From the NCBI GenBank assembly GCA_902800715.1, contig CADCFN010000011.1:62001-126000 (forward strand): 64,000 nucleotides of DNA, read 5' to 3'. Every line of letters starts with the position of its first letter. Position 1 is the first letter of the stretch. The translations under genes were made by a program, and so were the position numbers. Positions 1 through 64,000 of this stretch are shown piece after piece. The DNA is from an uncultured Bacteroidales bacterium. GTDB taxonomy: Bacteria; Bacteroidota; Bacteroidia; Bacteroidales; Muribaculaceae. The notes under the pieces are model-generated. The model saw only the letters and a list, made by a program, of their open reading frames with translations, ran no database searches and was not told where the DNA came from.

Positions 1-441
1 GTGGTAGCGTGTCTGCCACTCCCCCTCGCCATCGCCGCGCGTCATGTAGGTGAAATAGAGGAAGTAGTTGGAGTCATTGACCAGCGAGGCATAGAATGTG
101 GTCGTGTTCAAGTGCTTGATTTCGCGGGCCTCATAGCCCAGCACGACATTGAGCACCTCGCCCTCGGGTGTCTCCTCGATGGGCAAGGTCACCTCTGGCT
201 CCACTTTGGGCCTAGGTGCCGGCTTGTCGGGCTCGACCTGACGGGTGCGCACGTCCAACGGACGTTCGTAGGCCGATGCCTTGGTACCCGCTTGCCCCAC
301 GACAACCAGGTCGCGTTCCAACGCCGGGCGCTCGAAGCCGTCCTCATCTTCCACATAGACGGTCTTGCCGTCAATCCTGGACACTCTGCCGCCTCCCACA
401 TCATTCAGGAAGCGCACGATATCGTTAATCTTTACATTCAT
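1..441 (-). CDS. DUF2027 / Smr-type protein, N-terminal part (runs off the window)
   Basis: This minus-strand gene starts with ATG at 441 and stays open to the window edge, so only the first 147 residues are seen. The protein begins MNVKINDIVRFLNDVGGGRV, the typical opening of Bacteroidetes DUF2027 proteins: a small beta-rich domain that usually sits in front of a C-terminal Smr (MutS2-like) nuclease domain. A Pro- and charge-rich linker (about residues 60-85) follows, then the start of a second beta-rich domain. The Smr part would lie beyond base 1 and cannot be checked. The long plus-strand reading frame over the same bases is an antisense shadow. A good promoter lies just upstream. The family is confident; the cellular role of DUF2027 proteins is not established. 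Confidence 0.8.
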   Translation of the reverse strand, partial: MNVKINDIVRFLNDVGGGRVSRIDGKTVYVEDEDGFERPALERDLVVVGQAGTKASAYERPLDVRTRQVEPDKPAPRPKVEPEVTLPIEETPEGEVLNVVLGYEAREIKHLNTTTFYASLVNDSNYFLYFTYMTRGDGEGEWQTRYH

Positions 442-467
442 GATTTCAGTGTCATTGTTTTAGGCTG

Positions 468-499
468 CAAAGGTACATATTATTGGCAAATTAGACAAC
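468..499 (-). promoter_or_regulatory. Bacteroidetes promoter for the DUF2027 gene
   Basis: On the minus strand TACCTTTG (468-475) matches the -7 consensus TAnnTTTG, with GTTG (496-499) exactly 20 bp upstream as a -33 element. The leader to the ATG at 441 would be about 20 nt. Confidence 0.6.
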
Positions 500-511
500 A
501 CACCAAACGAA

Positions 512-530
512 ACTCACCCCAGGGGTGAGT
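512..530 (-). terminator. Short hairpin after the small lipoprotein gene
   Basis: ACTCACCCC (512-520) and GGGGTGAGT (522-530) form a compact inverted repeat. It lies downstream of the lipoprotein gene (stop at 561) and before the next minus-strand promoter. There is no clear T tract, so termination is probable rather than certain. Confidence 0.45.
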
Positions 531-560
531 CTCTAATTCTAATACTATCTTTCAGTCTAT

Positions 561-1001
561 TTACTTAATGCTGTCTATTGTGGTGTTATAAACGCCCCAA
601 CCATCTTCCCAGCCTTGTAGATATTTCTCAAGAGCTTTCTCATAGACTGCCTTTGCCTCATCATTATTAGGGGTGCCATAATAATAATTCCACTGTTCCT
701 TGAAATTGGATTCGGCGCCTTCTAATAACTTTTCCTTTGAGTACTTACTTGGCGATTTATCATACAATGACTTTTTGGCTTTACCCGTTGAGACGCCTTC
801 TTTGTACATTCTTTTCATCACCATTTTGACGTCATAAGTGCCCTTGGACGTTGTTACGGCAGTAGGCAAAACAGTGGCTTTGGGCTCTGCCTGCTCGGTT
901 TTAACTTCTTCGGCATTCTCATTCGTTGCTGTTTCTCCGCAGCTGCTGATTACAGCAACGAAACCGACTGCCAATACTAATGAAATAAATATCTTTCTCA
1001 T
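561..1001 (-). CDS. Small lipoprotein of unknown function
   Basis: A 146-residue protein with a clear lipoprotein signal: MRKIF, a hydrophobic stretch, then the lipobox VISSC with the lipidated Cys at residue 21. The mature part opens with a Glu/Thr-rich linker (about 22-45), then a charged, mostly helical segment with repeated Tyr, Lys and Glu and the pattern YEKALEKYLQGWEDGWGVY near the end. I do not recognise a named domain. It lies 72 bp after cydB on the same strand, so it could be read through from the cyd operon, although nothing ties it to respiration. It is expected to be anchored to a membrane facing the periplasm or the surface. Confidence 0.7.
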   Translation of the reverse strand: MRKIFISLVLAVGFVAVISSCGETATNENAEEVKTEQAEPKATVLPTAVTTSKGTYDVKMVMKRMYKEGVSTGKAKKSLYDKSPSKYSKEKLLEGAESNFKEQWNYYYGTPNNDEAKAVYEKALEKYLQGWEDGWGVYNTTIDSIK

Positions 1002-1073
1002 TATTGTTTAAACTTAGAAATTAATCAATAATCATCTATAAACTCATGATTGTTCCTGTTTGAGGGGATTCTT

Positions 1074-2213
1074 TCAATACTTGTGGTCGGTGTTGTTGAG
1101 TTCGTCGCTGGTGAGTTTCTTGTGGTCCATCTTGTACCAGCAGTAAGCGATGTAAGCCAGCACGAAGGGCACGAGGATGCTCACAACGCTCATCACCGTG
1201 AGGGTAAACTCGCTGGACGAACTGTTGCGCAGCGTGAGTGAACTCTGCACGTCGAGCAGCGAGGGCAAGTAGGCAGTGTTGTTGTAGCCCATAACCCAGA
1301 ACAGTGTCATCACCACCAGCACCGTGCCGATGCCTGCGGGCCAGATGCCGCTGCGGTAATCAGCCTTCCACAACGTCTTGCCAATGCCGAACAGCACCAT
1401 CACAACACCCAGCAGCAGGATAACCAGTGCCCACCACATTGCCAGGTAATTCTTAAGATACTTCATGGGCACCCACTGCACATTGCCGCTATCATCATAA
1501 CCCACGCCCGATGCGGTGAGAATGACTGCCACTGTAGCCAGAAACAGCACGACGAACACGGCGGCATTGACCAGCAACAGCTTGTGCTGACTCTTGTTGA
1601 CCTCATCATCATCGATGTTGTTGATGAAATATAGGGATGCCAGCGTGCGAGCCAGGAAGAACACCATGAAACCGAACAACAGGCACTTCCAGCAAGCGAT
1701 AGCCTCCAGGCCATGGCTCGGTCCCCACTGTGAAATGGTCGCTGCCTGCACATTGAGGATGTTGCTCTTGGTCACAGTGAACTCGGCACCGAAGAACATC
1801 GTTGCCACTGCCACACCTAGCAGGACGGGACCCACGATACCGTTAATCAGCAACAGCGTGTCATAGAAACGTGCCCCGTAGATGTTGCCAGGCTTGGAAC
1901 GATACTCGTAGCTAATAGCCTGAATCACAAAGCTGAACAGGATAAGCATCCACAGCCAATAGGCACCGCCGAAACTCGTGCTGTAAAACAGCGGGAACGA
2001 GGCAAAGAAGGCTCCGCCAAAGGTCACTAGCGTCGTGTAGGTCAGTTCCCACTTGCGGCCCATCGAGTTGATGAGCAACGCGCGTTTGTCGGGTTTGCCG
2101 TAATGAATGAGCATCGATTGACCGCCCTGCACCATGAGCAGGAACACCAGCAGTGCTCCCAGCACCGACATGATGAGCCACCAGTAATTCTGCAATAAAT
2201 TATAAGTTGTCAT
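1074..2213 (-). CDS. cydB: Cytochrome bd quinol oxidase subunit II
   Basis: Subunit II of cytochrome bd, the high-affinity terminal oxidase that oxidises quinol and reduces O2 to water without pumping protons. The 379 residues equal the usual CydB length, and the chain is almost entirely transmembrane helices (about eight or nine). The N-terminal region includes LLVFLLMVQGGQSMLIHYG and the adjacent KRALLINSMGRKWE, as expected for CydB. It begins 18 bp after the cydA stop, so the two are co-transcribed. In a gut anaerobe the complex removes traces of oxygen and supports growth at nanomolar O2. Identification is firm. Confidence 0.95.
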   Translation of the reverse strand: MTTYNLLQNYWWLIMSVLGALLVFLLMVQGGQSMLIHYGKPDKRALLINSMGRKWELTYTTLVTFGGAFFASFPLFYSTSFGGAYWLWMLILFSFVIQAISYEYRSKPGNIYGARFYDTLLLINGIVGPVLLGVAVATMFFGAEFTVTKSNILNVQAATISQWGPSHGLEAIACWKCLLFGFMVFFLARTLASLYFINNIDDDEVNKSQHKLLLVNAAVFVVLFLATVAVILTASGVGYDDSGNVQWVPMKYLKNYLAMWWALVILLLGVVMVLFGIGKTLWKADYRSGIWPAGIGTVLVVMTLFWVMGYNNTAYLPSLLDVQSSLTLRNSSSSEFTLTVMSVVSILVPFVLAYIAYCWYKMDHKKLTSDELNNTDHKY

Positions 2214-2231
2214 CTCTTGGGTCCTCCTTCC

Positions 2232-3809
2232 TTAATCTTTAATGGTGTCTAAATCGGTCTGTGACTTCTTGGAAATCTGCTTGCAGATGATGCCGATGTC
2301 GGCAATCAGCAAAGCGGTAAACACCACTGCAAAAATCCAGAACGTAATCTGCACATAGCCTGCACTCAAGTCACTGATGGCCACCTTATTGGGCATCAGG
2401 TCCTGAATCGTCCACGGTTGGCGTCCCACCTCGGCAACAATCCAACCACTGGCACTGCACAGATAGGTGAGAGGGATAGTGATGATAGCAAGGATGTACC
2501 ACCACTTGGCCCACTTCGCCTTGTTGAGGATGTCAGGCTTGTAAACAAAGAACAGCGCCAACAACAGGAACAGCAGCAGGTAGCCACCCACGGTCACCAT
2601 GAAGTGGAAGGTGTAGAACGTCAGGGGCACATTGGGAATCGCCTCTTCGGGCTTTTCAAGATAGGCATAGCCGAAACTCTTGAAATTAGTATTGATGGCG
2701 TTCTTGAGACTGTCCACCATCACGCGGTTCTCGCTACGCATAGCGGCATCATACTGTGACAGCATGTCCTGAACCTGACGTCCACGCTCCATGCGCTCAG
2801 CGTATGAAACCGTGTTGATTTCATTCCCCTCGCTGTCATAGCTGACGCCATTGATAATATCCTCGATACCAGGAACAAAGGCTTTGAAATCATGGGTAGC
2901 GAGGAATGACAGGCCATAAGGGATGCTGATGTCGAACAGGTAAGGATCCTGGTCGTCAAAGGCTTGCTTGGACGGGTTCAAAATACCGAATGCTACGATG
3001 GCTTGCTCGTGGTTGCCCTTGTACAGGCCTTCCATCGCTGCCAGTTTCATGGGCTGGTACTTGGCAACGGTAACCGCACTGGTATCACCGGTTACCATTG
3101 TGAGTACGATGCCGATGACGCCTACCCAGGCACCCACCTTGAGGCTGCGCTGGCAGTGCTCATAATTGCGCTTCTTGAGCATCATCCAACCGCACACGCC
3201 GCAAACAAACACGCCACCCAATGCCCAAGCGCTCAGCACTGTGTGGAAAAACTTGCTCATCGCCATGGGCGAGAGTGCCACGGCAGCAAAACTCGTCATC
3301 TCGTTGCGCATGGTAGCGGGATTGAACTCACAGCCCGTGGGATACTGCATCCATGCATTGGCCACAAGAATCCACAATGCCGACAGGCTGGCGCCGATAG
3401 CAGTCAGCCAGGTGGCTGCAAGGTGGAACTTGGGACTCACCTTCTTCCACCCGAAGAACATCACGGCGATAAAGGTCGACTCCATGAAGAAAGCCAGAAT
3501 GCCCTCCACCGCCAGTGGTGCGCCGAAGATGTCACCAACAAACCAGCTGTAATTGGACCAGTTGGTGCCAAACTCAAACTCCAGGATGATGCCCGTGGCA
3601 ACACCAATGGCGAAATTCACGCCGAAGATGGTCATCCAGAACTTGGTTGTCGCTAGCCATTTCTCGCTTTTGGTCTTCAGGTATATCGTCTCCATGACAG
3701 CGACAATGATGCCTAGACCCAGCGTCAACGGCACGAACAGCCAATGGTAGATTGCCGTTAGCGCAAATTGCGCTCTCGACCAGTCAACTACATTGATTAA
3801 TTCTTCCAT
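2232..3809 (-). CDS. cydA: Cytochrome bd quinol oxidase subunit I
   Basis: Subunit I of cytochrome bd, carrying hemes b558, b595 and d. The expected ligands are visible: His22 (in AIYHWLFVPLTLG), His189 (in FFHTVLSAWALGG) and Met404 (in FHFMVTVGGY), matching His19, His186 and Met393 of the E. coli protein. The periplasmic Q loop contains AAMEGLYKGN, and GRQPWTIQ precedes the last helices. At 525 residues it fits the long Q-loop class. It follows the DUF4492 gene by 92 bp and precedes cydB by 18 bp. No CydX-sized gene is seen next to cydB. The start MEELINVVDWSRAQF gives the normal N terminus. Confidence 0.96.
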   Translation of the reverse strand: MEELINVVDWSRAQFALTAIYHWLFVPLTLGLGIIVAVMETIYLKTKSEKWLATTKFWMTIFGVNFAIGVATGIILEFEFGTNWSNYSWFVGDIFGAPLAVEGILAFFMESTFIAVMFFGWKKVSPKFHLAATWLTAIGASLSALWILVANAWMQYPTGCEFNPATMRNEMTSFAAVALSPMAMSKFFHTVLSAWALGGVFVCGVCGWMMLKKRNYEHCQRSLKVGAWVGVIGIVLTMVTGDTSAVTVAKYQPMKLAAMEGLYKGNHEQAIVAFGILNPSKQAFDDQDPYLFDISIPYGLSFLATHDFKAFVPGIEDIINGVSYDSEGNEINTVSYAERMERGRQVQDMLSQYDAAMRSENRVMVDSLKNAINTNFKSFGYAYLEKPEEAIPNVPLTFYTFHFMVTVGGYLLLFLLLALFFVYKPDILNKAKWAKWWYILAIITIPLTYLCSASGWIVAEVGRQPWTIQDLMPNKVAISDLSAGYVQITFWIFAVVFTALLIADIGIICKQISKKSQTDLDTIKD

Positions 3810-3857
3810 ACCAGATCTTTAGTTTATAGGTTATTGTTATCATTTTTACGGTATTAA

Positions 3858-3871
3858 CTCGCCTTGGCGAG
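3858..3871 (-). promoter_or_regulatory. Small hairpin between DUF4492 gene and cydA
   Basis: CTCGCC (3858-3863) and GGCGAG (3866-3871) form a tight inverted repeat in the 92-bp gap between the DUF4492 gene and cydA. It has no T tract, so mRNA processing or stabilisation within the operon is as plausible as attenuation. The function is inferred. Confidence 0.3.
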
Positions 3872-3901
3872 GCATGATTCCAGATTGCCAGTCTACAGCA
3901 A

Positions 3902-4138
3902 TCACCGGTTCACCAGCTGCTGGCGAACGTACTCAGTCTTCTCCTGTTCTGTGTCACACTTTGTGCTCAAGAAGTTGGGAAAGAACAGCAACTTGATGAT
4001 GCCAAAGAAAATAAACAGCTTAATGGCAATAATGAGCCATAATGTCTTGCCCACAGTCATGCTGCGGAATCCATCGTAATACAGATGGAATACCCGCGAC
4101 CAGAAGCCCTGACTATTTTCGGGAACATTACTACTCAT
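3902..4138 (-). CDS. DUF4492 protein, first gene of the cyd operon
   Basis: A 78-residue protein with an amphipathic N terminus (GFWSRVFHLYYDGFRSMTVG), a single hydrophobic helix (about residues 33-55, containing LWLIIAIKLFIFFGI) and a charged C-terminal tail. It matches the Bacteroidetes DUF4492 family, which is commonly found directly before cydA. It is the first gene after the cyd promoter. A one-helix protein fixed to a bd oxidase operon invites comparison with the CydX/CbdX subunits, but it is longer and the similarity is only architectural. The family call is good; the role in oxidase assembly or stability is inference. Confidence 0.8.
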   Translation of the reverse strand: MSSNVPENSQGFWSRVFHLYYDGFRSMTVGKTLWLIIAIKLFIFFGIIKLLFFPNFLSTKCDTEQEKTEYVRQQLVNR

Positions 4139-4172
4139 AGGGTGAAGGTCACATCATTTTTTAATCAAATGG

Positions 4173-4204
4173 CAAAGTTAATGACAAAAAAAGCATTTTA
4201 CAAA
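4173..4204 (-). promoter_or_regulatory. Promoter of the cyd operon
   Basis: On the minus strand TTTG (4201-4204) and TAACTTTG (4173-4180) are separated by exactly 20 bp, a full match to the Bacteroidetes sigma consensus. The leader to the DUF4492 start codon is about 28-30 nt. No obvious regulator palindrome was seen here. Confidence 0.7.
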
Positions 4205-4346
4205 TAAATGACCGTAATTTTTGCTCAATTTTTACTATTCATTAAGGAAAAAGTGGGGAAATGCATGATTCTATCAAAAAAAATCATTATATTTGCCATA
4301 TCTTTCATCTTTGAATTTATATTATCAACACTTAAATGATATCGCA

Positions 4347-5327
4347 ATGAATAGGCAATTGATTTTCAGAACATTAGCCATAATTTTGGCGTGTTTCGCA
4401 CTAGCGACCTCGGCCAGTGCCTATAATGATGCACAGATTGGGGGAAAACTCCAAAACAACGCCGTGACAGATATCCGCGGCGATGTGAATGGTGACGGTG
4501 CGGTCTCGATTGGTGACGTGACAACCCTCATCGACTACCTGCTGGGCAGTGGAGGCAACATCTCTACTAGTGCCGCCGATGTGAACCTCGATGATGGTGT
4601 GAGCATCGCCGATGTGACCACGCTAATTGACTACCTCCTGAACGGAACATGGCCCGAACCAGCCCCTATCGACATCTGGTATCTGATTGGCGACCGTGTG
4701 GGCAGCAATCCTTGGGAGAACGACGGCACGAGCAGCATTGGCCGTGGATTGATTCCGTTATACCCCACTGGGGAATTTAACGGCAATGGCAAAGGGCAAT
4801 TGATGTACGTGGGATATTTTGGAGCCAACGACGCTGTCATGCTCATCCACCATCCTGGCAGCAGAGATGATTGCTGGGGCATGAAGCCCAACGGCATGTT
4901 TGCTCATGGCGGAGAAGAAATCATCGCCATCGCTCCTGGGCGTGATGGCTACTACAACATCATTCTAAACACCAAAACCGACAGATTCTACTTCTATTCT
5001 GATTATAGCACCACCACCCATGACACCTTCAACACCATCAACATCGTTGGCGGCCATTGCGGCTGGGATGCCACCGATCCGCTCTACGAAATGACCAAGT
5101 TGAATCCCGAGAAGGAGAATCACAATTGGATTTTCAGGAACTTCACAGTTACTGCCGACGTTGAACTTAAGTTTACTGCCGACAACGCATGGGATTACAA
5201 TTGGGGTGCAAGTTCATTCCCCTATGGACGTGGCCAGCGCGAGGGCAACAATATTCCTGTCAAGAAGGGCACCTATGACGTCTATTTCAATGACATCACG
5301 GGTGATTTCAACTTCATTGAGAAATAA
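4347..5327 (+). CDS. Secreted dockerin-repeat protein with SusE/SusF-like C-terminal domain
   Basis: The start is placed at ATG 4347 because it gives a clean signal peptide (MNRQLIFRTLAIILACFALA, then TSASA). Residues about 46-100 carry two type I dockerin repeats, each with the calcium loop pattern DVNxDgxVSIxDVTTLIDYLL. A linker and a roughly 210-residue beta-rich domain follow; it opens with WYLIGDRVGSNPWEN, contains many aromatics, and resembles the starch-binding repeats of SusE/SusF-type surface proteins, though the match is by eye only. Bacteroidales dockerins do not need classical cellulosomes; the repeats may bind a partner or act as calcium-stabilised spacers. The gene stands alone between the cyd promoter and the murF operon. 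A TATATTTG box lies at 4288-4295. Confidence 0.7.
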   Translation: MNRQLIFRTLAIILACFALATSASAYNDAQIGGKLQNNAVTDIRGDVNGDGAVSIGDVTTLIDYLLGSGGNISTSAADVNLDDGVSIADVTTLIDYLLNGTWPEPAPIDIWYLIGDRVGSNPWENDGTSSIGRGLIPLYPTGEFNGNGKGQLMYVGYFGANDAVMLIHHPGSRDDCWGMKPNGMFAHGGEEIIAIAPGRDGYYNIILNTKTDRFYFYSDYSTTTHDTFNTINIVGGHCGWDATDPLYEMTKLNPEKENHNWIFRNFTVTADVELKFTADNAWDYNWGASSFPYGRGQREGNNIPVKKGTYDVYFNDITGDFNFIEK

Positions 5328-5357
5328 GGAGAATTTCGATTTCAACACATTTAATTT

Positions 5358-5390
5358 GAGGGCATTAGCATACTAATGCCCTCGTTTTCC
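5358..5390 (+). terminator. Strong hairpin terminator after the dockerin gene
   Basis: GAGGGCATTAG (5358-5368) pairs perfectly with CTAATGCCCTC (5373-5383) around a CATA loop, followed by GTTTT. It lies 30 bp after the stop codon. Confidence 0.8.
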
Positions 5391-5495
5391 CCCAACTTGG
5401 GCAAACACCTTTTTTAAATAATGTCATCAAATTAGAGTCATTATGCCAAAAAAAACTTATCTTTGCCAGTTAAAACAACCATTATAAGTTTTACA

Positions 5496-6479
5496 ATGGA
5501 GTTCAGGACGACAGTGAAGACGGGCGAGAACCGCAGTTGGCTGCACCATAGCGACAACGTGGTGCTGCTGGGATCGTGCTTCAGCGACAACATCGGTGCC
5601 AAGATGCAAGGTGCGCTCATCAACGCCACTATCAACCCCATGGGGACGCTTTACAACCCCATGAGCATTGCTGGTAGCGTGCAGCGACTCATCAAGGGGG
5701 AGCCTATTGCCGGGCAGACACTTTTCATGCAGGGCGGTGTATGGAACAGCTTTGACTTCCATTCCCGTTATTCCTTACCCGACAAGCAGGCAACCATCGA
5801 TCGCATGAACCAGCGCATCGAGATGGGACATAACGCCTTGCTGCAAGCCCAATTGCTCACCGTCACACTGGGAACTGCCATGATTTACCGCCTGCGCTCG
5901 ACAGGCGAGGTTGTCGCCAACTGCCACAAGGTGCCACAACACGAGTTTGCACGCAAGATGGCCTCTGTGCCCGAGATGGTGCAGGAGCTTGACACAATGC
6001 TGACCGCGTTGCACACCTTTAACCCTAAACTGCACATCATATTCACGGTAAGCCCCATCCGTCACATTGCCGACGGCCTGGATACCAACTCGTTGAGCAA
6101 AGCCTCGTTGCGAGTGGCAATCCATGAGGCAATATCGCGCCATCGTGAATATTGCGACTATTTTCCTGCCTACGAGATTATGCTCGACGACCTGCGCGAC
6201 TACCGCTTCTACGCCAGCGACATGGTTCATCCCAGCGACGTGGCGGTGGAATACATCTGGCAGGCATTCCAGGCCACCTATCTTGACGACCGCAGCGCGC
6301 TTGCTGTGGCTCGCTGCGAACGCATCCACAAGCGCCTGCAGCACCGCCCCATGAGTGCCAACCACGAGACTGTTGAGCGTTTCAACAATGATACAGCCAG
6401 CGTGGTGCGCAACCTCGTTAAGGAATACCCCTATCTGGCAAACAACCCTGAACTTCAAAAAGCCCTTGACAGATCATGA
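5496..6479 (+). CDS. GSCFA (SGNH-like) domain protein, first gene of the murF operon
   Basis: A 327-residue protein of the GSCFA family (PF08885), named for the conserved GSCFA/S motif, here VLLGSCFSDNIG near residue 25. The fold is SGNH-hydrolase-like, with the Ser in that motif as the predicted nucleophile and a distal D-x-x-H type element (MVHPSDVA). The natural substrate is not known; an esterase acting on acylated sugars or peptidoglycan is a reasonable guess. No signal peptide is seen, so it is probably cytoplasmic. ATG 5496 is preferred because a TATCTTTG box at 5458-5465 would place the transcript start just upstream. Its stop overlaps the murF/alr start by four bases (ATGA), so the two are translationally coupled. 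Confidence 0.85.
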   Translation: MEFRTTVKTGENRSWLHHSDNVVLLGSCFSDNIGAKMQGALINATINPMGTLYNPMSIAGSVQRLIKGEPIAGQTLFMQGGVWNSFDFHSRYSLPDKQATIDRMNQRIEMGHNALLQAQLLTVTLGTAMIYRLRSTGEVVANCHKVPQHEFARKMASVPEMVQELDTMLTALHTFNPKLHIIFTVSPIRHIADGLDTNSLSKASLRVAIHEAISRHREYCDYFPAYEIMLDDLRDYRFYASDMVHPSDVAVEYIWQAFQATYLDDRSALAVARCERIHKRLQHRPMSANHETVERFNNDTASVVRNLVKEYPYLANNPELQKALDRS

Positions 6480-8965
6480 ATTACTCGATTACCGAAATAT
6501 ACAACGTGCTAGAGGTGACCGGCGGTCACATCATCAACGAGGATGCCATCGTGAGCCAACTGCTCACCGACTCGCGCTCGCTCACCCAGCCCGAAGAGAC
6601 CATCTTCTTTGCACTACGCACCGATGCCGGCGACGGACACAATTTCATTCCCGACCTCTATGACAAGGGAGTGCGCAACTTCGTCGTTTCCAGCGACTAT
6701 TATGCTTTGCCCGAGTGTGCAGGCGCCAACTACATCGCCGTGGACTCACCACTCGACGCTTTGCAGGCACTGGCTACCTTCCACCGCAGGCGTTTCCGTG
6801 AACTGCCTGTCATCGGCATCACGGGCAGCCGTGGAAAGACGTCTGTTAAAGAATGGCTCTACCAGTTGCTCAAAGACGACTACCGTATCGTGAGGTCGCC
6901 GCGCAGCTACAATTCCCAAATCGGCGTGCCCCTGTCATTATGGGACATCGATAACAACACCGACCTCGCCATCATCGAGGCAGGCATCTCTACCACTGGC
7001 GAGATGGATAACCTGCAGGCGATGATTCGCCCCACCATCGGCATCATCACCAATCTGGGCAGCGAGCATAACGACGGATTCGCCTCCATGGAACAGAAAG
7101 CCCAGGAAAAGGCTAAAATCCTGTTCAACTGCGAGTGCATCGTCTATTGTGCCGATGACCCGTTGGTTACACACACCATCGCACCACTTGTCGAGAGTGA
7201 TGTTGCTCTGGCAATGTCATGGTCGCGCAACCACTGTGACGCGCCATTGCAGGTGGACAACGCCGAGCGCACCGAGAACGCTACGATTCTGCATTACACT
7301 TATAATGACGAGTCCAGCATGGTTACCATTCCATTCACAGCCGATCGTGATCTGGACAATGCCATCATCTGTCTGGCGGTACTGCTGCACCTGGACTTGG
7401 ACCGAGAGGTCATCGCCGAGCGCATGGCGACACTCACGCCCGTCGGCACCCGACTCAACGTCATCGAGGGTGTGAACAACTGCACCGTGATTGTCGATAG
7501 CTACACCAGCGACTATAACTCCTTGACGCCGGCACTCAATTTCATGACACGTCGTGCGGGTAACCGGCCGTGTACTGTCATCCTGAGCGACTTGAGCAAC
7601 GAGAGCTATAGTGGTGACGAACTGTATATCCGCGTCAGCGAGCTGCTCAACACCAAGCGCGTGAACAGGCTCATCGGCATCGGCAAGGACATGTGCCAGT
7701 ATAGCAGATATTTCAGCGAATTGCCACAGTCCCATTTCTTCGATGACACTCAGGACTTCATCAATGCCGTAGCCAAGGGTGATTTTGATAACGAGACCAT
7801 TCTCATCAAGGGTGACCCCCGCTTCGGTTTCAGCCAGATTATCGACCTGCTTGAAGCCAAGCAGCACATTACGGTCATGGAGGTGGACCTCAACGCCCTG
7901 GCCCATAACTTCAAGTTCTTCAAGTCGCTCATCAAACCCGAGACCAAGACCATCGGTATGGTCAAGGCCAGTGGATACGGTGCCGGCAGCTACGAGATTG
8001 CCAAGACCTTGCAGGACTGCGGCTGCGATTACCTCGCCGTGGCCGTGCAGGACGAGGGCGTGGAACTGCGCAAGGCCAGCATTACCATGCCGGTCATTGT
8101 GCTCAACCCCAACGGCGTGAACTACAAGGCGATGTTCCAGTATCGCCTGGAGCCTGAACTGTACAACATTAACATGGCACATGACCTGATCAAAGAGGGA
8201 AAACGCTATGGAGTGCAGGGCTTCCCGGTACACATCAAGATTGACAGTGGCATGCACCGCCTGGGATTCACCAGTGAGCAGATTCCAGAACTTATCGAAC
8301 TGCTCAAGAGCCAGGACATCATCACTCCAGCATCGGTATTCACCCACCTGAGTGTTGCCGATGAACCCGATCAGGACGCCTATACCCAAGCCCAGTTCGA
8401 CTATTTTGACACTTGCAGCGACATGTTGCAGCAGTCATTTGACCACCACATCATGCGCCATGCGCTCAATACCAGCGGTATCGTTCGTTTCCCCGAACAT
8501 CAGTACGACATGGTGCGCATCGGTATCGGCCTGTACGGTATCCGCACCCTGTTCGACGGCAGCGAGGACACGCTCATGCCCGTATCGGCACTGCGCTCAA
8601 TCATCATCAGCATCAAGGAGTGGCCTGCAGGTACTACAGTGGGTTACGGCCGTCACGGCTTGCTGGAACGTGACAGCCGCATCGCAACAATCAACATCGG
8701 CTATGCTGACGGCTTTGACCGCCACTTCGGCAACGGACGCATGAGTATGTGGGTCAACGGCAAGCTGTGTCCTACCGTGGGCAACGTGTGCATGGACGCC
8801 GTGATGATTGATGTCACCGACACCACCTGCAAGGTGGGCGATACCGTCGAAATCTTTGGCGAACACGTTCCTGTGGAGATGCTGAGCGAGGCACGGGGCA
8901 CTATCCCCTATGAAATCCTCACGAGCGTCTCACCGCGTGTCAAGCGAGTTTATTACCGAGAATAA
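6476..8965 (+). CDS. murF-alr: Bifunctional MurF (UDP-MurNAc-tripeptide:D-Ala-D-Ala ligase) / alanine racemase
   Basis: A natural fusion typical of Bacteroidetes. Residues about 1-455 are the Mur ligase half, with the ATP loop GITGSRGKTSVKEW (Lys121, Thr122). Residues about 460-829 are a fold-type III alanine racemase with the PLP lysine at 497 (MVKASGYGAGSYE), and GYADGFDRHF and VGNVCMDAVMIDV motifs near the end. The racemase makes D-Ala from L-Ala; the ligase uses D-Ala-D-Ala to finish the UDP-MurNAc-pentapeptide in the cytoplasm. Such fusions sometimes have reduced MurF activity, with a second murF elsewhere, which cannot be judged here. The gene overlaps the GSCFA gene by four bases and is followed after four bases by the BspA-like gene. 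Confidence 0.95.
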   Translation: MNYSITEIYNVLEVTGGHIINEDAIVSQLLTDSRSLTQPEETIFFALRTDAGDGHNFIPDLYDKGVRNFVVSSDYYALPECAGANYIAVDSPLDALQALATFHRRRFRELPVIGITGSRGKTSVKEWLYQLLKDDYRIVRSPRSYNSQIGVPLSLWDIDNNTDLAIIEAGISTTGEMDNLQAMIRPTIGIITNLGSEHNDGFASMEQKAQEKAKILFNCECIVYCADDPLVTHTIAPLVESDVALAMSWSRNHCDAPLQVDNAERTENATILHYTYNDESSMVTIPFTADRDLDNAIICLAVLLHLDLDREVIAERMATLTPVGTRLNVIEGVNNCTVIVDSYTSDYNSLTPALNFMTRRAGNRPCTVILSDLSNESYSGDELYIRVSELLNTKRVNRLIGIGKDMCQYSRYFSELPQSHFFDDTQDFINAVAKGDFDNETILIKGDPRFGFSQIIDLLEAKQHITVMEVDLNALAHNFKFFKSLIKPETKTIGMVKASGYGAGSYEIAKTLQDCGCDYLAVAVQDEGVELRKASITMPVIVLNPNGVNYKAMFQYRLEPELYNINMAHDLIKEGKRYGVQGFPVHIKIDSGMHRLGFTSEQIPELIELLKSQDIITPASVFTHLSVADEPDQDAYTQAQFDYFDTCSDMLQQSFDHHIMRHALNTSGIVRFPEHQYDMVRIGIGLYGIRTLFDGSEDTLMPVSALRSIIISIKEWPAGTTVGYGRHGLLERDSRIATINIGYADGFDRHFGNGRMSMWVNGKLCPTVGNVCMDAVMIDVTDTTCKVGDTVEIFGEHVPVEMLSEARGTIPYEILTSVSPRVKRVYYRE

Positions 8966-8969
8966 TGAC

Positions 8970-10139
8970 ATGAGAAAAATACTATCCGACATATTGCTAT
9001 TGACAGTCTTGATAACTGGCTGCGCCTTGAACGGTAACGGTCAGGACATCGAGGCGAATGGCATTTTTTACAATATCATCAGCGACACACAAGTGGCTGT
9101 AGCACCGGCTTACTACGATGGCGCAAACCACTATGAGGGATGCATCATCCTGCCCGAGCGTGTCTATTGCGACGGTGTGAACTATGAGGTGGCTGCCATA
9201 GCGCCGAGGGCGTTTTGGCAATCGCGGGTAACTCAAGTGCAGATTCCCAATAGCATTACCATGATTGGTGATGCTGCGTTTGCCGATGCCGAGGAACTGA
9301 CCGACATCACCCTGCCGCTCGGACTCACCGCTGTTAGCCGTTATATGCTGGCTGGCACCGCCATCAGCAACCTCGTGTTACCTGAGGGTGTGACCGTTAT
9401 CAGCCACAGCGCATTTGAAGATTGCTCCAACCTGCACACGATATTCCTGCCCGCATCCTTGAGAGCTATCGGTGACAGGGCGTTCGCCTACTGTTCAGGA
9501 CTGAAAGAAATCTACAGCGATGCAGCCATTCCTCCCCGATTGACGGGTTTCCCCTTTGAGGGCTGTGAAGACATCAGCGTGATGCTTGCCGATGAGATGA
9601 CGACCAACCGTTACATAGATGACGGCAACTGGGGCGATGAGAACTTATTCTCGTTGTGGATTGATGAGGGACTCGCCGTGATTCCAGATATGGAACAGGA
9701 GCCTGCTGGAGACAACTGGACCGCATTGGCTTTGGAGAACGGTTTTGCCTATAGAATATATGGTCCTGACGGCTATCTGGCGGCCATCACTGCTGCCAAC
9801 CGCTATTTCCTGCCTATCGGCGCCCAGAGCTCCGACTATTTTGTCGTGCCCACCACGCTGTTGTATGACGATGAGGACCTGCAACTGGTGGCAACTACTG
9901 AGCCCGCCGCCATTGAAGACATCCAGGAAGACGAGCCTAAAAATGAATTACTCATCACGGGCATTGACGGCACTATCCACATCGGGGGCGACACTCACGG
10001 AATGTGGACGTTCATCTACGACGTGTACGGCAACCTGTGGTATGAACGGCCTGCCGTGAACAACTCGATAAGTCTGCCCGGTCAGCGCATTTACATCGTG
10101 AAAGTGGGCGACACTGTCCGCAAATTATTCCTGAACTGA
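8970..10139 (+). CDS. BspA-type leucine-rich lipoprotein with T9SS-like C-terminal sorting domain
   Basis: The ATG at 8970 gives a lipoprotein-like signal (MRKILSDILLLTVLITGCA, Cys about residue 18). Residues about 30-200 hold LRR_5 repeats of the BspA type, with units such as IPNSITMIGDAAFADAEELT. These proteins bind host or bacterial surface ligands. The last about 70 residues (GIDGTIHIGG, then IYDVYGNLWY, then LPGQRIYIVKVGDTVRKL) match the type A T9SS sorting domain pattern: a beta-sandwich ending in YIVKV and a basic tail. The protein is probably exported to the surface. It starts four bases after murF/alr and overlaps tadA by one base, so it sits inside a housekeeping operon. Confidence 0.8.
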   Translation: MRKILSDILLLTVLITGCALNGNGQDIEANGIFYNIISDTQVAVAPAYYDGANHYEGCIILPERVYCDGVNYEVAAIAPRAFWQSRVTQVQIPNSITMIGDAAFADAEELTDITLPLGLTAVSRYMLAGTAISNLVLPEGVTVISHSAFEDCSNLHTIFLPASLRAIGDRAFAYCSGLKEIYSDAAIPPRLTGFPFEGCEDISVMLADEMTTNRYIDDGNWGDENLFSLWIDEGLAVIPDMEQEPAGDNWTALALENGFAYRIYGPDGYLAAITAANRYFLPIGAQSSDYFVVPTTLLYDDEDLQLVATTEPAAIEDIQEDEPKNELLITGIDGTIHIGGDTHGMWTFIYDVYGNLWYERPAVNNSISLPGQRIYIVKVGDTVRKLFLN

Positions 10140-10603
10140 TGAACAACGAGGATATCGACATCAAATACATGCGCATGGCTCTAGACGAGGCCCACAAGGC
10201 ACTCGAGCGTGACGAGGTGCCCATCGGCGCCGTCATCGTGAGCAAGGGACGCGTCATCGGGCGCGGTCACAACCTGACCGAAGCCTTGACCGACGTCACT
10301 GCCCATGCCGAGATGCAGGCCATCACTGCCGCCGCCTCGACGCTTGGCGGTAAGTATCTGACCGACTGCACATTGTATGTCACCGTGGAGCCGTGTCTGA
10401 TGTGTGCCGGAGCTCTGGCATGGAGTCAGATATCCCGCATCGTCTATGGAGCAGCCGATGACAAGCGCGGCTATCACACCATGTGTGCAGCTCCCTTCCA
10501 TCCCAAGACGATGGTCACCGCAGGCGTCCTTCAAGATGAGTGCGCCAAGCTGATGACCGACTTCTTCAAGAAAAAAAGACCGCTTAAAACCAAGGAGAAA
10601 TGA
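10139..10603 (+). CDS. tadA: tRNA-adenosine deaminase (TadA family)
   Basis: A 154-residue zinc-dependent deaminase. His56, Ala57 and Glu58 (VTAHAEMQAI) and Cys86/Cys89 (PCLMCAGA) form the zinc and proton-shuttle site of the cytidine deaminase fold. TadA converts A34 to inosine in the tRNA-Arg(ACG) anticodon. The N-terminal MRMALDEAHKAL and the V-P-I-G-A-V-I pattern are as in TadA. The start ATG overlaps the upstream stop (TGATG), and the stop overlaps the next start (ATGA), so translation is coupled on both sides. A nucleoside or guanine deaminase role is possible but less likely given the length and motifs. Confidence 0.92.
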   Translation: MNNEDIDIKYMRMALDEAHKALERDEVPIGAVIVSKGRVIGRGHNLTEALTDVTAHAEMQAITAAASTLGGKYLTDCTLYVTVEPCLMCAGALAWSQISRIVYGAADDKRGYHTMCAAPFHPKTMVTAGVLQDECAKLMTDFFKKKRPLKTKEK

Positions 10604-11523
10604 GAACTACTTTCATGAAACCATTAGCACTGTTCGCGACCATGATGCTCATGGCCATGTCAGCATGCGCCCACACTGCTACCTCCGAAAAAAAGGCAGC
10701 CGAAACCGAGGTCACCAATGACTACAAAGCGTTCCCTGCCGATACCATCGAGGTGATGAGCAAGGCGATGGACCGCACCATCAAGAATGTCGTTGTCAAG
10801 CCATTGACATATTTCAGCAATGACAATGACAGCATGCGCTATCCCGTGCTCTACCTGCTGCACGGTGCATACGGCTGCTACAGCGACTGGTCCAAGAAGA
10901 CCGACTTGCACAGACTTGCCGACCAGTATGACATTATCATCGTGTGCCCCGACGGGCAGGATAGTTGGTACTTTGACTCTCCTGTGGACCCGAAGATGCA
11001 GTTCGAAACCTACGTCAGCAAGGAACTGGTGGAATATATCGACAACAATTACCGCACCTATGCCAACCGCTATATGCGCGCCATTACAGGTCTGAGCATG
11101 GGTGGTCACGGTGCGTTGTTCCTGGCTTTCCGTCACCCCGATGTATTCTGGTCGTGCGGCAGCATGAGCGGCAACATGGACATCACCCAGTTCCCCGACA
11201 GCTGGCACATCAAGGACCGCCTGGGCAACTATGCGGGCAACGAGCAACGCTGGCGCGACCATGCCGTTTGCAACCTAGTTGACCAGGTGAAGGCCTGTCC
11301 CCTGCAGCCCGCCCAGAATATCATCATCGACGATGGTTTGAACGATATCTTCATCAAGAACAACATCGCCATGCACGAGAAACTTGTCGAGAAAGGCATC
11401 GACCACGACTTCACCGTGCGTCCCGGCCGCCACAGTTGGGACTACTGGGTGAACTCGCTCGACTTCCACCTGATGTTCTTTGACAAGGCCTTTAAACGCG
11501 GCGCCGAACTCATGAAACAATAA
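10600..11523 (+). CDS. Esterase D/XynZ-type serine esterase, exported lipoprotein
   Basis: An alpha/beta hydrolase of the putative esterase family (PF00756). The nucleophile elbow is ITGLSMGGHGAL with Ser166. The likely acid is an Asp in IIDDGLNDIF and the base is His in PGRHSWDYW near the C terminus. The family includes feruloyl and acetyl xylan esterases, S-formylglutathione hydrolase and mycolyltransferases. An N-terminal signal ending in MAMSACAH suggests lipidation, so the enzyme probably acts in the periplasm or on the surface, perhaps on acylated glycans. The substrate is not determined. It is the fifth gene of the murF operon. Confidence 0.8.
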   Translation: MRTTFMKPLALFATMMLMAMSACAHTATSEKKAAETEVTNDYKAFPADTIEVMSKAMDRTIKNVVVKPLTYFSNDNDSMRYPVLYLLHGAYGCYSDWSKKTDLHRLADQYDIIIVCPDGQDSWYFDSPVDPKMQFETYVSKELVEYIDNNYRTYANRYMRAITGLSMGGHGALFLAFRHPDVFWSCGSMSGNMDITQFPDSWHIKDRLGNYAGNEQRWRDHAVCNLVDQVKACPLQPAQNIIIDDGLNDIFIKNNIAMHEKLVEKGIDHDFTVRPGRHSWDYWVNSLDFHLMFFDKAFKRGAELMKQ

Positions 11524-11542
11524 CCAGTCAGATACCATTAAT

Positions 11543-12577
11543 ATGAAAAAAAGACCTAAAATATACATCATCTACACCGGTGGCACCATCGGCATGATTG
11601 AGAATCCCGATACCCATGCCTTGCAGCCGTTTGACTTCTCCCACCTGATGGACAATGTGCCCAAGGTCAAGAAACTGGACTACGAAATCGATAATTTCCA
11701 GTTCGACCCGCCCATCGACAGCAGCAACATGGACCCGTCACACTGGCGCGACATCGCACTGGTCATCGAGGAGAAGTATGACCTGTACGACGGCTTTGTC
11801 GTGCTACACGGGACCGACACGATGGCTTTCACCGCTTCGGCGTTGAGTTTCATGCTCGAGAACCTGAGCAAACCCGTCATCATCACCGGGTCGCAGCTGC
11901 CCATCGGCGAAGTGCGTACCGACGGCGAGGAGAACCTCATCACCGCGCTGCAGGTTGCTGCCGCCATCGATGAGAGAGGCAGACCCCGCATTCAGGAAGT
12001 CGCTATTCTGTTCGAGAACTACCTGTGGCGCGGCAACCGTGCCACCAAGATGAGTGCCGACAACTTCAACGCCTTCAAGAGTTTCAACTATCCCGAACTG
12101 GCCGAAATCGGTCTCGATATCGAGTATAACACGCCCTACCTCAGACAGATGCCGCCACGTCCTCTCAAGGTGTGTACCGACATGGACACCAACGTCATGT
12201 TCCTCGAACTCAATCCCGGCATGACCGAGCAGACGCTCGACTACCTGCTGCACACGCCCGACATCAAGGGCATCGTCCTGAAGACCTACGGCGCAGGCAA
12301 CACGCCGAGCCATCCCTGGTTTATCAAGCGCATCCGTGAGGCCGTGGATCGCGGCATTGTCATCGTCAACGTGACGCAATGTGTCAGCGGTGGCGTGAAC
12401 TGTTCCCTCTACGAGACCGGCAAGAGTCTGCTCGATGCTGGAGTCATCAGCGGCGCCGATATCACTAGCGAGGCCGCTCTCACCAAACTGATGTTCCTCT
12501 TCGGTATGCGTTACTCCCCCAGCATGGTCAAGAAATACATGGCAAGCGACCTCTGCGGCGAAGTTTCCATCCTTTGA
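11543..12577 (+). CDS. ansA: Type I L-asparaginase
   Basis: A 344-residue type I (cytoplasmic) asparaginase, hydrolysing L-Asn to Asp and ammonia. The first catalytic threonine lies in YTGGTIGM (Thr15). The second active-site block is LHGTDTMAF (Thr91-Asp92), and KTYGAGNTPS fits the family's next conserved block. There is no signal peptide, so it acts in the cytoplasm. It begins 19 bp after the esterase stop and is the last gene of the operon, before a hairpin at 12591-12618. The type II periplasmic form is excluded by the lack of export signal and by the length. Confidence 0.92.
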   Translation: MKKRPKIYIIYTGGTIGMIENPDTHALQPFDFSHLMDNVPKVKKLDYEIDNFQFDPPIDSSNMDPSHWRDIALVIEEKYDLYDGFVVLHGTDTMAFTASALSFMLENLSKPVIITGSQLPIGEVRTDGEENLITALQVAAAIDERGRPRIQEVAILFENYLWRGNRATKMSADNFNAFKSFNYPELAEIGLDIEYNTPYLRQMPPRPLKVCTDMDTNVMFLELNPGMTEQTLDYLLHTPDIKGIVLKTYGAGNTPSHPWFIKRIREAVDRGIVIVNVTQCVSGGVNCSLYETGKSLLDAGVISGADITSEAALTKLMFLFGMRYSPSMVKKYMASDLCGEVSIL

Positions 12578-12590
12578 ATGAGGCAACCGT

Positions 12591-12618
12591 AGCAAAAACA
12601 AAAAAACTTTTGCTTTTG
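12591..12618 (+). terminator. Terminator of the murF-ansA operon
   Basis: AGCAAAA (12591-12597) pairs with TTTTGCT (12608-12614), followed by TTTG. It is 14 bp after the ansA stop. The stem is A+T-rich, so moderate strength is expected. Confidence 0.5.
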
Positions 12619-12708
12619 TGTCCGACTTGCACTATTTTTATGTAATTTTGTCGGCTGAGAAATTAACGACTTCAAATATCATTATCAAACTAATCAAGCA
12701 ATTTAATT

Positions 12709-13902
12709 ATGCCTAAACTTTCAGAACGCAGCGTGAAGATGCCGGCATCGCCCATCCGAAAGCTTGCTCCATTTGCCGCCGAAGCCAAGAAACGCGGTAT
12801 CAAAGTGTATCACCTCAACATCGGTCAGCCCGACATCCACACCCCTGAGGAAGGTCTGGAAGCAATCAAGCACGTAGACCGTAAGGTGTTGGAATACAGC
12901 CCCTCGCAGGGCATCCCCAGCTATGTGGAGAAACTGGTGGGTTACTACAAGCGCTACAACATCGACCTGAGTGTTGATGACATCATCGTGACCTGTGGTG
13001 GCAGTGAGGCTGTGCAGATGGCATTCATGGTGTGCCTCAATCCTGGTGACGAAGTCATCATTCCGGAACCCGCCTATGCCAACTACATGGGCTTTGCCTG
13101 CGAGACCGGCGCTGTGGTACGCACCATCACTACCCACATCGAGGACGGCTTCGCTCTGCCTCCCGTCGAGGAGTTTGAGAAGGTCATCAACGAGCGCACC
13201 CGCGCCATCATGATCTGCAACCCCAACAACCCCACCGGTACCCTGTACAGCCGCGAGGAACTGATGCGTCTGCGTGACCTGGTGAAGAAATATGACCTCT
13301 TCCTGTTTGCCGACGAGGTTTACCGTGAATTTATCTACAGCGACGCTCCCTATACCAGCGCCATGCACCTCGAGGGTATCGAGAATAATGTCATCATGAT
13401 TGATAGTGTATCGAAGCGCTACAGCGAGTGCGGTATCCGCATCGGTGCTTTCATCACCCGCAACAAGGAAGTGCGCGCTGCCGCTATGAGGCTGGCTCAG
13501 GCCCGTCTGAGTCCTCCCCTGCTCGGCCAGCTCGTTGCCGAAGCATCGCTCGATGCTCCGCAGTCCTACCACAAGGGCGTATATGACGAGTACATCGCCC
13601 GCCGCAACTGCCTGGTAGAGGGTCTGAACAAGATTCCCGGTGTCTTCTGCCCGATGCCCATGGGAGCATTCTACACCGTTTCCCGTCTGCCGGTTGAAGA
13701 CATTGACGACTTCTGCCGCTGGTGTCTTGAGGAGTTCAACTATGAGGGCGAGACCGTGATGATGGCACCTGCCAGCGGTTTCTATGCAACTCCCGGTCTG
13801 GGCAAGAATGAGGTCCGCATGGCCTATGTGCTCAAGATTGAAGACCTGAAGCGCGCCCTGGTAGTGCTCGAGAAAGCACTCGAGGCCTACAACGCCCGCT
13901 AA
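12709..13902 (+). CDS. Class I/II PLP-dependent aminotransferase (aspartate aminotransferase-like)
   Basis: A 397-residue fold-type I aminotransferase. Conserved elements are LNIGQPDIHTPEEG near the N terminus, NPNNPTGTLYS (about 165-178), ADEVYREF and the PLP lysine at 236 in DSVSKRYSECGIRIG. It most resembles the AspB/AspC group, which makes aspartate from oxaloacetate and glutamate, but aromatic or branched-chain specificity cannot be excluded from sequence. A TAATTTTG box at 12643-12650 gives a leader of about 50 nt. It is a single-gene unit closed by a strong terminator. Confidence 0.88.
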   Translation: MPKLSERSVKMPASPIRKLAPFAAEAKKRGIKVYHLNIGQPDIHTPEEGLEAIKHVDRKVLEYSPSQGIPSYVEKLVGYYKRYNIDLSVDDIIVTCGGSEAVQMAFMVCLNPGDEVIIPEPAYANYMGFACETGAVVRTITTHIEDGFALPPVEEFEKVINERTRAIMICNPNNPTGTLYSREELMRLRDLVKKYDLFLFADEVYREFIYSDAPYTSAMHLEGIENNVIMIDSVSKRYSECGIRIGAFITRNKEVRAAAMRLAQARLSPPLLGQLVAEASLDAPQSYHKGVYDEYIARRNCLVEGLNKIPGVFCPMPMGAFYTVSRLPVEDIDDFCRWCLEEFNYEGETVMMAPASGFYATPGLGKNEVRMAYVLKIEDLKRALVVLEKALEAYNAR

Positions 13903-13922
13903 CAGGAACATACAATAACAAG

Positions 13923-13955
13923 ACAGCCGCCAGTGCGATTGCTGGCGGCTGTTTC
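13923..13955 (+). terminator. Strong hairpin terminator after the aminotransferase
   Basis: ACAGCCGCCAG (13923-13933) pairs with CTGGCGGCTGT (13942-13952), followed by TTTC. It is 20 bp after the stop. Confidence 0.8.
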
Positions 13956-13969
13956 TTGTCAAAAAGAGG

Positions 13970-14049
13970 TCTGACAGAAGTCGGACATGGTCAGACATGG
14001 TCGGACATGGTCGGACAAAGTCGGATAGTGTCTGGCAAGGTCCAACCAA
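13970..14049 (+). repeat. 10-bp tandem array, six to eight units
   Basis: Six adjacent 10-bp units in phase from 13981 to 14040 follow the pattern TCGGACATGG and variants (TCAGACATGG, TCGGACAAAG, TCGGATAGTG, TCTGGCAAGG), with weaker units on each side. The period is about one helical turn. It fills the gap between the aminotransferase terminator and the next promoter. Confidence 0.85.
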
Positions 14050-14053
14050 CTCT

Positions 14054-14085
14054 CTTGCAGGAATGACAAGAATTTAGTATTTTTG
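14054..14085 (+). promoter_or_regulatory. Promoter of the solute-binding lipoprotein gene
   Basis: CTTG (14054-14057) and TATTTTTG (14078-14085) are separated by 20 bp, matching the Bacteroidetes consensus. The leader would be about 20-55 nt depending on which ATG is used. Confidence 0.55.
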
Positions 14086-14111
14086 TGGTCTTGAAAAACG
14101 CTGACTAGAAG

Positions 14112-14951
14112 ATGAGACAACAACAGACTGCCAAACGGGGACAAATGATAATTTATGTGGCACTGCTCACAGTAGTGGTTGCCTTCATGATTGCTTTGAG
14201 CATGTGTGATAAACCTGTCGTGAATCCGGAATCCCGTCCCAGTGGAGGTGATACACTAGACATCGCCATCGAGTACTCGCCAGTGACCTATTACACCTAC
14301 GAGGACACCTTGGGCGGCTACAACTACGACCTGTTGCGCATGATTTCTGACAGTGTGGGCTGTCCCATGAAATTTCACCCGATAGTCACCCTCGAAAAAG
14401 CGATTGCCGGACTCGAGGACGGCCTCTATGACGTGGTGGTGGCACAGTTCCCCATGACAGCAGGCGACACCTCACGATTTGCATTCACCGAGCCCATCTA
14501 CATTGACCAGCAAGTGCTGGTGCAGCGCCGTGGCAGTACTGCCATCCATTCACAGCTTGACCTCGCTGGCGACACAGTGTGGGTGGTCAAGGGCTCTCCC
14601 ATGATTGGGCGCATAGCAAGCCTGAGCCGTGAAATCGGCGATACCATCTATGTCCATGTGGATGAACTGTACGGTCCCGAACAACTCATGATGATGGTCT
14701 CGACTGGTGAGATTCGCTATACGGTCGTCAACCGTTCCATTGCGCGCGCCATGTCGTCACGTCTGCCAAATCTGGACCGCTCGGTTGCCATCAGCCTGTC
14801 ACAGTTCCAGTCATGGATGGTTGCCAAGAGTCGCAAGAGCCTGTGTGACAGCCTCAACCGTTGGCACAACCAAATTAAACTCGACACCGCCGCCTACCAA
14901 GGTCTGCAACAACGCTACTTCGGTGGCACATTCCCTACATTGGCACGATAA
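14112..14951 (+). CDS. Periplasmic solute-binding protein family 3 (MltF/ArtJ-like), membrane-anchored
   Basis: A 279-residue protein with a hydrophobic N-terminal helix (MIIYVALLTVVVAFMIALSM, then Cys), either a lipobox or an anchor; an in-frame ATG at 14145 would also work. The rest is an SBP_bac_3 domain: TLDIAIEYSPVTYYTYED, GGYNYDLLRMISDSVGC, YDVVVAQFPMTAGDTSRFAF and FTEPIYIDQQVLV are the usual strand and hinge segments. Such domains bind amino acids or, in MltF-type enzymes, murein peptides. No transglycosylase domain follows and no transporter genes are adjacent, so an orphan sensor or binding role is likely. The ligand is unknown. Confidence 0.75.
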   Translation: MRQQQTAKRGQMIIYVALLTVVVAFMIALSMCDKPVVNPESRPSGGDTLDIAIEYSPVTYYTYEDTLGGYNYDLLRMISDSVGCPMKFHPIVTLEKAIAGLEDGLYDVVVAQFPMTAGDTSRFAFTEPIYIDQQVLVQRRGSTAIHSQLDLAGDTVWVVKGSPMIGRIASLSREIGDTIYVHVDELYGPEQLMMMVSTGEIRYTVVNRSIARAMSSRLPNLDRSVAISLSQFQSWMVAKSRKSLCDSLNRWHNQIKLDTAAYQGLQQRYFGGTFPTLAR

Positions 14952-15020
14952 TTGCAGTAATTTAATAAGTTTCACCCCATTTTATAGCAACAAATTAACA
15001 GATTAACACATCACAGCACT

Positions 15021-16685
15021 ATGTTCATCAAGAAGAAAAAAACCTCGGCAAAAGCAGATTTTGAGAAGTTTCTCAAGAGCTATAACTGTGCCTATTCCAT
15101 TGGAAATGAAGAGAACACCACAGTTTTCAACTTTGAGTTTCAGGCTGGACGTTTTGTCGCTGCTATCCGCAAGCAGGACGACTGCATCGAAGTCACCTAC
15201 CCGACCATTGACCAGCAGTCCATCAGTCTGCTGCCGCTCATCAGGTCGAAATGCAATGAGCACAACTACAACAACATCCTGTTCAAATATTCCTACTCCA
15301 TCAACCATGAGGAGGACAAAGTGGACGTTCACTTGTCATTCTTCAACAATACGGTCAACAGCGACACCATGGTGGAACAGCTCAAAGCTGCTTTTTATTT
15401 CCAGCATGAGTGGCAGCGTGACCTCAACGAGGCAATCTCCATCGCCAAGGACAGCGAGAACAGTGATTTGGAGAGTTCTCTCTACAAGCACAAGCGTGAA
15501 ATGTACCTCTTGAGGCAACTGGAATTGAAGCACCAGTTCAACGGTACAGCTGCCGACCTTGCCAGTGGCACGGGAGCGCTCACGCTGTGGCAGATGCTAG
15601 AAACCGTTGCGCCATTGCCCAAATCGCAATTGCTCTTCCTGACGGTGAACACCGTAGCTGGACAGCAGCGCCTCGAGGATGCTGACGACATCCGCAATTT
15701 TGACCTGCGTCATGCGTTGGTCAAGGGTGACGGCAAGGAGGCAAGGCTCACGCGCGACTATGCCGTGCTCGACCTGCATTACAGACAAGGTCTTGACGAA
15801 GCACCACGCATGGCTACCATCGCTCTCACGGCTGAGGGCCAGGACGAACACGCCATCTATACCCGCGTGACTGTCACCATGCCCCCACGCAACGCCAGCC
15901 GCATCAACTCGTTGAGCAATGAGTCACGCCAGCCCCATTCTGTGTCAATGCTCATCGCACTGGACTGCACCGACGCCAAACAGCGCCAACAGGAGTTTGA
16001 CTATATGTGGACCGATGCCCTGCTCAAAGCCAAGAACGATGAACGTGACAAAATGAGCGAGGAACAGCAGATGTTGAGCCAGGTTCATAGTGCCGATGTC
16101 GCTTACAACCTCTACTGGGGAGAGCAGATGTTCTACAGTAACCGCTACTACGAGGCCATCTTGCATTTTGAAAACGTGTTTAGCAGCTACCGGGAGACGT
16201 TCTTCGACATGAAGGCCGAACACAAGCACGTCTTTATGGAAACGGCTTACAAGCTGGGCTTCTGCTACAACGAACTGGGACTTTACAAGCAGGCTTTCTA
16301 CTACCTCGACCTCATGGCAAACGATGGCAACATCCGTCACACCATGGAACTGGTGAACGCCATGGCTAACAGCAAGGACCTGCGCCTGTTCAATTACACC
16401 GAGAGTGTGATGGATGAAGTGAAACGCAACTTTGACCAGGAAGAAGAGTTGCCCGAGAACATCCGGGATTTCATCAATTTCCTGCGCCGTCGCCGCGGTT
16501 ATGCCTACATCGACTTCAATCAGCTCGACCAAGCCGAGAAAATCTTCACCAAGATGCTGGACGAGGAAGAGAACGCCGACTATGCGATTAATGAGCTGGC
16601 ATACATCAAGAAGCTGCGCCAGCAGCGTGGTGAGGACATCACTCCGTCGCCTCAGACGCCCCCCAAGGGAGACTTGCCCTTCTGA
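15021..16685 (+). CDS. TPR-repeat protein of unknown function with YbjN-like N-terminal domain
   Basis: A 554-residue soluble protein without signal peptide. Residues about 1-135 (FEKFLKSYNCAYSIGNEEN, then a series of strands ending near FYFQHEWQRDLNEA) resemble the YbjN or type III chaperone-like fold seen in bacterial sensory proteins, a comparison made by eye. The middle (about 150-340) is mixed and unrecognised. The C-terminal third has tetratricopeptide-like helix pairs (YNLYWGEQMFYSNRYYEAI, ETAYKLGFCYNELGLYKQA, RGYAYIDFNQLDQAEKIF). The last residues are Pro/Thr-rich and low complexity. It is probably a cytoplasmic scaffold. No enzymatic motif was found, and it has no obvious operon partner. 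Confidence 0.65.
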   Translation: MFIKKKKTSAKADFEKFLKSYNCAYSIGNEENTTVFNFEFQAGRFVAAIRKQDDCIEVTYPTIDQQSISLLPLIRSKCNEHNYNNILFKYSYSINHEEDKVDVHLSFFNNTVNSDTMVEQLKAAFYFQHEWQRDLNEAISIAKDSENSDLESSLYKHKREMYLLRQLELKHQFNGTAADLASGTGALTLWQMLETVAPLPKSQLLFLTVNTVAGQQRLEDADDIRNFDLRHALVKGDGKEARLTRDYAVLDLHYRQGLDEAPRMATIALTAEGQDEHAIYTRVTVTMPPRNASRINSLSNESRQPHSVSMLIALDCTDAKQRQQEFDYMWTDALLKAKNDERDKMSEEQQMLSQVHSADVAYNLYWGEQMFYSNRYYEAILHFENVFSSYRETFFDMKAEHKHVFMETAYKLGFCYNELGLYKQAFYYLDLMANDGNIRHTMELVNAMANSKDLRLFNYTESVMDEVKRNFDQEEELPENIRDFINFLRRRRGYAYIDFNQLDQAEKIFTKMLDEEENADYAINELAYIKKLRQQRGEDITPSPQTPPKGDLPF

Positions 16686-16706
16686 TGTGAAACAGCACTA
16701 TCATAC

Positions 16707-16746
16707 AAGCCGCCAAACCCTGGATATCCGATGGATTTGGCGGCTT
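16707..16746. terminator. Bidirectional terminator between convergent genes
   Basis: AAGCCGCCAAA (16707-16717) pairs with TTTGGCGGCTT (16736-16746) and is flanked by AATAATTTTT on the right. It separates the TPR gene (+) from the DUF4332 gene (-). Confidence 0.7.
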
Positions 16747-16772
16747 AATAATTTTTCAGCAATGAGCGTGAA

Positions 16773-17180
16773 TCAATAGGTCATGCGAGGCTCCAATTCC
16801 TTGGCTTGGTCAATCATGCGCTGAATCTCGCTCTCGACGGGAACACGGCCACACAGGTGCTTCTCCTCGTTTACCTCTGCTACCTTGGCAGCAAGGTTTG
16901 CGGCAACACGGTGGCGCAATTCCTTAACGGTATCCACACCTGCTGCTTCCAGCAACTCGGCAAATTGCGGACCGATGCCGTTGATGCGGAACAGGTCTGC
17001 ATGGTTGGTCCACTTGAGAATCAGTTTCTCGGCAATGCCGGTCTTCTCGGCAAGTTCTTTACGACCTGCAGGAGCAGCACAGCGGTCGAGCAGTTGCTCT
17101 ACAGTCTCAATACCCTCGGCTTGCAACTTGGGAGCGTAAACCTCACCAATACCCTCAATGTCAATAATCTTGTAATTCAT
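16773..17180 (-). CDS. DUF4332 helix-hairpin-helix protein
   Basis: A 135-residue protein if translation begins at ATG 17180; an in-frame TTG nine bases upstream is less likely. It contains two helix-hairpin-helix-like modules: IDIEGIGEVYAPKLQAEGI (about 5-23) and LFRINGIGPQFAELLEAAGV (about 65-85), the pattern of DUF4332 proteins. Such motifs bind DNA without sequence specificity in polymerases and helicases. The protein is all helical and soluble. The exact role is unknown; nucleoid binding or a repair accessory function is the simplest guess. It converges with the TPR gene across a shared terminator. Confidence 0.75.
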   Translation of the reverse strand: MNYKIIDIEGIGEVYAPKLQAEGIETVEQLLDRCAAPAGRKELAEKTGIAEKLILKWTNHADLFRINGIGPQFAELLEAAGVDTVKELRHRVAANLAAKVAEVNEEKHLCGRVPVESEIQRMIDQAKELEPRMTY

Positions 17181-17308
17181 TGTGCTCAAAAATATTAGGA
17201 TTAATAATTTAATTATTGAAAAGTCATAATAATTCGCGCTATAAAATTACAAATCACACTTCAATCTCACAAATAATTCACATTTTTTAATCATTCAGGG
17301 CTATTCTC

Positions 17309-18448
17309 TTACCGTTGACCCGTTAAAATGCCGCATAGCCTGGGTGTGAATTTCCTCAGCAGCCAATAGAGCAGAACGCAGATGACAACAGGGAGAATCG
17401 CAGCCAAGAAATACCTGAGTATCAGCATCAGGACACTGCCGTTGCCCAACAAGGATTTAAAGATATTGTAGCTGACTTCAAGCAGCAACGCATGGGCCAC
17501 AAAGATGAAAAAAGTGCTATTGCTGAGCAATGCGGGAATGCGATGACCTTTTTTCACCGCTACTGCAGCCAGTGCCATCATCGCCATGATGCCTGCCAGC
17601 ACAAAGAAAGGACTTATCAAACTAAACTTGGGATTGCCATAAGCATCATAGCCGACAGCCATAACGGTTACTATCCACAAGACAATGGCAACGGTCCAAA
17701 CCAGATAGCGGTATCGCCATGCCAATTGCGGCAGATTGACCTGATTCATGTTCATGTAGGCTCCAGCACCGAAAAAGAACAGCGATGTCGTTGAAAGGCT
17801 CGACCCAATGGGCACAGCCGAAACATAACAGAAGAGCAGTATCAAGAGCCCCCACACCCTCAAGTACCTGAACAGGCACCACAGCAGCGGGGACAGAACC
17901 ATCACCACCATCAGGTCCCTAAGGAACCACAACGGCTGCAAACATGGGCCTGTCATCAACGATGGCACACCAAACCAACTGGGTGGTCCAGGCCATTTAT
18001 GAGAGCACCAATACAATGACCAGAAATCATTATTGAAAATCAAGCCCGTTGCCTCATGAAATCCCGCGTGGCGCACGAATGCCAGAAATAGTGCCACAAT
18101 AGCAATGGTATTCCACAGCACAAACGGCACCAGCAATGTCTTGCAACGCTTACGCAGCTTACCGAGATAGACGCTCCAATTCCAGTCATGCAGGCGGTTA
18201 AAGAACAAGTATCCGGAAATAAAAAAGAACATGGGCACAGCAGTCTGTGCCAACGTCAGGCTGATTGCCCGCCTCAACATGTCATACAGGCCAATGCCCG
18301 CAAGATTTGAATTGGACATGATGCCAGGCGCATTGACGTGGACAAACACGACCAAAACCATCAACGGGAACCTCAACCAATTGAATACCTCATATTGCGA
18401 TTCCAGTGGATTCTTCTGTACTCTATCGTTTCCCAATGCCATGCTCAT
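17309..18448 (-). CDS. Membrane acyltransferase family 3 protein
   Basis: A 379-residue polytopic protein with about ten hydrophobic helices. The opening FNWLRFPLMVLVVFVHVNAP has the active-site His in the first membrane helix, and FFISGYLFFNRL and the neighbouring KLRKRCKTLLVPF fit the Acyltransf_3 family, which moves acetyl or other acyl groups onto sugars, peptidoglycan or lipids. The substrate cannot be predicted. It stands alone, with its own promoter at 18501-18534 and no glycan genes nearby. Two further members lie at 46396 and 61451. Met1 and Met3 are both usable starts. Confidence 0.85.
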   Translation of the reverse strand: MSMALGNDRVQKNPLESQYEVFNWLRFPLMVLVVFVHVNAPGIMSNSNLAGIGLYDMLRRAISLTLAQTAVPMFFFISGYLFFNRLHDWNWSVYLGKLRKRCKTLLVPFVLWNTIAIVALFLAFVRHAGFHEATGLIFNNDFWSLYWCSHKWPGPPSWFGVPSLMTGPCLQPLWFLRDLMVVMVLSPLLWCLFRYLRVWGLLILLFCYVSAVPIGSSLSTTSLFFFGAGAYMNMNQVNLPQLAWRYRYLVWTVAIVLWIVTVMAVGYDAYGNPKFSLISPFFVLAGIMAMMALAAVAVKKGHRIPALLSNSTFFIFVAHALLLEVSYNIFKSLLGNGSVLMLILRYFLAAILPVVICVLLYWLLRKFTPRLCGILTGQR

Positions 18449-18500
18449 TAACTTCCATCACGTGAATGAGGTTAACGCCTCAATCAGCAGGATGCAAGTG

Positions 18501-18534
18501 CAAAGTTACAACATTTCTTGTGACTTTCATCAAA
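18501..18534 (-). promoter_or_regulatory. Promoter of the acyltransferase gene
   Basis: On the minus strand TTTG (18531-18534) and TAACTTTG (18501-18508) are 22 bp apart, slightly long but with perfect boxes. The leader would be about 45 nt. Confidence 0.5.
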
Positions 18535-18550
18535 TAGTCACATGACCAAT

Positions 18551-18589
18551 AAAAAAGAACTCTGGAAACGATGGGCGTTTCCAGAGTTC
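18551..18589 (-). terminator. Terminator of the aquaporin gene
   Basis: A perfect 14-bp stem (18557-18570 with 18576-18589, core CTCTGGAAACG) around an ATGGG loop, followed on the minus strand by six T residues (18556-18551). It also lies just upstream of the acyltransferase promoter and isolates it. Confidence 0.85.
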
Positions 18590-18613
18590 ATCTTTTACTC
18601 TACAAAGTACTCA

Positions 18614-19303
18614 TTACTCGGCTTTCTTGTCACAGTTGCAGTCGATGATCTTCCAAATGAAGGCAGCCAAAGCGCCACCTACCAGCGGGCCAACGATGAA
18701 AATCCACAAGTTAGCGAGCGCAGTGCCACCCTGGAATATGGCAGGAGCAATGGAGCGAGCGGGATTCACCGAGGTGCCGGTGTAGCGGATGCATACCAGG
18801 TGAACGAGAACCAGCGACAAACCGATGGCGAGACCAGCAAAGTTGTTGGTTGCACCATTGGTCTTGGCTGTAGCACCCAGCACAACAAGTACAAACACGC
18901 AGGTGAAGATAATCTCGGCCAACAAGCCGCCAATCATCGACACACCCTCCTGCAAGTCATTGGCACCAGTGCCTTCCATGCCCATCACGTTGGAAGTGAG
19001 CAAGTAAAGCAGTGCCGAGCCAATGAACGCACCGATGATTTGGAAAATGATGTACATGCCACAATCCTTAGCGCTCATGCGACCACTCAGGAACACACCC
19101 AGCGTGATGGCGGGGTTGATGTGGCAACCGCTGATACCACCGATGGTGTAAGCCATGGCAACAACAGCAAGACCAAAAGCGAATGCGGTGCCGACAACGG
19201 CAGGAATGTTAGTAATCGGATTACAACCCAGACTGACAGCAACGCCACAGCCCATGAGAACAAGCACCATAGTGCCCACCATTTCTGCTAAATACTTCTT
19301 CAT
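18614..19303 (-). CDS. aqpZ: Aquaporin (MIP family)
   Basis: A 229-residue channel with six membrane helices and both NPA boxes: GCHINPAITLG (first half-helix) and GTSVNPARSIAPAIF (second). The Arg after the second NPA is the selectivity-filter arginine, and His rather than Gly or Asp at nearby filter positions favours a water channel (AqpZ type) over a glycerol facilitator. The C terminus ends in a short Cys/Lys tail. The gene diverges from the Ugd-like gene with back-to-back promoters and ends in a strong terminator. Function in osmotic adjustment is inferred from the family. Confidence 0.93.
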   Translation of the reverse strand: MKKYLAEMVGTMVLVLMGCGVAVSLGCNPITNIPAVVGTAFAFGLAVVAMAYTIGGISGCHINPAITLGVFLSGRMSAKDCGMYIIFQIIGAFIGSALLYLLTSNVMGMEGTGANDLQEGVSMIGGLLAEIIFTCVFVLVVLGATAKTNGATNNFAGLAIGLSLVLVHLVCIRYTGTSVNPARSIAPAIFQGGTALANLWIFIVGPLVGGALAAFIWKIIDCNCDKKAE

Positions 19304-19381
19304 AGGTTAAAAAGAGAATTATTATTTGTTAAACATGTTGATTTACAATCATTAGGATGAAAAACCTTTTTTAGCGATTGG

Positions 19382-19413
19382 CAAACTTAGCATTTTTTAA
19401 TGAAAAGCACAAG
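19382..19413 (-). promoter_or_regulatory. Promoter of aqpZ, back to back with the ugd-like gene
   Basis: On the minus strand CTTG (19410-19413) and TAAGTTTG (19382-19389) are 20 bp apart. A plus-strand TATATTTG at 19434-19441 serves the divergent gene, so both transcripts start within this about 100-bp region. Confidence 0.6.
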
Positions 19414-19475
19414 AAAAAACAATAAAAACTTACTATATTTGCAAATTAAATAGATTGACAACTAGATTCAGCCAT

Positions 19476-20792
19476 ATGAATGTATTAATAGTAGGAACAG
19501 GATATGTGGGTCTGGTGAGCGGAACTTGCTTCGCCGACCTGGGTGTGAACGTGACCTGTGTGGACCGTGACAGCCAAAAGATCAACCGCCTGGTCTATGG
19601 TGCCATTCCCATTTACGAGCCAGGATTGGACAATATGATCAACCGCAACGTCACAGACAAACGCCTCACATTCTCGAGTGACTATAAACAAGGTTTCATA
19701 GACCAGGACTATGTCTTCTGTGCCATCGATACGACCGCCAGCGAAGACGGTTCCACCGATTTGACACCCATTCTGGACATCGCCAAGGACTTCGGCGAGA
19801 GTATCACTCGTTACAGCGTGTTTGTCATCAAGTCCACAGTACCTGTAGGCACAGCACAGCATGTGACAAAAATCATTACCGAGGCGCTTGAGGCACGCGG
19901 TGCTCAGGATATCAAATTTGATGTGGCAAGCAACCCCGACTTCCTTACCGAGGGCAACGGCATCAAGGACTTCATGAAGCCTGACCGCATCGTCATCGGC
20001 ACAGAGACAGCCACAGCACGGCAAGCCATGGAACGCCTGTACCGCACCATCCTGATGCACAACAACCGCACGGTCATCTACACCGACACACGCACTGCCG
20101 AGATGATTAAATATGCCGCCACCTCGATGCTCGCCACCCGTGTGAGCTTCATGAACGAGATTGCAAACCTGTGCGAGATTGTGGGCGCCGACATCAATGT
20201 GGTGCGCCACGGTGTGGGCTCCGACAGCCGCATCGGTCCAAAATATATCTTCCCGGGCTGCGGCTACGGCGGCACACTGTTCCCTCAGGACATCAACGAC
20301 TTGATAAAAATCGGCAGCGAACACAACTTCGACATGGAGATTCTCAAGGCCGTGGAGAATGTCAACGCCCGCCAGAAACGCATCCTCTTCAAGAAACTCA
20401 ACAACCACTTCAAGGGCAACCTTGAGGGCAAGACCGTTGCCCTGTGGGGCCTGAGTTTCAAGCCCGAGACCGACGACATGACTGCTGCCCCCGCCATCGA
20501 CACCATCAACCTGCTTATGGAAGCAGGCTGTCATGTCCGCGTGTATGACCCCGTGGCCATGAATGCCACCAAGCGCCGCTGGAGCAACGTCTATTGCGGA
20601 CTCGACATGTATGATGCCGTCAAGGGTGCCGATGCTGTGCTGTTGCTCACCGAATGGCGCCAATTCCGCATTCCGGCATGGCAAACCGTCAAGAAACTGA
20701 TGAAAACGCCGCTTGTCATCGACGGACGCAATGTGTATGATGGTAACGAGCTTGAGCAACTGGGCTTTACCTATTACTGCATCGGACGATAA
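19476..20792 (+). CDS. UDP-glucose 6-dehydrogenase-like protein with altered active site
   Basis: A 438-residue protein starting MNVLIVGTGYVGLVSGTCFA (Rossmann loop) and keeping the UDP-sugar dehydrogenase layout, including FMKPDRIVIG, AEMIKYAA and ALWGLSFKPETDDM. Key positions differ from working enzymes. The nucleophile motif normally reading GGSCFPKD is GGTLFPQD (Leu268 in place of Cys). Lys212 is kept, but the Asn four residues later is Thr216. The FL(K/R)EG motif is FLTEG, and the Arg normally after TDD(I/M) is Thr. The spacing Lys212-Leu268 equals that of Lys204-Cys260 in the Streptococcus enzyme, so the alignment is secure. Asp272 is retained. It may have lost the two-step oxidation or gained a new activity. 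ATG 19476 is preferred over an upstream TTG. Confidence 0.8.
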   Translation: MNVLIVGTGYVGLVSGTCFADLGVNVTCVDRDSQKINRLVYGAIPIYEPGLDNMINRNVTDKRLTFSSDYKQGFIDQDYVFCAIDTTASEDGSTDLTPILDIAKDFGESITRYSVFVIKSTVPVGTAQHVTKIITEALEARGAQDIKFDVASNPDFLTEGNGIKDFMKPDRIVIGTETATARQAMERLYRTILMHNNRTVIYTDTRTAEMIKYAATSMLATRVSFMNEIANLCEIVGADINVVRHGVGSDSRIGPKYIFPGCGYGGTLFPQDINDLIKIGSEHNFDMEILKAVENVNARQKRILFKKLNNHFKGNLEGKTVALWGLSFKPETDDMTAAPAIDTINLLMEAGCHVRVYDPVAMNATKRRWSNVYCGLDMYDAVKGADAVLLLTEWRQFRIPAWQTVKKLMKTPLVIDGRNVYDGNELEQLGFTYYCIGR

Positions 20793-20800
20793 CCAGACAT

Positions 20801-20845
20801 TCTGGATTGTCTAGACACTCTAGAATTTCTAGATAATCTAGCTTT
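20801..20845 (+). repeat. 9-bp tandem array after the ugd-like gene
   Basis: Five contiguous 9-bp units starting eight bases after the stop: TCTGGATTG, TCTAGACAC, TCTAGAATT, TCTAGATAA, TCTAGCTTT. The shared TCTAGA core is itself palindromic, so units can pair with one another. Confidence 0.85.
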
Positions 20846-20860
20846 TTTGAACATTAACAG

Positions 20861-20888
20861 AAGAACCGCCTCGTGGGGCGGTTCTTTG
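20861..20888. terminator. Bidirectional terminator between ugd-like and porE-like genes
   Basis: AAGAACCGCC (20861-20870) pairs with GGCGGTTCTT (20877-20886); T-rich stretches lie on both sides. It is six bases from the stop of the convergent minus-strand gene. Confidence 0.75.
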
Positions 20889-20893
20889 TTGTT

Positions 20894-22891
20894 CTAATAC
20901 TCGTAGGTGGTGTCGATGACCTGGAACTCGGTTCGTCGGTTAATTTGGTCGGCGGCCTCCCTGTCCTCCTTGCTTAGCTTCTTGATGAATTCCTCGGTCA
21001 GTGTCACGCCTTCCTCAAACTGCGGGTACTGGCTGTGAATGCGCTTGGTGACGGTCTTGGGGCGCGTCTTGCCATAGCCGGCGGGTTTCAGACGCTCCCG
21101 TGGGATACCGTTCTCAACAAGATAGTCCACAACGCTTTGGGCTCGTCGCTGCGACAAGCCGTTATTGTATTTGTCACTACCGATGCGGTCGGTGTGGGCT
21201 GCCATTTCAATGACGATGTTGGGATGGTCCTTCAAGAGCATGACCATGCTGTCAAGTGCCAGTTTGGACTCGTCACGCAATACCGCCTTGTCAAAGTCAT
21301 AGAAGATGTTCTCGACAACCTGTGCCTTGAATGTGGCGGCAAGGATGAAGTCCACGTTGTACTCGGCATCCTCCTCAGCAGCATCGCTCTCAAACTCCTG
21401 ACGCGCGTTCAAGTAGCCATCGGCTCCTGCCAGCATGACATACTTGACGCCTCGCTGCAAGTCGAAGCGGAATGAGCCGTCGGGCTTGGCGGCAGTCTTC
21501 TGGTTGCTGCCGTCGTCACCCACAATGCGGATTACGGCATTGGGGACAGGTTCATCGTCCTTATCTACCACATAGCCCGAAATCCATATCTGCAGGTCGG
21601 GTTTGACGAACCTGAAGATGTGGTCATAACCACGGGCATCGCCACGGTTGCTGGAGAAGTAACCGCTCTCACCCTTACCGAAGGTAATGCCGAAGTCATC
21701 GGCACACGAGTTCATCGGCACACCCATGTTCTCAACGACCCAGCGGTCCATCGAAACCTTGTCGTCCTCGTCACGAGGTTGCAACGTAGCCATGAACAGG
21801 TCAAGACCGCCCATGCCGGGATGACCGTCGCTGGCAAAGTACAACACGCTATCGGTGCGCACATTAGGGAAGCGGTCATTACCCTTGGTATTGATATGCG
21901 GGCCCAGATTCTCAAGGGTACCATGCTTGTCCTTAAGATTGATGCGCCAGATGTCGATGCCACCCTGGCCTCCTGGCATATCACTGGCGAAGTAGAGCCA
22001 GTTGCCGTCGGGGCTGACAAAGGGGTCGGTGTAGTTGCTCAGGGTGTCGGCAGTGATTTCAAACTTCTGCGGAGCACTCCACTTGGCTTCGCTGCGGGTG
22101 CTGGTATAAATTTCGACCGTCGTGGGCCAGTCCTGGCGGACAGCGCGTGCCAGGTACATTGTCGAGCCGTCGGGTGAGAAGGCTGCAGCGCCTTCGTCGT
22201 GTTCAGTATTCAAGCCACCGTCAACGACCTCAGGGCGCGACATGTTGCCTTTATCATCAATCTTAGAGAAAAAGATGTCGCCTTTCTTAGTGCCGCTAAT
22301 CTCACTGCGCAGCTCGCCTGTGGATTTCTCGTTGGTTGAAGTCAGATAGACATACTCCATATTCTTATCCAGGAACATGGGGCAGTAATCGGCACGGCGA
22401 GAATTTAACACCTTGTCCAATTTGACAATATACCGGGAGCCTTCCTCTTTCCACTTGGGAGCCAACTGGCAACCACGTATTCCCACCTTTGCTTCCCAGC
22501 TATTGGGGGCAATCTCCAGATACTGCTGATAGCTGCTGATGGCAGCAGCATACTGACCCTCACGTTGCTGGGCCTGTGCCAGACGCAACATGAGCGTTGT
22601 GTCCTCATATTCATAGCGGATGGCATTCTGGAACGCTGCTGTAGCACGGCTGCCCTGATTGAGTTTCAGGTGGCACATGCCCAACTGGAAAGCCAGTTCG
22701 CCACGAATCCAGGCATCCTCCTTGCGGTTATAACGGTTGTAGAGTTTGCGGTAGATGGTAGCGGCATCAAAGTACTCGCCGCGGTCGTATGCCTCATCTG
22801 CCTCCTTGAGTTTTGGACCCTTGCAGGATGACAGTGACAGCGCCACCGATGCGAGCATCACGCCCACCATAATATAGAGTATCCGTTTCAT
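20894..22891 (-). CDS. porE: PorE-like T9SS envelope lipoprotein (TPR, PD40 propeller, CRD, OmpA)
   Basis: A 665-residue lipoprotein (lipobox LSLSSC, Cys23) with the domain order described for PorE (PG1058) of the type IX secretion system: TPR-like helices (about 25-135, including EADEAYDRGEYFDAATIYR), a WD40-like propeller of PD40 repeats (about 150-420, with FSPDGSTMYLA, VSPDGNWLYFASD and VLYFASDGHPGMGG), a carboxypeptidase-regulatory-like domain (about 430-520) and an OmpA peptidoglycan-binding domain (about 530-650, with AHTDRIGSDKYNNGLSQRRA). PorE is thought to anchor the T9SS ring to peptidoglycan. Several Bacteroidetes OmpA/PD40 lipoproteins share parts of this layout, so a T9SS role is likely but not proven; proteins with T9SS tails elsewhere in the window support it. 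Confidence 0.75.
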   Translation of the reverse strand: MKRILYIMVGVMLASVALSLSSCKGPKLKEADEAYDRGEYFDAATIYRKLYNRYNRKEDAWIRGELAFQLGMCHLKLNQGSRATAAFQNAIRYEYEDTTLMLRLAQAQQREGQYAAAISSYQQYLEIAPNSWEAKVGIRGCQLAPKWKEEGSRYIVKLDKVLNSRRADYCPMFLDKNMEYVYLTSTNEKSTGELRSEISGTKKGDIFFSKIDDKGNMSRPEVVDGGLNTEHDEGAAAFSPDGSTMYLARAVRQDWPTTVEIYTSTRSEAKWSAPQKFEITADTLSNYTDPFVSPDGNWLYFASDMPGGQGGIDIWRINLKDKHGTLENLGPHINTKGNDRFPNVRTDSVLYFASDGHPGMGGLDLFMATLQPRDEDDKVSMDRWVVENMGVPMNSCADDFGITFGKGESGYFSSNRGDARGYDHIFRFVKPDLQIWISGYVVDKDDEPVPNAVIRIVGDDGSNQKTAAKPDGSFRFDLQRGVKYVMLAGADGYLNARQEFESDAAEEDAEYNVDFILAATFKAQVVENIFYDFDKAVLRDESKLALDSMVMLLKDHPNIVIEMAAHTDRIGSDKYNNGLSQRRAQSVVDYLVENGIPRERLKPAGYGKTRPKTVTKRIHSQYPQFEEGVTLTEEFIKKLSKEDREAADQINRRTEFQVIDTTYEY

Positions 22892-22908
22892 GAAAATGAG
22901 TTGCTATA

Positions 22909-22933
22909 GCTTTATCTTAAAAAACGATAAAGC
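22909..22933 (-). promoter_or_regulatory. Hairpin in the leader of the porE-like gene
   Basis: GCTTTATC (22909-22916) pairs with GATAAAGC (22926-22933), 18 bp upstream of the porE-like start codon and 67 bp after the upstream gene. It lacks a T tract on the minus strand, so it may be a leader structure rather than a terminator. Confidence 0.3.
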
Positions 22934-22999
22934 ACCCCTTTTTATTGTATCACTCCCAGCTAAAGGCTACTTGTAGTCCCGGCTCTCAACAGTACAAGG

Positions 23000-23818
23000 T
23001 TATTCACTATAACTCCTCGTCACAGTCATCTGGTGCTTGCCGTCGAAAGAGACGCTCACGCGGGTGTAGCGACCGTGAGTGTCGATGTCGTAGTCAAACT
23101 TGCGCTCATGCACCACATCATTCCCTTTCAATTCTTCGATGGAGATGAGAAATTTCTTGCCGGTAGCCGTGTCAAAGTCGTAGTGGTAGCGGAATGCCTT
23201 GCCACCAGCTTCTTCACGCACCACATAGCCGCCCTGATAGAGCAAAATGCGTTTGTCGCCCTTGGTAGAGGTGATGACGCGCTTGGTGAGTTGGCCTTTT
23301 TCATTGAAGGTGTAATCCTGGCGGGTGCCGTTGCTGCCCTTGATGCTCTCGCGTCGTCCGTGCTCGCCATAAATGGGTGCATAGGTGATTGTGCGGCTCT
23401 TGCTCTTGCTCTGCTTGAGAGTGAAGCCCAGCACCTCATCGTAGGAATAAGTATAATCCACTACCGTCTTAGCGCCCTTTCCGCCCTGGATAGAGGACTG
23501 GGTGAGCAGGCCTAGCTTATTGAACAGGAACACGTTGTCGCGACGCGTGCCATCGGCCATGACAACCTGCTCGTCAACACGCCCAGTGCAGCCGTTGAAA
23601 CCCAAGTCCAGGTGCTCAATGCGGTAACTGTGGGTGGGATTGTTCACCAGGTTGGTATAGAAGAGCTTGACGGCGGTGTCGGGGGTGCGCATGGTGTCGA
23701 TGTAGGCTGCGAGTTCCTCAAGAGAGACCTGCTGACTCGTCAGCGAACGGTCCTGAGCGCTTATCGCCCCTATTGTCATCAAGGCCAACGTGGCCAGCAG
23801 TATAAATCTAGTTCTCAT
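23000..23818 (-). CDS. Exported protein with RHS/YD-like repeat pattern, unknown function
   Basis: A 272-residue protein with a signal peptide (MRTRFILLATLALMTIGAIS, then AQD). The mature part is rich in short beta strands with Tyr-Asp and G-x-L-T motifs (VVDYTYSYDEVLG, YTFNEKGQLTKRV, YHYDFDTATGKK, FDYDIDTHGRYTRV), reminiscent of the YD repeats of RHS-like proteins, but too few and too irregular to assign. No catalytic motif is seen. It lies 108 bp upstream of the porE-like gene on the same strand and could share function or transcription with it. It has a good promoter of its own. It is expected in the periplasm or on the surface. Confidence 0.6.
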   Translation of the reverse strand: MRTRFILLATLALMTIGAISAQDRSLTSQQVSLEELAAYIDTMRTPDTAVKLFYTNLVNNPTHSYRIEHLDLGFNGCTGRVDEQVVMADGTRRDNVFLFNKLGLLTQSSIQGGKGAKTVVDYTYSYDEVLGFTLKQSKSKSRTITYAPIYGEHGRRESIKGSNGTRQDYTFNEKGQLTKRVITSTKGDKRILLYQGGYVVREEAGGKAFRYHYDFDTATGKKFLISIEELKGNDVVHERKFDYDIDTHGRYTRVSVSFDGKHQMTVTRSYSE

Positions 23819-23846
23819 CTTTTCGTCATGTTTAATGTTAGGGCTA

Positions 23847-23877
23847 CAAAGATAACTAAAATCTTCAATCTCACAAA
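23847..23877 (-). promoter_or_regulatory. Promoter of the exported YD-like protein gene
   Basis: On the minus strand TTTG (23874-23877) and TATCTTTG (23847-23854) are 19 bp apart, a full match to the consensus. Confidence 0.65.
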
Positions 23878-24057
23878 AAAACGCACATTTCCAGAGCTGA
23901 ATGGTGCATGATTGTGGTTTTTTGCCTATCTTCGCAGTTTGAATTAATTAGCCTTCGCTTTAGCAAAACTCAAGTATATTTGGTTTTGTTTTCGGCTTGA
24001 ACTAATTATGTTAACCGTCTAAAACAACCTAATTATATCAACATCATCATTTTATTT

Positions 24058-25881
24058 ATGAAAGACGAAGAAATTATTGTTCAAGAACAGCAAGACGACA
24101 TGTCGTTGCCCGAGAACGCCGCGCGCGAGCTCAAGCCGGGGGAGAAATATGTCCCCATCTTGAAGCCCGACAAGACGTATCCCGAGATTACGCCCTACAG
24201 CGTCTCGCTGGGTCTGATTATGGCGGTCATCTTCAGTGCCGCAGCAGCCTATCTGGGCCTCAAGGTGGGCCAGGTGTTTGAGGCTGCCATCCCCATCGCC
24301 ATTATTGCCGCCGGCATTGGTGCAGCGACCAAACGCAAGAACTCGCTGGGCGAGAATGTCATCATCCAGTCGATTGGTGCCGCATCGGGCATTATCGTGG
24401 CTGGTGCCATCTTCACCCTGCCTGCCCTCTACATCCTGCAGGCCGAGTACCCCGAAATCACCGTGAACTTCTTGGAAGTCTTCCTCAGTTCATTGCTGGG
24501 TGGCTGCTTGGGAATTTTGTTCTTCATCCCCTTCCGCAAGTACTTCGTGAGCGACATGCACGGCAAGTTCCCGTTCCCCGAGGCCACCGCGACCACCCAG
24601 GTGCTCGTCAGCAACAACGTGAAGATGATCTTCAAGATTAACACCGGTGCCGCTGTGCTGGGTCTGGGCTACATCATCGGCCTGCCCTATGCCTTCATCA
24701 TTTTTGCCGGTAGTGCCTTTATCTGGTGGATTATCGTTCCTCTCATGGGCATGAATCCCGAGTTTGCCCAAATGGCTCCCGAAGATATCTTTGCTGGCGG
24801 TGCACGCTACATCGGTATCGGCGGTATCGCAATGAGCGGTATCATCGGCATCGTCAAGTCGTGGGGTGTTATTAAGAACGCCGCCGGTCTTGCTGGACAG
24901 GCATTGAAGGGCCAGGACCAGAATGTGAAAGTGGAACGCCACCAGCGTGACATCTCCATGAAGGTCCTCGTGTTTGCCCTCTTGGCTGCCCTGCTGGTCA
25001 CCTTCGTGTTCTTCTACATCGGTGTCATCCACAACCTGGTGCAGACCATCGTGGCATTCCTCGTTGTGCTGGTGATTGCCTTCCTGTTCACCACTGTGGC
25101 AGCTAACGCTATCGCCATCGTGGGTAGTAACCCCGTGTCGGGTATGACCCTGATGACCCTCATCGTGGCCAGCGTCATCTTTGTCGCTATCGGTCTCGAA
25201 GGCTCTAAGGGTATCGTTGCCGCCATGGTCATCGGTGGTGTGGTTTGCACCGCATTGTCGATGGCTGGTGGTATGGTCACCGATATGAAGATCGGTTACT
25301 GGATTGGCACCACGCCCGCCAAGCAGCAGACGTGGAAGTTCGTCGGCACACTCGTGTCGGCAGCCACCGTCGGCGGTGTGATGATGATTCTGAACGAGGC
25401 ATACGGCTTCACCGGCCCCGACGCCATGGTAGCCCCCCAGGCTAACGCCATGGCCGCCGTTATCAAGCCCCTGATGATGGGTGGTGAGACGCCATGGTTA
25501 CTCTACGGCGTGGGTGCTATCCTCGCCCTGTTGCTCAACTGGCTCAAGGTGCCTGCCCTGCCCTTCTCGCTTGGTATGTTCATCCCCTTGCAGTTGAATG
25601 CCCCGCTGCTTGTCGGCGCCATCATCAGCTGGTTCGTCGGCAGCCGCAGCAAGGATGAGAAGGTCAACGCCGCCCGCAAGGAGCGTGGCACGCTGTTGGC
25701 CAGTGGTTTCATCGCCGGTGGTGCCCTCATGGGTGTTGTCAGCGCAGCGATGATTTTCTTCGGCTTCAAGTACGAGAATCCGCTGGGCGACACTGCCAGC
25801 AACATCCTGGGCATTGTCATGTACATCGCCCTGATTCTCTTCCTTGCCGTTTCCTGCCTGCGCGCCAAGAAAGAGGACTAA
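24058..25881 (+). CDS. OPT family oligopeptide transporter
   Basis: A 607-residue polytopic protein with about 14-16 membrane helices. The opening after a charged tail, YPEITPYSVSLGLIMAVIFS, then AYLGLKVGQVFEAAIPI, is diagnostic for bacterial members of the OPT family (TIGR00733-like), which import oligopeptides or metal chelates by proton symport. KFPFPEATATTQVL and the GYWIGTTPAKQQTWKF block are further family signatures. No peptidase or regulator is adjacent. A TATATTTG box at 23975-23982 lies in the A+T-rich leader. The substrate is not predictable from sequence. Confidence 0.9.
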   Translation: MKDEEIIVQEQQDDMSLPENAARELKPGEKYVPILKPDKTYPEITPYSVSLGLIMAVIFSAAAAYLGLKVGQVFEAAIPIAIIAAGIGAATKRKNSLGENVIIQSIGAASGIIVAGAIFTLPALYILQAEYPEITVNFLEVFLSSLLGGCLGILFFIPFRKYFVSDMHGKFPFPEATATTQVLVSNNVKMIFKINTGAAVLGLGYIIGLPYAFIIFAGSAFIWWIIVPLMGMNPEFAQMAPEDIFAGGARYIGIGGIAMSGIIGIVKSWGVIKNAAGLAGQALKGQDQNVKVERHQRDISMKVLVFALLAALLVTFVFFYIGVIHNLVQTIVAFLVVLVIAFLFTTVAANAIAIVGSNPVSGMTLMTLIVASVIFVAIGLEGSKGIVAAMVIGGVVCTALSMAGGMVTDMKIGYWIGTTPAKQQTWKFVGTLVSAATVGGVMMILNEAYGFTGPDAMVAPQANAMAAVIKPLMMGGETPWLLYGVGAILALLLNWLKVPALPFSLGMFIPLQLNAPLLVGAIISWFVGSRSKDEKVNAARKERGTLLASGFIAGGALMGVVSAAMIFFGFKYENPLGDTASNILGIVMYIALILFLAVSCLRAKKED

Positions 25882-25909
25882 TCACGGTATCACAAGAAAA
25901 CAATAAAGA

Positions 25910-25978
25910 CAACTGGAACAACTCAAACAACTGTCAATCAAAAAGATAGTTGTCCAAGTCGTTCCAGTTGTTTTTTTT
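25910..25978 (+). terminator. Terminator built of 9-bp repeats after the OPT gene
   Basis: CAACTGGAAC (25910-25919) pairs with GTTCCAGTTG (25961-25970), followed by eight T residues. The sequence between is in 9-bp phase (AACTGGAAC, AACTCAAAC, AACTGTCAA, then complementary units), so the hairpin arms are themselves short tandem repeats. A close relative lies after the next gene (27648-27706). Confidence 0.75.
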
Positions 25979-26005
25979 ATTATAAAAATGGCTGGCCCTT
26001 TATTT

Positions 26006-26037
26006 TTTGCACTTTCCTTGGGAAAACCTTACCTTTG
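26006..26037 (+). promoter_or_regulatory. Promoter of the BspA repeat lipoprotein gene
   Basis: TTTG (26006-26009) and TACCTTTG (26030-26037) are separated by exactly 20 bp. The leader to ATG 26110 is about 65 nt. Confidence 0.7.
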
Positions 26038-26109
26038 CCATTGGGTTGTAAGCAATCCGCAACCTCGTGTAACAAGACCTGGAAAATAACAACTAAACAA
26101 TACCTCATC

Positions 26110-27579
26110 ATGAAACATCTCATCAAGACCACCATGCTGCTGTTGGCCCTGCTATTGCTGGCCATGGTATCATGCTCTGGCAATCAGAGTGTGTCAAATT
26201 CAGGCTCCAAGTTCAAGGTTAACGGCATCTACTACAATATAATCGATAGCAATGAAGTCGAAGTCACCTACAAAGGAACATCATATTCCCAGTATTCCAA
26301 TGATTACTCTGGCTCGGTGACCATCCCCGCTACCGTCACCTACCACGGCACGACCTACTCCGTCACTTCCATCGGCTACGCTGCGTTCGATTACTGCTCC
26401 AGCCTAACCAGCATCAACATACCCAACTCCGTCACATACATCAGCTCCGTTGCGTTCCGAGGCTGCTCCTGCCTGACCACCATCAACATCCCCAACTCCG
26501 TCACAAACATCAGCGACGGTGCATTCCTGGGCTGCTCCAGCCTAACCAGCATCAACATACCCAACTCCGTCACATACATCGAGAACTCGGCATTCTCTGG
26601 CTGCTCCAGCCTAGAAAACATCTCAGTTGCTAGTAATAACACAAACTACGATTCTCGCAACAACTGCAATGCCATTATCGAAACGGCAACCAATACATTA
26701 ATTGCTGGTTGCAAAAACACGACTATCCCAAACTCCGTCACTTCCATCGGCATCGGGGCGTTTGGCTGCTCCAGCCTAACCGCCATCAACATCCCCAACT
26801 CCGTCACTTCCATCGGCGGCTGGGCGTTCCAGGACTGCTCCAGCCTAGCCACCATCTCAGTAGCTAGTGATAATCCAAAGTACGATTCTCGCAACAACTG
26901 CAATGCCATTATCGAAACGGCAACCAATACATTAATTGCTGGTTGCATGAACACGGCCATCCCTAACTCCGTCACTTCCATCGGCGCCAATGCGTTCTCT
27001 GGCTGCACCAACCTAACCGCCATCAACATCCCCAACTCCGTCACTTCCATCGGCGACGATGCGTTCTCTGGCTGCTCTGGCCTGACTAACATCAACATCC
27101 CCAACTCCGTCACTTCCATCGGCGACAGGGCGTTCTATGGCTGCTCCAACCTAGCCGACATCTCGGTAGCTAGCGATAATCCAAAGTACGATTCTCGCAA
27201 TAACTGCAATGCCATTATCGAAACAGCAACCAATACATTAATTGCTGGTTGCATGAACACGACCATCCCCAACTCCGTCACTTCCATCGGCAACTGGGCG
27301 TTCTTTGGCTGCACCAGCCTGACCGCCATCAACATCCCTAACTCCGTCACAACCATCGGCGACGGTGCGTTCTCAGATTGTCCTTCTTTAAACGACATCT
27401 ATTGCTACGTAACCACTCCCCCTAGATGCGAGATCGACTGTTATATCAATTATTCCGCGACACTCCATGTGCCAGCGGCGTCATTAGCAGCATATCGTGC
27501 TGCACCCGTTTGGAAAGATTTTAAAAAAATCGTGGGGGATGCCGACGCTACCAACAGGTATCACCATCAGTCGCGATAG
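26110..27579 (+). CDS. BspA-type leucine-rich repeat lipoprotein with duplicated modules
   Basis: ATG 26110 gives a lipoprotein signal (MKHLIKTTMLLLALLLLAMV, then SC, Cys21). Of the 489 residues nearly all are LRR_5 repeats of about 23 residues with the core IPNSVTSIGxxAFxGCSxLT. Three copies of a second module, YDSRNNCNAIIETATNTLI followed by AGC, are inserted between the repeats; at DNA level two copies are identical over 66 bp. BspA proteins bind fibronectin, fibrinogen or co-aggregating bacteria in oral relatives. The protein ends shortly after FKKIVGD, with no sorting tail or dockerin; the bases just after 27550 read sensibly in another frame, so a late frameshift is possible. It is flanked by two similar terminators. 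Confidence 0.88.
   Translation: MKHLIKTTMLLLALLLLAMVSCSGNQSVSNSGSKFKVNGIYYNIIDSNEVEVTYKGTSYSQYSNDYSGSVTIPATVTYHGTTYSVTSIGYAAFDYCSSLTSINIPNSVTYISSVAFRGCSCLTTINIPNSVTNISDGAFLGCSSLTSINIPNSVTYIENSAFSGCSSLENISVASNNTNYDSRNNCNAIIETATNTLIAGCKNTTIPNSVTSIGIGAFGCSSLTAINIPNSVTSIGGWAFQDCSSLATISVASDNPKYDSRNNCNAIIETATNTLIAGCMNTAIPNSVTSIGANAFSGCTNLTAINIPNSVTSIGDDAFSGCSGLTNINIPNSVTSIGDRAFYGCSNLADISVASDNPKYDSRNNCNAIIETATNTLIAGCMNTTIPNSVTSIGNWAFFGCTSLTAINIPNSVTTIGDGAFSDCPSLNDIYCYVTTPPRCEIDCYINYSATLHVPAASLAAYRAAPVWKDFKKIVGDADATNRYHHQSR
26647..27252 (+). repeat. Three 66-bp direct repeats inside the BspA gene
   Basis: Copies at 26647-26712, 26881-26946 and 27187-27252. The first two are identical and the third differs at two bases. 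Distances of 234 and 306 bp are multiples of three, so recombination between copies would remove or add whole modules without breaking the frame. Confidence 0.95.
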
Positions 27580-27647
27580 AGTCGAAACCCAGCCGGGTGA
27601 ATAAATCGAATTGCCGACCACCGTTACCTCCGCTAACTAAAAAATAA

Positions 27648-27706
27648 ACTCAACTCAAACAACTGTCCATCAACTAGATAATTGTTTGAGTTGTGTGAGT
27701 TGTTTT
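27648..27706 (+). terminator. Second 9-bp-phased terminator, after the BspA gene
   Basis: CAACTCAAACAA (27651-27662) pairs perfectly with TTGTTTGAGTTG (27682-27693), followed by TGTGAGTTGTTTTT. It shares ACTCAAACAACTGTC and the following AT-rich loop with the element at 25910-25978. The gap 27580-27647 holds nothing else recognisable. Confidence 0.75.
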
Positions 27707-27795
27707 TAAAAACAACAACCAAGATGAGGATTGTATATCTTGTGTTTCTTGTTTTTGTATTAAAAAGGGATGAGGCTTGTTTTTAACCTGATATG

Positions 27796-27824
27796 AAAAA
27801 AGGACGACGGTTGTCGTCCTTTTT
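27796..27824 (-). terminator. Terminator of the tRNA-Ser gene
   Basis: AGGACGAC (27801-27808) pairs with GTCGTCCT (27813-27820), with A tracts on the left that read as T residues on the minus strand. It directly abuts the tRNA 3' end. Confidence 0.75.
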
Positions 27825-27914
27825 GGCGGAGTGACCGAGATTCGAACTCGGGATACGCTTTTGACGTATACACGCTTTCCAGGCGTGCCTCTTCAGCCAC
27901 TCGAGCATCACTCC
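27824..27914 (-). tRNA. tRNA-Ser (anticodon GGA)
   Basis: A class II tRNA on the minus strand. The acceptor stem is GGAGTGA/TCACTCC. The anticodon stem CACGC/GCGTG encloses the loop CTGGAAA, giving anticodon GGA. A long variable arm follows, and the T arm contains GTTCGAATC. CCA is encoded. All features fit serine tRNA reading UCC/UCU codons. Confidence 0.96.
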
Positions 27915-27931
27915 ATTCGCTAAATGCGGGG

Positions 27932-27964
27932 CAAAGGTAATACATTTTGGCGGATAATCGCAAT
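27932..27964 (-). promoter_or_regulatory. Promoter of tRNA-Ser
   Basis: On the minus strand TACCTTTG (27932-27939) is a perfect -7 box, with ATTG (27961-27964) 21 bp upstream. Transcription would start about 10 nt before the mature tRNA. Confidence 0.55.
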
Positions 27965-27995
27965 AAAAACGGAATTTTTTCTTAATTTTGACCCC

Positions 27996-29459
27996 ATGAA
28001 CACCGATAATCGACTGCAAAGCTATAACAACACCGGCAACGCCGACCGCCAAGACCCGCGCGTGAAGCAACTTGCCGTGGATGTGTTGCGAGAGTTGCCT
28101 TATGACCCGAATGATGACCAGATGCTGGTCATCGTGGCACTCGCCCACTTCCTGCTGTATGCGCCCGAGCGTTCGGTGTTTATCCTCGGTGGCTATGCCG
28201 GCACTGGCAAGACATCACTCACGGGTGCTATTGTCAAAGCACTTAACCATCAAGGCGTGAAGTCGGTACTGATGGCACCCACAGGCCGTGCCGCACACAT
28301 TTTTAGCGACTACTCGGGACATCCCGCCTACACTATCCACCGTAAGATTTACCGCCAGCAAGGGTACGGCATCGACGCCTTTGGTCTCGGCGATAACAAG
28401 CACACCAATACAGTTTTCATCGTCGACGAAGCATCCATGATCAGCAATGCCAACGATGGTTCCATCTTTGGCAGCGGACGGTTGCTGGAAGACCTCGTCG
28501 GCTACGTCTATAATGGTTTGGGGTGTAAACTGGTGCTCATGGGTGACAATGCCCAGCTGCCGCCTGTAGGGCAACTTGTGAGTCCCGCCCTCGACAACGA
28601 GATACTGCGGTCACTGGGACTGACCACCTACGGCGTGTTTCTGCAGCAGATTGCCCGCCAAGCCGAGGAGAGCGGTATCCTGCACAATGCCACACTGCTG
28701 CGCCAGGCAATGGAGGACGGTGTGCTAGGAAGACCGCACTTCGACCTCGACGGCATGGAGGACATCCAGACCGTTTCGAGCGAGTTCCTGCTGGAAACCA
28801 TCAGCGACTGCTATGACCGCGACGGCATGGGTGAGACCATCATCGTCACCCGCAGCAACAAGCGCGCCACATTATTTAATATGGGTGTGCGCAATACCAT
28901 CCTCTATCGCGAGGACCTGCTGGTGAATGATGACATGCTGCTCGTTGCTAAGAACAACTACTACTGGGCACGCGACTACGAACAGCTGGATTTCATCGCC
29001 AACGGCGACGTGTGCCGCGTCCGCCGCGTGTGGGGAGAGATTGAACACAAGTATGGTCTGCGCTTTGCCAACGTCACCGTTGAGTTTCCCGACCACGACG
29101 GTGTGGAAATGGACTGCAAAATCGTGGTAGACTGCCTGTTGAGCGATACGCCAGCACTAAACAAGGAGCAGAGCGACCGCCTGTTCAACGAGGTGTGGGA
29201 AGAACTCACGGGCGACAAGCGCGAGCGCTATAAGCAACTCAAAGAGCATCCCTACTTCAATGCCCTGCAAGTGAAGTATGCCTACGCCGTGACCTGCCAC
29301 AAGGCGCAAGGCGGACAGTGGCGCAACGTGTTTATCGACATGGGCGGCATCATGCCCGATGCGATGCAGTCAATGGACTTCTACCGCTGGCTCTACACTG
29401 CCATGACGCGCGCCCGTGACCGCGTCTATCTCATCAACTGGATCAACGACCCTGAGTAA
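27996..29459 (+). CDS. RecD-like SF1 helicase (AAA, UvrD_C_2)
   Basis: A 487-residue superfamily 1B helicase resembling RecD2/Dda cores. Walker A is GGYAGTGKTSL (about 68-78), Walker B is FIVDEASMI (about 140), and motif III-like LVLMGDNAQLPPVG follows. The C-terminal UvrD_C_2 half has YAVTCHKAQGGQWRNVF and the final YTAMTRARDRVYLINW, the usual motifs V and VI. ATG 27996 is chosen because a TAATTTTG box at 27983-27990 precedes it and the upstream in-frame codons are A+T-rich leader. Such stand-alone proteins are common in Bacteroidetes and act in replication or repair as 5'-3' helicases. No RecB/RecC partners are seen. Confidence 0.9.
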   Translation: MNTDNRLQSYNNTGNADRQDPRVKQLAVDVLRELPYDPNDDQMLVIVALAHFLLYAPERSVFILGGYAGTGKTSLTGAIVKALNHQGVKSVLMAPTGRAAHIFSDYSGHPAYTIHRKIYRQQGYGIDAFGLGDNKHTNTVFIVDEASMISNANDGSIFGSGRLLEDLVGYVYNGLGCKLVLMGDNAQLPPVGQLVSPALDNEILRSLGLTTYGVFLQQIARQAEESGILHNATLLRQAMEDGVLGRPHFDLDGMEDIQTVSSEFLLETISDCYDRDGMGETIIVTRSNKRATLFNMGVRNTILYREDLLVNDDMLLVAKNNYYWARDYEQLDFIANGDVCRVRRVWGEIEHKYGLRFANVTVEFPDHDGVEMDCKIVVDCLLSDTPALNKEQSDRLFNEVWEELTGDKRERYKQLKEHPYFNALQVKYAYAVTCHKAQGGQWRNVFIDMGGIMPDAMQSMDFYRWLYTAMTRARDRVYLINWINDPE

Positions 29460-29543
29460 ACAATTAGAGCATCTTAATGCTCGAAAGTTCCCCACATCGT
29501 TTCGCGCCGCACTCAAACCAAACCATTTCTGTTATCACAATAC

Positions 29544-29573
29544 ATTGTTATTGAAATAAATTGAGTATATTTG
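29544..29573 (+). promoter_or_regulatory. Promoter of the secreted endonuclease gene
   Basis: ATTG (29544-29547) and TATATTTG (29566-29573) are 18 bp apart, giving a leader of about 30 nt. Confidence 0.5.
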
Positions 29574-29610
29574 CAGACTCTGCGAAACCATATAATACTT
29601 CACCATAATC

Positions 29611-31329
29611 ATGAAAAAAGAGATTATGATTACCAAGAGATTATACCGCATGGCAATAACGGCAGTGGCCATCACTGCATGGCTTGGTGCCAGTGCAGCC
29701 ATACCTGCCGGTTACTACAAATCGCTCGAAGGCAAGAGCGGACAGGCGCTGAAAGACGCCATCCACCACTTGACACTCCAGCACACCATGCTGAGTTACA
29801 ACAGTCTGTGGGGATATTTTACTGAAACAGACTGCCGTCCCGAGGATCCCAGCATAGTGTGGGACATGTACAGCGATGAAACTTTCTACTTCAGAGGTTC
29901 ACGTGCAGCCTACGGAATGAACCGCGAACACTCGTTCCCCAAGAGCTGGTGGTATGGCTACACCGAGAATGACGGTTATGCCAGTTATACCGACCTGAAC
30001 CACCTGTATCCCGCCGATGAAGAGGCTAACCTGGAAAAGAATTACTGGCCACTGGGGGAGGTGTCAACGGTCTATTTTGACAATGGCGTGACCCGCGTCG
30101 GATCGCCGAAGAGCGGTCAGGGCGGTGGTGCCAGCACGGTGTTTGAGCCCGATGACCGTTACAAGGGCGACTTTGCACGCACCTACTTCTATATGGCTTG
30201 CACCTACCAGCACTACAAGTGGAAACACACTTTCATGGTGAACAACAGCACCTGGAAGACGCTCAACGACTGGTCTATCAACCTGCTGTGCCGCTGGGCA
30301 CGCAACGATGCCGTCAGCGACAAGGAACTGAACCGTAACGATGTTGTGCAGAAGTACCAGAACAACCGCAATCCGTTCATCGACATACCGCAGCTGTTTG
30401 AATACATCTGGGGCAACAAGCAAGGCGAAGTGTTCTATCTGAATGATGCTGGAACCAGCGTTGATACCACGACCTATACCGGCGACCCTGAACTCATATC
30501 GCCAACCCAAGGTACGGTACTGGACTTTGGTGAGGTAGCATTGGGCAAGTCGCTGGAATATACCGTCTATATTAAAGGCCGAGGTCTGAATAATGCCTTG
30601 TCGCTCCAACTCTACCGTGACGACTACGAGATGTTCAGCATCCCTGTTTCGGTCGTGAGCCGCACCCTCGCCAACAGCGCTGATGGATATCCATTGAAAA
30701 TCACTTACACACCCACTAGCATCGGGTCACACAGTGCCCGTCTGGTTATCTTTGACGGCGGTTTGACAGGAAGTATCGGCATTGAGCTGCGTGCCAACTG
30801 TTTGCCCGTTCCCACATTGTCACAACTCACCGCCTTGAGCGCCAGCGACATCAGCAGCACTGGCTATACCGCCAACTGGCAGTCCGCCAGCGAGGAAGTG
30901 GACTACTACGTCATCACTCGCACGGTTTACAGTCAAAACAACGAAGCCCGAACCGAGGTATTCACGACCGACAACGGCAGTACAACCTCCTATGTCTTCG
31001 ATGACCGTCAGCCAGGCGAGACACATACTTATTATGTGCAATCTTTCCGCCTGGGTTATTTGAGTGAGCCTTCCAACGTCATCACCATCGACACCAGCGG
31101 ACTGACCGGCATCAACGCCGACAAGCCCTTGCAGGTGATTGCCCGAGAAGGCGGCATCCTCATCAAGTGCAGCGAGAACGTGGGCCGCGCCGTTATCTAT
31201 AACATTGCAGGCCAAGCGATTTGCCACATCGACAACCTCACCGATGACATGACCATCGACCTGCCTCGCGGCATCTATCTGCTCAAGACCGCCAGCAGCC
31301 ACAGCGCCTGGAAAATCGCCGTGAGATAA
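29611..31329 (+). CDS. Secreted endonuclease I-family nuclease with FnIII-like and T9SS sorting domains
   Basis: A 572-residue exported protein. After a signal peptide (MKKEIMITKRLYRMAITAVA, then ITAWLGASAA) comes an endonuclease I domain (PF04231, about 35-270) with the catalytic NREHSFPKSWW and DLNHLYPADEEAN motifs; the His of the first is the general base and the Asn of the second helps bind magnesium. Residues about 285-390 form a choice-of-anchor-like beta domain, about 400-495 a fibronectin III-like domain (STGYTANWQSASEEVDYYVI), and the last about 70 a type A T9SS tail (VIYNIAGQAICHI, DLPRGIYLLKT). It would act outside the cell on free DNA or RNA, for nutrients or to clear extracellular DNA. 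Confidence 0.88.
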   Translation: MKKEIMITKRLYRMAITAVAITAWLGASAAIPAGYYKSLEGKSGQALKDAIHHLTLQHTMLSYNSLWGYFTETDCRPEDPSIVWDMYSDETFYFRGSRAAYGMNREHSFPKSWWYGYTENDGYASYTDLNHLYPADEEANLEKNYWPLGEVSTVYFDNGVTRVGSPKSGQGGGASTVFEPDDRYKGDFARTYFYMACTYQHYKWKHTFMVNNSTWKTLNDWSINLLCRWARNDAVSDKELNRNDVVQKYQNNRNPFIDIPQLFEYIWGNKQGEVFYLNDAGTSVDTTTYTGDPELISPTQGTVLDFGEVALGKSLEYTVYIKGRGLNNALSLQLYRDDYEMFSIPVSVVSRTLANSADGYPLKITYTPTSIGSHSARLVIFDGGLTGSIGIELRANCLPVPTLSQLTALSASDISSTGYTANWQSASEEVDYYVITRTVYSQNNEARTEVFTTDNGSTTSYVFDDRQPGETHTYYVQSFRLGYLSEPSNVITIDTSGLTGINADKPLQVIAREGGILIKCSENVGRAVIYNIAGQAICHIDNLTDDMTIDLPRGIYLLKTASSHSAWKIAVR

Positions 31330-31374
31330 AACGGATTTAACGGATATATCGGATATAACGGAACAAGCGGTTGA
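31330..31374 (+). repeat. 9-bp tandem array starting right after the endonuclease stop
   Basis: Five contiguous 9-bp units: AACGGATTT, AACGGATAT, ATCGGATAT, AACGGAACA, AGCGGTTGA, beginning at the first base after the stop codon and running into the palindrome at 31363. Confidence 0.85.
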
Positions 31375-31394
31375 CCATATGGTCAACCGCTTGT
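31363..31394. terminator. Perfect 32-bp palindrome between convergent genes
   Basis: ACAAGCGGTTGACCAT (31363-31378) is followed with no gap by its exact reverse complement (31379-31394). It serves both the endonuclease gene (+) and the oxidoreductase operon (-). Confidence 0.75.
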
Positions 31395-31415
31395 CAATAT
31401 TGGATTCTGTTGGAT

Positions 31416-31955
31416 TTACTCCTTGATGAGGTTGCCGCCTTCCTTCAGAGCCTCCTCGTTGAGGGGGATGAGGTGCCAGTGGCGCTCGGGAAGGGTCTTC
31501 TTGAGGGCCTTGAGCACGCTCTCGATGGTTACCATGGGGCGTACCTTGAGCATCGAACCCAGGACAATCATGTTGAAGGTCTTGGAGTTCTTCATCTCGA
31601 TTGACTTCTCGGTAGCATCGATAGGATAAATCTTGATATCGGTGCGGGTGGGTTTCTTGTGGATGCCATAGGTGTCATACATCAGGATACCACCGGGCTT
31701 TACCTTGCTCTCGAACTTGTCCAGTGACTGCTGGTTGAGTACAACCACTACGTCATAGGTGTTGAGCACGGGCGAGCTGATGCGCTCATCGCTCACGATA
31801 ACGGTCACGTTGGCGGTACCGCCACGCTGTTCGGGACCATAAGAGGGCAGCCAGCAGACTTCCTTGTCTTCCATCAGACCAGAGTAGGCAAGAATCTTAC
31901 CCATCGACAATACACCCTGTCCGCCGAAACCGGCAATAACTATTTCATTAATCAT
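31416..31955 (-). CDS. 2-oxoacid:ferredoxin oxidoreductase, gamma subunit
   Basis: A 179-residue subunit of a CoA-dependent 2-oxoacid:ferredoxin oxidoreductase. The opening IVIAGFGGQGVLSMGKILAY and the PSYGPEQRGGTANV block are hallmarks of the gamma (KorC/VorC/PorC) family (PF01558). It forms part of the interface that binds CoA and the substrate. It ends the four-gene operon, starting 15 bp after the beta subunit. The complex converts 2-ketoisovalerate or 2-oxoglutarate to the acyl-CoA and reduces ferredoxin; the substrate cannot be settled from this subunit. Confidence 0.9.
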   Translation of the reverse strand: MINEIVIAGFGGQGVLSMGKILAYSGLMEDKEVCWLPSYGPEQRGGTANVTVIVSDERISSPVLNTYDVVVVLNQQSLDKFESKVKPGGILMYDTYGIHKKPTRTDIKIYPIDATEKSIEMKNSKTFNMIVLGSMLKVRPMVTIESVLKALKKTLPERHWHLIPLNEEALKEGGNLIKE

Positions 31956-31970
31956 AGTGTCTTCTTAATT

Positions 31971-32750
31971 TTAGCGTTGAATACCATCTTCTAAGTCCTT
32001 CAAGTCTCCCAGGGGATACTTGGCGAACATATTCTCTTCCATCCACTTGTTGGCCTTCTCAGGAGTGAGTTTCCAACCGGTGTTGCAAGCGCTGACAATC
32101 TCGACAACCGAGGTGCCCTTGCAGTTGATGCTGTTCTCAAAGGCTTTCTTCAAAGCGGCTTTGGTCTTGCGAACGTTAGCGGGCGTGTGCACGCTCTGAC
32201 GGGTAACGTAGCAGGTACCGTCGAGTTGAGCCAGCAGCGGAGTGATGGCCAGGGGGTAGCCATTGAGGTCCGGACGGCGGCCGTAGGGGCAGGTAGCGGT
32301 CTTCTGACCCAGCAGGGTCGTGGGCGCCATCTGACCACCGGTCATACCGTAGATAGCATTGTTGATGAAGATGATAACGATGTTCTCGCCACGGTTGCAA
32401 GCGTGAATCGACTCGCAAGTACCGATAGCCGAGAAGTCACCGTCGCCCTGATAGGTGAATACCAGGTTCTCGGGCCAGAGGCGCTTTACAGCGGTAGCCA
32501 GTGCGGTAGCACGGCCGTGGGGAGCCTCTTCCCAGTCAACGTCGATATAGTTATAGGCAAATACTGCGCAACCAACGGGCGAAACGCCTACGGTCTTCTC
32601 AGCAACACCCATTTCCTCGATGACTTGAGCAACGAGTTTGTGTACAACGCCATGGCTGCAACCAGGGCAGTAGTGCATATGAACCCTATTCAATAATTTA
32701 GGCTCAGCATAGACCTTGTTCTCAGGTTTAATGATATCGTTAAGTTCCAT
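31971..32750 (-). CDS. 2-oxoacid:ferredoxin oxidoreductase, beta (ThDP-binding) subunit
   Basis: A 259-residue ThDP-binding subunit. HYCPGCSHGVVHKLV near the start carries the conserved Cys pair region, and YQGDGDFSAIGTCESIHACN (about 98-118) has the GDG ThDP-Mg motif, with NNAIYGMTGGQ following. The family (TPP_enzyme_C, KorB/VorA) binds thiamine diphosphate at the interface with the alpha subunit and performs the decarboxylation. It starts eight bases after the alpha gene. The lack of a built-in ferredoxin domain fits the separate ferredoxin gene at the operon head. Confidence 0.92.
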   Translation of the reverse strand: MELNDIIKPENKVYAEPKLLNRVHMHYCPGCSHGVVHKLVAQVIEEMGVAEKTVGVSPVGCAVFAYNYIDVDWEEAPHGRATALATAVKRLWPENLVFTYQGDGDFSAIGTCESIHACNRGENIVIIFINNAIYGMTGGQMAPTTLLGQKTATCPYGRRPDLNGYPLAITPLLAQLDGTCYVTRQSVHTPANVRKTKAALKKAFENSINCKGTSVVEIVSACNTGWKLTPEKANKWMEENMFAKYPLGDLKDLEDGIQR

Positions 32751-32758
32751 TGCGTTCT

Positions 32759-33844
32759 TTACTTGTTAATGAGTTTCTCTTTAAGTACGTTCAGCAGCTC
32801 GTCGGGGGTGGGCACATTGCCACCGAAACGGCCATAGTGTTCAACCGGCATCTTGCACTCAACGGCAAGCTTCACATCCTCAACCATCTGGCCGGCGTTG
32901 AGCTCAACGCACAGGATGCCCTTGACGTTCTTAGCGGCCTCGCGCAGTTGCTTCTCGGGGAAGGGCCACAGGGTGATGGGACGGAACATACCCACCTTGA
33001 TACCCTCGGCGCGGGCGAGTTCCATCGTCTTCATGGCTACGCGTGCGGTAGTACCGAAGGCGGTAATCAGGTAGTCGCAGTCATCGGTGTCAATGAGCTC
33101 GCAGCGAGTCTCATTCTTCTCGATTTCGCGATAGCAAGCCTGGAAGCGCCAGTTGTTCTCCTCCATCTTGTCGTCATCAAGCTCAAGGCTGGTTACGACA
33201 TTGCTGGGACGCATGCCCTTACGACCATTAACGGCCCAGGGGCACTGCTCGCGGATTTCATCGTCGGTGCGACGCGGACGCTGCTCGGGCAGCACGACCT
33301 TCTCCATGAGCTGACCGATGGTACCATCGGCGAGAATCATCGAAACGCAGCGATACTTGAAAGCCAGGTCAAATCCCAGGGCGACCATGTCGGCCATCTC
33401 CTGTACACTGCTGGGAGCGAGCACGATCATGTGATAGTCACCGTGACCGCCACCCTTACAAGCCTGGAAGTAGTCGGCCTGTGAAGCGTGAATGGTACCC
33501 AGACCGGGGCCGCCACGCTGCACGTTGATCAACAGAGCGGGAACCTCGCTGGCTGCGAGATAGGAAACACCCTCCTGCATCAGACTGAAGCCAGGGCTGG
33601 AAGTAGAGGTGCAGACGGCCTTGCCGGTCATAGCGCCACCATAAACCATGTTGATAGCAGCGACCTCACTCTCGGCCTGCAGCACAACCATACCTGTAGT
33701 TTCCCAAGGCATTTCTTCCTCGAGTTTCTCAAGCACCTCACTCTGCGGAGTGATCGGGTATCCGAAATATCCGTCGGCGCCGTAGCGGATCATCGCCATG
33801 GCGAGGGCTTCGTTACCCTTCATCAATGTTACTTTATCGTTCAT
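32759..33844 (-). CDS. vorB: 2-oxoacid:ferredoxin oxidoreductase, alpha subunit
   Basis: A 361-residue alpha subunit (KorA/VorB type). The start VTLMKGNEALAMAMIRYGAD and GYFGYPITPQSEVLE form the pyrimidine-binding half of the ThDP site; the Glu after SEVLE helps activate the cofactor. SSPGFSLMQEGVSYLA and MLCVELNAGQ-like segments (here ILCVELNAGQMVEDV) are typical. Bacteroidetes homologues are usually annotated as the 3-methyl-2-oxobutanoate type, hence vorB, but 2-oxoglutarate use is also possible. It lies 34 bp after the ferredoxin gene. The operon feeds reduced ferredoxin to anaerobic energy metabolism and makes branched-chain acyl-CoA or succinyl-CoA. Confidence 0.9.
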   Translation of the reverse strand: MNDKVTLMKGNEALAMAMIRYGADGYFGYPITPQSEVLEKLEEEMPWETTGMVVLQAESEVAAINMVYGGAMTGKAVCTSTSSPGFSLMQEGVSYLAASEVPALLINVQRGGPGLGTIHASQADYFQACKGGGHGDYHMIVLAPSSVQEMADMVALGFDLAFKYRCVSMILADGTIGQLMEKVVLPEQRPRRTDDEIREQCPWAVNGRKGMRPSNVVTSLELDDDKMEENNWRFQACYREIEKNETRCELIDTDDCDYLITAFGTTARVAMKTMELARAEGIKVGMFRPITLWPFPEKQLREAAKNVKGILCVELNAGQMVEDVKLAVECKMPVEHYGRFGGNVPTPDELLNVLKEKLINK

Positions 33845-33878
33845 ATTGTTCGACAGTAATTTAAATGGTTAGTCACAA

Positions 33879-34109
33879 TTATTTTTCCATCACGCGGTAA
33901 ACCTCGATGCAGGCATCGGGGCAAACAAGTGCACAACTCTGGCAACCGATACAAGCCTCAGGTTGCTCCATGTAAGCGAAATGATATCCGCGATCATTCA
34001 CCTCTTTCTCTTTGAGGTTCAGCACATTGCAGGGACAAGCCACAACACACAGGCGGCATCCCTTGCATCGTTCCGTATTCACTACTACGGCTCCATGAAT
34101 TTTTGCCAT
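33879..34109 (-). CDS. Ferredoxin-type delta subunit (two 4Fe-4S clusters)
   Basis: A 76-residue bacterial ferredoxin with two cluster motifs: CKGCRLCVVACPCNV (about 17-31) and CIGCQSCALVCPDACI (about 54-69). Each has CxxCxxCxxxCP spacing. It is the electron-transfer subunit of the oxidoreductase encoded downstream. As first gene of the operon it follows a good promoter (34167-34196). The start MAKIHGAVVVNTERCKGC is standard. Confidence 0.92.
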   Translation of the reverse strand: MAKIHGAVVVNTERCKGCRLCVVACPCNVLNLKEKEVNDRGYHFAYMEQPEACIGCQSCALVCPDACIEVYRVMEK

Positions 34110-34120
34110 AAAAAGAAATA

Positions 34121-34141
34121 GTTTAAAGTTTAAAGGTTATT
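34121..34141 (-). repeat. 7-bp repeat in the leader of the ferredoxin operon
   Basis: GTTTAAA, GTTTAAA, GGTTATT in phase, lying in the 5' leader of the minus-strand operon. Only two perfect units, so weaker than the other arrays. Confidence 0.5.
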
Positions 34142-34166
34142 AATCTTAAGTTCGTCTAATTACCCA

Positions 34167-34196
34167 CAAAAATACTCCTTTTTGGGGACATGGCAA
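34167..34196 (-). promoter_or_regulatory. Promoter of the 2-oxoacid:ferredoxin oxidoreductase operon
   Basis: On the minus strand TTG (34194-34196) and TATTTTTG (34167-34174) are 19 bp apart. The leader is about 50 nt and contains the 7-bp repeats. Confidence 0.55.
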
Positions 34197-34199
34197 GCA

Positions 34200-34665
34200 A
34201 AAATGTATGATTATTTACCAACAAATGATGATTTTTTTATCCACACTACCTTATAGGGATAGTCGAGCGCCCTATGCCTCTTCACTCCCAGCATTGAAAA
34301 ACAACTATTACAACAAACGACAGCTTTTTTTGCTGTCAAAGGTAAAAGCCCGCAAATTATTGAGGGAGGGGCGAAAGTGTTAATGGCGATTAACCGCTCT
34401 GAGATACAGAAACTTGCTGCTTGTGCAAACGCGGGAAAAAGGCATAGCGTAGTCATGGTTTAAAAAACCCACCGCTGTGGGCTGTCCTGAAACAACTGGA
34501 GAGGACATCTGTTTTTTCGTGTACAATACAAAGGCTTGCAACACCAGGACACACAACTTGGCTTCGCCAAATTGGAGTCAAGGGGGATTCTGATTGACAT
34601 TTGTTATGAAGTAGGAACAAAGTATAAAAAATCACAAAAATAGCAGATACTTATATAAATTCTTA
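34200..34665. other. Intergenic region with several hairpins, no convincing gene
   Basis: No supported coding region. Reading frames on both strands here are short and lack good starts or signals. Inverted repeats are dense: ATAGGG/CCCTAT near 34254-34275, GACAGC/GCTGTC (34319-34324 and 34332-34337, around a T tract), CCCAC/GTGGG (34468-34472 and 34477-34481), and TTGGC/GCCAA near 34559-34571. The clustering could mean a structured RNA or the remains of a decayed element. No known RNA (tmRNA, RNase P, 6S, SRP) was recognised. Confidence 0.35.
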
Positions 34666-34703
34666 TATCTTTGTAGAAAAGTATTATAAAAAAGTATTGT
34701 ATT

Positions 34704-35306
34704 ATGAAAACATTTGTCTTACTTCTCGTCTCATTTATGCCATTTGCTTTGTTTTCGCAAAGCAAACCCAGCAACGTGGATATTAAAAAGCCCATGCCCT
34801 CAAATATAGTTATTGCTCCTGAATCTTCTGAGAATGTACTTTCACAAAACACTCTTAATATAGAAGTACATTTAATAGATGAGAACAAGAGTAATGATCA
34901 ACTGTATTCTATCAGATTGTCCGGGTTTCGCGCCAGATCTGATAAAAGTAGAAGGTTGTTTTTGGTGGAAGCACAGCCCATTTTCCTGACATTAAGTAAT
35001 GGTAAAGTGTTGGAATTTAAAACTGTTGGCGCAGGCTTTAAAGAAGTCAACAATTCAGAATCCCACGGCATTGATGACGACCTCGTCTTTCAGGTTTCTC
35101 GTGAACAAATCAACGAAATCATACAAGGTAGAATTGTAAATGTACGTTTCGCGCTCAACGGTACAAGAATGATAGACTATATGGTCGAGAATAATCGTTT
35201 CTCCGAAGCCTTGAGCCAACAACTTGAAGTTCTTGATGGCAATGAAAATCCAATTTCTGGTGACATTGACCGATACCTTGTGCCACTACAAGTCGTCACC
35301 CCTTGA
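34704..35306 (+). CDS. Exported protein of unknown function, A+T-rich
   Basis: A 200-residue protein with a clean signal peptide (MKTFVLLLVSFMPFALFSQS). The mature part is beta-rich with charged turns (LYSIRLSGFRARSDKSRRLF, IIQGRIVNVRFALNGTRMID) and no recognised motif. Base composition is visibly more A+T-rich than in the flanking operons, and codon choice is looser, which suggests later acquisition. A TATCTTTG box lies at 34666-34673. A small membrane protein gene follows after about 120 bp; a shared role is possible but not shown. It probably acts in the periplasm. Confidence 0.6.
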   Translation: MKTFVLLLVSFMPFALFSQSKPSNVDIKKPMPSNIVIAPESSENVLSQNTLNIEVHLIDENKSNDQLYSIRLSGFRARSDKSRRLFLVEAQPIFLTLSNGKVLEFKTVGAGFKEVNNSESHGIDDDLVFQVSREQINEIIQGRIVNVRFALNGTRMIDYMVENNRFSEALSQQLEVLDGNENPISGDIDRYLVPLQVVTP

Positions 35307-35427
35307 AAGGTAACCGACCAAACCAGCTCTTGTTGACATCAATTATTTGTCAAATATATTGCATTTTATCCTGTTTGTTGTAATTATGTGGATTAGTATC
35401 ATTATTAACTTTTAAATTGTTGTGAAT

Positions 35428-35799
35428 ATGGATTTCTTTGCTGTCTTATTATCAATTATCTTATGGGGCATTTATCTTGCCGTTGCCTTTTTCGTAATTG
35501 TCTTGCTATACAAGTTATGGTTCATGTGCAATGACGTCAGCAGTATCAAGAAACAACTCGTCAAGAACTATGATATCGAAACCACTATTGAGTTCTTGCT
35601 GCGCATTGGGGAAAAAGAAAAAGCCAAGGAGTTGCTTCTCAACCGGATTCTTACCAATGAATCGATATTCAACCGTGAAGCCGAGATGACCCAGGATGAA
35701 AAAATCGAACACGTCTTCAGAGTCTATGAAGAGGAGCTAAAGAAACTCGGGTATGATGTTCCAGCGGCAACGCAAGGCAGAACGCCAACTGCAAACTAA
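35428..35799 (+). CDS. Small single-helix membrane protein, unknown function
   Basis: ATG 35428 gives 123 residues; an upstream in-frame GTG at 35422 is also possible. Residues about 1-30 form one hydrophobic helix (VLLSIILWGIYLAVAFFVIV); the rest is a charged, helical cytoplasmic domain with two helical stretches that look like a single TPR-like pair (IEFLLRIGEKEKAKELLLNR). The tail is Thr/Ala-rich. No named family is recognised. Composition resembles the preceding orphan gene. A role as a membrane-tethered adaptor is possible, but nothing proves it. Confidence 0.6.
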   Translation: MDFFAVLLSIILWGIYLAVAFFVIVLLYKLWFMCNDVSSIKKQLVKNYDIETTIEFLLRIGEKEKAKELLLNRILTNESIFNREAEMTQDEKIEHVFRVYEEELKKLGYDVPAATQGRTPTAN

Positions 35800-36077
35800 G
35801 GAACAAGAAACCTTTTCATTTCCATTAGCTTGTCCGGTAAACACATCGAAGATGTCGTCGAGAGTGTGCCAAAACCAAAGTCCGTGGTATTGATACACTT
35901 TCCCAAGATCTGTTGCTTTCTACTCACCACGTCACAAGTACCTTCGGCACTTGCGCCATGGTGTTAATTCAAGTCAAGGCCGCTGGCCTTGTGCTGGCCT
36001 TCGACCTGCTCAAACGCACTTGAAACTCACGGCGTGTCCCAATGCAGAAACATGAAAACTGAATCATCTGAATAAGA
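35800..36077. other. Intergenic region, no gene recognised
   Basis: No reading frame here has a plausible start, length or motif. A small inverted repeat CAAGGCC/GGCCTTG lies near 35966-35982. Broken frames on both strands suggest that a former gene may have decayed, but I cannot name it. Confidence 0.4.
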
Positions 36078-36116
36078 GCAAGGCGGCTGGATCCTTATGG
36101 CATCCAGCCGCCTTGC
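36078..36116. terminator. Long GC-rich hairpin
   Basis: GCAAGGCGGCTGGAT (36078-36092) pairs perfectly with ATCCAGCCGCCTTGC (36102-36116). It has no T tract on either side but sits between the orphan genes (+) and hppA (-), so a bidirectional stop is likely. Confidence 0.6.
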
Positions 36117-36163
36117 GTATTGACGGGGACTCGCAATTAAGCCCTTGATGGGTTCTCTTTTGG

Positions 36164-36185
36164 GAGACGCAAGATTTTGCGTCTC
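36164..36185 (-). terminator. Hairpin after hppA (possible dispersed palindrome)
   Basis: GAGACGCAA (36164-36172) pairs with TTGCGTCTC (36177-36185) around a four-base loop, 10 bp after the hppA stop. The sequence looks like the short dispersed palindromes seen in Bacteroidales genomes. Confidence 0.55.
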
Positions 36186-36194
36186 TACAATTGA

Positions 36195-37835
36195 TTACTT
36201 CTTCTTGTTGTAGGCGTTGATGATGTTGTCGATGGTGTCATCGATGCGCATGCGGTAGAACGAGCGCCAAACGAAGAAGATGGCAACCAGAACGAAGATG
36301 ATACCTACCCAAGGAGCAAACTCACGGAAGTTCTCGCTGATAGCCATTTCCATGGCGAGCAGACCGAACAGGGTGGTGAACTTGATGATGGGGTTCAGGG
36401 AAACTGAAGAAGTGTCCTTGAAGGGGTCACCCACGGTGTCACCGACAACCGACGCGTCGTGCAGGTCGGTACCCTTGAGGTCGAGGTCAACCTCAACCAC
36501 CTTCTTACTGTTGTCCCAGCTACCACCGGCGTTTGCCATGAATACGGCCTGGAACAGACCGAACAGGGCAATCGAGATGAGGTAGGACACGAACAGCGAA
36601 ACGGCATTGTTGCCACCAACGCTACCCGGCGATGCCAAGCAAGCAAAACCGAGGGCGAAGAAGAAGATGGCCAGGAAGATGTTGAACATACCCTTCTGGG
36701 CATACTGGGTGCAAATCTTCACCACCTCGACTGACGACTTGGTGTCGGCCTTCTTGGGGGCATTGGGATCGAGCTTGATGTGGTCCTTGATGAAGGCTAC
36801 GGCACGGTTGGCGCCCACGGTAACGGCCTGGGTCGAAGCACCGGTGAACCAGTAGATAACACAGCCACCCAGCAGGAAGCCGATGATGGTGTAAGGATTG
36901 AGCAGGTTCAGCAGAGCAGCGGGATCGACACCGAGGGTCTTTTGGATCACGAGGATGATTGAGAAAATCATCGTGGTAGCACCAACGACAGCGGTACCGA
37001 TGAGCACGGGCTTAGCAGTTGCCTTAAAGGTGTTGCCGGCACCGTCGTTCTCCTCGAGGTAGTGCTTTGACTTCTCCCAGTCGGGCTTGAAGCCGAAATC
37101 GCGCTCGATTTCCTCGTCCTTGTTGGGCACTTCCTCGATGAGGGAGAGCTCATAGACGCTCTGGGCGTTGTCGGTCACGGGGCCGTAGCTGTCCACAGCG
37201 ATGGTAACAGGACCCATACCCAGCATACCGAATGCCACCAGACCAAAGGCGAAGATGGCGGGATAGGACATGAGCGCCTCAGGAATATCGATAGAGAAGG
37301 CATAGCCGACAAACATCAGCAGCACGAATGCCAAACCGGTCCAGAAGCCCGAGAAGTTACCTGCCACAAAACCACTGAGGATGTTCAGTGAGGCACCACC
37401 ATGGTGAGAAGCCTTCACTACCTCCATAACATGGCCGCTCTTGGGCGAGGTGAAAATCTTGGTAATCTCGGGGATAAGGGCTGCGCCCAGGGTACCCATC
37501 GAGATGATGCTTGCCAATTGCCACCACAGGTTGGGCTGTCCATCAATATTGCCCAGCTGCATGTAGGAAACAATATAGGTCACAGCGATACTGAGCACGC
37601 TGGCAAACCAAACGAGTGAGGTAAGGGGTTTCTCGAAGTCGAGGCTGTCCTTGCCGGCATATTTAGCCTTGCAGTAGGCCTTGTTCACCCAGTAAGCCAC
37701 CACGCTGGTGATGACCATGAGAATACGCATCGAGAAAATCCACACGAGCAGGTTCTTCTGCATCTCGGGATCCTTGACGGCGAGCAGGATGAACGATACC
37801 AGAGCGACACCGGTCACACCATAGGTCTCAAAACC
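36195..37835 (-). pseudogene. hppA: Membrane pyrophosphatase hppA, 3' part (frame broken)
   Basis: The C-terminal two thirds of an ion-pumping membrane pyrophosphatase: about 540 residues with some eleven membrane helices. Homology starts at GFETYGVTGVALVSFILLAV, immediately after the junction at 37835/37836, but the frame differs from the upstream part. The only start codon for a separate product is an internal GTG at 37817, which is really a Val of the family sequence. Conserved distal motifs such as DSYGPVTDNAQSVYEL and the last cytoplasmic loops (NNAVSLFVSYLISIALFG) are intact. Without the missing loop the protein cannot bind Mg-pyrophosphate normally. An assembly error is a real alternative to a true mutation. 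Confidence 0.8.
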
Positions 37836-38575
37836 GCAATCACACCAGGGTTGCGGGGGTCGTCCTCACCAATCTTGAAGACCACCTTCATCAGGTCACT
37901 GCCGATGTCGGCAATCTTGGTGAAGATACCACCGGCGATACGCAGGGCACTGGCACCGAGGCTTTCACCAATGGCGAAGCCAATGAGGCAGACACCAGCC
38001 AAATGCACGGGGACAAAGAGCAGGATAATCAGCATGATAATCAGCTCAACGCACACCAGCATCACACCGATGCTCATACCCGCATTCAAGGGGATGTTGA
38101 GCAGGCGCAGCGGGTCACGGCGCAACGAAGCGAAGGCCATGCGTGCGTTAGCATAGGTGTTCATGCGGATACCATAGGCAGCCACGGCGTAAGAGCCGAG
38201 CATACCGATTACCGTCGATAACAGGATGATGAGCACCTCACCCACCGACATGTGGCTAAGCCCACCAAAGTAGAAGGCAACCACCACACCGATGAAGACA
38301 AACAGGATGGCCAGGAAACGGCCCTGCTGCTTGAGGTAGGTCGAGCAAGTTTTGTAGATGACCTCACCAATCTCGCGCATGGCGGGATGAACGGGCAGAC
38401 TCTTGGTCTTCATGAAATGATAGACACCGAACAGCATTCCCAGCACGCACACCAGGAAACCCCAGTGCAGGAAACTGATTTCATGCAACGACTGTGGCAT
38501 CACCAAGTCGGCTTCACTGGCATGCAGCCCCAGGCTAGAGGCCAAAGCCAGCAGGAAAATAAGGGATTTCTTCAT
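37836..38575 (-). pseudogene. hppA: Membrane pyrophosphatase hppA, 5' part (frame broken)
   Basis: The N-terminal part of HppA: a signal-like start (MKKSLIFLLALASSLGLHAS), then membrane helices and the first catalytic loop FTKIADIGSDLMKVVFKIGE followed by DDPRNPGVIA. In intact relatives the next 16 residues are an Asp-rich loop (pattern DNxGDNxGDxAGxxAD) that holds Mg2+ and pyrophosphate. Here the sequence jumps from IA straight to the GFETYG segment in another frame and stops after a few wrong residues at 37814. The observed bases fit loss of 49 bp (16 codons plus one base). A TATCTTTG box on the minus strand (38665-38672) may be the promoter. Confidence 0.8.
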
Positions 38576-38766
38576 AGATTTTTTAAAAACTGTTTTTATG
38601 ATAATTATTAATAATTTCGGGTTTTCATGACACTTTTGGGAGCTCGTCCCCCAAAAATCGCCCGCAAAGATACTACCATTTTTTTTAATAGGTGTTATAA
38701 TATTGAGAAATTAACACTATCACAACGAAAAAAATCTTTTTCACGTCGCAAAAAAGGCCAAAAAGA

Positions 38767-38823
38767 TGGCAAAAAAATCGGATTTTATCATTTTTTGGTG
38801 ACAAAATGCCGATTCTTTTGCCA
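38767..38823 (-). terminator. Long A+T-rich stem-loop after the DUF2461 gene
   Basis: TGGCAAAAAAATCGG (38767-38781) pairs with CCGATTCTTTTGCCA (38809-38823) with one mismatch, and an inner ATTTT/AAAAT pair extends the structure. On the minus strand further T tracts follow. It lies about 47 bp after the DUF2461 stop. The rest of the 294-bp gap (38576-38869) is A+T-rich leader of hppA. Confidence 0.55.
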
Positions 38824-38869
38824 AAATGGTGGCAAATTCCCAAATTACGATTTGTTACTTTAGCAACCT

Positions 38870-39535
38870 TTATTCAAACACATAATTAAGGAAATCATGC
38901 AATGGCTTGAGAGGTTGTAAGTCGCTGGCAACACGCTCGACCCAGTCCTCGCAATCAAAGTAATCATCCTGAATGTTCATGACCAGCAGATATTCCTTCA
39001 TCTTAAGGTATTTTTCCATGGGGTGGTCCTTAGGATAGCCCTTGGGCATCGTCTTGAGAGACCTTGACATCCACTGGTAACGCGACGTGACAGCAGGATT
39101 ATTGATGATGGCAAGAAACTCGTCGGGCTCGGCGTCGATGAGGCTGCGCAACTGGTCCAGAATCGGTTTCTCGGGCCACCAGATGCCGCCGCACAGCATT
39201 ATTTCCTCGACACCGAAGTGAACATAGTAGCAAGACTGCACCGTGTGGCGCCCGCCCTTGCCGATAACCCCTGAGAAATAGTTCTTATAGGGTCGCTTGT
39301 CATGTGAGAAGCGGATGTCGCGATAGATGCGGTAAACACTGTCCTTGACGTTGAGTCCTCGCGCCTGGGGGTCAAAATCGGCTACTAAGCCGATGAGGCG
39401 TTGCATATCCTGTTCCCAAGGTGCGCGCAGGGCATCATACTGGTCCTTGTGGGCTTTGAACCATGTGCGGTCGTTATTGATAGCGAGTTGGCGCAGGAAC
39501 GCCAATACCTCGTGCATATTGCTGGCTGATTTCAT
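38870..39535 (-). CDS. DUF2461 / TIGR02453 family protein
   Basis: ATG 39535 gives a 221-residue protein; the further upstream frame is A+T-rich promoter DNA. It matches DUF2461 (TIGR02453): LAFLRQLAINNDRTWFKAHK at the start, SVYRIYRDIRFSHDKRPYKN in the middle and GGIWWPEKPILDQLRSLIDA later. The family is widespread in bacteria and fungi and has no established activity. It is soluble, without signal peptide. It diverges from the TetR gene with two promoters in about 70 bp; whether the TetR protein also controls it is open. Confidence 0.85.
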   Translation of the reverse strand: MKSASNMHEVLAFLRQLAINNDRTWFKAHKDQYDALRAPWEQDMQRLIGLVADFDPQARGLNVKDSVYRIYRDIRFSHDKRPYKNYFSGVIGKGGRHTVQSCYYVHFGVEEIMLCGGIWWPEKPILDQLRSLIDAEPDEFLAIINNPAVTSRYQWMSRSLKTMPKGYPKDHPMEKYLKMKEYLLVMNIQDDYFDCEDWVERVASDLQPLKPLHDFLNYVFE

Positions 39536-39568
39536 ATCTTTAATGTAGTTATCGTTACTTTTGATATG

Positions 39569-39599
39569 CAAAAGTAAGCAAAAAGGGCAATAAAACCAA
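39569..39599 (-). promoter_or_regulatory. Promoter of the DUF2461 gene
   Basis: On the minus strand TTG (39597-39599) and TACTTTTG (39569-39576) are 20 bp apart. The -33 box ends two bases from the candidate TetR operator. Confidence 0.55.
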
Positions 39600-39600
39600 G

Positions 39601-39626
39601 AAAACTTTTGGAGTTTTAAAAGTTTT
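39601..39626. promoter_or_regulatory. Candidate operator of the TetR-family repressor
   Basis: An inverted repeat AAAACTTTT (39601-39609) and AAAAGTTTT (39618-39626), centre to centre 17 bp, overlaps the -33 box of the tetR/efflux promoter and lies next to the divergent promoter. TetR repressors commonly bind such palindromes in their own promoter region. Confidence 0.5.
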
Positions 39627-39637
39627 CTGTAATTTTG
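39607..39637 (+). promoter_or_regulatory. Promoter of the tetR-efflux operon
   Basis: TTTG (39607-39610) and TAATTTTG (39630-39637) are 19 bp apart. The leader to ATG 39675 is about 30 nt. Confidence 0.65.
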
Positions 39638-39674
39638 CACCCACAAAAAATAATAGAATTACTAAGCATCAATC

Positions 39675-40289
39675 ATGGACACAAGAGAACGTATCGTGGC
39701 AGAATGCAGCCGGATGCTCATGAGTGTTGGTCCCACATCGATGACAATGGACGATGTGGCGCGCGCTTGCGGCATCTCTAAACGAACTCTATATGAGACC
39801 TTTCCCGACAAACGTACGCTTATCGGGGAGTGCATTCACCGCGAGCATGAGTTGAAGAACGCTGCGATGAAAGAGATTTTCAGCACCTCGGACAACTGCT
39901 TTGAAGCAATGTACCGGGTGTACCAGCGTGCCCGCAAGATGTATGAGTCAACCTCTGTGGCTTTTATCAATGATATCAAGCGGTTGTATCCCGACATCTT
40001 TGAGAAACATGTCGAGAACGAGAAGACAGTGATAGCCGGCATCGCGTCGGTGCTGCGTCAAGCGCAAGACGAGGGGCTGGTGATTAAGCGCATCAACCCT
40101 GAGATTGCAGCCTACCTGTTCTCACAGTCGATGCGTGCACTGCACGAGAATTCCAACGGTGCCAAATACGGCTTCAAGGAGGAGGACATGTTTGACCACG
40201 TGTTCATCAGTTTCCTGCGCGGCGTGGCGACCATCAAGGGCATCGAGATGATTGAATACCTTGAGAACCAACAACAGCAAAATCAATAA
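39675..40289 (+). CDS. TetR/AcrR family transcriptional regulator
   Basis: A 204-residue regulator. Residues about 1-55 hold the TetR helix-turn-helix: TRERIVAECSRMLMSVGPTS, then MDDVARACGISKRTLYETFP, the textbook recognition-helix sequence. The C-terminal about 150 residues are a variable all-helical ligand and dimer domain. As the first gene of the RND efflux operon (14 bp before the TolC gene) it is probably its own repressor and that of the pump, released by a pump substrate. The ligand is unknown. Confidence 0.92.
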   Translation: MDTRERIVAECSRMLMSVGPTSMTMDDVARACGISKRTLYETFPDKRTLIGECIHREHELKNAAMKEIFSTSDNCFEAMYRVYQRARKMYESTSVAFINDIKRLYPDIFEKHVENEKTVIAGIASVLRQAQDEGLVIKRINPEIAAYLFSQSMRALHENSNGAKYGFKEEDMFDHVFISFLRGVATIKGIEMIEYLENQQQQNQ

Positions 40290-40303
40290 AACTACATAAT
40301 ACA

Positions 40304-41644
40304 ATGTTCAACAAAAAGTTATTCTACATTATTCTTTTCTTGTTAACAGGCGGTGTCCTGGGAGCCCAGGCACAACTGGTGCTGTCGCTCGACGAGTGCA
40401 TCCGCATCGCCCTTAACGAGAATCCCACCATTAAGGTGCAGGAAATGGAGATTACGCGCGTGGACTACAGCCACAAGGAGGCCCTTGGGCAACTGCTCCC
40501 CACCGTTAATCTGGCAGGACAGTATCAACGCAACCTGTCGTTGCAGACGATGTACATGGACACCGAGGCTGGAACAATGGCCATCAAGATGGGTAGCGAC
40601 AACACCCATGCCGCTGGTTTCCAGGCGTCAATTCCCCTTGTAGTGCCCCAGCTATGGAAGTCTATCAAGCTGAGCGAAAACCAGATTCTGCAGAACGTGG
40701 AGAAGGCCCGCGCCAACAAGTTGTCGCTGGTCAACCAAGTGGAAAAAGCCTACTACGCATTATTGCTTGCTCAAGACAGCAAGCGCGTCATCGAGGAAAA
40801 TCACGCCACTGCCAAGTTGAATGCAGAAATCTTCCAGAAGAAGTATGAGCTGGGCGCAGCATCAGAATATGACGTGCTGCGTGCCAACGTCGCCGTGACC
40901 AATCTGGAGCCCTCAATTCTCGAGGCCGAGAACTCCATCACCGCCCTGTTGCTCCAGTTGAAGGTGCTCATGGGAATGGACGTGCGTACCGAGATTGCAC
41001 CGAGCCAGCAGTTGGACGACTTCAGGGGCGAGATGTATGCCCGCGCAATGAACAACACCCTGGGTGCTGACACCACGCTTGCCAACAACACCAGCCTCAA
41101 GTCGATGGACCTGCAGACCGACTACCTGAAGAAAGCGCTCGCCGTGCAGAAGATGGCTTGGTACCCCACCCTGACGGGAAGCGCCAGCGTGATGTGGCAC
41201 TCGATGAATAACGGCAGCCCCTTCAGCGGTCTGCGCTGGAGCCGCGCCTCTAATGTGGGCTTGACGCTTGCCTTCCCCATCTTCCAGGGCGGACAGCGCT
41301 ACTACAAGCAGAAACAGGCCCAAATCGCCGTTGATGAAATGAAATGGCAGCGCGAGAACCTGGAGCGCAGCCTGCACATGCAAGTAGAGACCCAGAACAA
41401 TGTTATCGCCAAGAACCTCAAGCAGATAGAGAGCAACGAGGCTGGCGTGACTATGGCCGAAAAAGCCAACGACATCATGCAGAAGAGCTTCAAAATCGGT
41501 GCCGCCTCATTTATTCAGCTGCGCGATACCGAGGATGCTCTGATGGCAGCCCGCCTGGCCTACTTCCAGGCTATCTATAACTATCTGGTAGCCGAGAGCG
41601 ACCTGGAGTTTGTACTGGGCAATACGCACTATGTCAGGAATTAA
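40304..41644 (+). CDS. TolC-family outer membrane efflux channel
   Basis: A 446-residue outer membrane factor with a signal peptide (MFNKKLFYIILFLLTGGVLG, then AQAQ). LSLDECIRIALNENPTIKVQ starts the first outer membrane efflux repeat (PF02321), and the second half carries the matching repeat with long coiled-coil helices (LLQLKVLMG, LERSLHMQVETQNNV). TolC proteins form a trimeric tunnel that connects the inner-membrane pump to the outside. It is followed after 38 bp by the periplasmic adaptor gene. Assignment within the RND pump is clear from context. Confidence 0.92.
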   Translation: MFNKKLFYIILFLLTGGVLGAQAQLVLSLDECIRIALNENPTIKVQEMEITRVDYSHKEALGQLLPTVNLAGQYQRNLSLQTMYMDTEAGTMAIKMGSDNTHAAGFQASIPLVVPQLWKSIKLSENQILQNVEKARANKLSLVNQVEKAYYALLLAQDSKRVIEENHATAKLNAEIFQKKYELGAASEYDVLRANVAVTNLEPSILEAENSITALLLQLKVLMGMDVRTEIAPSQQLDDFRGEMYARAMNNTLGADTTLANNTSLKSMDLQTDYLKKALAVQKMAWYPTLTGSASVMWHSMNNGSPFSGLRWSRASNVGLTLAFPIFQGGQRYYKQKQAQIAVDEMKWQRENLERSLHMQVETQNNVIAKNLKQIESNEAGVTMAEKANDIMQKSFKIGAASFIQLRDTEDALMAARLAYFQAIYNYLVAESDLEFVLGNTHYVRN

Positions 41645-41682
41645 GAGTTAGAAATTAACATCAACAACATATCAAAAAAGCA

Positions 41683-42696
41683 ATGAAAACAAAGAAATTT
41701 TTACCGATTGTGATGCTCATGCTGGTGCTGGCATCATGTTCCAGCAAAGACGACAAAAAGGCAACCCAAGTGAAAGAAGAGCTGCCTGTTGTCGAGGTAG
41801 TGACCATCGGTGAGGAAGCAGTCAAACAGACGAGCGAGTACACCGGCACCGTCGAAGCGTTCAAGACCAACAACATCTCGTCGAACAGCGGTGCGCGCAT
41901 CAAACGCATCCTGGTGGACGTGGGTTCACGCGTGGCCCGTGGCCAGCGCCTTGTCATCCTTGACGATGTGAACATCGCCCAGCAGCAGATTGCCCTTGCC
42001 AACACGAAGCGTGAATTGGACCGCGCCCGTGAGCTGGTAAAAATCGGTGGCGGCACACAACAGACAGTGGACCAGCTGCAAGCTCAGTACGATGCCACGG
42101 CACGCGCCATCCGCACCATGCAGGAGAACACGGTGCTCACCTCTCCCGTGAGCGGCGTGGTGACCGCCAAGAATTATGACGCCGGTGACCTGCCCGCAGG
42201 ACTTCCCGTGCTCACCATCGAGCAGCAGCAGCCGCTCAAGGTCATCGTCAACGTGAACGAGAGCGAGTATCCCCACGTGAAACGCGGCATGCCTGTGGTT
42301 GTGAAATTCGATACCTATGGCGACGAGACATTCCAGGGTCAGGTTTACCTGATTCACCCCACTGTTGACGCCACAAGCCGCACGTTCCAGGTCGAGGTCG
42401 CCATCACCAACCGCAACGACAAGGTGCGTACCGGTATGTTTGCCCGCGTGAACTTCAACTACGGCACGACTCACAGCGTTGTCGTTCCTGACCGCGCCGT
42501 GCAGAAGCAGGTGGGTTCGGGCGTGCGCTACGTCTGGGTTTACCAGGGTGGTGAAGTCGAACTGCGCGAGGTGGAACTGGGTCAGCGTCTGGAGGACCGT
42601 TACGAAATCAAGGGCGGTCTGGTGCCTGGCACACAGGTTGTTATCGCAGGAGCCTCACGTCTGCAGGACGGAGCCAAAGTTCAACTCAAGAAGTAA
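41683..42696 (+). CDS. RND efflux periplasmic adaptor (AcrA/MexA type), lipoprotein
   Basis: A 337-residue membrane fusion protein. The lipobox VLASCSS (Cys about 19) anchors it in the inner membrane. The usual hairpin, lipoyl and beta-barrel domains are present: TSEYTGTVEAFKTNNISSN, then GARIKRILVDVGSRVARGQ (lipoyl half), a coiled-coil hairpin with LVKIGGGTQQTVDQLQAQYD, then NTVLTSPVSGVVTAKNYDAG (second lipoyl half) and the membrane-proximal domain with VYQGGEVELREVELGQRL. It joins TolC to the RND permease. A perfect hairpin lies between this gene and the permease gene. Confidence 0.93.
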   Translation: MKTKKFLPIVMLMLVLASCSSKDDKKATQVKEELPVVEVVTIGEEAVKQTSEYTGTVEAFKTNNISSNSGARIKRILVDVGSRVARGQRLVILDDVNIAQQQIALANTKRELDRARELVKIGGGTQQTVDQLQAQYDATARAIRTMQENTVLTSPVSGVVTAKNYDAGDLPAGLPVLTIEQQQPLKVIVNVNESEYPHVKRGMPVVVKFDTYGDETFQGQVYLIHPTVDATSRTFQVEVAITNRNDKVRTGMFARVNFNYGTTHSVVVPDRAVQKQVGSGVRYVWVYQGGEVELREVELGQRLEDRYEIKGGLVPGTQVVIAGASRLQDGAKVQLKK

Positions 42697-42700
42697 AATT

Positions 42701-42728
42701 CAAGGTTCGCAACTGATTGCGAACCTTG
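42701..42728 (+). terminator. Hairpin between adaptor and RND genes (attenuator-like)
   Basis: CAAGGTTCGCAA (42701-42712) pairs perfectly with TTGCGAACCTTG (42717-42728) around CTGA, four bases after the adaptor stop. There is no T tract, so partial termination or mRNA end protection is more likely than a full stop. Confidence 0.5.
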
Positions 42729-42730
42729 AG

Positions 42731-42758
42731 GTTTAGAGTTTAGTGTTTAGAGTTTAGA
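42731..42758 (+). repeat. 7-bp tandem array before the RND gene
   Basis: Four contiguous 7-bp units GTTTAGA, GTTTAGT, GTTTAGA, GTTTAGA in the 86-bp gap between adaptor and permease genes, 25 bp before the start codon at 42783. Confidence 0.85.
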
Positions 42759-42782
42759 GAGACTAAACATATAGATTTAATT

Positions 42783-45700
42783 ATGAGTTTATATTCCAGT
42801 TCAGTAAAACGACCAGTGACCACGATCCTAATCTTCGTGGCGCTGATTGTGCTGGGTCTGTTCTCGCTCAGGAGTCTGCCTATTGACCTGTTCCCCGATG
42901 TGGAAACCAACACCATCATGGTGATGACCAGCTATGCGGGAACCAGTGCGTCGGACATCGAGCAGAACGTGACCCGTCCGCTTGAGAATGCCCTCAACTC
43001 GGTGGAGCACCTCAAGCACATCACGTCGAACAGCCGTGAGAACATCTCAATCGTTACCTTGGAGTTTGAATACGGCTATGACATCGAATCATTGACCAAT
43101 GACGTGCGAGACAAACTCGACATGGTGTCGAGCATGCTGCCCGACGATGCCAACACCCCCATCATCTTCAAGTTCAGCAGCGACATGATTCCCATCGTGC
43201 TGCTGTCGGTACAGGCTGGCCAGAGTATGCCGGGCTTGTATAAAATCCTTGACGAGAACGTCGCCAACCCGTTGGCACGTGTCGATGGTGTGGGTTCGGT
43301 ATCCATCGCGGGTGCTCCCAAGCGTGAAGTTCACGTCTATCTGGACCCCCTGCGCATGGAAGCCTATAACTTGAGCGTCGAGACCATTGCTGCCCTTATC
43401 GGTGCCGAGAACCGCAACATCCCTGGCGGTACCTTTGACATCGGTAACGAGACCTACCCCCTGCGTGTGCAGGGTGAGTTCAGCGACCCGATGCAGATGG
43501 GCGCTATGGTCGTGGGCTTGTCACCAACAGGTGGTGTTGTCCACCTGCGTGACGTTGCCCGCATCGACGACTCGCTTGAGGAGCGTGCCCAGGAGAGCTT
43601 TAACAACGGCCAAAAGGGCGCCATGATTATCGTGCAGAAACAGTCGGGTGCCAACTCGGTGGAGATTTCAGAGAAAATTTCCAAGGAACTGCCCAAGATT
43701 CAGAAGAACCTGCCCAGCGACATCAAGTTGGGTTACATCGTCGATACGAGTGACAACATCCGCAGCACCATCGCCTCGCTGGTCGAGACGGTGCTGTTCG
43801 CACTGTTGTTTGTAGGTATTGTGGTGTTTGTATTCTTGGGCCGCTGGCGTGCAACAGTCATCGTGTTGGTAACCATCCCTATCTCACTGATTGCCTCGTT
43901 CATCTACCTGTATGCAACAGGTAACTCGTTGAACATCGTGTCGCTGTCGGCATTGTCCATCGCCATCGGTATGGTGGTCGATGACGCCATTGTGGTGCTC
44001 GAGAATGTCACGACGCACATCGAGCGCGGCTCGGCACCCTTACAGGCCGCCGTCAACGGTACCAACGAGGTAGCCCTGTCGGTAATGGCGTCAACCTTGA
44101 CACTGATTGCCGTATTCTTCCCGCTGACCCTGGTTAAGGGTATGACCGGTGTGCTGTTCAAACAGCTGGGTTGGATGGTGACCATCATGATGGTGCTGTC
44201 ACTGATTTGCGCCTTGATGCTGACGCCCATGTTGTGTAGCCGCCTGTTGCGTCTCAATGTGGGTGACACCAAAATTTTCCAGAAGGTATATGGCCCCATT
44301 CTTAAGGTGCTGAACAAGATTGACGACTTTTATGCCAAGGTGCTTGATAAGTGCGTAGCCCACCGCTGGATTACCACTGCCACGGCACTGGGCGTGTTTG
44401 TCGCCTCGATGTTCCTGATGAAGTTTGTGGGCACCGAGTTCTTCCCGACCAACGATAATGGCCGTTTGGGTGTCTCGCTGGAGTTGCCCATCGGTTCCCG
44501 CGTCGATTTGGCTAAAGACGTGAGCCAACGCATATATAAGGAGTGGACCGAGAAGTATCCCGAAATCAAATCCTTCAACTACACTGTGGGTCAGGCAAGC
44601 AGTGACAACACCTTCGCCTCGATGCAGAGCAACGGTAGCCACATCATCTCGATGAACATCATGCTCAGCAAGTCTAACGAACGTAAGCGTGGCATCACCG
44701 AGATTGCCGGTATGATGCGTGAAGACCTCAAGAACTACCCCGAGCTGAAAAAGGCCCTCGTTAATGTGGGTGGTGGCCGTGGCGGTGGCATGAGTGGCCA
44801 GAACACGGTTGACTATGAAATCTATGGTTACGACTTCACAAAGACCGACAGTGTTGCCCAGCGCTTGAAACGCCTGCTCGAGAAGATTCCTGGTGCTGCC
44901 GACATCAACATCAGCCGTAGCGACTATCAGCCCGAGTACCACGTGGACTTTGACCGCGAGAAACTGGCGTTGTATGGCCTGAACCTGAGTACCGCTGCTA
45001 CCGCACTGCGCAACCGCATCAACGGTACGACAGCAAGCTACTTCCGTGAGGACGGTATGGAGTACGACATCAAGGTGATGTATGACCCCGAACACCGCCG
45101 CAGCATCAGCGACATTGAGAACATCATGCTCTATAACGCAATGGGCACGGGTGTTCGCCTCAAGGAGGTGGGCACCGTAACCGAGCAGTTCTATCCCCCC
45201 ACGATTGAGCGCAAGGACCGTGAGCGTATCATCACCGTATCGACCGTTATCCAAGACCGCCCGATGAGTGAAGTCATTGCCGAGGCCCAGCCGCTTATCG
45301 ACAAGATGGACAAGCCCGGTGATGTGATGATTCAGTTGAGCGGTAGCTACGAGGACCAGCAAGACTCGTTCGGTGACCTGGCTATCTTGGGTCTGCTCAT
45401 CATCCTGCTGGTTTATATCGTCATGGCCAGCCAGTTTGAGTCATTCACCTATCCTGGCATCATCATGACCTCAATCATGTTCGCCTTCTCGGGTATCGTG
45501 CTTATCCTGTTGATTACACGCACCAACCTGAACGTGATGTCGATGATTGGTGGTATCATGCTGATTGGTATTGTGGTGAAAAACGGTATCGTGCTTATCG
45601 ACTACATCAACCTGAACCGTGAGCGCGGCATGAGCATACGCCGTGCTGTAATCAACGGTGGGCACTCGCGTCTGCGTCCTGTGCTGATGACCTCAATGAC

Positions 45701-45902
45701 CACTATCCTGGGTATGGTGCCCATGGCAGTTGGTACGGGTGTAGGTAGTGAGATGTGGCGCCCGATGGGTATCGCCGTGATTGGCGGTCTTGCCATGTCC
45801 ACGTTGATGACGCTGCTGTTTGTGCCCACGATGTACACCATCTTTGCACTGACCGGCATCCGCCGCACGCGCAAGAAGATGAGCAAGGAGCACGCTAAGT
45901 AG
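42783..45902 (+). CDS. RND multidrug efflux permease (AcrB/HAE1 type)
   Basis: A 1039-residue inner-membrane pump with 12 membrane helices and two large periplasmic loops, the standard RND length. SLYSSSVKRPVTTILIFVAL at the start, LPIDLFPDVETNTIMV just after the first helix, and GMVVDDAIVVLENV in helix 4 (the two Asp residues of the proton relay) place it in the HAE1/AcrB branch rather than the heavy-metal branch. The substrates are unknown; bile acids, detergents and antibiotics are typical for gut Bacteroidales. It works with the TolC and adaptor proteins encoded upstream and is controlled by the TetR protein at the operon head. Confidence 0.95.
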   Translation: MSLYSSSVKRPVTTILIFVALIVLGLFSLRSLPIDLFPDVETNTIMVMTSYAGTSASDIEQNVTRPLENALNSVEHLKHITSNSRENISIVTLEFEYGYDIESLTNDVRDKLDMVSSMLPDDANTPIIFKFSSDMIPIVLLSVQAGQSMPGLYKILDENVANPLARVDGVGSVSIAGAPKREVHVYLDPLRMEAYNLSVETIAALIGAENRNIPGGTFDIGNETYPLRVQGEFSDPMQMGAMVVGLSPTGGVVHLRDVARIDDSLEERAQESFNNGQKGAMIIVQKQSGANSVEISEKISKELPKIQKNLPSDIKLGYIVDTSDNIRSTIASLVETVLFALLFVGIVVFVFLGRWRATVIVLVTIPISLIASFIYLYATGNSLNIVSLSALSIAIGMVVDDAIVVLENVTTHIERGSAPLQAAVNGTNEVALSVMASTLTLIAVFFPLTLVKGMTGVLFKQLGWMVTIMMVLSLICALMLTPMLCSRLLRLNVGDTKIFQKVYGPILKVLNKIDDFYAKVLDKCVAHRWITTATALGVFVASMFLMKFVGTEFFPTNDNGRLGVSLELPIGSRVDLAKDVSQRIYKEWTEKYPEIKSFNYTVGQASSDNTFASMQSNGSHIISMNIMLSKSNERKRGITEIAGMMREDLKNYPELKKALVNVGGGRGGGMSGQNTVDYEIYGYDFTKTDSVAQRLKRLLEKIPGAADINISRSDYQPEYHVDFDREKLALYGLNLSTAATALRNRINGTTASYFREDGMEYDIKVMYDPEHRRSISDIENIMLYNAMGTGVRLKEVGTVTEQFYPPTIERKDRERIITVSTVIQDRPMSEVIAEAQPLIDKMDKPGDVMIQLSGSYEDQQDSFGDLAILGLLIILLVYIVMASQFESFTYPGIIMTSIMFAFSGIVLILLITRTNLNVMSMIGGIMLIGIVVKNGIVLIDYINLNRERGMSIRRAVINGGHSRLRPVLMTSMTTILGMVPMAVGTGVGSEMWRPMGIAVIGGLAMSTLMTLLFVPTMYTIFALTGIRRTRKKMSKEHAK

Positions 45903-45976
45903 TTAATAGTTAATAGATAATAGTTAATAGTTTTTAGTCGTCACACTGACAACTGAAAACTGAAAACTGAGAAAAA
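45901..45976 (+). repeat. Two adjoining 7-bp tandem arrays after the RND gene
   Basis: The gap between the RND stop (45902) and the next start (45977) is almost entirely two arrays: AGTTAAT units (five, 45901-45935, starting within the stop codon) and ACTGAAA units (four, 45945-45972). Confidence 0.9.
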
Positions 45977-46270
45977 ATGAAAGCGATATTTATAGCCTTT
46001 GATGAGGCCTACTATGACCGCATTGTCGAGAAATTGCATCTGCTCAACTGCCGTGGTTTCACCGGTTGGCGTGAAGTGCAGGGCCGTGGCAGCAAGACCG
46101 GTGAGCCGCATTACGCGACCCACGCCTGGCCATCCATCGCATCTGCCATCCTGACCGTGGTTGATGACCGCCGCGTGGATGTCGTTCTCGACGAGTTGCA
46201 CCAGATGGACCTGGCGACGCCCAAATTGGGTTTGCGAGCCTTCGTCCTCCCTGTGGAGCGCACCATCTGA
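45977..46270 (+). CDS. P-II-like transporter-associated protein (PG0541 type)
   Basis: A 97-residue protein with the ferredoxin-like pattern of P-II signalling proteins: MKAIFIAFDEAYYDRIVEKL (first strand and helix), an internal loop RGFTGWREVQGRGSKTGEPH in the position of the T loop, then ILTVVDDRRVDVVLDELHQM and a final strand RAFVLPVERTI. Members of this group (known from PG0541 of Porphyromonas) follow RND pump genes in Bacteroidetes. They may bind a nucleotide or small effector and modulate the pump, which is inference. The canonical uridylylation Tyr of GlnB is not evident. It is closed by a strong hairpin. Confidence 0.8.
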   Translation: MKAIFIAFDEAYYDRIVEKLHLLNCRGFTGWREVQGRGSKTGEPHYATHAWPSIASAILTVVDDRRVDVVLDELHQMDLATPKLGLRAFVLPVERTI

Positions 46271-46290
46271 TGACATCATTTCCAATTTTC

Positions 46291-46333
46291 AACACCAGGG
46301 CTAGGCACAACAGTTGTGGCAAGCCCTGGTGTT
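46291..46333 (+). terminator. Terminator of the efflux operon
   Basis: AACACCAGGGCT (46291-46302) pairs with AGCCCTGGTGTT (46322-46333); an inner CACAAC/GTTGTG pair extends the stem. It is followed by CATTT. Confidence 0.75.
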
Positions 46334-46350
46334 CATTTAGAGCAGAATTA

Positions 46351-46382
46351 TTTGGCACATCAGCGGGATTCCGTTAATTTTG
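46351..46382 (+). promoter_or_regulatory. Promoter of the second acyltransferase gene
   Basis: TTTG (46351-46354) and TAATTTTG (46375-46382) are 20 bp apart, a perfect match. The transcript would start only a few bases before ATG 46396, so the leader is very short. Confidence 0.7.
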
Positions 46383-46395
46383 CGGTGCTAAAGAG

Positions 46396-47457
46396 ATGAC
46401 AGACCTTACAAACGACAAACTGACAATGAACGGCACCCAGCGCATCGGCTACATCGACGCGTTGCGTGGATTCACCATGTTTCTTGTGGTGCTGAATCAT
46501 GTTGCAGCCCTCTGTTGGCAGTTGTCCAGCGACACGCCCTCCTTTCATCATATTTTAACACAGGTGAGGATGCCCATGTTCTTCTTCATCAGCGGCTTCG
46601 TCCTTTACAAGGAGAATGTGGTATGGAACGGCAAACAGGTCGTGAGTTTCTTCAAGAAGAAGATACCCGTGCAACTCCTCAGTCCGTTGTTGTTTTTCCT
46701 CGTCTATCTGCACTTTACGGGCACCTCGGTTTATGACGGTTTCATCGACAAGCAGAAATGCGGCTACTGGTTCACCTTCGTCCTGCTAGAATACTATGTG
46801 TTCTATGCTGCCGTTAGATTCTTCGTGCGCTCCCGTTGGGCTGCGTGGATTCTAGCCGCGATAGGCATTGCCCTGTACAGCTTCTGTTGGCCTACAATGA
46901 CCGTCCACAACCAGACAGCTGACAATGCGCTGGCACTAATCAGCGCACACCAGTGGCGCTTCTTCCTTTTCTTCGTGCTGGGCACCTTTGTGAAGCAGCA
47001 TTATGACAAGGTACAGCAGTGGCTAGACAACAAGTGGCTGCTTGCGGTGTGCATCGTATTCTTCATTCTGGTTAACGCATTCAGGGACGTATTGCCTGTC
47101 AAGACCGTCATCATGAAAGGTATGCTGGCGCTGACAGGACTTGTCATCATGTTCACGTTCTTCCGCAACAAGCAGGCTGTGTTCTCACAAGAAACCAAGT
47201 TGGGACGCACGATGCAGTATGTCGGGCGACGGACACTTGACATCTATCTGATACACTTCTTCCTGCTGCCCCGCAGTTTGAGTGAATTCACCTTCTTCAG
47301 CGACCACCCCATGCCTGTTATCGAGTTTTTTGTCTCGTCGTTGATTGCCATCATGGTGATTGCCGTTTGTCTGGTCATCAGCAACATTTTCAGGCTAAGC
47401 CCGTGGCTAGCCCATTGGCTCTTCGGTGCAAAAACCGATGTGAGACCTTCGCACTAA
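46396..47457 (+). CDS. Membrane acyltransferase family 3 protein
   Basis: A 353-residue polytopic protein of the Acyltransf_3 family. After a short soluble lead it reads RIGYIDALRGFTMFLVVLNH, the diagnostic first helix with Asp and His, and MFFFISGFVLYKENVVW follows; ARRTLDIYLIHFF-like sequence (here GRRTLDIYLIHFFL) marks the last part. About ten membrane helices. It transfers acyl groups to an unknown glycan or lipid. The very short leader and isolated position mean there is no context clue. The stop codon falls inside the first unit of an 8-bp repeat. Confidence 0.87.
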   Translation: MTDLTNDKLTMNGTQRIGYIDALRGFTMFLVVLNHVAALCWQLSSDTPSFHHILTQVRMPMFFFISGFVLYKENVVWNGKQVVSFFKKKIPVQLLSPLLFFLVYLHFTGTSVYDGFIDKQKCGYWFTFVLLEYYVFYAAVRFFVRSRWAAWILAAIGIALYSFCWPTMTVHNQTADNALALISAHQWRFFLFFVLGTFVKQHYDKVQQWLDNKWLLAVCIVFFILVNAFRDVLPVKTVIMKGMLALTGLVIMFTFFRNKQAVFSQETKLGRTMQYVGRRTLDIYLIHFFLLPRSLSEFTFFSDHPMPVIEFFVSSLIAIMVIAVCLVISNIFRLSPWLAHWLFGAKTDVRPSH

Positions 47458-47477
47458 GACGCTAAGGCGCAAAGGTG
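47454..47477 (+). repeat. 8-bp tandem array spanning the acyltransferase stop
   Basis: CTAAGACG, CTAAGGCG, CAAAGGTG in phase; the TAA stop codon lies in the first unit. Confidence 0.7.
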
Positions 47478-47515
47478 TTTAATCAGGCGAAAAATCAACT
47501 TAGCGATTCTGCAGC

Positions 47516-47545
47516 CTTGTGTGAAAGAAAAAAACAGTATCTTTG
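47516..47545 (+). promoter_or_regulatory. Promoter of the porin gene
   Basis: CTTG (47516-47519) and TATCTTTG (47538-47545) are 18 bp apart; the start codon follows after nine bases. Confidence 0.5.
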
Positions 47546-47554
47546 TAGGCTAAA

Positions 47555-49567
47555 ATGAAAAAGGTTCTGGTCATATTCGCCATGATTGTGTTGGCTGCAG
47601 CGATGATACCCGCTGTGGCACAGCCGTCATCACAGAGTAGCAGCACCAAATCAACCACCAAGTCAAAGAAACAGCGAGTGGAGCCGTCGGTGGCATGGAG
47701 CGTAAGCGAGCCACTAGGCCTGCATTATCCATCGACCATCGACACCATCCATCTGGATTATCACCGCAGGATGGTCCCCTCGATGGTGAGCGACGCGTGG
47801 TTGACAACGGGCAACTATGGAGCCCCAGGACAGAATCAGATTTTCATGGAGCGTCCTCTCACGAGCGAATTCTTCTTTGAAGATGCAATTGAGGCGTGGA
47901 TGCACAACACGAGGACCATGCGCTACTATAACACACGCATTCCCATGACCCTGCTCAGCCACTCGACAGGTGGTGACAAATACAGTAATCTGGACCGCAC
48001 GCAGCTGGAATTCTCGGGCAACGTGGACCGCAAGACACAAGTGGGCGGCGGATTCGACTACATCTACAGCAAGGGCTCGTATGACGTGCAAGCCGACAAG
48101 GACTTCACATGGCGGTTGTTCGGCTCACACATGGGTGACCGTTACGAGTTGCAGACGTTCTTCGACCACTACAACTACACCACCAAGGAGAGCGGCGGCA
48201 TCACCGATGACCGTTATATCACCGACCCCGCCGAGGTGCAGGGCGGTGTGACCCGTGTGGACAACAAGAGTATCCCCACCCGGCTAGGCTCTGCCCACAG
48301 CCATCTGGAGGGCAGCCAATTATGGCTGAACCAACGCTACAAAGTGGGCTTCTACCGCTACCGCCGCGACAGCATCACCGACACGGTTATCGACCGCACC
48401 TATGTGCCCGTGACAAGTTTCATCTGGACCCTTGACTTCAAACACGCCAAGCATCAGTTCCTGAACGCCTCCGGCACTGAGGACAACGAGTTCTTTGACC
48501 ACACCTATCTGTCATCAGAAGGGACCAATGAGACAACGAGTTATTGGCGGTTGCGCAATACATTGGGCATTTCACTGCTTGAAGGCTTTAACAAGTATGC
48601 CAAATTCGGGTTTTCGGTATATGGCACCCACGAAGTGAGGCGCTATACCCAGGTGACCGATACTGTTACCGGAACCACAATGCACGAAGGCCTTGAAACC
48701 GTGCCAGCCGTCGTGCCTCATCGCACGACCCAAAGCCTGCTGTGGTTGGGAGGCCAACTCACCAAGCAACGCGGCTCGCTGTTGCGCTACAATGCAACAG
48801 CACAATTCGGCGTGCTGGGTGATGTAGCAGGCGAAATCGACCTGAGCGGCGACGTGACGACACGGTTCAAGATGCTGGGCGACTCAGTAAGCATCAAGGG
48901 CTATGGCTACTTCAAAAACCTGTCCGTGCCCTATCTGCTCAAGAACTTCGTTTCCAACCACTTTGTGTGGGAGAACGACTTCAGCAAGACCAAGCGAGTT
49001 CGCGTGGGCGGAGAACTTGACATTCCCTTCTCATGGACCAATGTCAACGTGGGCTATGAGACGCTGACAGACTATATCTATTGGGACAGCGACGGTCTGC
49101 CTGCCCAGCATAGCGGCGCCATCCATGTGTTGAGCGCAAGGTTGAAGCAAGGCCTGCATTTCAAGGCCTTCAACTGGGATAACAGCGTGACGTTGCAGAC
49201 CAGCAGCAATGAAGAGGTGCTGCCGCTACCCAAGTTCGCTATCTACAGCAATCTGTATGCCACGTTTACTATCGCCCGCGTGCTGCATGTGCAGATGGGC
49301 GTTGACGGCAACTACTACACCAAGTATTACGCACCGGTCTATAACCCTGCGACCATGACATTCCACAGCCAGCATGAGATGGAATGCGGCAACTTCGCCA
49401 TTATGAACCTGTATGCCAACTTCAAGATGAAACAGGCACGGTTCTTTGTCGCCTGGACCCACTTCAACCAGAAAATCAAGAGCGGCAGTGCCTACTTCGC
49501 CACACCGCATTACCCGCTCAATCCGGCACGTTTCCAAATTGGTGTCTCGGTCAACTTCGTGAACTGA
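47555..49567 (+). CDS. Putative outer membrane porin (Porin_10 family)
   Basis: A 670-residue beta-barrel protein with signal peptide (MKKVLVIFAMIVLAAAMIPA, then VAQP) and a Ser/Thr/Lys-rich linker. The rest is a long series of amphipathic strands with aromatic girdle residues, in particular GGDKYSNLDRTQLEFSGNVD and VGGGFDYIYSKGSYD, and it ends in a strand with terminal aromatic pattern (FQIGVSVNFVN). This fits the Bacteroidetes putative porin family (PF14121). Substrate and gating are unknown. No SusD-like partner or TonB box is seen, so it is a diffusion pore rather than a TonB transporter. Confidence 0.85.
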   Translation: MKKVLVIFAMIVLAAAMIPAVAQPSSQSSSTKSTTKSKKQRVEPSVAWSVSEPLGLHYPSTIDTIHLDYHRRMVPSMVSDAWLTTGNYGAPGQNQIFMERPLTSEFFFEDAIEAWMHNTRTMRYYNTRIPMTLLSHSTGGDKYSNLDRTQLEFSGNVDRKTQVGGGFDYIYSKGSYDVQADKDFTWRLFGSHMGDRYELQTFFDHYNYTTKESGGITDDRYITDPAEVQGGVTRVDNKSIPTRLGSAHSHLEGSQLWLNQRYKVGFYRYRRDSITDTVIDRTYVPVTSFIWTLDFKHAKHQFLNASGTEDNEFFDHTYLSSEGTNETTSYWRLRNTLGISLLEGFNKYAKFGFSVYGTHEVRRYTQVTDTVTGTTMHEGLETVPAVVPHRTTQSLLWLGGQLTKQRGSLLRYNATAQFGVLGDVAGEIDLSGDVTTRFKMLGDSVSIKGYGYFKNLSVPYLLKNFVSNHFVWENDFSKTKRVRVGGELDIPFSWTNVNVGYETLTDYIYWDSDGLPAQHSGAIHVLSARLKQGLHFKAFNWDNSVTLQTSSNEEVLPLPKFAIYSNLYATFTIARVLHVQMGVDGNYYTKYYAPVYNPATMTFHSQHEMECGNFAIMNLYANFKMKQARFFVAWTHFNQKIKSGSAYFATPHYPLNPARFQIGVSVNFVN

Positions 49568-49623
49568 TTAACTCCCGAAATTGGGCACTAAATTCAAATT
49601 CTTGAAAAAATCCGCCCAAAAAG

Positions 49624-49654
49624 TTTGTCAGTTTTAAAAATGGTATTACCTTTG
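49624..49654 (+). promoter_or_regulatory. Promoter of tRNA-Ala
   Basis: TTTG (49624-49627) and TACCTTTG (49647-49654) are 19 bp apart; the tRNA starts 13 bp later. Confidence 0.7.
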
Positions 49655-49666
49655 CATCCGCAAATC

Positions 49667-49739
49667 GGGGCATTAGCTCATCTGGTAGAGCGCAACACTG
49701 GCAGTGTTGAGGTAAGCGGTTCGAGTCCGCTATGCTCCA
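49667..49739 (+). tRNA. tRNA-Ala (anticodon GGC)
   Basis: Acceptor stem GGGGCAT/ATGCTCC, D arm TAGCTCATCTGGTAGAGC, anticodon stem CAACA/TGTTG around CTGGCAG giving anticodon GGC, and T arm GGTTCGAGTCC. Discriminator A; the CCA end is not encoded. It reads GCC/GCU codons. Confidence 0.97.
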
Positions 49740-49746
49740 CAAAAGA

Positions 49747-49782
49747 AAATAAGCGACTGAAATTCAGCCGCTTATTTTTTTA
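49747..49782 (+). terminator. Terminator of tRNA-Ala
   Basis: AATAAGCG and CGCTTATT arms with an inner CTGA/TCAG pair and one mismatch, followed by a long T run (49775-49781). Confidence 0.8.
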
Positions 49783-49840
49783 TTTCAAATGGTTTTTGGG
49801 AGTTTCTTGTGAACTAGAGTTAGGGTTTGTCTATGTGGGG

Positions 49841-50665
49841 CTATGGCAAAAGGATGTCGCCCTCATAGACGATTGTGGCAGGACCCGTGAGATAGACATG
49901 ACCATCCTGTTGGCGCCACTCAATGTCGAGGGTGCCACCGTCCATAATGACTCGTGAACGACGACTACTGCGTCCCGTCAATGCTGCGGCAACAGCAGTG
50001 GCACAGGCGCCAGTACCGCAAGCCATCGTGATGCCGCTGCCTCGTTCCCACACACGCATGCGGATTGCCCCATCCTGGAACACCTGGGCAAACTCAATGT
50101 TACAGCGCTCAGGGAAGCGCGGGTGGTGCTCAAGAAGTGCCCCTCTGGCGGCGACATCCACCTCGCTGATGTCGTCAACAAAGATAACATAGTGCGGATT
50201 GCCCATCGAGACAAAGACACCATCGGGCAAGGGCTCCCCGTCGGCAAGGTATTGCTTCTTGTTATCGGTCTCTGGAGCCAACATATCGACCGCCACCATC
50301 TCGACCTGACCGCAGTCATTGACCTGCAGGTTCAGTATCTTGACACCCGAAGCCGTCATCAAGCGGATTTGTGTTTTGTCGGTCATGCCACTCTCATAGA
50401 CATACTTGCCGATGCAACGGCTGGCATTGCCGCACATCATACCTTCGGAGCCGTCGGCATTAAAGATGCGCATGGTGAAATCCGCCTCGTCGGTAGCAGA
50501 GCGTCCAATAAGCACCAGTCCGTCACTGCCGATGCCCATGTGCGGGCGGCTCCAAGCGACAGACACTTCCTGCGGATTGTCAATAGGGTAAAGGGAGGTA
50601 TCCACAAAGATGTAATCATTGCCCACCCCGTGCATTTTCATGAAATGGATTTTTCTGGTCTTGTT
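49841..50665 (-). CDS. dapF: Diaminopimelate epimerase
   Basis: A 274-residue DapF, which converts LL- to meso-diaminopimelate for lysine and peptidoglycan. The two catalytic cysteines are visible: Cys78 in [14 protein letters not shown] and Cys216 in [27 protein letters not shown] is the usual N terminus. ATG 50665 is preferred over an upstream ATG at 50698, because a TATCTTTG box at 50696-50703 would place the transcript start below 50698. It has its own promoter and no biosynthetic neighbours; the divergent MalY/PatB-type gene is a separate unit. Confidence 0.95.
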
Positions 50666-50695
50666 CATATCATTTCTCACGATTAATGTATCATG

Positions 50696-50724
50696 CAAAG
50701 ATATAACATTTTATCTTATCCAAG
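50696..50724 (-). promoter_or_regulatory. Promoter of dapF
   Basis: On the minus strand CTTG (50721-50724) and TATCTTTG (50696-50703) are 17 bp apart, a little short. It decides the dapF start codon. Confidence 0.5.
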
Positions 50725-50790
50725 CACGCCAACGAACAAAACCTGAACAAAAGCATGATTTCATGGCGAAGAAAAAAAGGAGCAAGCAGT

Positions 50791-50820
50791 ATTGCATATC
50801 ATAAAAATGTACTAATTTTG
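50791..50820 (+). promoter_or_regulatory. Promoter of the MalY/PatB-type lyase gene
   Basis: ATTG (50791-50794) and TAATTTTG (50813-50820) are 18 bp apart; leader about 45 nt. Confidence 0.5.
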
Positions 50821-50871
50821 CCGCCGAATTAAACGAATACAGACATTAATCACCTTAGATCTTATACAGCA

Positions 50872-52062
50872 ATGGCTATATATGACTTTGACCGCTGCAT
50901 TGACCGCCATGGCACGCAATGCAAGAAGATAGAAGTACTCAAACAGGATTACGGACGCGACGACTTACTACCGTTGTGGATTGCTGACATGGACTTTGCC
51001 GTGTGCCCCGAGATTACCGAGGCACTGGTTAGACGCTTGGCCGACCATCCAGTGTATGGCTATACCTGCCTCTATGACGGCTACTGGCAGTCCATCATAG
51101 ACTGGCAGCGCGAGCGCAATGGCTTTGAGTTCACCCGCGAGGAGGTCACCTTTGTGGCTGGTATCGTGACGGGATTTGGACTTGCCGTGAACTTCTTCAC
51201 CAAGCCTGGCGACAAGATTGTCATCCAACAACCTGTTTATTACCCCTTCAAGGATGTCATCGATGGTAACGGGCGCATCACCATCAACAATGCACTGATT
51301 CAGACCGAAGGCAATTTCTACCGCATGGACTTAGAAGGCCTGGAACGCATCATGGAGCAGGAGAAACCGCGCATGATGGTCGTGTGCAACCCCCACAACC
51401 CCGCTGGCATCGCCTGGCAGCCTGAAGTGCTGCGCGAGGTCGCCCGCATGGCCTACAAGCATGGAGTCATCGTGTTCTCGGACGAAATCTTCGGCGACCT
51501 GATGCTGTTTGGCCACAAACATACCGCCATGGCAACGGTGAGCGACGAGGCGGCTGCCGTAACAGTGACCTGCGGTGCTCCCAGCAAGACGTTCAACATC
51601 GCGGGACTGAAGAGTTCGTGGTGCGTTGTCAAGAATCCCGAATTGAGAGAACCGTTCTTCAAGTGGATTGAAATCAACGAACTGTGCAACGCCAACCTGG
51701 TATCCATCATTGCTACCGAGGCAGCCTACCGCAACGGTAAACAGTGGCTTGAAGAGTGCTTGCACTACATCGAGGGTAACGTCGACTATGTGGAGCAATA
51801 CTGCCACGAACACATTCCTGGAGTAGTCGCTATCAAGCCCGAGGCTGGATTTCTCGTGTGGCTCGACTGCACGGGACTGGGCCTGAGCCACGATGAAGTG
51901 GTATCCCTGTTCCGCGACAAAGCCGGTCTGGCGATGAACGAGGGTTCGATGTTCGGTGAAGCCGGCAAATGCCACATGCGCTTCAACATGGGCAGTCCAC
52001 GCTGCGTTCTCGAGCAGGCCATGCACCAACTCGAGGCAGCAGTAAAAAGCCTTGGGAAATAA
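50872..52062 (+). CDS. MalY/PatB-type cystathionine beta-lyase (PLP enzyme)
   Basis: A 396-residue fold-type I PLP protein of the MalY/PatB group. YDFDRCIDRHGTQCKKIEVL, then LPLWIADMDFAVCPEI, is the characteristic N terminus; VCNPHNPAGIAW is the aminotransferase NP block, and the PLP lysine is 239 in CGAPSKTFNIAGLK. These enzymes split cystathionine or cysteine by beta elimination, releasing H2S or homocysteine, and some also act as aminotransferases or regulators. No maltose genes are near, so a sulfur amino acid role is more likely. A very strong terminator follows. Confidence 0.88.
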   Translation: MAIYDFDRCIDRHGTQCKKIEVLKQDYGRDDLLPLWIADMDFAVCPEITEALVRRLADHPVYGYTCLYDGYWQSIIDWQRERNGFEFTREEVTFVAGIVTGFGLAVNFFTKPGDKIVIQQPVYYPFKDVIDGNGRITINNALIQTEGNFYRMDLEGLERIMEQEKPRMMVVCNPHNPAGIAWQPEVLREVARMAYKHGVIVFSDEIFGDLMLFGHKHTAMATVSDEAAAVTVTCGAPSKTFNIAGLKSSWCVVKNPELREPFFKWIEINELCNANLVSIIATEAAYRNGKQWLEECLHYIEGNVDYVEQYCHEHIPGVVAIKPEAGFLVWLDCTGLGLSHDEVVSLFRDKAGLAMNEGSMFGEAGKCHMRFNMGSPRCVLEQAMHQLEAAVKSLGK

Positions 52063-52130
52063 CTCATCTGGCAGCGTACAATATCCAAATTGAGGGTGCG
52101 GACTATTTAGGTCTCGCCACACTCTGCGAT

Positions 52131-52183
52131 AGTTATAAAACAAGCAAGCAACTGAAAATCAGTTGCTTGCTTGTTTTATAACT
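52131..52183. terminator. 25-bp perfect stem between convergent genes
   Basis: 52131-52155 pairs with 52159-52183 without mismatch (core ACAAGCAAGCAACTGA) around an AAA loop. T-rich ends on both strands make it an efficient bidirectional terminator for the lyase and pseudouridine synthase genes. Confidence 0.85.
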
Positions 52184-52199
52184 ATGTTTATTTCTAGTT

Positions 52200-53120
52200 C
52201 TAGGGGTTCTGTACCGTGTGGAGTGCGGTGCCGAAGTAACGCGGGATGGGCGTCTCAAACACCAGAGGCTCACCTGTCACCGGATGGTGGAATGCCAAAC
52301 GGAAGGCATGTAAACACATGCGGGTACCCGGGTCGTCCTGATGGCCATATTTTCCGTCACCCACAACGGGATGTCCAATGTCAGCCATGTGGACACGTAT
52401 CTGGTTCTTTCGCCCTGTGAGCAGATGCAGGAAAAGGAGCGAACGCTCCGGTGCCTGTTCGATGAGTTCCCACTCGGTAGCCGCCCACTTGCCGCCATCA
52501 TCGACGGGACTGCTCACGACCACCATGCGGTCGGTATCGTGCAGCCAGCTCTCTACCTTACCCTGCGGCTCCTCCATGACACCCTCAACGACAGCCACAT
52601 AGCGGCGGTCGATAATCGTACTATGCCAGTCGGCGGTCATCTGCTGCTGGATATCAACACTCTTGGCATAAACCATGAGTCCAGAGGTGCGAGCGTCAAG
52701 ACGATGTACGACATGGGCAGTGCAACGCTGTCGCGTCTCGGTGAAGTGACGGTCGAGCAAGGTCTTCATGTTCAGACTGCCAGCACCGACAGGCATCGAC
52801 AACACGCCCTGCTGCTTATCGACAACAACCACCCATCTGTCTTCATAGACAATTCGATAGTGGGGATTGTTGGCTGACGACGGACGGGCATGACGACGGA
52901 TTTTCACGATACATCCCTCATCAAGCGGATAATCCACATGGGTTTGCACTTGGTCATCAACAGTGACACCACCATGAGCGAGAATGGATTTCGCCTTGTT
53001 GCGGCTGATGCCGTCCAGGCAGTGCATGACAAATTCAAGCAGCTTAGCAGGTTGTTTCACCTCGCGTACAACGGTTTTATCGTCGTTGCGAGGCACTCGG
53101 TGATCGTGACGTCGAGGCAT
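52200..53120 (-). CDS. RluA-family RNA pseudouridine synthase
   Basis: A 306-residue pseudouridine synthase. Residues about 25-75 are an S4-like RNA-binding domain (LLEFVMHCLDGISRNKAKSI, VDDQVQTHVDYPLDEGCIV). The catalytic domain has HRLDARTSGLMVYAK with the essential Asp, VVEGVMEEPQGKVESWL, and the late LLTGRKNQIRVHMADIGHP block. It isomerises uridines in rRNA or tRNA; the target (RluC- or RluD-like) cannot be told. A 7-bp repeat lies in its leader. It is followed downstream by the strong bidirectional hairpin. Confidence 0.92.
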   Translation of the reverse strand: MPRRHDHRVPRNDDKTVVREVKQPAKLLEFVMHCLDGISRNKAKSILAHGGVTVDDQVQTHVDYPLDEGCIVKIRRHARPSSANNPHYRIVYEDRWVVVVDKQQGVLSMPVGAGSLNMKTLLDRHFTETRQRCTAHVVHRLDARTSGLMVYAKSVDIQQQMTADWHSTIIDRRYVAVVEGVMEEPQGKVESWLHDTDRMVVVSSPVDDGGKWAATEWELIEQAPERSLLFLHLLTGRKNQIRVHMADIGHPVVGDGKYGHQDDPGTRMCLHAFRLAFHHPVTGEPLVFETPIPRYFGTALHTVQNP

Positions 53121-53125
53121 TCTTT

Positions 53126-53146
53126 AGTTAGGAGTTAGGGGTTGAT
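53126..53146 (-). repeat. 7-bp repeat between rluA-like gene and dnaJ
   Basis: AGTTAGG, AGTTAGG, GGTTGAT in phase in the 34-bp gap. Short, but of the same kind as the arrays at 42731 and 45901. Confidence 0.5.
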
Positions 53147-53154
53147 AATCTCTT

Positions 53155-54327
53155 TTAATCGAAGATGTGACGCAGACGCGAGAAAATGCGGCTCTTGTCG
53201 CTGTCGCTGGGCTTGATATGCTCACCGGCATTCTGCAACATAGTAATCGCCTCTTTCTCCTTGTCGTTGAGTTTCTCGGGCATGTAGACCATAACATTGA
53301 TGAGCAGGTCACCCATGCCATATCGCTCGGGCGACGGCAGACCCTTACCCCTCAAGCGCAAAATGCTGCCTGGTTGGGTTCCGGGTTTGATGGTCACACG
53401 GGCCTTTCCGTCAACGGTGGGCACATCCACCTTGCCGCCAAGGATAGCAGTGGGAATATCGAGCATGAGATTGTAAATCAGGTCGTTGCCGTCACGAGTG
53501 AGATGCGCGTCACGCACTTCCTCAATGACCACAAGCAGGTCACCAGGGACGCCGCCACCAGGGGCGTCATTGCCTTGACGTCCCATGCGCAGGGTCATGC
53601 CGTCGGCTACACCAGCGGGGATGCTGATGGCCACAACCTCTTCCTTGCGCACAAGTCCCTTGCCACTACAGTGCGGGCAAGTTTCCTTGATGCGTTTGCC
53701 GCTGCCGCCACAGGTGTGACACACACTCTGGGACTGCATCGTACCGAACATGGTGCGCTGCATACGCACCTCGACACCCGAACCGTTACAGGTGGGGCAA
53801 GTCTCCAGTGCTGTACCATCCTTGGCCCCAGTGCCGTGGCAATGGTCACATGACTTCATGCGGGGTATGCGCAGTTTCTTCTCGGCACCCTTGGCTATCT
53901 CGCTGAGTGTCATCTTGACGCGCACACGCAGGTCGGTGCCACGCTTCACGCGCTGGGTCTGGCCTCCGCCTCCGCCAAAGAAGTCACCAAAGCCTCCGAA
54001 ACCGCCAAAGCCTCCAAACAGGTCGCCAAACTGGCGCAGAATGTCATCCATAGACATTCCACCGCCATAGCCTCCGCCACCCATCTGCTCACCGGCAAAT
54101 CCGAACTGGTCATAGCGAGCTCGCTTGTCGGGATCGCTGAGGACATTGTACGCCTCGGCAGCCTCCTTGAATTTCTCCTCGGCAGCCTTTTTCTCGGCGT
54201 CACTCTTACCCTGCTGTTTATCAGGGTGATACTGTATCGCCAGTTTGCGATAGGCCTTTTTCAGGTCATCGGCAGTGGCATTCTTTTCCACGCCAAGTAC
54301 CTCGTAGTAATCTCTTTTCTGAGCCAT
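53155..54327 (-). CDS. dnaJ: Chaperone DnaJ
   Basis: A 390-residue type I J protein. The J domain (about 1-70) carries YHPDKQQG, and a Gly/Phe-rich linker follows (about 75-120, many GGFGG units). The zinc domain has four CxxCxGxG repeats: [24 protein letters not shown] and CPHCSGKG. The C-terminal substrate-binding domains are complete. DnaJ hands unfolded proteins to DnaK and stimulates its ATPase. It starts 56 bp after grpE on the same strand; dnaK itself is not in the window. Confidence 0.97.
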
Positions 54328-54383
54328 TATTCTTGTTATCTCTTATCTATTCTTAATCTCTCATCAACGCTGATAAGCGTTCA

Positions 54384-54965
54384 TCAACTGCCCACGACCA
54401 CCTTAGCGAATCGCAGCACCTTGTCGTTGATCATATACCCCTTCACAGCAGTGTCGATGACCTTGCCCTTCATCGAGGGGTCAGTAGCGGGGAACATGGT
54501 CACCGCTTCGTGTACATCGGTATCAAAATCCTTACCTGTCGAGTCGATGGCTGTAACATGCTGGCTCTCGAGGTATTTCACAAACTTGTTGTAAATCAGG
54601 CCCACGCCTTCCTTGAGACTGTCAAGGTCTCCACCCTTGTTAATAGCCTCGAGCGCACGCTCCAAGTCATCAACCACGGGCAGCAAATCACGCATGGCAC
54701 TCTCAGCGCCATTCTTAATCAAATCGGCTTTCTCCTTGAGGGTGCGCTTACGGTAATTATCAAACTCAGCCAGTTTGAATGCGTATTCCTTTTTCTGGTA
54801 TTCCAGCTGCTCTTTCAGTTCAGCTATCACCTTTTCGGGATCATCGTTTTCGGTTCCCTGTTTTTCGTTGGCCTGTTGCTCGGTATTCAGCGCTTCCTGC
54901 ATCTGGATATCCTCTTGAGCAGCCTTAGCCTCTTCATTTTGATTCTTCTTATTCTTTTTTGACAT
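54384..54965 (-). CDS. grpE: Nucleotide exchange factor GrpE
   Basis: A 193-residue GrpE, the nucleotide exchange factor of DnaK. A charged, low-complexity N terminus (about 1-45) leads into a long coiled coil (VIAELKEQLEYQKKEYAFKL, DNYRKRTLKEKADLI) and then the small beta domain with GVGLIYNKFVKYLE and GKVIDTAVKGYMINDKVL near the end. The order grpE-dnaJ is common in Bacteroidetes. A heat-responsive promoter was not found upstream. Confidence 0.95.
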   Translation of the reverse strand: MSKKNKKNQNEEAKAAQEDIQMQEALNTEQQANEKQGTENDDPEKVIAELKEQLEYQKKEYAFKLAEFDNYRKRTLKEKADLIKNGAESAMRDLLPVVDDLERALEAINKGGDLDSLKEGVGLIYNKFVKYLESQHVTAIDSTGKDFDTDVHEAVTMFPATDPSMKGKVIDTAVKGYMINDKVLRFAKVVVGS

Positions 54966-54995
54966 ATCGTAGTTGTGTTAAAATCAATATACTAT

Positions 54996-55017
54996 ACTGG
55001 TTCATGCAAAAACCAGT
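54996..55017 (-). terminator. Hairpin after ispE
   Basis: ACTGGTT (54996-55002) pairs with AACCAGT (55011-55017), 15 bp after the ispE stop on the minus strand and in front of grpE. The T content downstream is moderate. Confidence 0.5.
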
Positions 55018-55031
55018 CCAAGGCGCCCTTG

Positions 55032-55850
55032 TCAAAGGTGGAGGACAAAGGTGGCGCAATCGGTAAAAGTGTCAGCCGCTGTTTCTGCCAGATTGTCACT
55101 ATCGAAAATGCCGAAAACCGTCGAACCGGAACCCGACATGGCGGCATATTGTGCCCCTGAGTCGAGCAACCGTGCCTTGATGAGCCATAATTGAGGCAAT
55201 GCAGCAAATACACTAGGCTCAAAATCATTGTTCAGGCAACCGTCCCACGTCTCGACGGGAAGAGCTATCGTTTGAACCAGATTCATGGCAGCCGGAGCAG
55301 GGATAACACGGCTATAGGCCGTGCGGGTATCGACGCCAACCGGCGGTTTTACCAGCAAGAGCGTTTTGCCCTTGAGGTTTACATCAACAGGCGACAACAC
55401 GTCACCGATATCGGTTGCCATCATCGGGCTGTTATAGATGAAGAAAGCGCAATCGGCGCCCAATGTAGCAGCCATCGATGCCAAATCCACTTGTGACGCC
55501 CCCAGGTCAAACATATTGTTGAGTATCAGCAGGGTGTGGGCAGCATCACTGGAGCCCCCACCAAGTCCCGCCCCGTCGGGGATGTGCTTATAGAGATGAA
55601 TCGCCACTGGGGGCAAGTCAAATCTTTCCTGCAGCAAGCGGTAAGCCTTCATCACCAGGTTTTTCTCGGGCGGACAGTCCACCTTGTTGCCATAACAAGT
55701 GAGCGACGTTTCACCTTCGGCAGGCACTATCTCCAGCACGTCGGTCAGCGGGATGGGATAAAAAACAGTCTCGATGTTGTGGTAACCATCGGGACGACGT
55801 TCTACAATGTTCAACCCGAGGTTGATTTTAGCGTTGGGAAATGTAATCAT
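55032..55850 (-). CDS. ispE: 4-diphosphocytidyl-2-C-methyl-D-erythritol kinase
   Basis: A 272-residue GHMP kinase of the non-mevalonate isoprenoid pathway, phosphorylating CDP-methylerythritol. ATG 55850 gives the family N terminus MITFPNAKINLGLNIVERRP, followed by DGYHNIETVFYPI. The ATP-binding loop is PDGAGLGGGSSDAAHTL (about 93-109), and AMSGSGSTVFGIF is the C-terminal GHMP motif. It begins ten bases after the cls stop, so the two form an operon. The product feeds quinone and undecaprenyl synthesis. Confidence 0.95.
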   Translation of the reverse strand: MITFPNAKINLGLNIVERRPDGYHNIETVFYPIPLTDVLEIVPAEGETSLTCYGNKVDCPPEKNLVMKAYRLLQERFDLPPVAIHLYKHIPDGAGLGGGSSDAAHTLLILNNMFDLGASQVDLASMAATLGADCAFFIYNSPMMATDIGDVLSPVDVNLKGKTLLLVKPPVGVDTRTAYSRVIPAPAAMNLVQTIALPVETWDGCLNNDFEPSVFAALPQLWLIKARLLDSGAQYAAMSGSGSTVFGIFDSDNLAETAADTFTDCATFVLHL

Positions 55851-55860
55851 GTTATCGTGT

Positions 55861-57309
55861 TTACAGAATTGGGCTGAGAAGGCGGACCACCGACTCAAGC
55901 GCTTTTTGAATCAAGGGGCGCTGTTTCCATTTGCCCATGCTCACTCGTGAGCATCGCTGCAAATCGGCCTCAAAGATATCCTTCATCTTGCGGTTAAATT
56001 CCTTGCTGTAAACCAGCGCATTAAACTCAAAATTATGTTCGAAGCTACGGAAATCGAAGTTGGTCGACCCTGTCGTCACAAACTCGTCATCGACAATGAC
56101 GACCTTGGCATGCATCATGCCGTTTTCATAGTAATAAATTTTCATGCCCGACTGCAGGCACTGCTTGATATAAGAGCCCGTTGCCAAGCGCAACATCGTC
56201 GAGTCTGTCTTTCGGGGTATCATCAGCCGCACGTCAACTCCCGAGAGCGCGGCGCTCTGCAATGCCTTGAGAAGGGGATCGCTTGGGAGAAAATACGGTG
56301 TCTGAACATACACGCAGTTCTTGGCAAGTGCGATTGCCTTGAAGAATACAAGCGAGATGTTGTTCCAGCGGTCAGTGGGTCCACTGCCCACCATTTGAAC
56401 CAGGTAATCGGTGTTGACAGGTGGGGCACTGTAGTGCATTGTTGGCGACGTGAGCAACTTACGGGTTGTGAAAATCCAGTCGATGGCAAAAGAGTACTGC
56501 ATCGCCGCAACTGCCTCGCCATGAATACGCAAATGAGTGTCACGCCAGGGCTCCCACTTCTTATCACCAATAACGTACCGGTCGGCAATATTCATGCCGC
56601 CCACATAACCCACCCTGCCGTCAATAACGACGACCTTGCGGTGGTTGCGCCAGTTGATACGGAAGGCGACATTGGTCAACGTAACCTCAAGGAACGGGTG
56701 TACCTCAATACCTGCATCACGCATCCGCTTCAACACACTCGACCGCACATAAAACGAGCCGACATAATCATAGAGCACCCTGACCTGAACGCCCTCGCGG
56801 GCTTTGCGCATGAGCAACTCAATCAGTTGCTTGCCCACTTCATCATTCTCGATGATAAAATACTGCAAATGAATGTAGTCACGCGCTGCTTCGATATCAC
56901 GTTTCAGGCTCTCGAACTTGTCAATTCCCGTGGTAAAGACTTCAATGTCATTGCCAGCGAACATGTGAGGCGCCGTCAACTTGTTGACAAGAGAAATGAG
57001 TTGATGGGAGGACTCACTCAGGGTATCATCCAACTCGATGCCCTCAGAGTAGTCATTCATACGATGCAATTCACGCAAGTCGGAGCGCGAAATCAACTTC
57101 ATACCCTTAAGGCTGCGACCGAAGGTGAGATAGATTACCAAGCCCAATACCGGCAGCAACACCAGCACCAGCATCCATGCCATTGACTTCACCGGATTGC
57201 GGTTCTCGCTGAGCACCACCACAATCACGGCGAGCACAGTGAGGAAATACAATACCAAAAGAATATTGTAAATCAAATTAGCATATGGGAACAACTCGGC
57301 AAGAATCAT
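55861..57309 (-). CDS. cls: Cardiolipin synthase
   Basis: ATG 57309 gives a 482-residue protein with two N-terminal membrane helices (LIYNILLVLYFLTVLAVIVV and the following WMLVLVLLPVLGLVIYL) and two phospholipase D (HKD) motifs: HRKVVVIDGRVGYVGGMN (about 210-230) and HAKVVIVDDEFVTTGSTNFD (about 395-415). It condenses two phosphatidylglycerols, or phosphatidylglycerol and phosphatidylethanolamine, into cardiolipin at the inner membrane. An in-frame ATG 57 bases further upstream would add a polar extension and is less likely. It is co-transcribed with ispE. Confidence 0.92.
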   Translation of the reverse strand: MILAELFPYANLIYNILLVLYFLTVLAVIVVVLSENRNPVKSMAWMLVLVLLPVLGLVIYLTFGRSLKGMKLISRSDLRELHRMNDYSEGIELDDTLSESSHQLISLVNKLTAPHMFAGNDIEVFTTGIDKFESLKRDIEAARDYIHLQYFIIENDEVGKQLIELLMRKAREGVQVRVLYDYVGSFYVRSSVLKRMRDAGIEVHPFLEVTLTNVAFRINWRNHRKVVVIDGRVGYVGGMNIADRYVIGDKKWEPWRDTHLRIHGEAVAAMQYSFAIDWIFTTRKLLTSPTMHYSAPPVNTDYLVQMVGSGPTDRWNNISLVFFKAIALAKNCVYVQTPYFLPSDPLLKALQSAALSGVDVRLMIPRKTDSTMLRLATGSYIKQCLQSGMKIYYYENGMMHAKVVIVDDEFVTTGSTNFDFRSFEHNFEFNALVYSKEFNRKMKDIFEADLQRCSRVSMGKWKQRPLIQKALESVVRLLSPIL

Positions 57310-57407
57310 AGCCCTAAGGTTACAGTATCTATTAAACAATAACGGACGCGACACAGTCACGTCCATTCATCTTTAAAACAAGAGGCAGCGTTGTGATGAA
57401 GCCACCA

Positions 57408-57719
57408 TTAACGCACAACCACCTTGCGCGACCACTGGTTACCGCATCTCACGATATAGAAGCCCTTGGGGAAGTCCACCGATGCCCTCTGGTCCGCACT
57501 GACACGAACCACCTTGATCTGCTGTCCGGTAATCGAATAGACGTTAAACGTGGCGTCACTGTTGCCAGCAATGAAGACGATACGCCCCTCGGCACCCTGC
57601 GCAACAGGTCCCTGCACAGCCGATTCAACGCGCTGTGGCAGGAAATTGTCGGGAACCGGGACGGCATTCACCGCGCCGATTGCCAACATGCAGGTCAATA
57701 TGTAGAGCATTCGCTTCAT
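57408..57719 (-). CDS. Very small exported protein made mostly of a T9SS sorting tail
   Basis: A 103-residue protein: a signal peptide (MKRMLYILTCMLAIGAVNA), a linker of about 25 residues, and then a type A T9SS sorting-domain-like region (about 45-103): EGRIVFIAGNSDATFNVYSI, TGQQIKVVRV, then VDFPKGFYIVRCGNQWSRKV. The pattern of strand, GxxI, strand, LPxGxYIVR and basic end is complete. There is no room for a functional cargo domain. It has its own good promoter. It could be a decayed cargo gene, a competitor or reporter of the secretion machinery, or a small surface protein. Confidence 0.75.
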   Translation of the reverse strand: MKRMLYILTCMLAIGAVNAVPVPDNFLPQRVESAVQGPVAQGAEGRIVFIAGNSDATFNVYSITGQQIKVVRVSADQRASVDFPKGFYIVRCGNQWSRKVVVR

Positions 57720-57745
57720 TCGCTTCTTGTTTCAGTTTCGGACGG

Positions 57746-57776
57746 CAAAATTACAACTTTTCACACAATCGTCAAG
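57746..57776 (-). promoter_or_regulatory. Promoter of the tail-only protein
   Basis: On the minus strand CTTG (57773-57776) and TAATTTTG (57746-57753) are 19 bp apart; leader about 20 nt. The presence of a good promoter argues against simple decay. Confidence 0.6.
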
Positions 57777-57886
57777 CATTTTGCCCGATTTTTTTTATCA
57801 TTTAGACTCTACTTTAACCTAAAAGTTGCATCTGCCGTCCTTGCATTTAACAAGAATTAAAGAAAAAGCCACATCCGCCCTACGGA

Positions 57887-59629
57887 CTATTTCCTGATGA
57901 TGCGGCCTATCTTACTGGTGAGTTTCTCGCCCAACACGCTGCGAGCCATCTGCTTCATCGACCCGGTGCTATCCATCAGAGCATTGCGAAGCAAGCGCAG
58001 CGCTTCGCTCTCGTCATCGCTATCGGTGAACACTTCAAACACGACCGGACGCTCCTTGGGCTGGGGACTGAAGAATGTGTCTACCACAGCAAGGTATTCT
58101 TCCTTGTTGCTTGCGCTCAAGTATTCAAAGCCCAAGTCTTGGGCATAGTGCTTCACTAACTCGGTGGACTTATTGCCAAAGTGGCCAGCTGCAGCCATAT
58201 AGAGGTCGCCATCGGGACCAAACTTAGACGCTGGATGGTCAAAATTGTGGAACTCTGTACCGCGACCGTTGTTAATGAGCATGATGCGCACATTGCGTCC
58301 CACATGCCTGTTACCCAGCACATTTAAATCATAGAAGAAGGCCAAGTCACCGACAACAGCAAAGCAGAGTTTCTCGGGGTTGACCAGAGATGCACCTATC
58401 AACGTGGACACGTCACCGTCAATACCAAAGCCACCCACATTGCAAGCGGTCCTTACACTCTTGGGCAACTCAAAGAAATTCCAACTACGCAACGAGTTGA
58501 GGATGCCCACATGAAGCGTCACACCCTCAGGCACCTTATCCACACTGTGCTGTGCAATCCACACATTGGAGAAAGGCAGTTCGGGCAGCGCCTTCAACGC
58601 CTGCTGATGATAATTCCTGCAAGCGTCCAAATAGGCTGTTCGAGGTTCAGTATCGGTGGTGTAGTGCTTGAAGAAGGTAATCTCCTCCATTTCAAACACA
58701 CACGTTAGACGCTGATAACGGTCACGCAACTCGCCATCAGGATTGATGCGCCACAATTTGCTACCCACCATCGATTCCACTGAATAGTCACCACTCACCT
58801 CGCCGATGTGAATCATCAAAGAGGGACGAACCGGATCCTGGCTCCAATTATACTGCGAGGCAATTAAAGCCGGATGGAACTCATATTTTCCGTGATACCC
58901 ACTGGTGACGTCACAGAAGACCACAGCATCATGACAGGCACAAAAAGCATCAACAGCATCGGTCAGTTCAGGGGTAAACGGCTGATGAGCGCCTACAAAC
59001 ACTGCAATCTTGCCGCCTGTCGGCAATTCTGGAAAGTCATCGTGAGGCATAATCCGCCTGATCATTTTAGCAGGGGGCAATTCCTGCAGCGAGTAATCCT
59101 GGTTATAACCCGTCTCGAGATTGATGTGAACCGGGCCACCGCCATGACGCCGCAATGCAAGCAATGCCTTGTTGGCCTTGATAACGCAATCCCAAGCATC
59201 GTTATTTGACCGCACCATATTCAGCAAGATGCTGTCAACCACCGTATCGGCCTGCTGTTCTGAACGGTCAATGACCTGAGGCACAAGGTGGCCCACCCTC
59301 ATCGGATTCTGTGTCGATGTCACGGCAAGAACCGGGAGTTTGCGATAGAAAGCCTCGGTCAAGCCTGACACATAGTTTCTCGAAGCCGTGGCACCAGTGC
59401 AACTCAGCACCACTGGCTCACCGCTCTCGCTGGCAATACCGCAAGCAAGATAGGCGGCCGACCGCTCATCGACCGACGAGAACACCTTGAAAAACGGGTC
59501 ACACTGCACACTGGCCACAAAATTGAGGTTAGTTGTGCCTGGTGAAGCGATGACATATCTAATACCATGCGACTTGAGCAGTGCCACTAAAATCTGCACA
59601 TTACGCTCTGCTGAATAGAATTTATCCAT
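57887..59629 (-). CDS. MenD-like ThDP-dependent enzyme of a glycan cluster
   Basis: A 580-residue three-domain ThDP enzyme. The N-terminal domain YVIASPGTTNLNFVASVQ, then SVDERSAAYLACGIA with the activating Glu, and SCTGATASRNYVSGLTEAFY resemble MenD and acetolactate synthase-like proteins. The ThDP-Mg motif is AVVGDLAFFYDLNVLGN followed by LINNGRGTEF, closest to MenD. No menaquinone genes are nearby; it starts nine bases after an SDR gene in a polysaccharide cluster, so a role in making an unusual sugar or polyol building block (carboligation to a keto sugar) is more likely than menaquinone synthesis. The substrate is unknown. Confidence 0.75.
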   Translation of the reverse strand: MDKFYSAERNVQILVALLKSHGIRYVIASPGTTNLNFVASVQCDPFFKVFSSVDERSAAYLACGIASESGEPVVLSCTGATASRNYVSGLTEAFYRKLPVLAVTSTQNPMRVGHLVPQVIDRSEQQADTVVDSILLNMVRSNNDAWDCVIKANKALLALRRHGGGPVHINLETGYNQDYSLQELPPAKMIRRIMPHDDFPELPTGGKIAVFVGAHQPFTPELTDAVDAFCACHDAVVFCDVTSGYHGKYEFHPALIASQYNWSQDPVRPSLMIHIGEVSGDYSVESMVGSKLWRINPDGELRDRYQRLTCVFEMEEITFFKHYTTDTEPRTAYLDACRNYHQQALKALPELPFSNVWIAQHSVDKVPEGVTLHVGILNSLRSWNFFELPKSVRTACNVGGFGIDGDVSTLIGASLVNPEKLCFAVVGDLAFFYDLNVLGNRHVGRNVRIMLINNGRGTEFHNFDHPASKFGPDGDLYMAAAGHFGNKSTELVKHYAQDLGFEYLSASNKEEYLAVVDTFFSPQPKERPVVFEVFTDSDDESEALRLLRNALMDSTGSMKQMARSVLGEKLTSKIGRIIRK

Positions 59630-59638
59630 ATTTATCGA

Positions 59639-60460
59639 TTATTCTTTCCATCTTGCATTAACGGTCTTAGCGTTATTGCAAGTGATGATTTGACCTGAAA
59701 TAGAATTGGATGCATCCGAAAGCAAATATGTTGCGACTTCGGCTATTTCCTCGGGCAGATAAGCCCGGCCATTGGGATTATAGGAGTACTGAAGATTATC
59801 TGGCTTAATACCTGTCATAGCAGTTGCAGTGACTCCAGGGGAAATCGCATTGACAGCGATGTTATATTGAGAATACAAGTGAGCCAACCCCTGAACCAGG
59901 CTATTTATTGCAGCCTTAGTTAATCCATAGGGCCGAAAGTCAACCGTATCACCCGTTTCCGACGAAATGAACAATACTTTTCCCTTATATGGATTCTTAA
60001 TAATATGAGGCAGTGCCATCTGAGTCAGGAAATAAGGGCCACGAAGGTTGGTTTCGAGCTGCTGATTGAAACCGTCCAACGTAACCAGTTCCAAGGCCTT
60101 CTCGTGTAATGAAACCCCCGCATTGTTTACCAGACAATCTATGCCGCCGAGTTTTTTTACTGCTGATGAAATGAAACTGCCAAAAGTCTCGACTTTACCC
60201 AGATCCAGTTCCAATGCTTCACAACCAATCTCAGACGCGACTTTATTCAGCTTTTCAACATTGCGTCCCGTAATTAAGACATGGGCGCCCTCATCCACAA
60301 AACGCTTTGCCATGGTTTGACCTATTCCTCCGGTACCACCAGTGACAATGATTCGTTTCCCTTTTAATCGAGCATCAGGAGAAAGGTATGAAATCTTTAC
60401 CACCTTGACAGGAGGCGGCATAATCAATTCCATTATCTTATTAAAAAGCGATTTCTTCAT
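59639..60460 (-). CDS. Short-chain dehydrogenase/reductase
   Basis: A 273-residue classical SDR. The cofactor loop is VTGGTGGIGQTMAKRFVDEG (about 38-57), NNAG is at about 114, and the catalytic Tyr-x-x-x-Lys is in RPYGLTKAAINSLV. The N-terminal about 30 residues (KIMELIMPPPVKVVKISYLS) are an extra lead that the paralogous upstream gene shares in part. The substrate is probably a keto sugar or keto-acyl group linked to glycan synthesis. It is followed after nine bases by the ThDP enzyme and preceded by a second SDR. Base composition is A+T-richer than the core genes. Confidence 0.85.
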   Translation of the reverse strand: MKKSLFNKIMELIMPPPVKVVKISYLSPDARLKGKRIIVTGGTGGIGQTMAKRFVDEGAHVLITGRNVEKLNKVASEIGCEALELDLGKVETFGSFISSAVKKLGGIDCLVNNAGVSLHEKALELVTLDGFNQQLETNLRGPYFLTQMALPHIIKNPYKGKVLFISSETGDTVDFRPYGLTKAAINSLVQGLAHLYSQYNIAVNAISPGVTATAMTGIKPDNLQYSYNPNGRAYLPEEIAEVATYLLSDASNSISGQIITCNNAKTVNARWKE

Positions 60461-60501
60461 CAGAAAAAGACACTATTTGTTGTTATTCAAAAAAACCGAA
60501 C

Positions 60502-61350
60502 TCACCTTGAGCTGGTAAACATACCCGAGCCGCCAGTAATCATTACCGTGTCGCCCACTATACTTGCACCTAAATCACTGACCAGAAAAACGGCTAGATT
60601 GGCAATTTCCTCAGGGGTTTCTGCCCTGCGCAATGGGTTATAATAGGCCAGATTTTCCGAGTCCATGAAACTCGAGGTCATAGGGGTCACAGTGACACCT
60701 GGCGCCAACGCATTAACCGTGATGCCCTTGGGGGCAAGTTTGTCAGCAAAGCCCAGTGTCAATCCATTCAGCGCGCGTTTAGACAATTGATATGGACCCC
60801 AACCAGGTCTCATCGAAGACGATGAACTCACATTCAGGATATGGCCCTGAATCTCATTCTTGATCATGTGTTTAGCAATCGTTTGGCACATGAAGTAAAC
60901 CGATTTCAGGTTTGTGCCCATCACTAAATCAAAATTCTCGGGTGTCTTCTCCAACCACGGCTCTTTATCGGTAATGCCAGCACTGTTAACCAATATATCA
61001 ATGTGCTTATCCTTGATATAATTGGACACTTTCTCCAGCAACTCATGAGTATCGGCCAAATCCAAGATAATGTGATTACAATTCAACTCTTGAGCCACTT
61101 TTTGGGTCTTTTCAGGATTTCGGCCTACAATTGTCACCATTGCACCACACTCAATCAATTTTTTAGCAATCGCTAATCCGATTCCACTGCTGCCGCCCGT
61201 AACGATAGCATGCTTATTCTCCAGAATACGACCAAACCCAACGTCTTTAATTACGACGGCAGTCTTTTTGTTACGCCATGAATACAACGTAGCCCTATTG
61301 CTTGTGGCAAAATTAGACGCTAACTGCTTTATAAGTTTTATAAACCTCAT
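60502..61350 (-). CDS. Short-chain dehydrogenase/reductase (second of a pair)
   Basis: A 282-residue SDR paralogous to its neighbour. The cofactor loop is VTGGSSGIGLAIAKKLIECG (about 50-69), NSAG is in place of NNAG (SAGITDKEPW), and the catalytic motif is PYQLSKRALNGL. A 30-residue N-terminal extension (LASNFATSNRATLYSWRNKK) is again present. The two SDRs presumably perform different reduction steps, or form a heteromer, on the product of the ThDP enzyme. It lies 41 bp before the next SDR gene. Confidence 0.85.
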   Translation of the reverse strand: MRFIKLIKQLASNFATSNRATLYSWRNKKTAVVIKDVGFGRILENKHAIVTGGSSGIGLAIAKKLIECGAMVTIVGRNPEKTQKVAQELNCNHIILDLADTHELLEKVSNYIKDKHIDILVNSAGITDKEPWLEKTPENFDLVMGTNLKSVYFMCQTIAKHMIKNEIQGHILNVSSSSSMRPGWGPYQLSKRALNGLTLGFADKLAPKGITVNALAPGVTVTPMTSSFMDSENLAYYNPLRRAETPEEIANLAVFLVSDLGASIVGDTVMITGGSGMFTSSR

Positions 61351-61450
61351 TATGGTGTGATTTGTATTACTCGATTAAAAACTCAGATTTCAACCAGCCA
61401 AGTCACCAAACTGCGATTGTGCCATTCATGCAACAACAAGAATGACCATC

Positions 61451-62470
61451 TCACATGAGTGACTGGATTTTAAACCATAACCTCCTGCGAATATAATCCA
61501 GGACCAAAGCTGCTGCAAATAATGCCACTATCAGCAAAACTGCCGCAACCGAGAAGAATAAGACGTTGTGACTGTAAAACAAATTCCGGCTAAAATCGGT
61601 GATACACCAATGGTGCAGCAAGTCATCGGTGTGAATTAAAAACACTGCAAAACTTGATGCCCCTACCGTATTCACAAATTTAGATTGGAAATTCAACTTT
61701 GTGAAGAAAAGACTGAAATAGACTGATGAAACGATGATTAAAGGATTGTTGTACCAGAACAATTTACCCGCTACCTTCCAGAGAGACGGAGCCTGATAAA
61801 AAGACACCACAACAATCAACGGAACCAAGGTAGAAATGATACAATAGACAAGCATGTCCCATTTCTTGTTCAACGAGAACAGTTTGCCACCGTGCATCTT
61901 TATATATCTGGCAATCAAATAGATTACCATAAAATGCAATAGTGAATACCCACCATTAAAGCCTAAGTAATCATGCACCCATCCCAGGAATACATCAAGT
62001 AAAACAAAAGCAACGACCGTGATTAGACTCTGCCGTTTACTTGCGTTCTCCATAAACAGGTTTAAAATCGGTGACAACAGGTATAATCCTATATAAGACG
62101 GGATGAACCAATGAGTAAACACATTCAGATGATAAATGAAAGGCTTTATTGACAACGGCACATTCCCCGTGAAAGCACAAATCAGATAGATTAAAATATT
62201 ATAGAAGAATATCTGGAACAACAAGCTAGCAAAGCCCTTAAACTTGGGCTTAATAGAAAACCAGCCAGAAATAAAAATATAGCAATTAACACATACGAGT
62301 GCAAAAAACTCAACAAAATACTGATATGCCGCATGCTGCATATCTGTTGTGCACATTTTGCGTGTGGGATAACCCAATGCCCAAAAATCCAAGTGAACCA
62401 ATACGACAAGAGCCATCGCAATGATGCGAAGAAGTTCCATGCCGGAATGTCGAGTTTTAACTCCCATCAT
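61451..62470 (-). CDS. Membrane O-acyltransferase of the glycan cluster
   Basis: A 339-residue Acyltransf_3 protein: RHSGMELLRIIAMALVVLVH (first helix with the active-site His at its end), SGWFSIKPKFKGF, LFFTKLNFQSKFVNTVG and the closing VLDYIRRRLWF. About ten membrane helices. In a polysaccharide cluster it most likely acetylates the repeat unit (Oac/WecH-like). It lies between the flippase and the SDR pair in the same direction. Composition is A+T-rich, as is usual for O-antigen or capsule genes. Confidence 0.87.
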   Translation of the reverse strand: MMGVKTRHSGMELLRIIAMALVVLVHLDFWALGYPTRKMCTTDMQHAAYQYFVEFFALVCVNCYIFISGWFSIKPKFKGFASLLFQIFFYNILIYLICAFTGNVPLSIKPFIYHLNVFTHWFIPSYIGLYLLSPILNLFMENASKRQSLITVVAFVLLDVFLGWVHDYLGFNGGYSLLHFMVIYLIARYIKMHGGKLFSLNKKWDMLVYCIISTLVPLIVVVSFYQAPSLWKVAGKLFWYNNPLIIVSSVYFSLFFTKLNFQSKFVNTVGASSFAVFLIHTDDLLHHWCITDFSRNLFYSHNVLFFSVAAVLLIVALFAAALVLDYIRRRLWFKIQSLM

Positions 62471-62533
62471 TAATAATCACTTATCGTAAATCAGGAAACT
62501 AGGTCAAAACGCATTTTCGCCGAGGAGTCATCG

Positions 62534-64000
62534 TCATTGCTTCTCACGGTGCAGATACTTTTTAACAACACCCATGATAACGACTTTCTCTTGGGCTTGC
62601 AGTCCAAGCCAATAAATCGACATGCAAGAGGCTATCAGGCTTACAACGCACAACAAGATAAACCGCACAATTGACGAAGGCATTAACAGATAAATCATCA
62701 ATGGCGGAATAAATGCGGGAATAAATACATACAAAGCCCTAAGTAGCACTTCCTTTACATACATTGTCCAAGGCATTTTGATCATATCCTTCACCAAATA
62801 AATCCTCACAAAAATCAAGCCGAAATAGACAATAATAAAGATGATATATGACCAAGTGGGGCTACCACCCAACTTAAAAGCAATCCAAGTGAGCGGGAAC
62901 ACCCAGAATCCACAGATAGTCATGACAATCTGATACTTCCTGATTTTTCCCGTGGCAAACTGGGCGGTCACTAAAGTATTGCCCAATACTGTACTGATTG
63001 CTGACAGGAACGTCAACCTCACAAAGACAACAGCATAATCAGGCACGATGCCTAGCCATAATGTCAACAGTCTCTCGGCTTCAAACCCAAAAGGTATGGC
63101 GAACAGTATTGTCAAAAAGAATGAGAATTTCGCACCACGGCATACCAACTGATGCATTTGAGCCAAGTTGCCTGCAGCATAGGTCTTGGTAATCTGAGGC
63201 CCCAGGGCAGTCATGAAATTGGTGACGAACTTGGTTGACAAAGCATTTACCTGGCCGGCAATACCTCTAGCCGCATTCAGTGTTACGCCAAAATAGATAT
63301 TGATCAGCAGGTCGATACCCTGGGTATTGAAAATCCATGCACCCTCGCCAAAAAAGTTCCAACCTGCGAAACTGGTCAACTCCTTTAGCATCGGTACATT
63401 GAAGACGAATCGGTATTTACATTCCTCAAAATGCCTTCGACAATAAGCCATATAGATGCCCCGTATCAGGAGTGAGCAACAAATGCCCAAGACTGCATTG
63501 GTTTTCAGTTTATCAAATGGAGAGAAGTACAACAACGAAACGACCAACAGACCCAGAATGGCCTCAAGAATGGTCATATAGGCATATACCGACATCCTCT
63601 CATGAGACACAATCGCCGCGCTGTAAGGAACATTGATCAAAGCTATCATGAATCCGATGATACTGCTCCACATCACCCAGTTGGCAGCATCCAATCGTTC
63701 GGGAGGTATGTTCATCTTATGGTTCAAGAACCATATACCCAGGGTGGCGCCAATAAGCAATACAATCAGTGCAATGCCCATCTGCACATTTACCGATGTA
63801 GAAAAGACATCTCTCAGCTTTTGCATATCGCCTCGGCCCAACTCAAATGTCAAGTGTCGGCTAATAGATTTCGAGAGCGACTTTGTCAACAATCCCATCA
63901 TCGAAATCACTCCACCCACAGCACTCATGACGCCATAGTCGGTAACACCCAGCACCTGAAGGACAACCCTGCTCGTGAACAGACCCAGCAAGGTCATGAA
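62534..64000 (-). CDS. Polysaccharide flippase (Wzx/MATE-like), 5' end cut by the window
   Basis: A membrane protein of about 490 visible residues with 12-14 helices, reading in from the right edge. Its first seen residues, LLGLFTSRVVLQVLGVTDYG, are normally preceded by about 20 more residues in Bacteroidetes flippases, so the methionine at 63997 is internal and the true start lies beyond base 64000. NAARGIAGQVNALSTKFVTN and the late helices fit the polysaccharide transporter/MATE group. It moves lipid-linked repeat units across the inner membrane. It is the most upstream visible gene of the glycan cluster, whose promoter is out of view. Confidence 0.88.
   Translation of the reverse strand, partial: FMTLLGLFTSRVVLQVLGVTDYGVMSAVGGVISMMGLLTKSLSKSISRHLTFELGRGDMQKLRDVFSTSVNVQMGIALIVLLIGATLGIWFLNHKMNIPPERLDAANWVMWSSIIGFMIALINVPYSAAIVSHERMSVYAYMTILEAILGLLVVSLLYFSPFDKLKTNAVLGICCSLLIRGIYMAYCRRHFEECKYRFVFNVPMLKELTSFAGWNFFGEGAWIFNTQGIDLLINIYFGVTLNAARGIAGQVNALSTKFVTNFMTALGPQITKTYAAGNLAQMHQLVCRGAKFSFFLTILFAIPFGFEAERLLTLWLGIVPDYAVVFVRLTFLSAISTVLGNTLVTAQFATGKIRKYQIVMTICGFWVFPLTWIAFKLGGSPTWSYIIFIIVYFGLIFVRIYLVKDMIKMPWTMYVKEVLLRALYVFIPAFIPPLMIYLLMPSSIVRFILLCVVSLIASCMSIYWLGLQAQEKVVIMGVVKKYLHREKQ

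Follow-up and report, generated by a model that had tools for sequence, protein, structure and literature searches.

The window, by which we mean the whole stretch of 64,000 nucleotides of Muribaculaceae DNA that was analysed, contains a gene for a homologue of UDP-glucose dehydrogenase (UGDH) that lacks the catalytic Cys, here named ugdL and its product UgdL. Its frame is full length with no internal stop, and the NAD-binding, central and UDP-binding domains are all present, with Pfam PF03721, PF00984 and PF03720 above their cut-offs. The gene stands alone, with one divergent and one convergent neighbour (Table 1). Promoters of the Bacteroidota carry a -7 element with the consensus TAnnTTTG, and two such elements set back to back (window 19381-19442) make up the core letters shared by all 21 intergenic regions compared (20 chosen loci and the window). 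The hairpin that follows the gene resembles an intrinsic terminator, although three hairpin sites in the region against 1.8 expected from shuffles is weak evidence by itself.

Table 1 Features of the ugdL locus in the window, and the canonical ugd elsewhere in the same genome.
Feature	Position	Strand	Basis
Aquaporin Z-like MIP channel, divergent neighbour	18614..19303	-	PF00230; aquaporin Z as best match in NCBIfam (211 bits, below its cut-off of 256)
Second -7-like element, for the divergent aquaporin gene; GCAAACTTA on the + strand	19381..19389	-	Intergenic alignment
Bacteroidota-type -7 promoter element of ugdL, TATATTTGC	19434..19442	+	TAnnTTTGC kept in 21/21 aligned intergenic regions
ugdL, UGDH homologue without the catalytic Cys	19476..20792	+	Translation: 438 aa and stop, ATG start
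Codon of Cys82	19719..19721		Clade alignment
Codon GAC, Asp155 at the family-invariant Glu of NPEF (Glu141 in S. pyogenes UGDH)	19938..19940	+	Translation
Codon ACC, Thr216 replacing an Asn invariant in the family (Asn208 in S. pyogenes UGDH)	20121..20123	+	Translation
Codon CTG, Leu268 replacing the catalytic Cys	20277..20279	+	Translation, motif GGTLFPQD
Codon of Cys374	20595..20597		Clade alignment
Intrinsic-terminator-like hairpin after ugdL	20860..20887	+	12 pairs
Large ORF with BspA-like leucine-rich repeats	26035..27579		By reading
Canonical ugd, motif GGSCFPKD	C7:132618..133937		Separate gene in the window genome

By descent, UgdL is a nucleotide-sugar dehydrogenase (UDPG/MGDP dehydrogenase), as the three Pfam domains and TIGR03026 all lie above curated cut-offs; judged by the defining catalytic residue, its sequence places it outside UDP-glucose 6-dehydrogenase. 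An annotation pipeline would probably take it for an ordinary enzyme, since the TIGR03026 score of the window protein (406 bits) is far above the cut-off of 189.8, and automatic annotation as "nucleotide sugar dehydrogenase" by that model may thus wrongly predict UDP-glucuronate synthesis in at least 80 genomes. The equivalog model for TuaD, NF047673, has a curated cut-off of 700, and both UgdL (471 bits) and the canonical enzyme of the same genome (550 bits) fall below it.

A preliminary description of this gene had reported a full-length, clean frame in which GGTLFPQD places Leu268 at the catalytic Cys, with Thr216, FLTEG and TDDMT as further replacements and with Lys212 and Asp272 kept. The translation bears out every one of these residues. 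It also reveals three changes missing from that list: the Glu of NPEF has become Asp155, the Gly of VGTP Asp85 and the Lys of FPKD Gln271. Equivalences to S. pyogenes numbering were assigned by hand from motifs and spacing, and Glu161 of human UGDH was likewise mapped by hand to the place of Asp155.

We then compared 169 distinct sequences, 85 with Leu and 84 with Cys at the catalytic place, leaving out identical duplicates and those shorter than 420 aa. Leu268, Asp155 and Thr216 are found in all 85 Leu sequences, whereas the 72 near canonical relatives all have Cys, Glu and Asn. The earlier statement that the differences are not a misalignment is right. The Thr of FLTEG is equally a feature of the clade (85/85, with Lys in 72/72 near relatives), and Asp replaces the conserved Gly at position 85 in 82 of the 85. 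The Thr after TDDM is not clade-wide, as Arg is retained there in 29 of the Leu sequences. Leu268 is spelled by six different Leu codons across the 84 loci besides the window; together with 85 distinct sequences from many assemblies, this rules out a sequencing error or a mutation of one strain.

Much of the remaining site has been retained. K212, D272, R252, K329, G265 and E159 (in S. pyogenes numbering Lys204, Asp264, Arg244, Lys320, Gly257 and Glu145, respectively) are present in all 85 Leu sequences, as is the Leu211 of S. pyogenes numbering; Tyr10 and Thr121 are each retained in 84. Eighteen residues, the catalytic Cys among them, are given as invariant in 229 nucleotide-sugar dehydrogenases in the accessible part of PMC4794789. 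Fifteen of these 18 are found in the window UgdL, and the other three, Cys260, Glu141 and Asn208, are replaced in 85/85. A few more of the invariant residues are replaced in some Leu sequences (Gly12 in 4/85, Thr83 in 11/85, Ser117 in 10/85 and Thr118 in 1/85).

The Leu form is widespread within the genus of the window genome. Our sample comprised 93 genomes of the genus, 61 from a first search and 32 more from a scan of the family, and 80 of them (53 and 27, respectively) carry the Leu form as a full-length frame. In one further genome (G013) it is split over two contigs, the first of which ends just after GGTLFPQ, and another (G037) has a Cys form, GGTCFPKD, at locus L057. No copy was found in the remaining 11, six of them searched at 1e-30 and five in a listing of matches below 1e-165, which broken copies could escape; these 11 genomes are 67-93% complete, and four of the six (G002, G004, G039 and G059) gave canonical-like matches only. 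The genus includes Candidatus Sodaliphilus limicaballi, as judged from locus L109, whose protein is identical to that of L059 from G004.

Outside the genus, only Cys forms were read among the matches listed in the family and order scans. The scan of the family (397 genomes, 84 of them in the genus; matches below 1e-165) matched 44 genomes of other genera at no more than 62% identity. All 44 have the Cys and the Glu, and the Asn is present wherever the motif was shown, that is, at every locus other than L251. The scan of the order (393 genomes; matches below 1e-176) gave a single match outside the family, with GGSCFPKD; in both scans more distant members beyond these limits were left unread. 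Finally, 84,980 species, each represented by a single genome, were scanned and the best 80 loci were retained. Among these, 65 were read at the site, 17 with Leu and 48 with Cys, and the remaining 15, at 43-48% identity, were unread. Twelve of the 17 Leu loci are protein-identical to genus genomes and the other five share 64% identity or more with the window protein. We found no description of a natural Cys-less UGDH clade in the PMC full-text literature, which most subscription papers lie outside.

Phylogenetic analysis placed the Leu forms in one genus-wide group. This UgdL group comprises Leu and Cys members on a common stem branch that is long and fully supported, also when active-site columns are masked. 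Its Cys members are a sister pair, L057 (4667-5974, - strand; genome G037) and L089 (2406-3710, + strand), which join the Leu clade with a support of 100. Close relatives reading GGSCFPKD at this place would have refuted the preliminary description; the nearest Cys forms do not refute it, as they read GGTCFPKD and already have the Asp and the Thr. Like the Leu clade, they carry Asp155, Thr216, Tyr257, Thr267, Cys82 and Cys374, and unlike the window UgdL they keep the Cys and Lys271. In their GXGXXG motif the second Gly is replaced by Ser. The frame of L089, as read, is interrupted by one stop, and the pair may represent an odd, differently altered enzyme.

Since this Cys-keeping pair already has Asp155 and Thr216, the simplest account from the sequences is that Glu and Asn changed first and Cys afterwards, and the pair may show an intermediate, with the first two changes present and the Cys still there. 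The history of the Cys itself may be read in several ways. The Leu sequences formed one clade in the first tree (SH-aLRT 89); once 12 active-site columns had been masked, the Cys pair moved beside the FPKD subclade (81/50), and a single Leu clade was not rejected (p-AU 0.472). A single loss, two separate losses and a regained Cys would all be compatible with the sequences and cannot be told apart.

The sister pair also bears on the idea that the nucleophile has merely moved. Cys82 and Cys374 are candidates to stand in for the lost residue, as both are found in 85/85 Leu sequences and in only 6/72 and 0/72 near canonical relatives, respectively. However, both are equally present in the pair that still has its catalytic Cys.

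We searched for a second, canonical ugd in the window genome (3.3 Mb in 27 contigs, 89% complete) and found one. It is 55% identical to UgdL over the full length, and is the only further full-length family member above the Pfam cut-off in that genome. Immediately upstream of it is a gene whose reading suggests a polysaccharide-export tyrosine kinase, whereas the window ugdL is outside any such locus. Among the 53 genomes in which the first search had found a full-length Leu form, a TuaD-type Cys enzyme accompanies UgdL in 26 and is absent from 27. Of these 27, 19 have a Ugd of the GYGGYCLPKD type, assigned by reading the motif in seven and by 73-90% identity to the query in the rest, and eight have neither. 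One or the other type is thus found alongside UgdL in 45 of the 53 genomes, the window genome included. The eight with the Leu form and without a detected Cys-type UGDH are G015, G027, G029, G044, G046, G048, G049 and G053 (72-99% complete), as judged with two protein queries in all eight and a Pfam domain scan in G015 only. In G015, which is 99% complete, the other Pfam matches were one GGHCIAVD-type enzyme and one match below cut-off.

These eight genomes indicate that UgdL is not in general a subunit or regulator of a Cys-type UGDH. The functional reading in the preliminary description thus holds in part: a changed function stands, while a regulatory subunit that depends on a canonical partner fits poorly as a general role and is disfavoured.

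Selection on the two genes was compared by dN/dS in 11 genomes that carry both, using all 55 pairs. Within the window group (nine genomes, 36 pairs), dN was lower in the Leu gene in 36/36 pairs and median identity was 92%, versus 86% for the canonical gene. The median dN/dS there was 0.048 for the Leu gene and 0.047 for the canonical one, the latter with dS saturated in many pairs and several of the saturated values counted as zero ratios. In the 19 pairs that involve G012 or G042, the Leu gene evolved faster than the canonical one in every case, with a dN/dS of 0.10-0.23. UgdL is thus constrained, strongly so among close relatives, and is more divergent between subclades. None of 80 full-length Leu copies has an internal stop, and these intact frames together with a dN/dS of about 0.05 in the window group rule out decay into a pseudogene. 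The earlier view that the gene has a new or changed function rather than being in decay is therefore well supported, by the genus-wide clade, the low dN/dS, the intact frames and the conserved promoter element.

The gene neighbourhood differs between subclades. The aquaporin Z-like gene is the immediate divergent neighbour at 51 of the 55 GGTLFPQD loci fetched, and glpA, the gene for anaerobic glycerol-3-phosphate dehydrogenase, is directly divergent in 14 of 22 GGTLFPKD loci, four of the 22 having too little upstream sequence; glpB lies behind glpA, for example at L048, L049 and L203. Neither gene is divergent at the six GGTLFSQD loci, at the GGNLFPQD locus (within 400 bases), at the two loci of the sister pair or at those 59 canonical loci whose upstream sequence was long enough. 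At some loci (L036, L047, L083 and L085) an ORF on the same strand begins about 10-60 bases after ugdL, and it too differs between subclades. A comparison of neighbours across the fetched loci yielded no partner gene linked to ugdL in the whole clade, and we read the divergent neighbours as reflecting inherited order, not function.

What UgdL does can be approached through the published mechanism of UGDH. In the accessible part of PMC3184952, the first oxidation of UDP-glucose is described as reversible and as started by water activated by Asp280, with Lys220 stabilising charge in later steps and Cys276 bearing the thiohemiacetal and the thioester; a thiohemiacetal was held in an E161Q structure. 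The accessible part of PMC4794789 assigns Asn208, together with Lys204, to the first oxidation, and gives Glu141 a mainly structural role. It further lists Lys204, Asp264, Arg244, Lys320, Gly257 and Glu145 as contacts of the substrate or the catalytic water and Leu211 as a residue of the UDP-glucose group. Tyr10 is said to catalyse the final hydrolysis of the thioester. With Cys, Glu and Asn missing, the covalent route would be cut, and the residues make it very probable that UgdL has lost the ordinary form of that route.

Our preferred reading, to which we give a probability of roughly 0.37 on the strength of sequence comparison, is that UgdL is a paralogue derived from a Bacteroidales-type UGDH, arisen at the base of the window's genus, that would carry out at most one hydride transfer at C6. 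The normal site of UgdL would still bind a UDP-hexose, with UDP-glucose the likeliest, and the machinery of Lys, Asp and water would support at most one reversible hydride transfer between UDP-glucose and UDP-6-aldehydo-glucose. There would be no passage through the thiohemiacetal and thioester to UDP-glucuronate, and the aldehyde would be handed on, reduced back or held during another change. In favour of such a two-electron step, the Lys, the Asp and the listed sugar contacts are invariant in the clade, and the first oxidation is the reversible one with Asp-activated water (PMC3184952, accessible part). Against it, the residues of the first and second steps are not cleanly divided in the sequences, since Asn208 is lost while the Lys220 place and Tyr10 are kept. 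Moreover, loss of the Cys does not by itself appear to forbid the second oxidation, because a Cys-to-Ala enzyme, though failing to complete the reaction from UDP-glucose, oxidises added aldehyde (PMC3184952, accessible part).

The same mutant result lends something to another explanation, in which UgdL still makes UDP-glucuronate by direct, non-covalent oxidation of the hydrated aldehyde. The retention of Tyr10 would suit this, as would the eight genomes without another detected UDP-glucose dehydrogenase, one of which (G029, 78% complete) encodes a sugar epimerase that shares 64% identity with one beside a canonical ugd. However, the missing gene of G029 may sit in an unassembled part, Glu and Asn have been lost along with Cys, and 45 of 53 genomes hold a TuaD-type or GYGGYCLPKD-type enzyme beside UgdL. 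We consider this the least likely of the functional readings.

The NAD site separates the subclades and weighs on the preferred reading directly. In the 22 GGTLFPKD sequences, G7, G9, G12, D30, T86 and S120 are kept in 22/22 and R336 in 20/22, as expected of an NAD enzyme without covalent catalysis. Of the 57 FPQD sequences, which include the window and one GGNLFPQD form, 48 have lost Arg336 and five Thr86, and the six FSQD sequences have all lost both; Arg336 is thus lost in 54 of the 63. The Arg336 place forms a salt bridge to the NAD pyrophosphate, according to the accessible part of PMC4794789. Gly7, Gly9 and Asp30 of the NAD fold are nevertheless present in 85/85 Leu sequences. Since the NAD contacts are retained in FPKD and drift in FPQD, one branch has lost the nucleophile but kept an intact NAD site, and in the window's branch the NAD site has loosened. 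Judged from the residues, this loosening would be the main evidence against a redox role for the window protein itself.

It favours instead a pseudoenzyme, which would bind UDP-glucose with no chemistry, so as to sense or store nucleotide sugars or to act as a partner protein. The loss of three invariant catalytic-site residues beside invariant nucleotide-sugar contacts points the same way, as does a gene that in the window stands alone with its own promoter element. On the other hand, the near-universal retention of Lys212, Asp272 and Thr121 would be unexpected if C6 chemistry had gone, and the conserved Gly7, Gly9 and Asp30 also speak against a pseudoenzyme. A role as partner of canonical UGDH would not be general either, given the 27 of 53 genomes without the TuaD type, of which eight also lack the GYGGYCLPKD type. 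We regard the pseudoenzyme as a serious contender, and rank the two-electron step narrowly ahead of it.

Weakened NAD contacts could also suit a cofactor that is not exchanged. UgdL would then be an isomerase, in which tightly bound NAD transiently oxidises C6 or another carbon, a neighbouring centre inverts and the hydride returns, with no net oxidation. Such chemistry has a precedent in GDP-mannose 3,5-epimerase, and retention of the Lys, the Asp and the sugar site with removal of the covalent step would agree with it. However, we know of no precedent within the nucleotide-sugar dehydrogenase family, and we hold this reading to be improbable, if slightly less so than non-covalent synthesis of UDP-glucuronate. 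From the sequences, the one-step oxidation, the epimerase-like reaction and the pseudoenzyme cannot be told apart.

The catalytic Cys carries the four-electron chemistry of the family, and here a natural clade has dropped it under purifying selection. The UgdL clade thus offers a ready system to sort the active-site residues of the first oxidation from those of the second. Returning to the preferred two-electron reading, we put forward a fuller and more tentative version of it, suggested by the residues: UgdL may be an evolved two-electron UDP-hexose 6-oxidoreductase (or bound-NAD epimerase), a four-electron UGDH minus its Glu, Asn and Cys, that acts genus-wide in a possibly housekeeping nucleotide-sugar 6-aldehyde pathway of Bacteroidales.

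Among known systems, UgdL is closest to the TuaD-type UGDH, represented by the canonical enzyme of its own genome (L001) and by PDB 3gg2. The latter is its best PDB match (2e-152), has Cys at the site in the alignment, and carries in its PDB entry no closer name than "sugar dehydrogenase", with assignment to the UDP-glucose/GDP-mannose dehydrogenase family. UgdL and the TuaD type share three domains, length, the Lys, the Asp and the nucleotide-sugar contacts, and UgdL differs in having Leu for Cys, Asp for Glu, Thr for Asn, Thr for Lys in FL-EG and, at position 85, Asp for Gly. A second likeness is to the laboratory Cys-to-Ala and Cys-to-Ser mutants of UGDH described in the accessible part of PMC3184952, which, like UgdL, are without the catalytic Cys and otherwise intact. 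Those mutants, however, are single engineered changes, whereas UgdL occurs in nature, combines the loss of Cys with Glu-to-Asp and Asn-to-Thr, and has been kept by selection.
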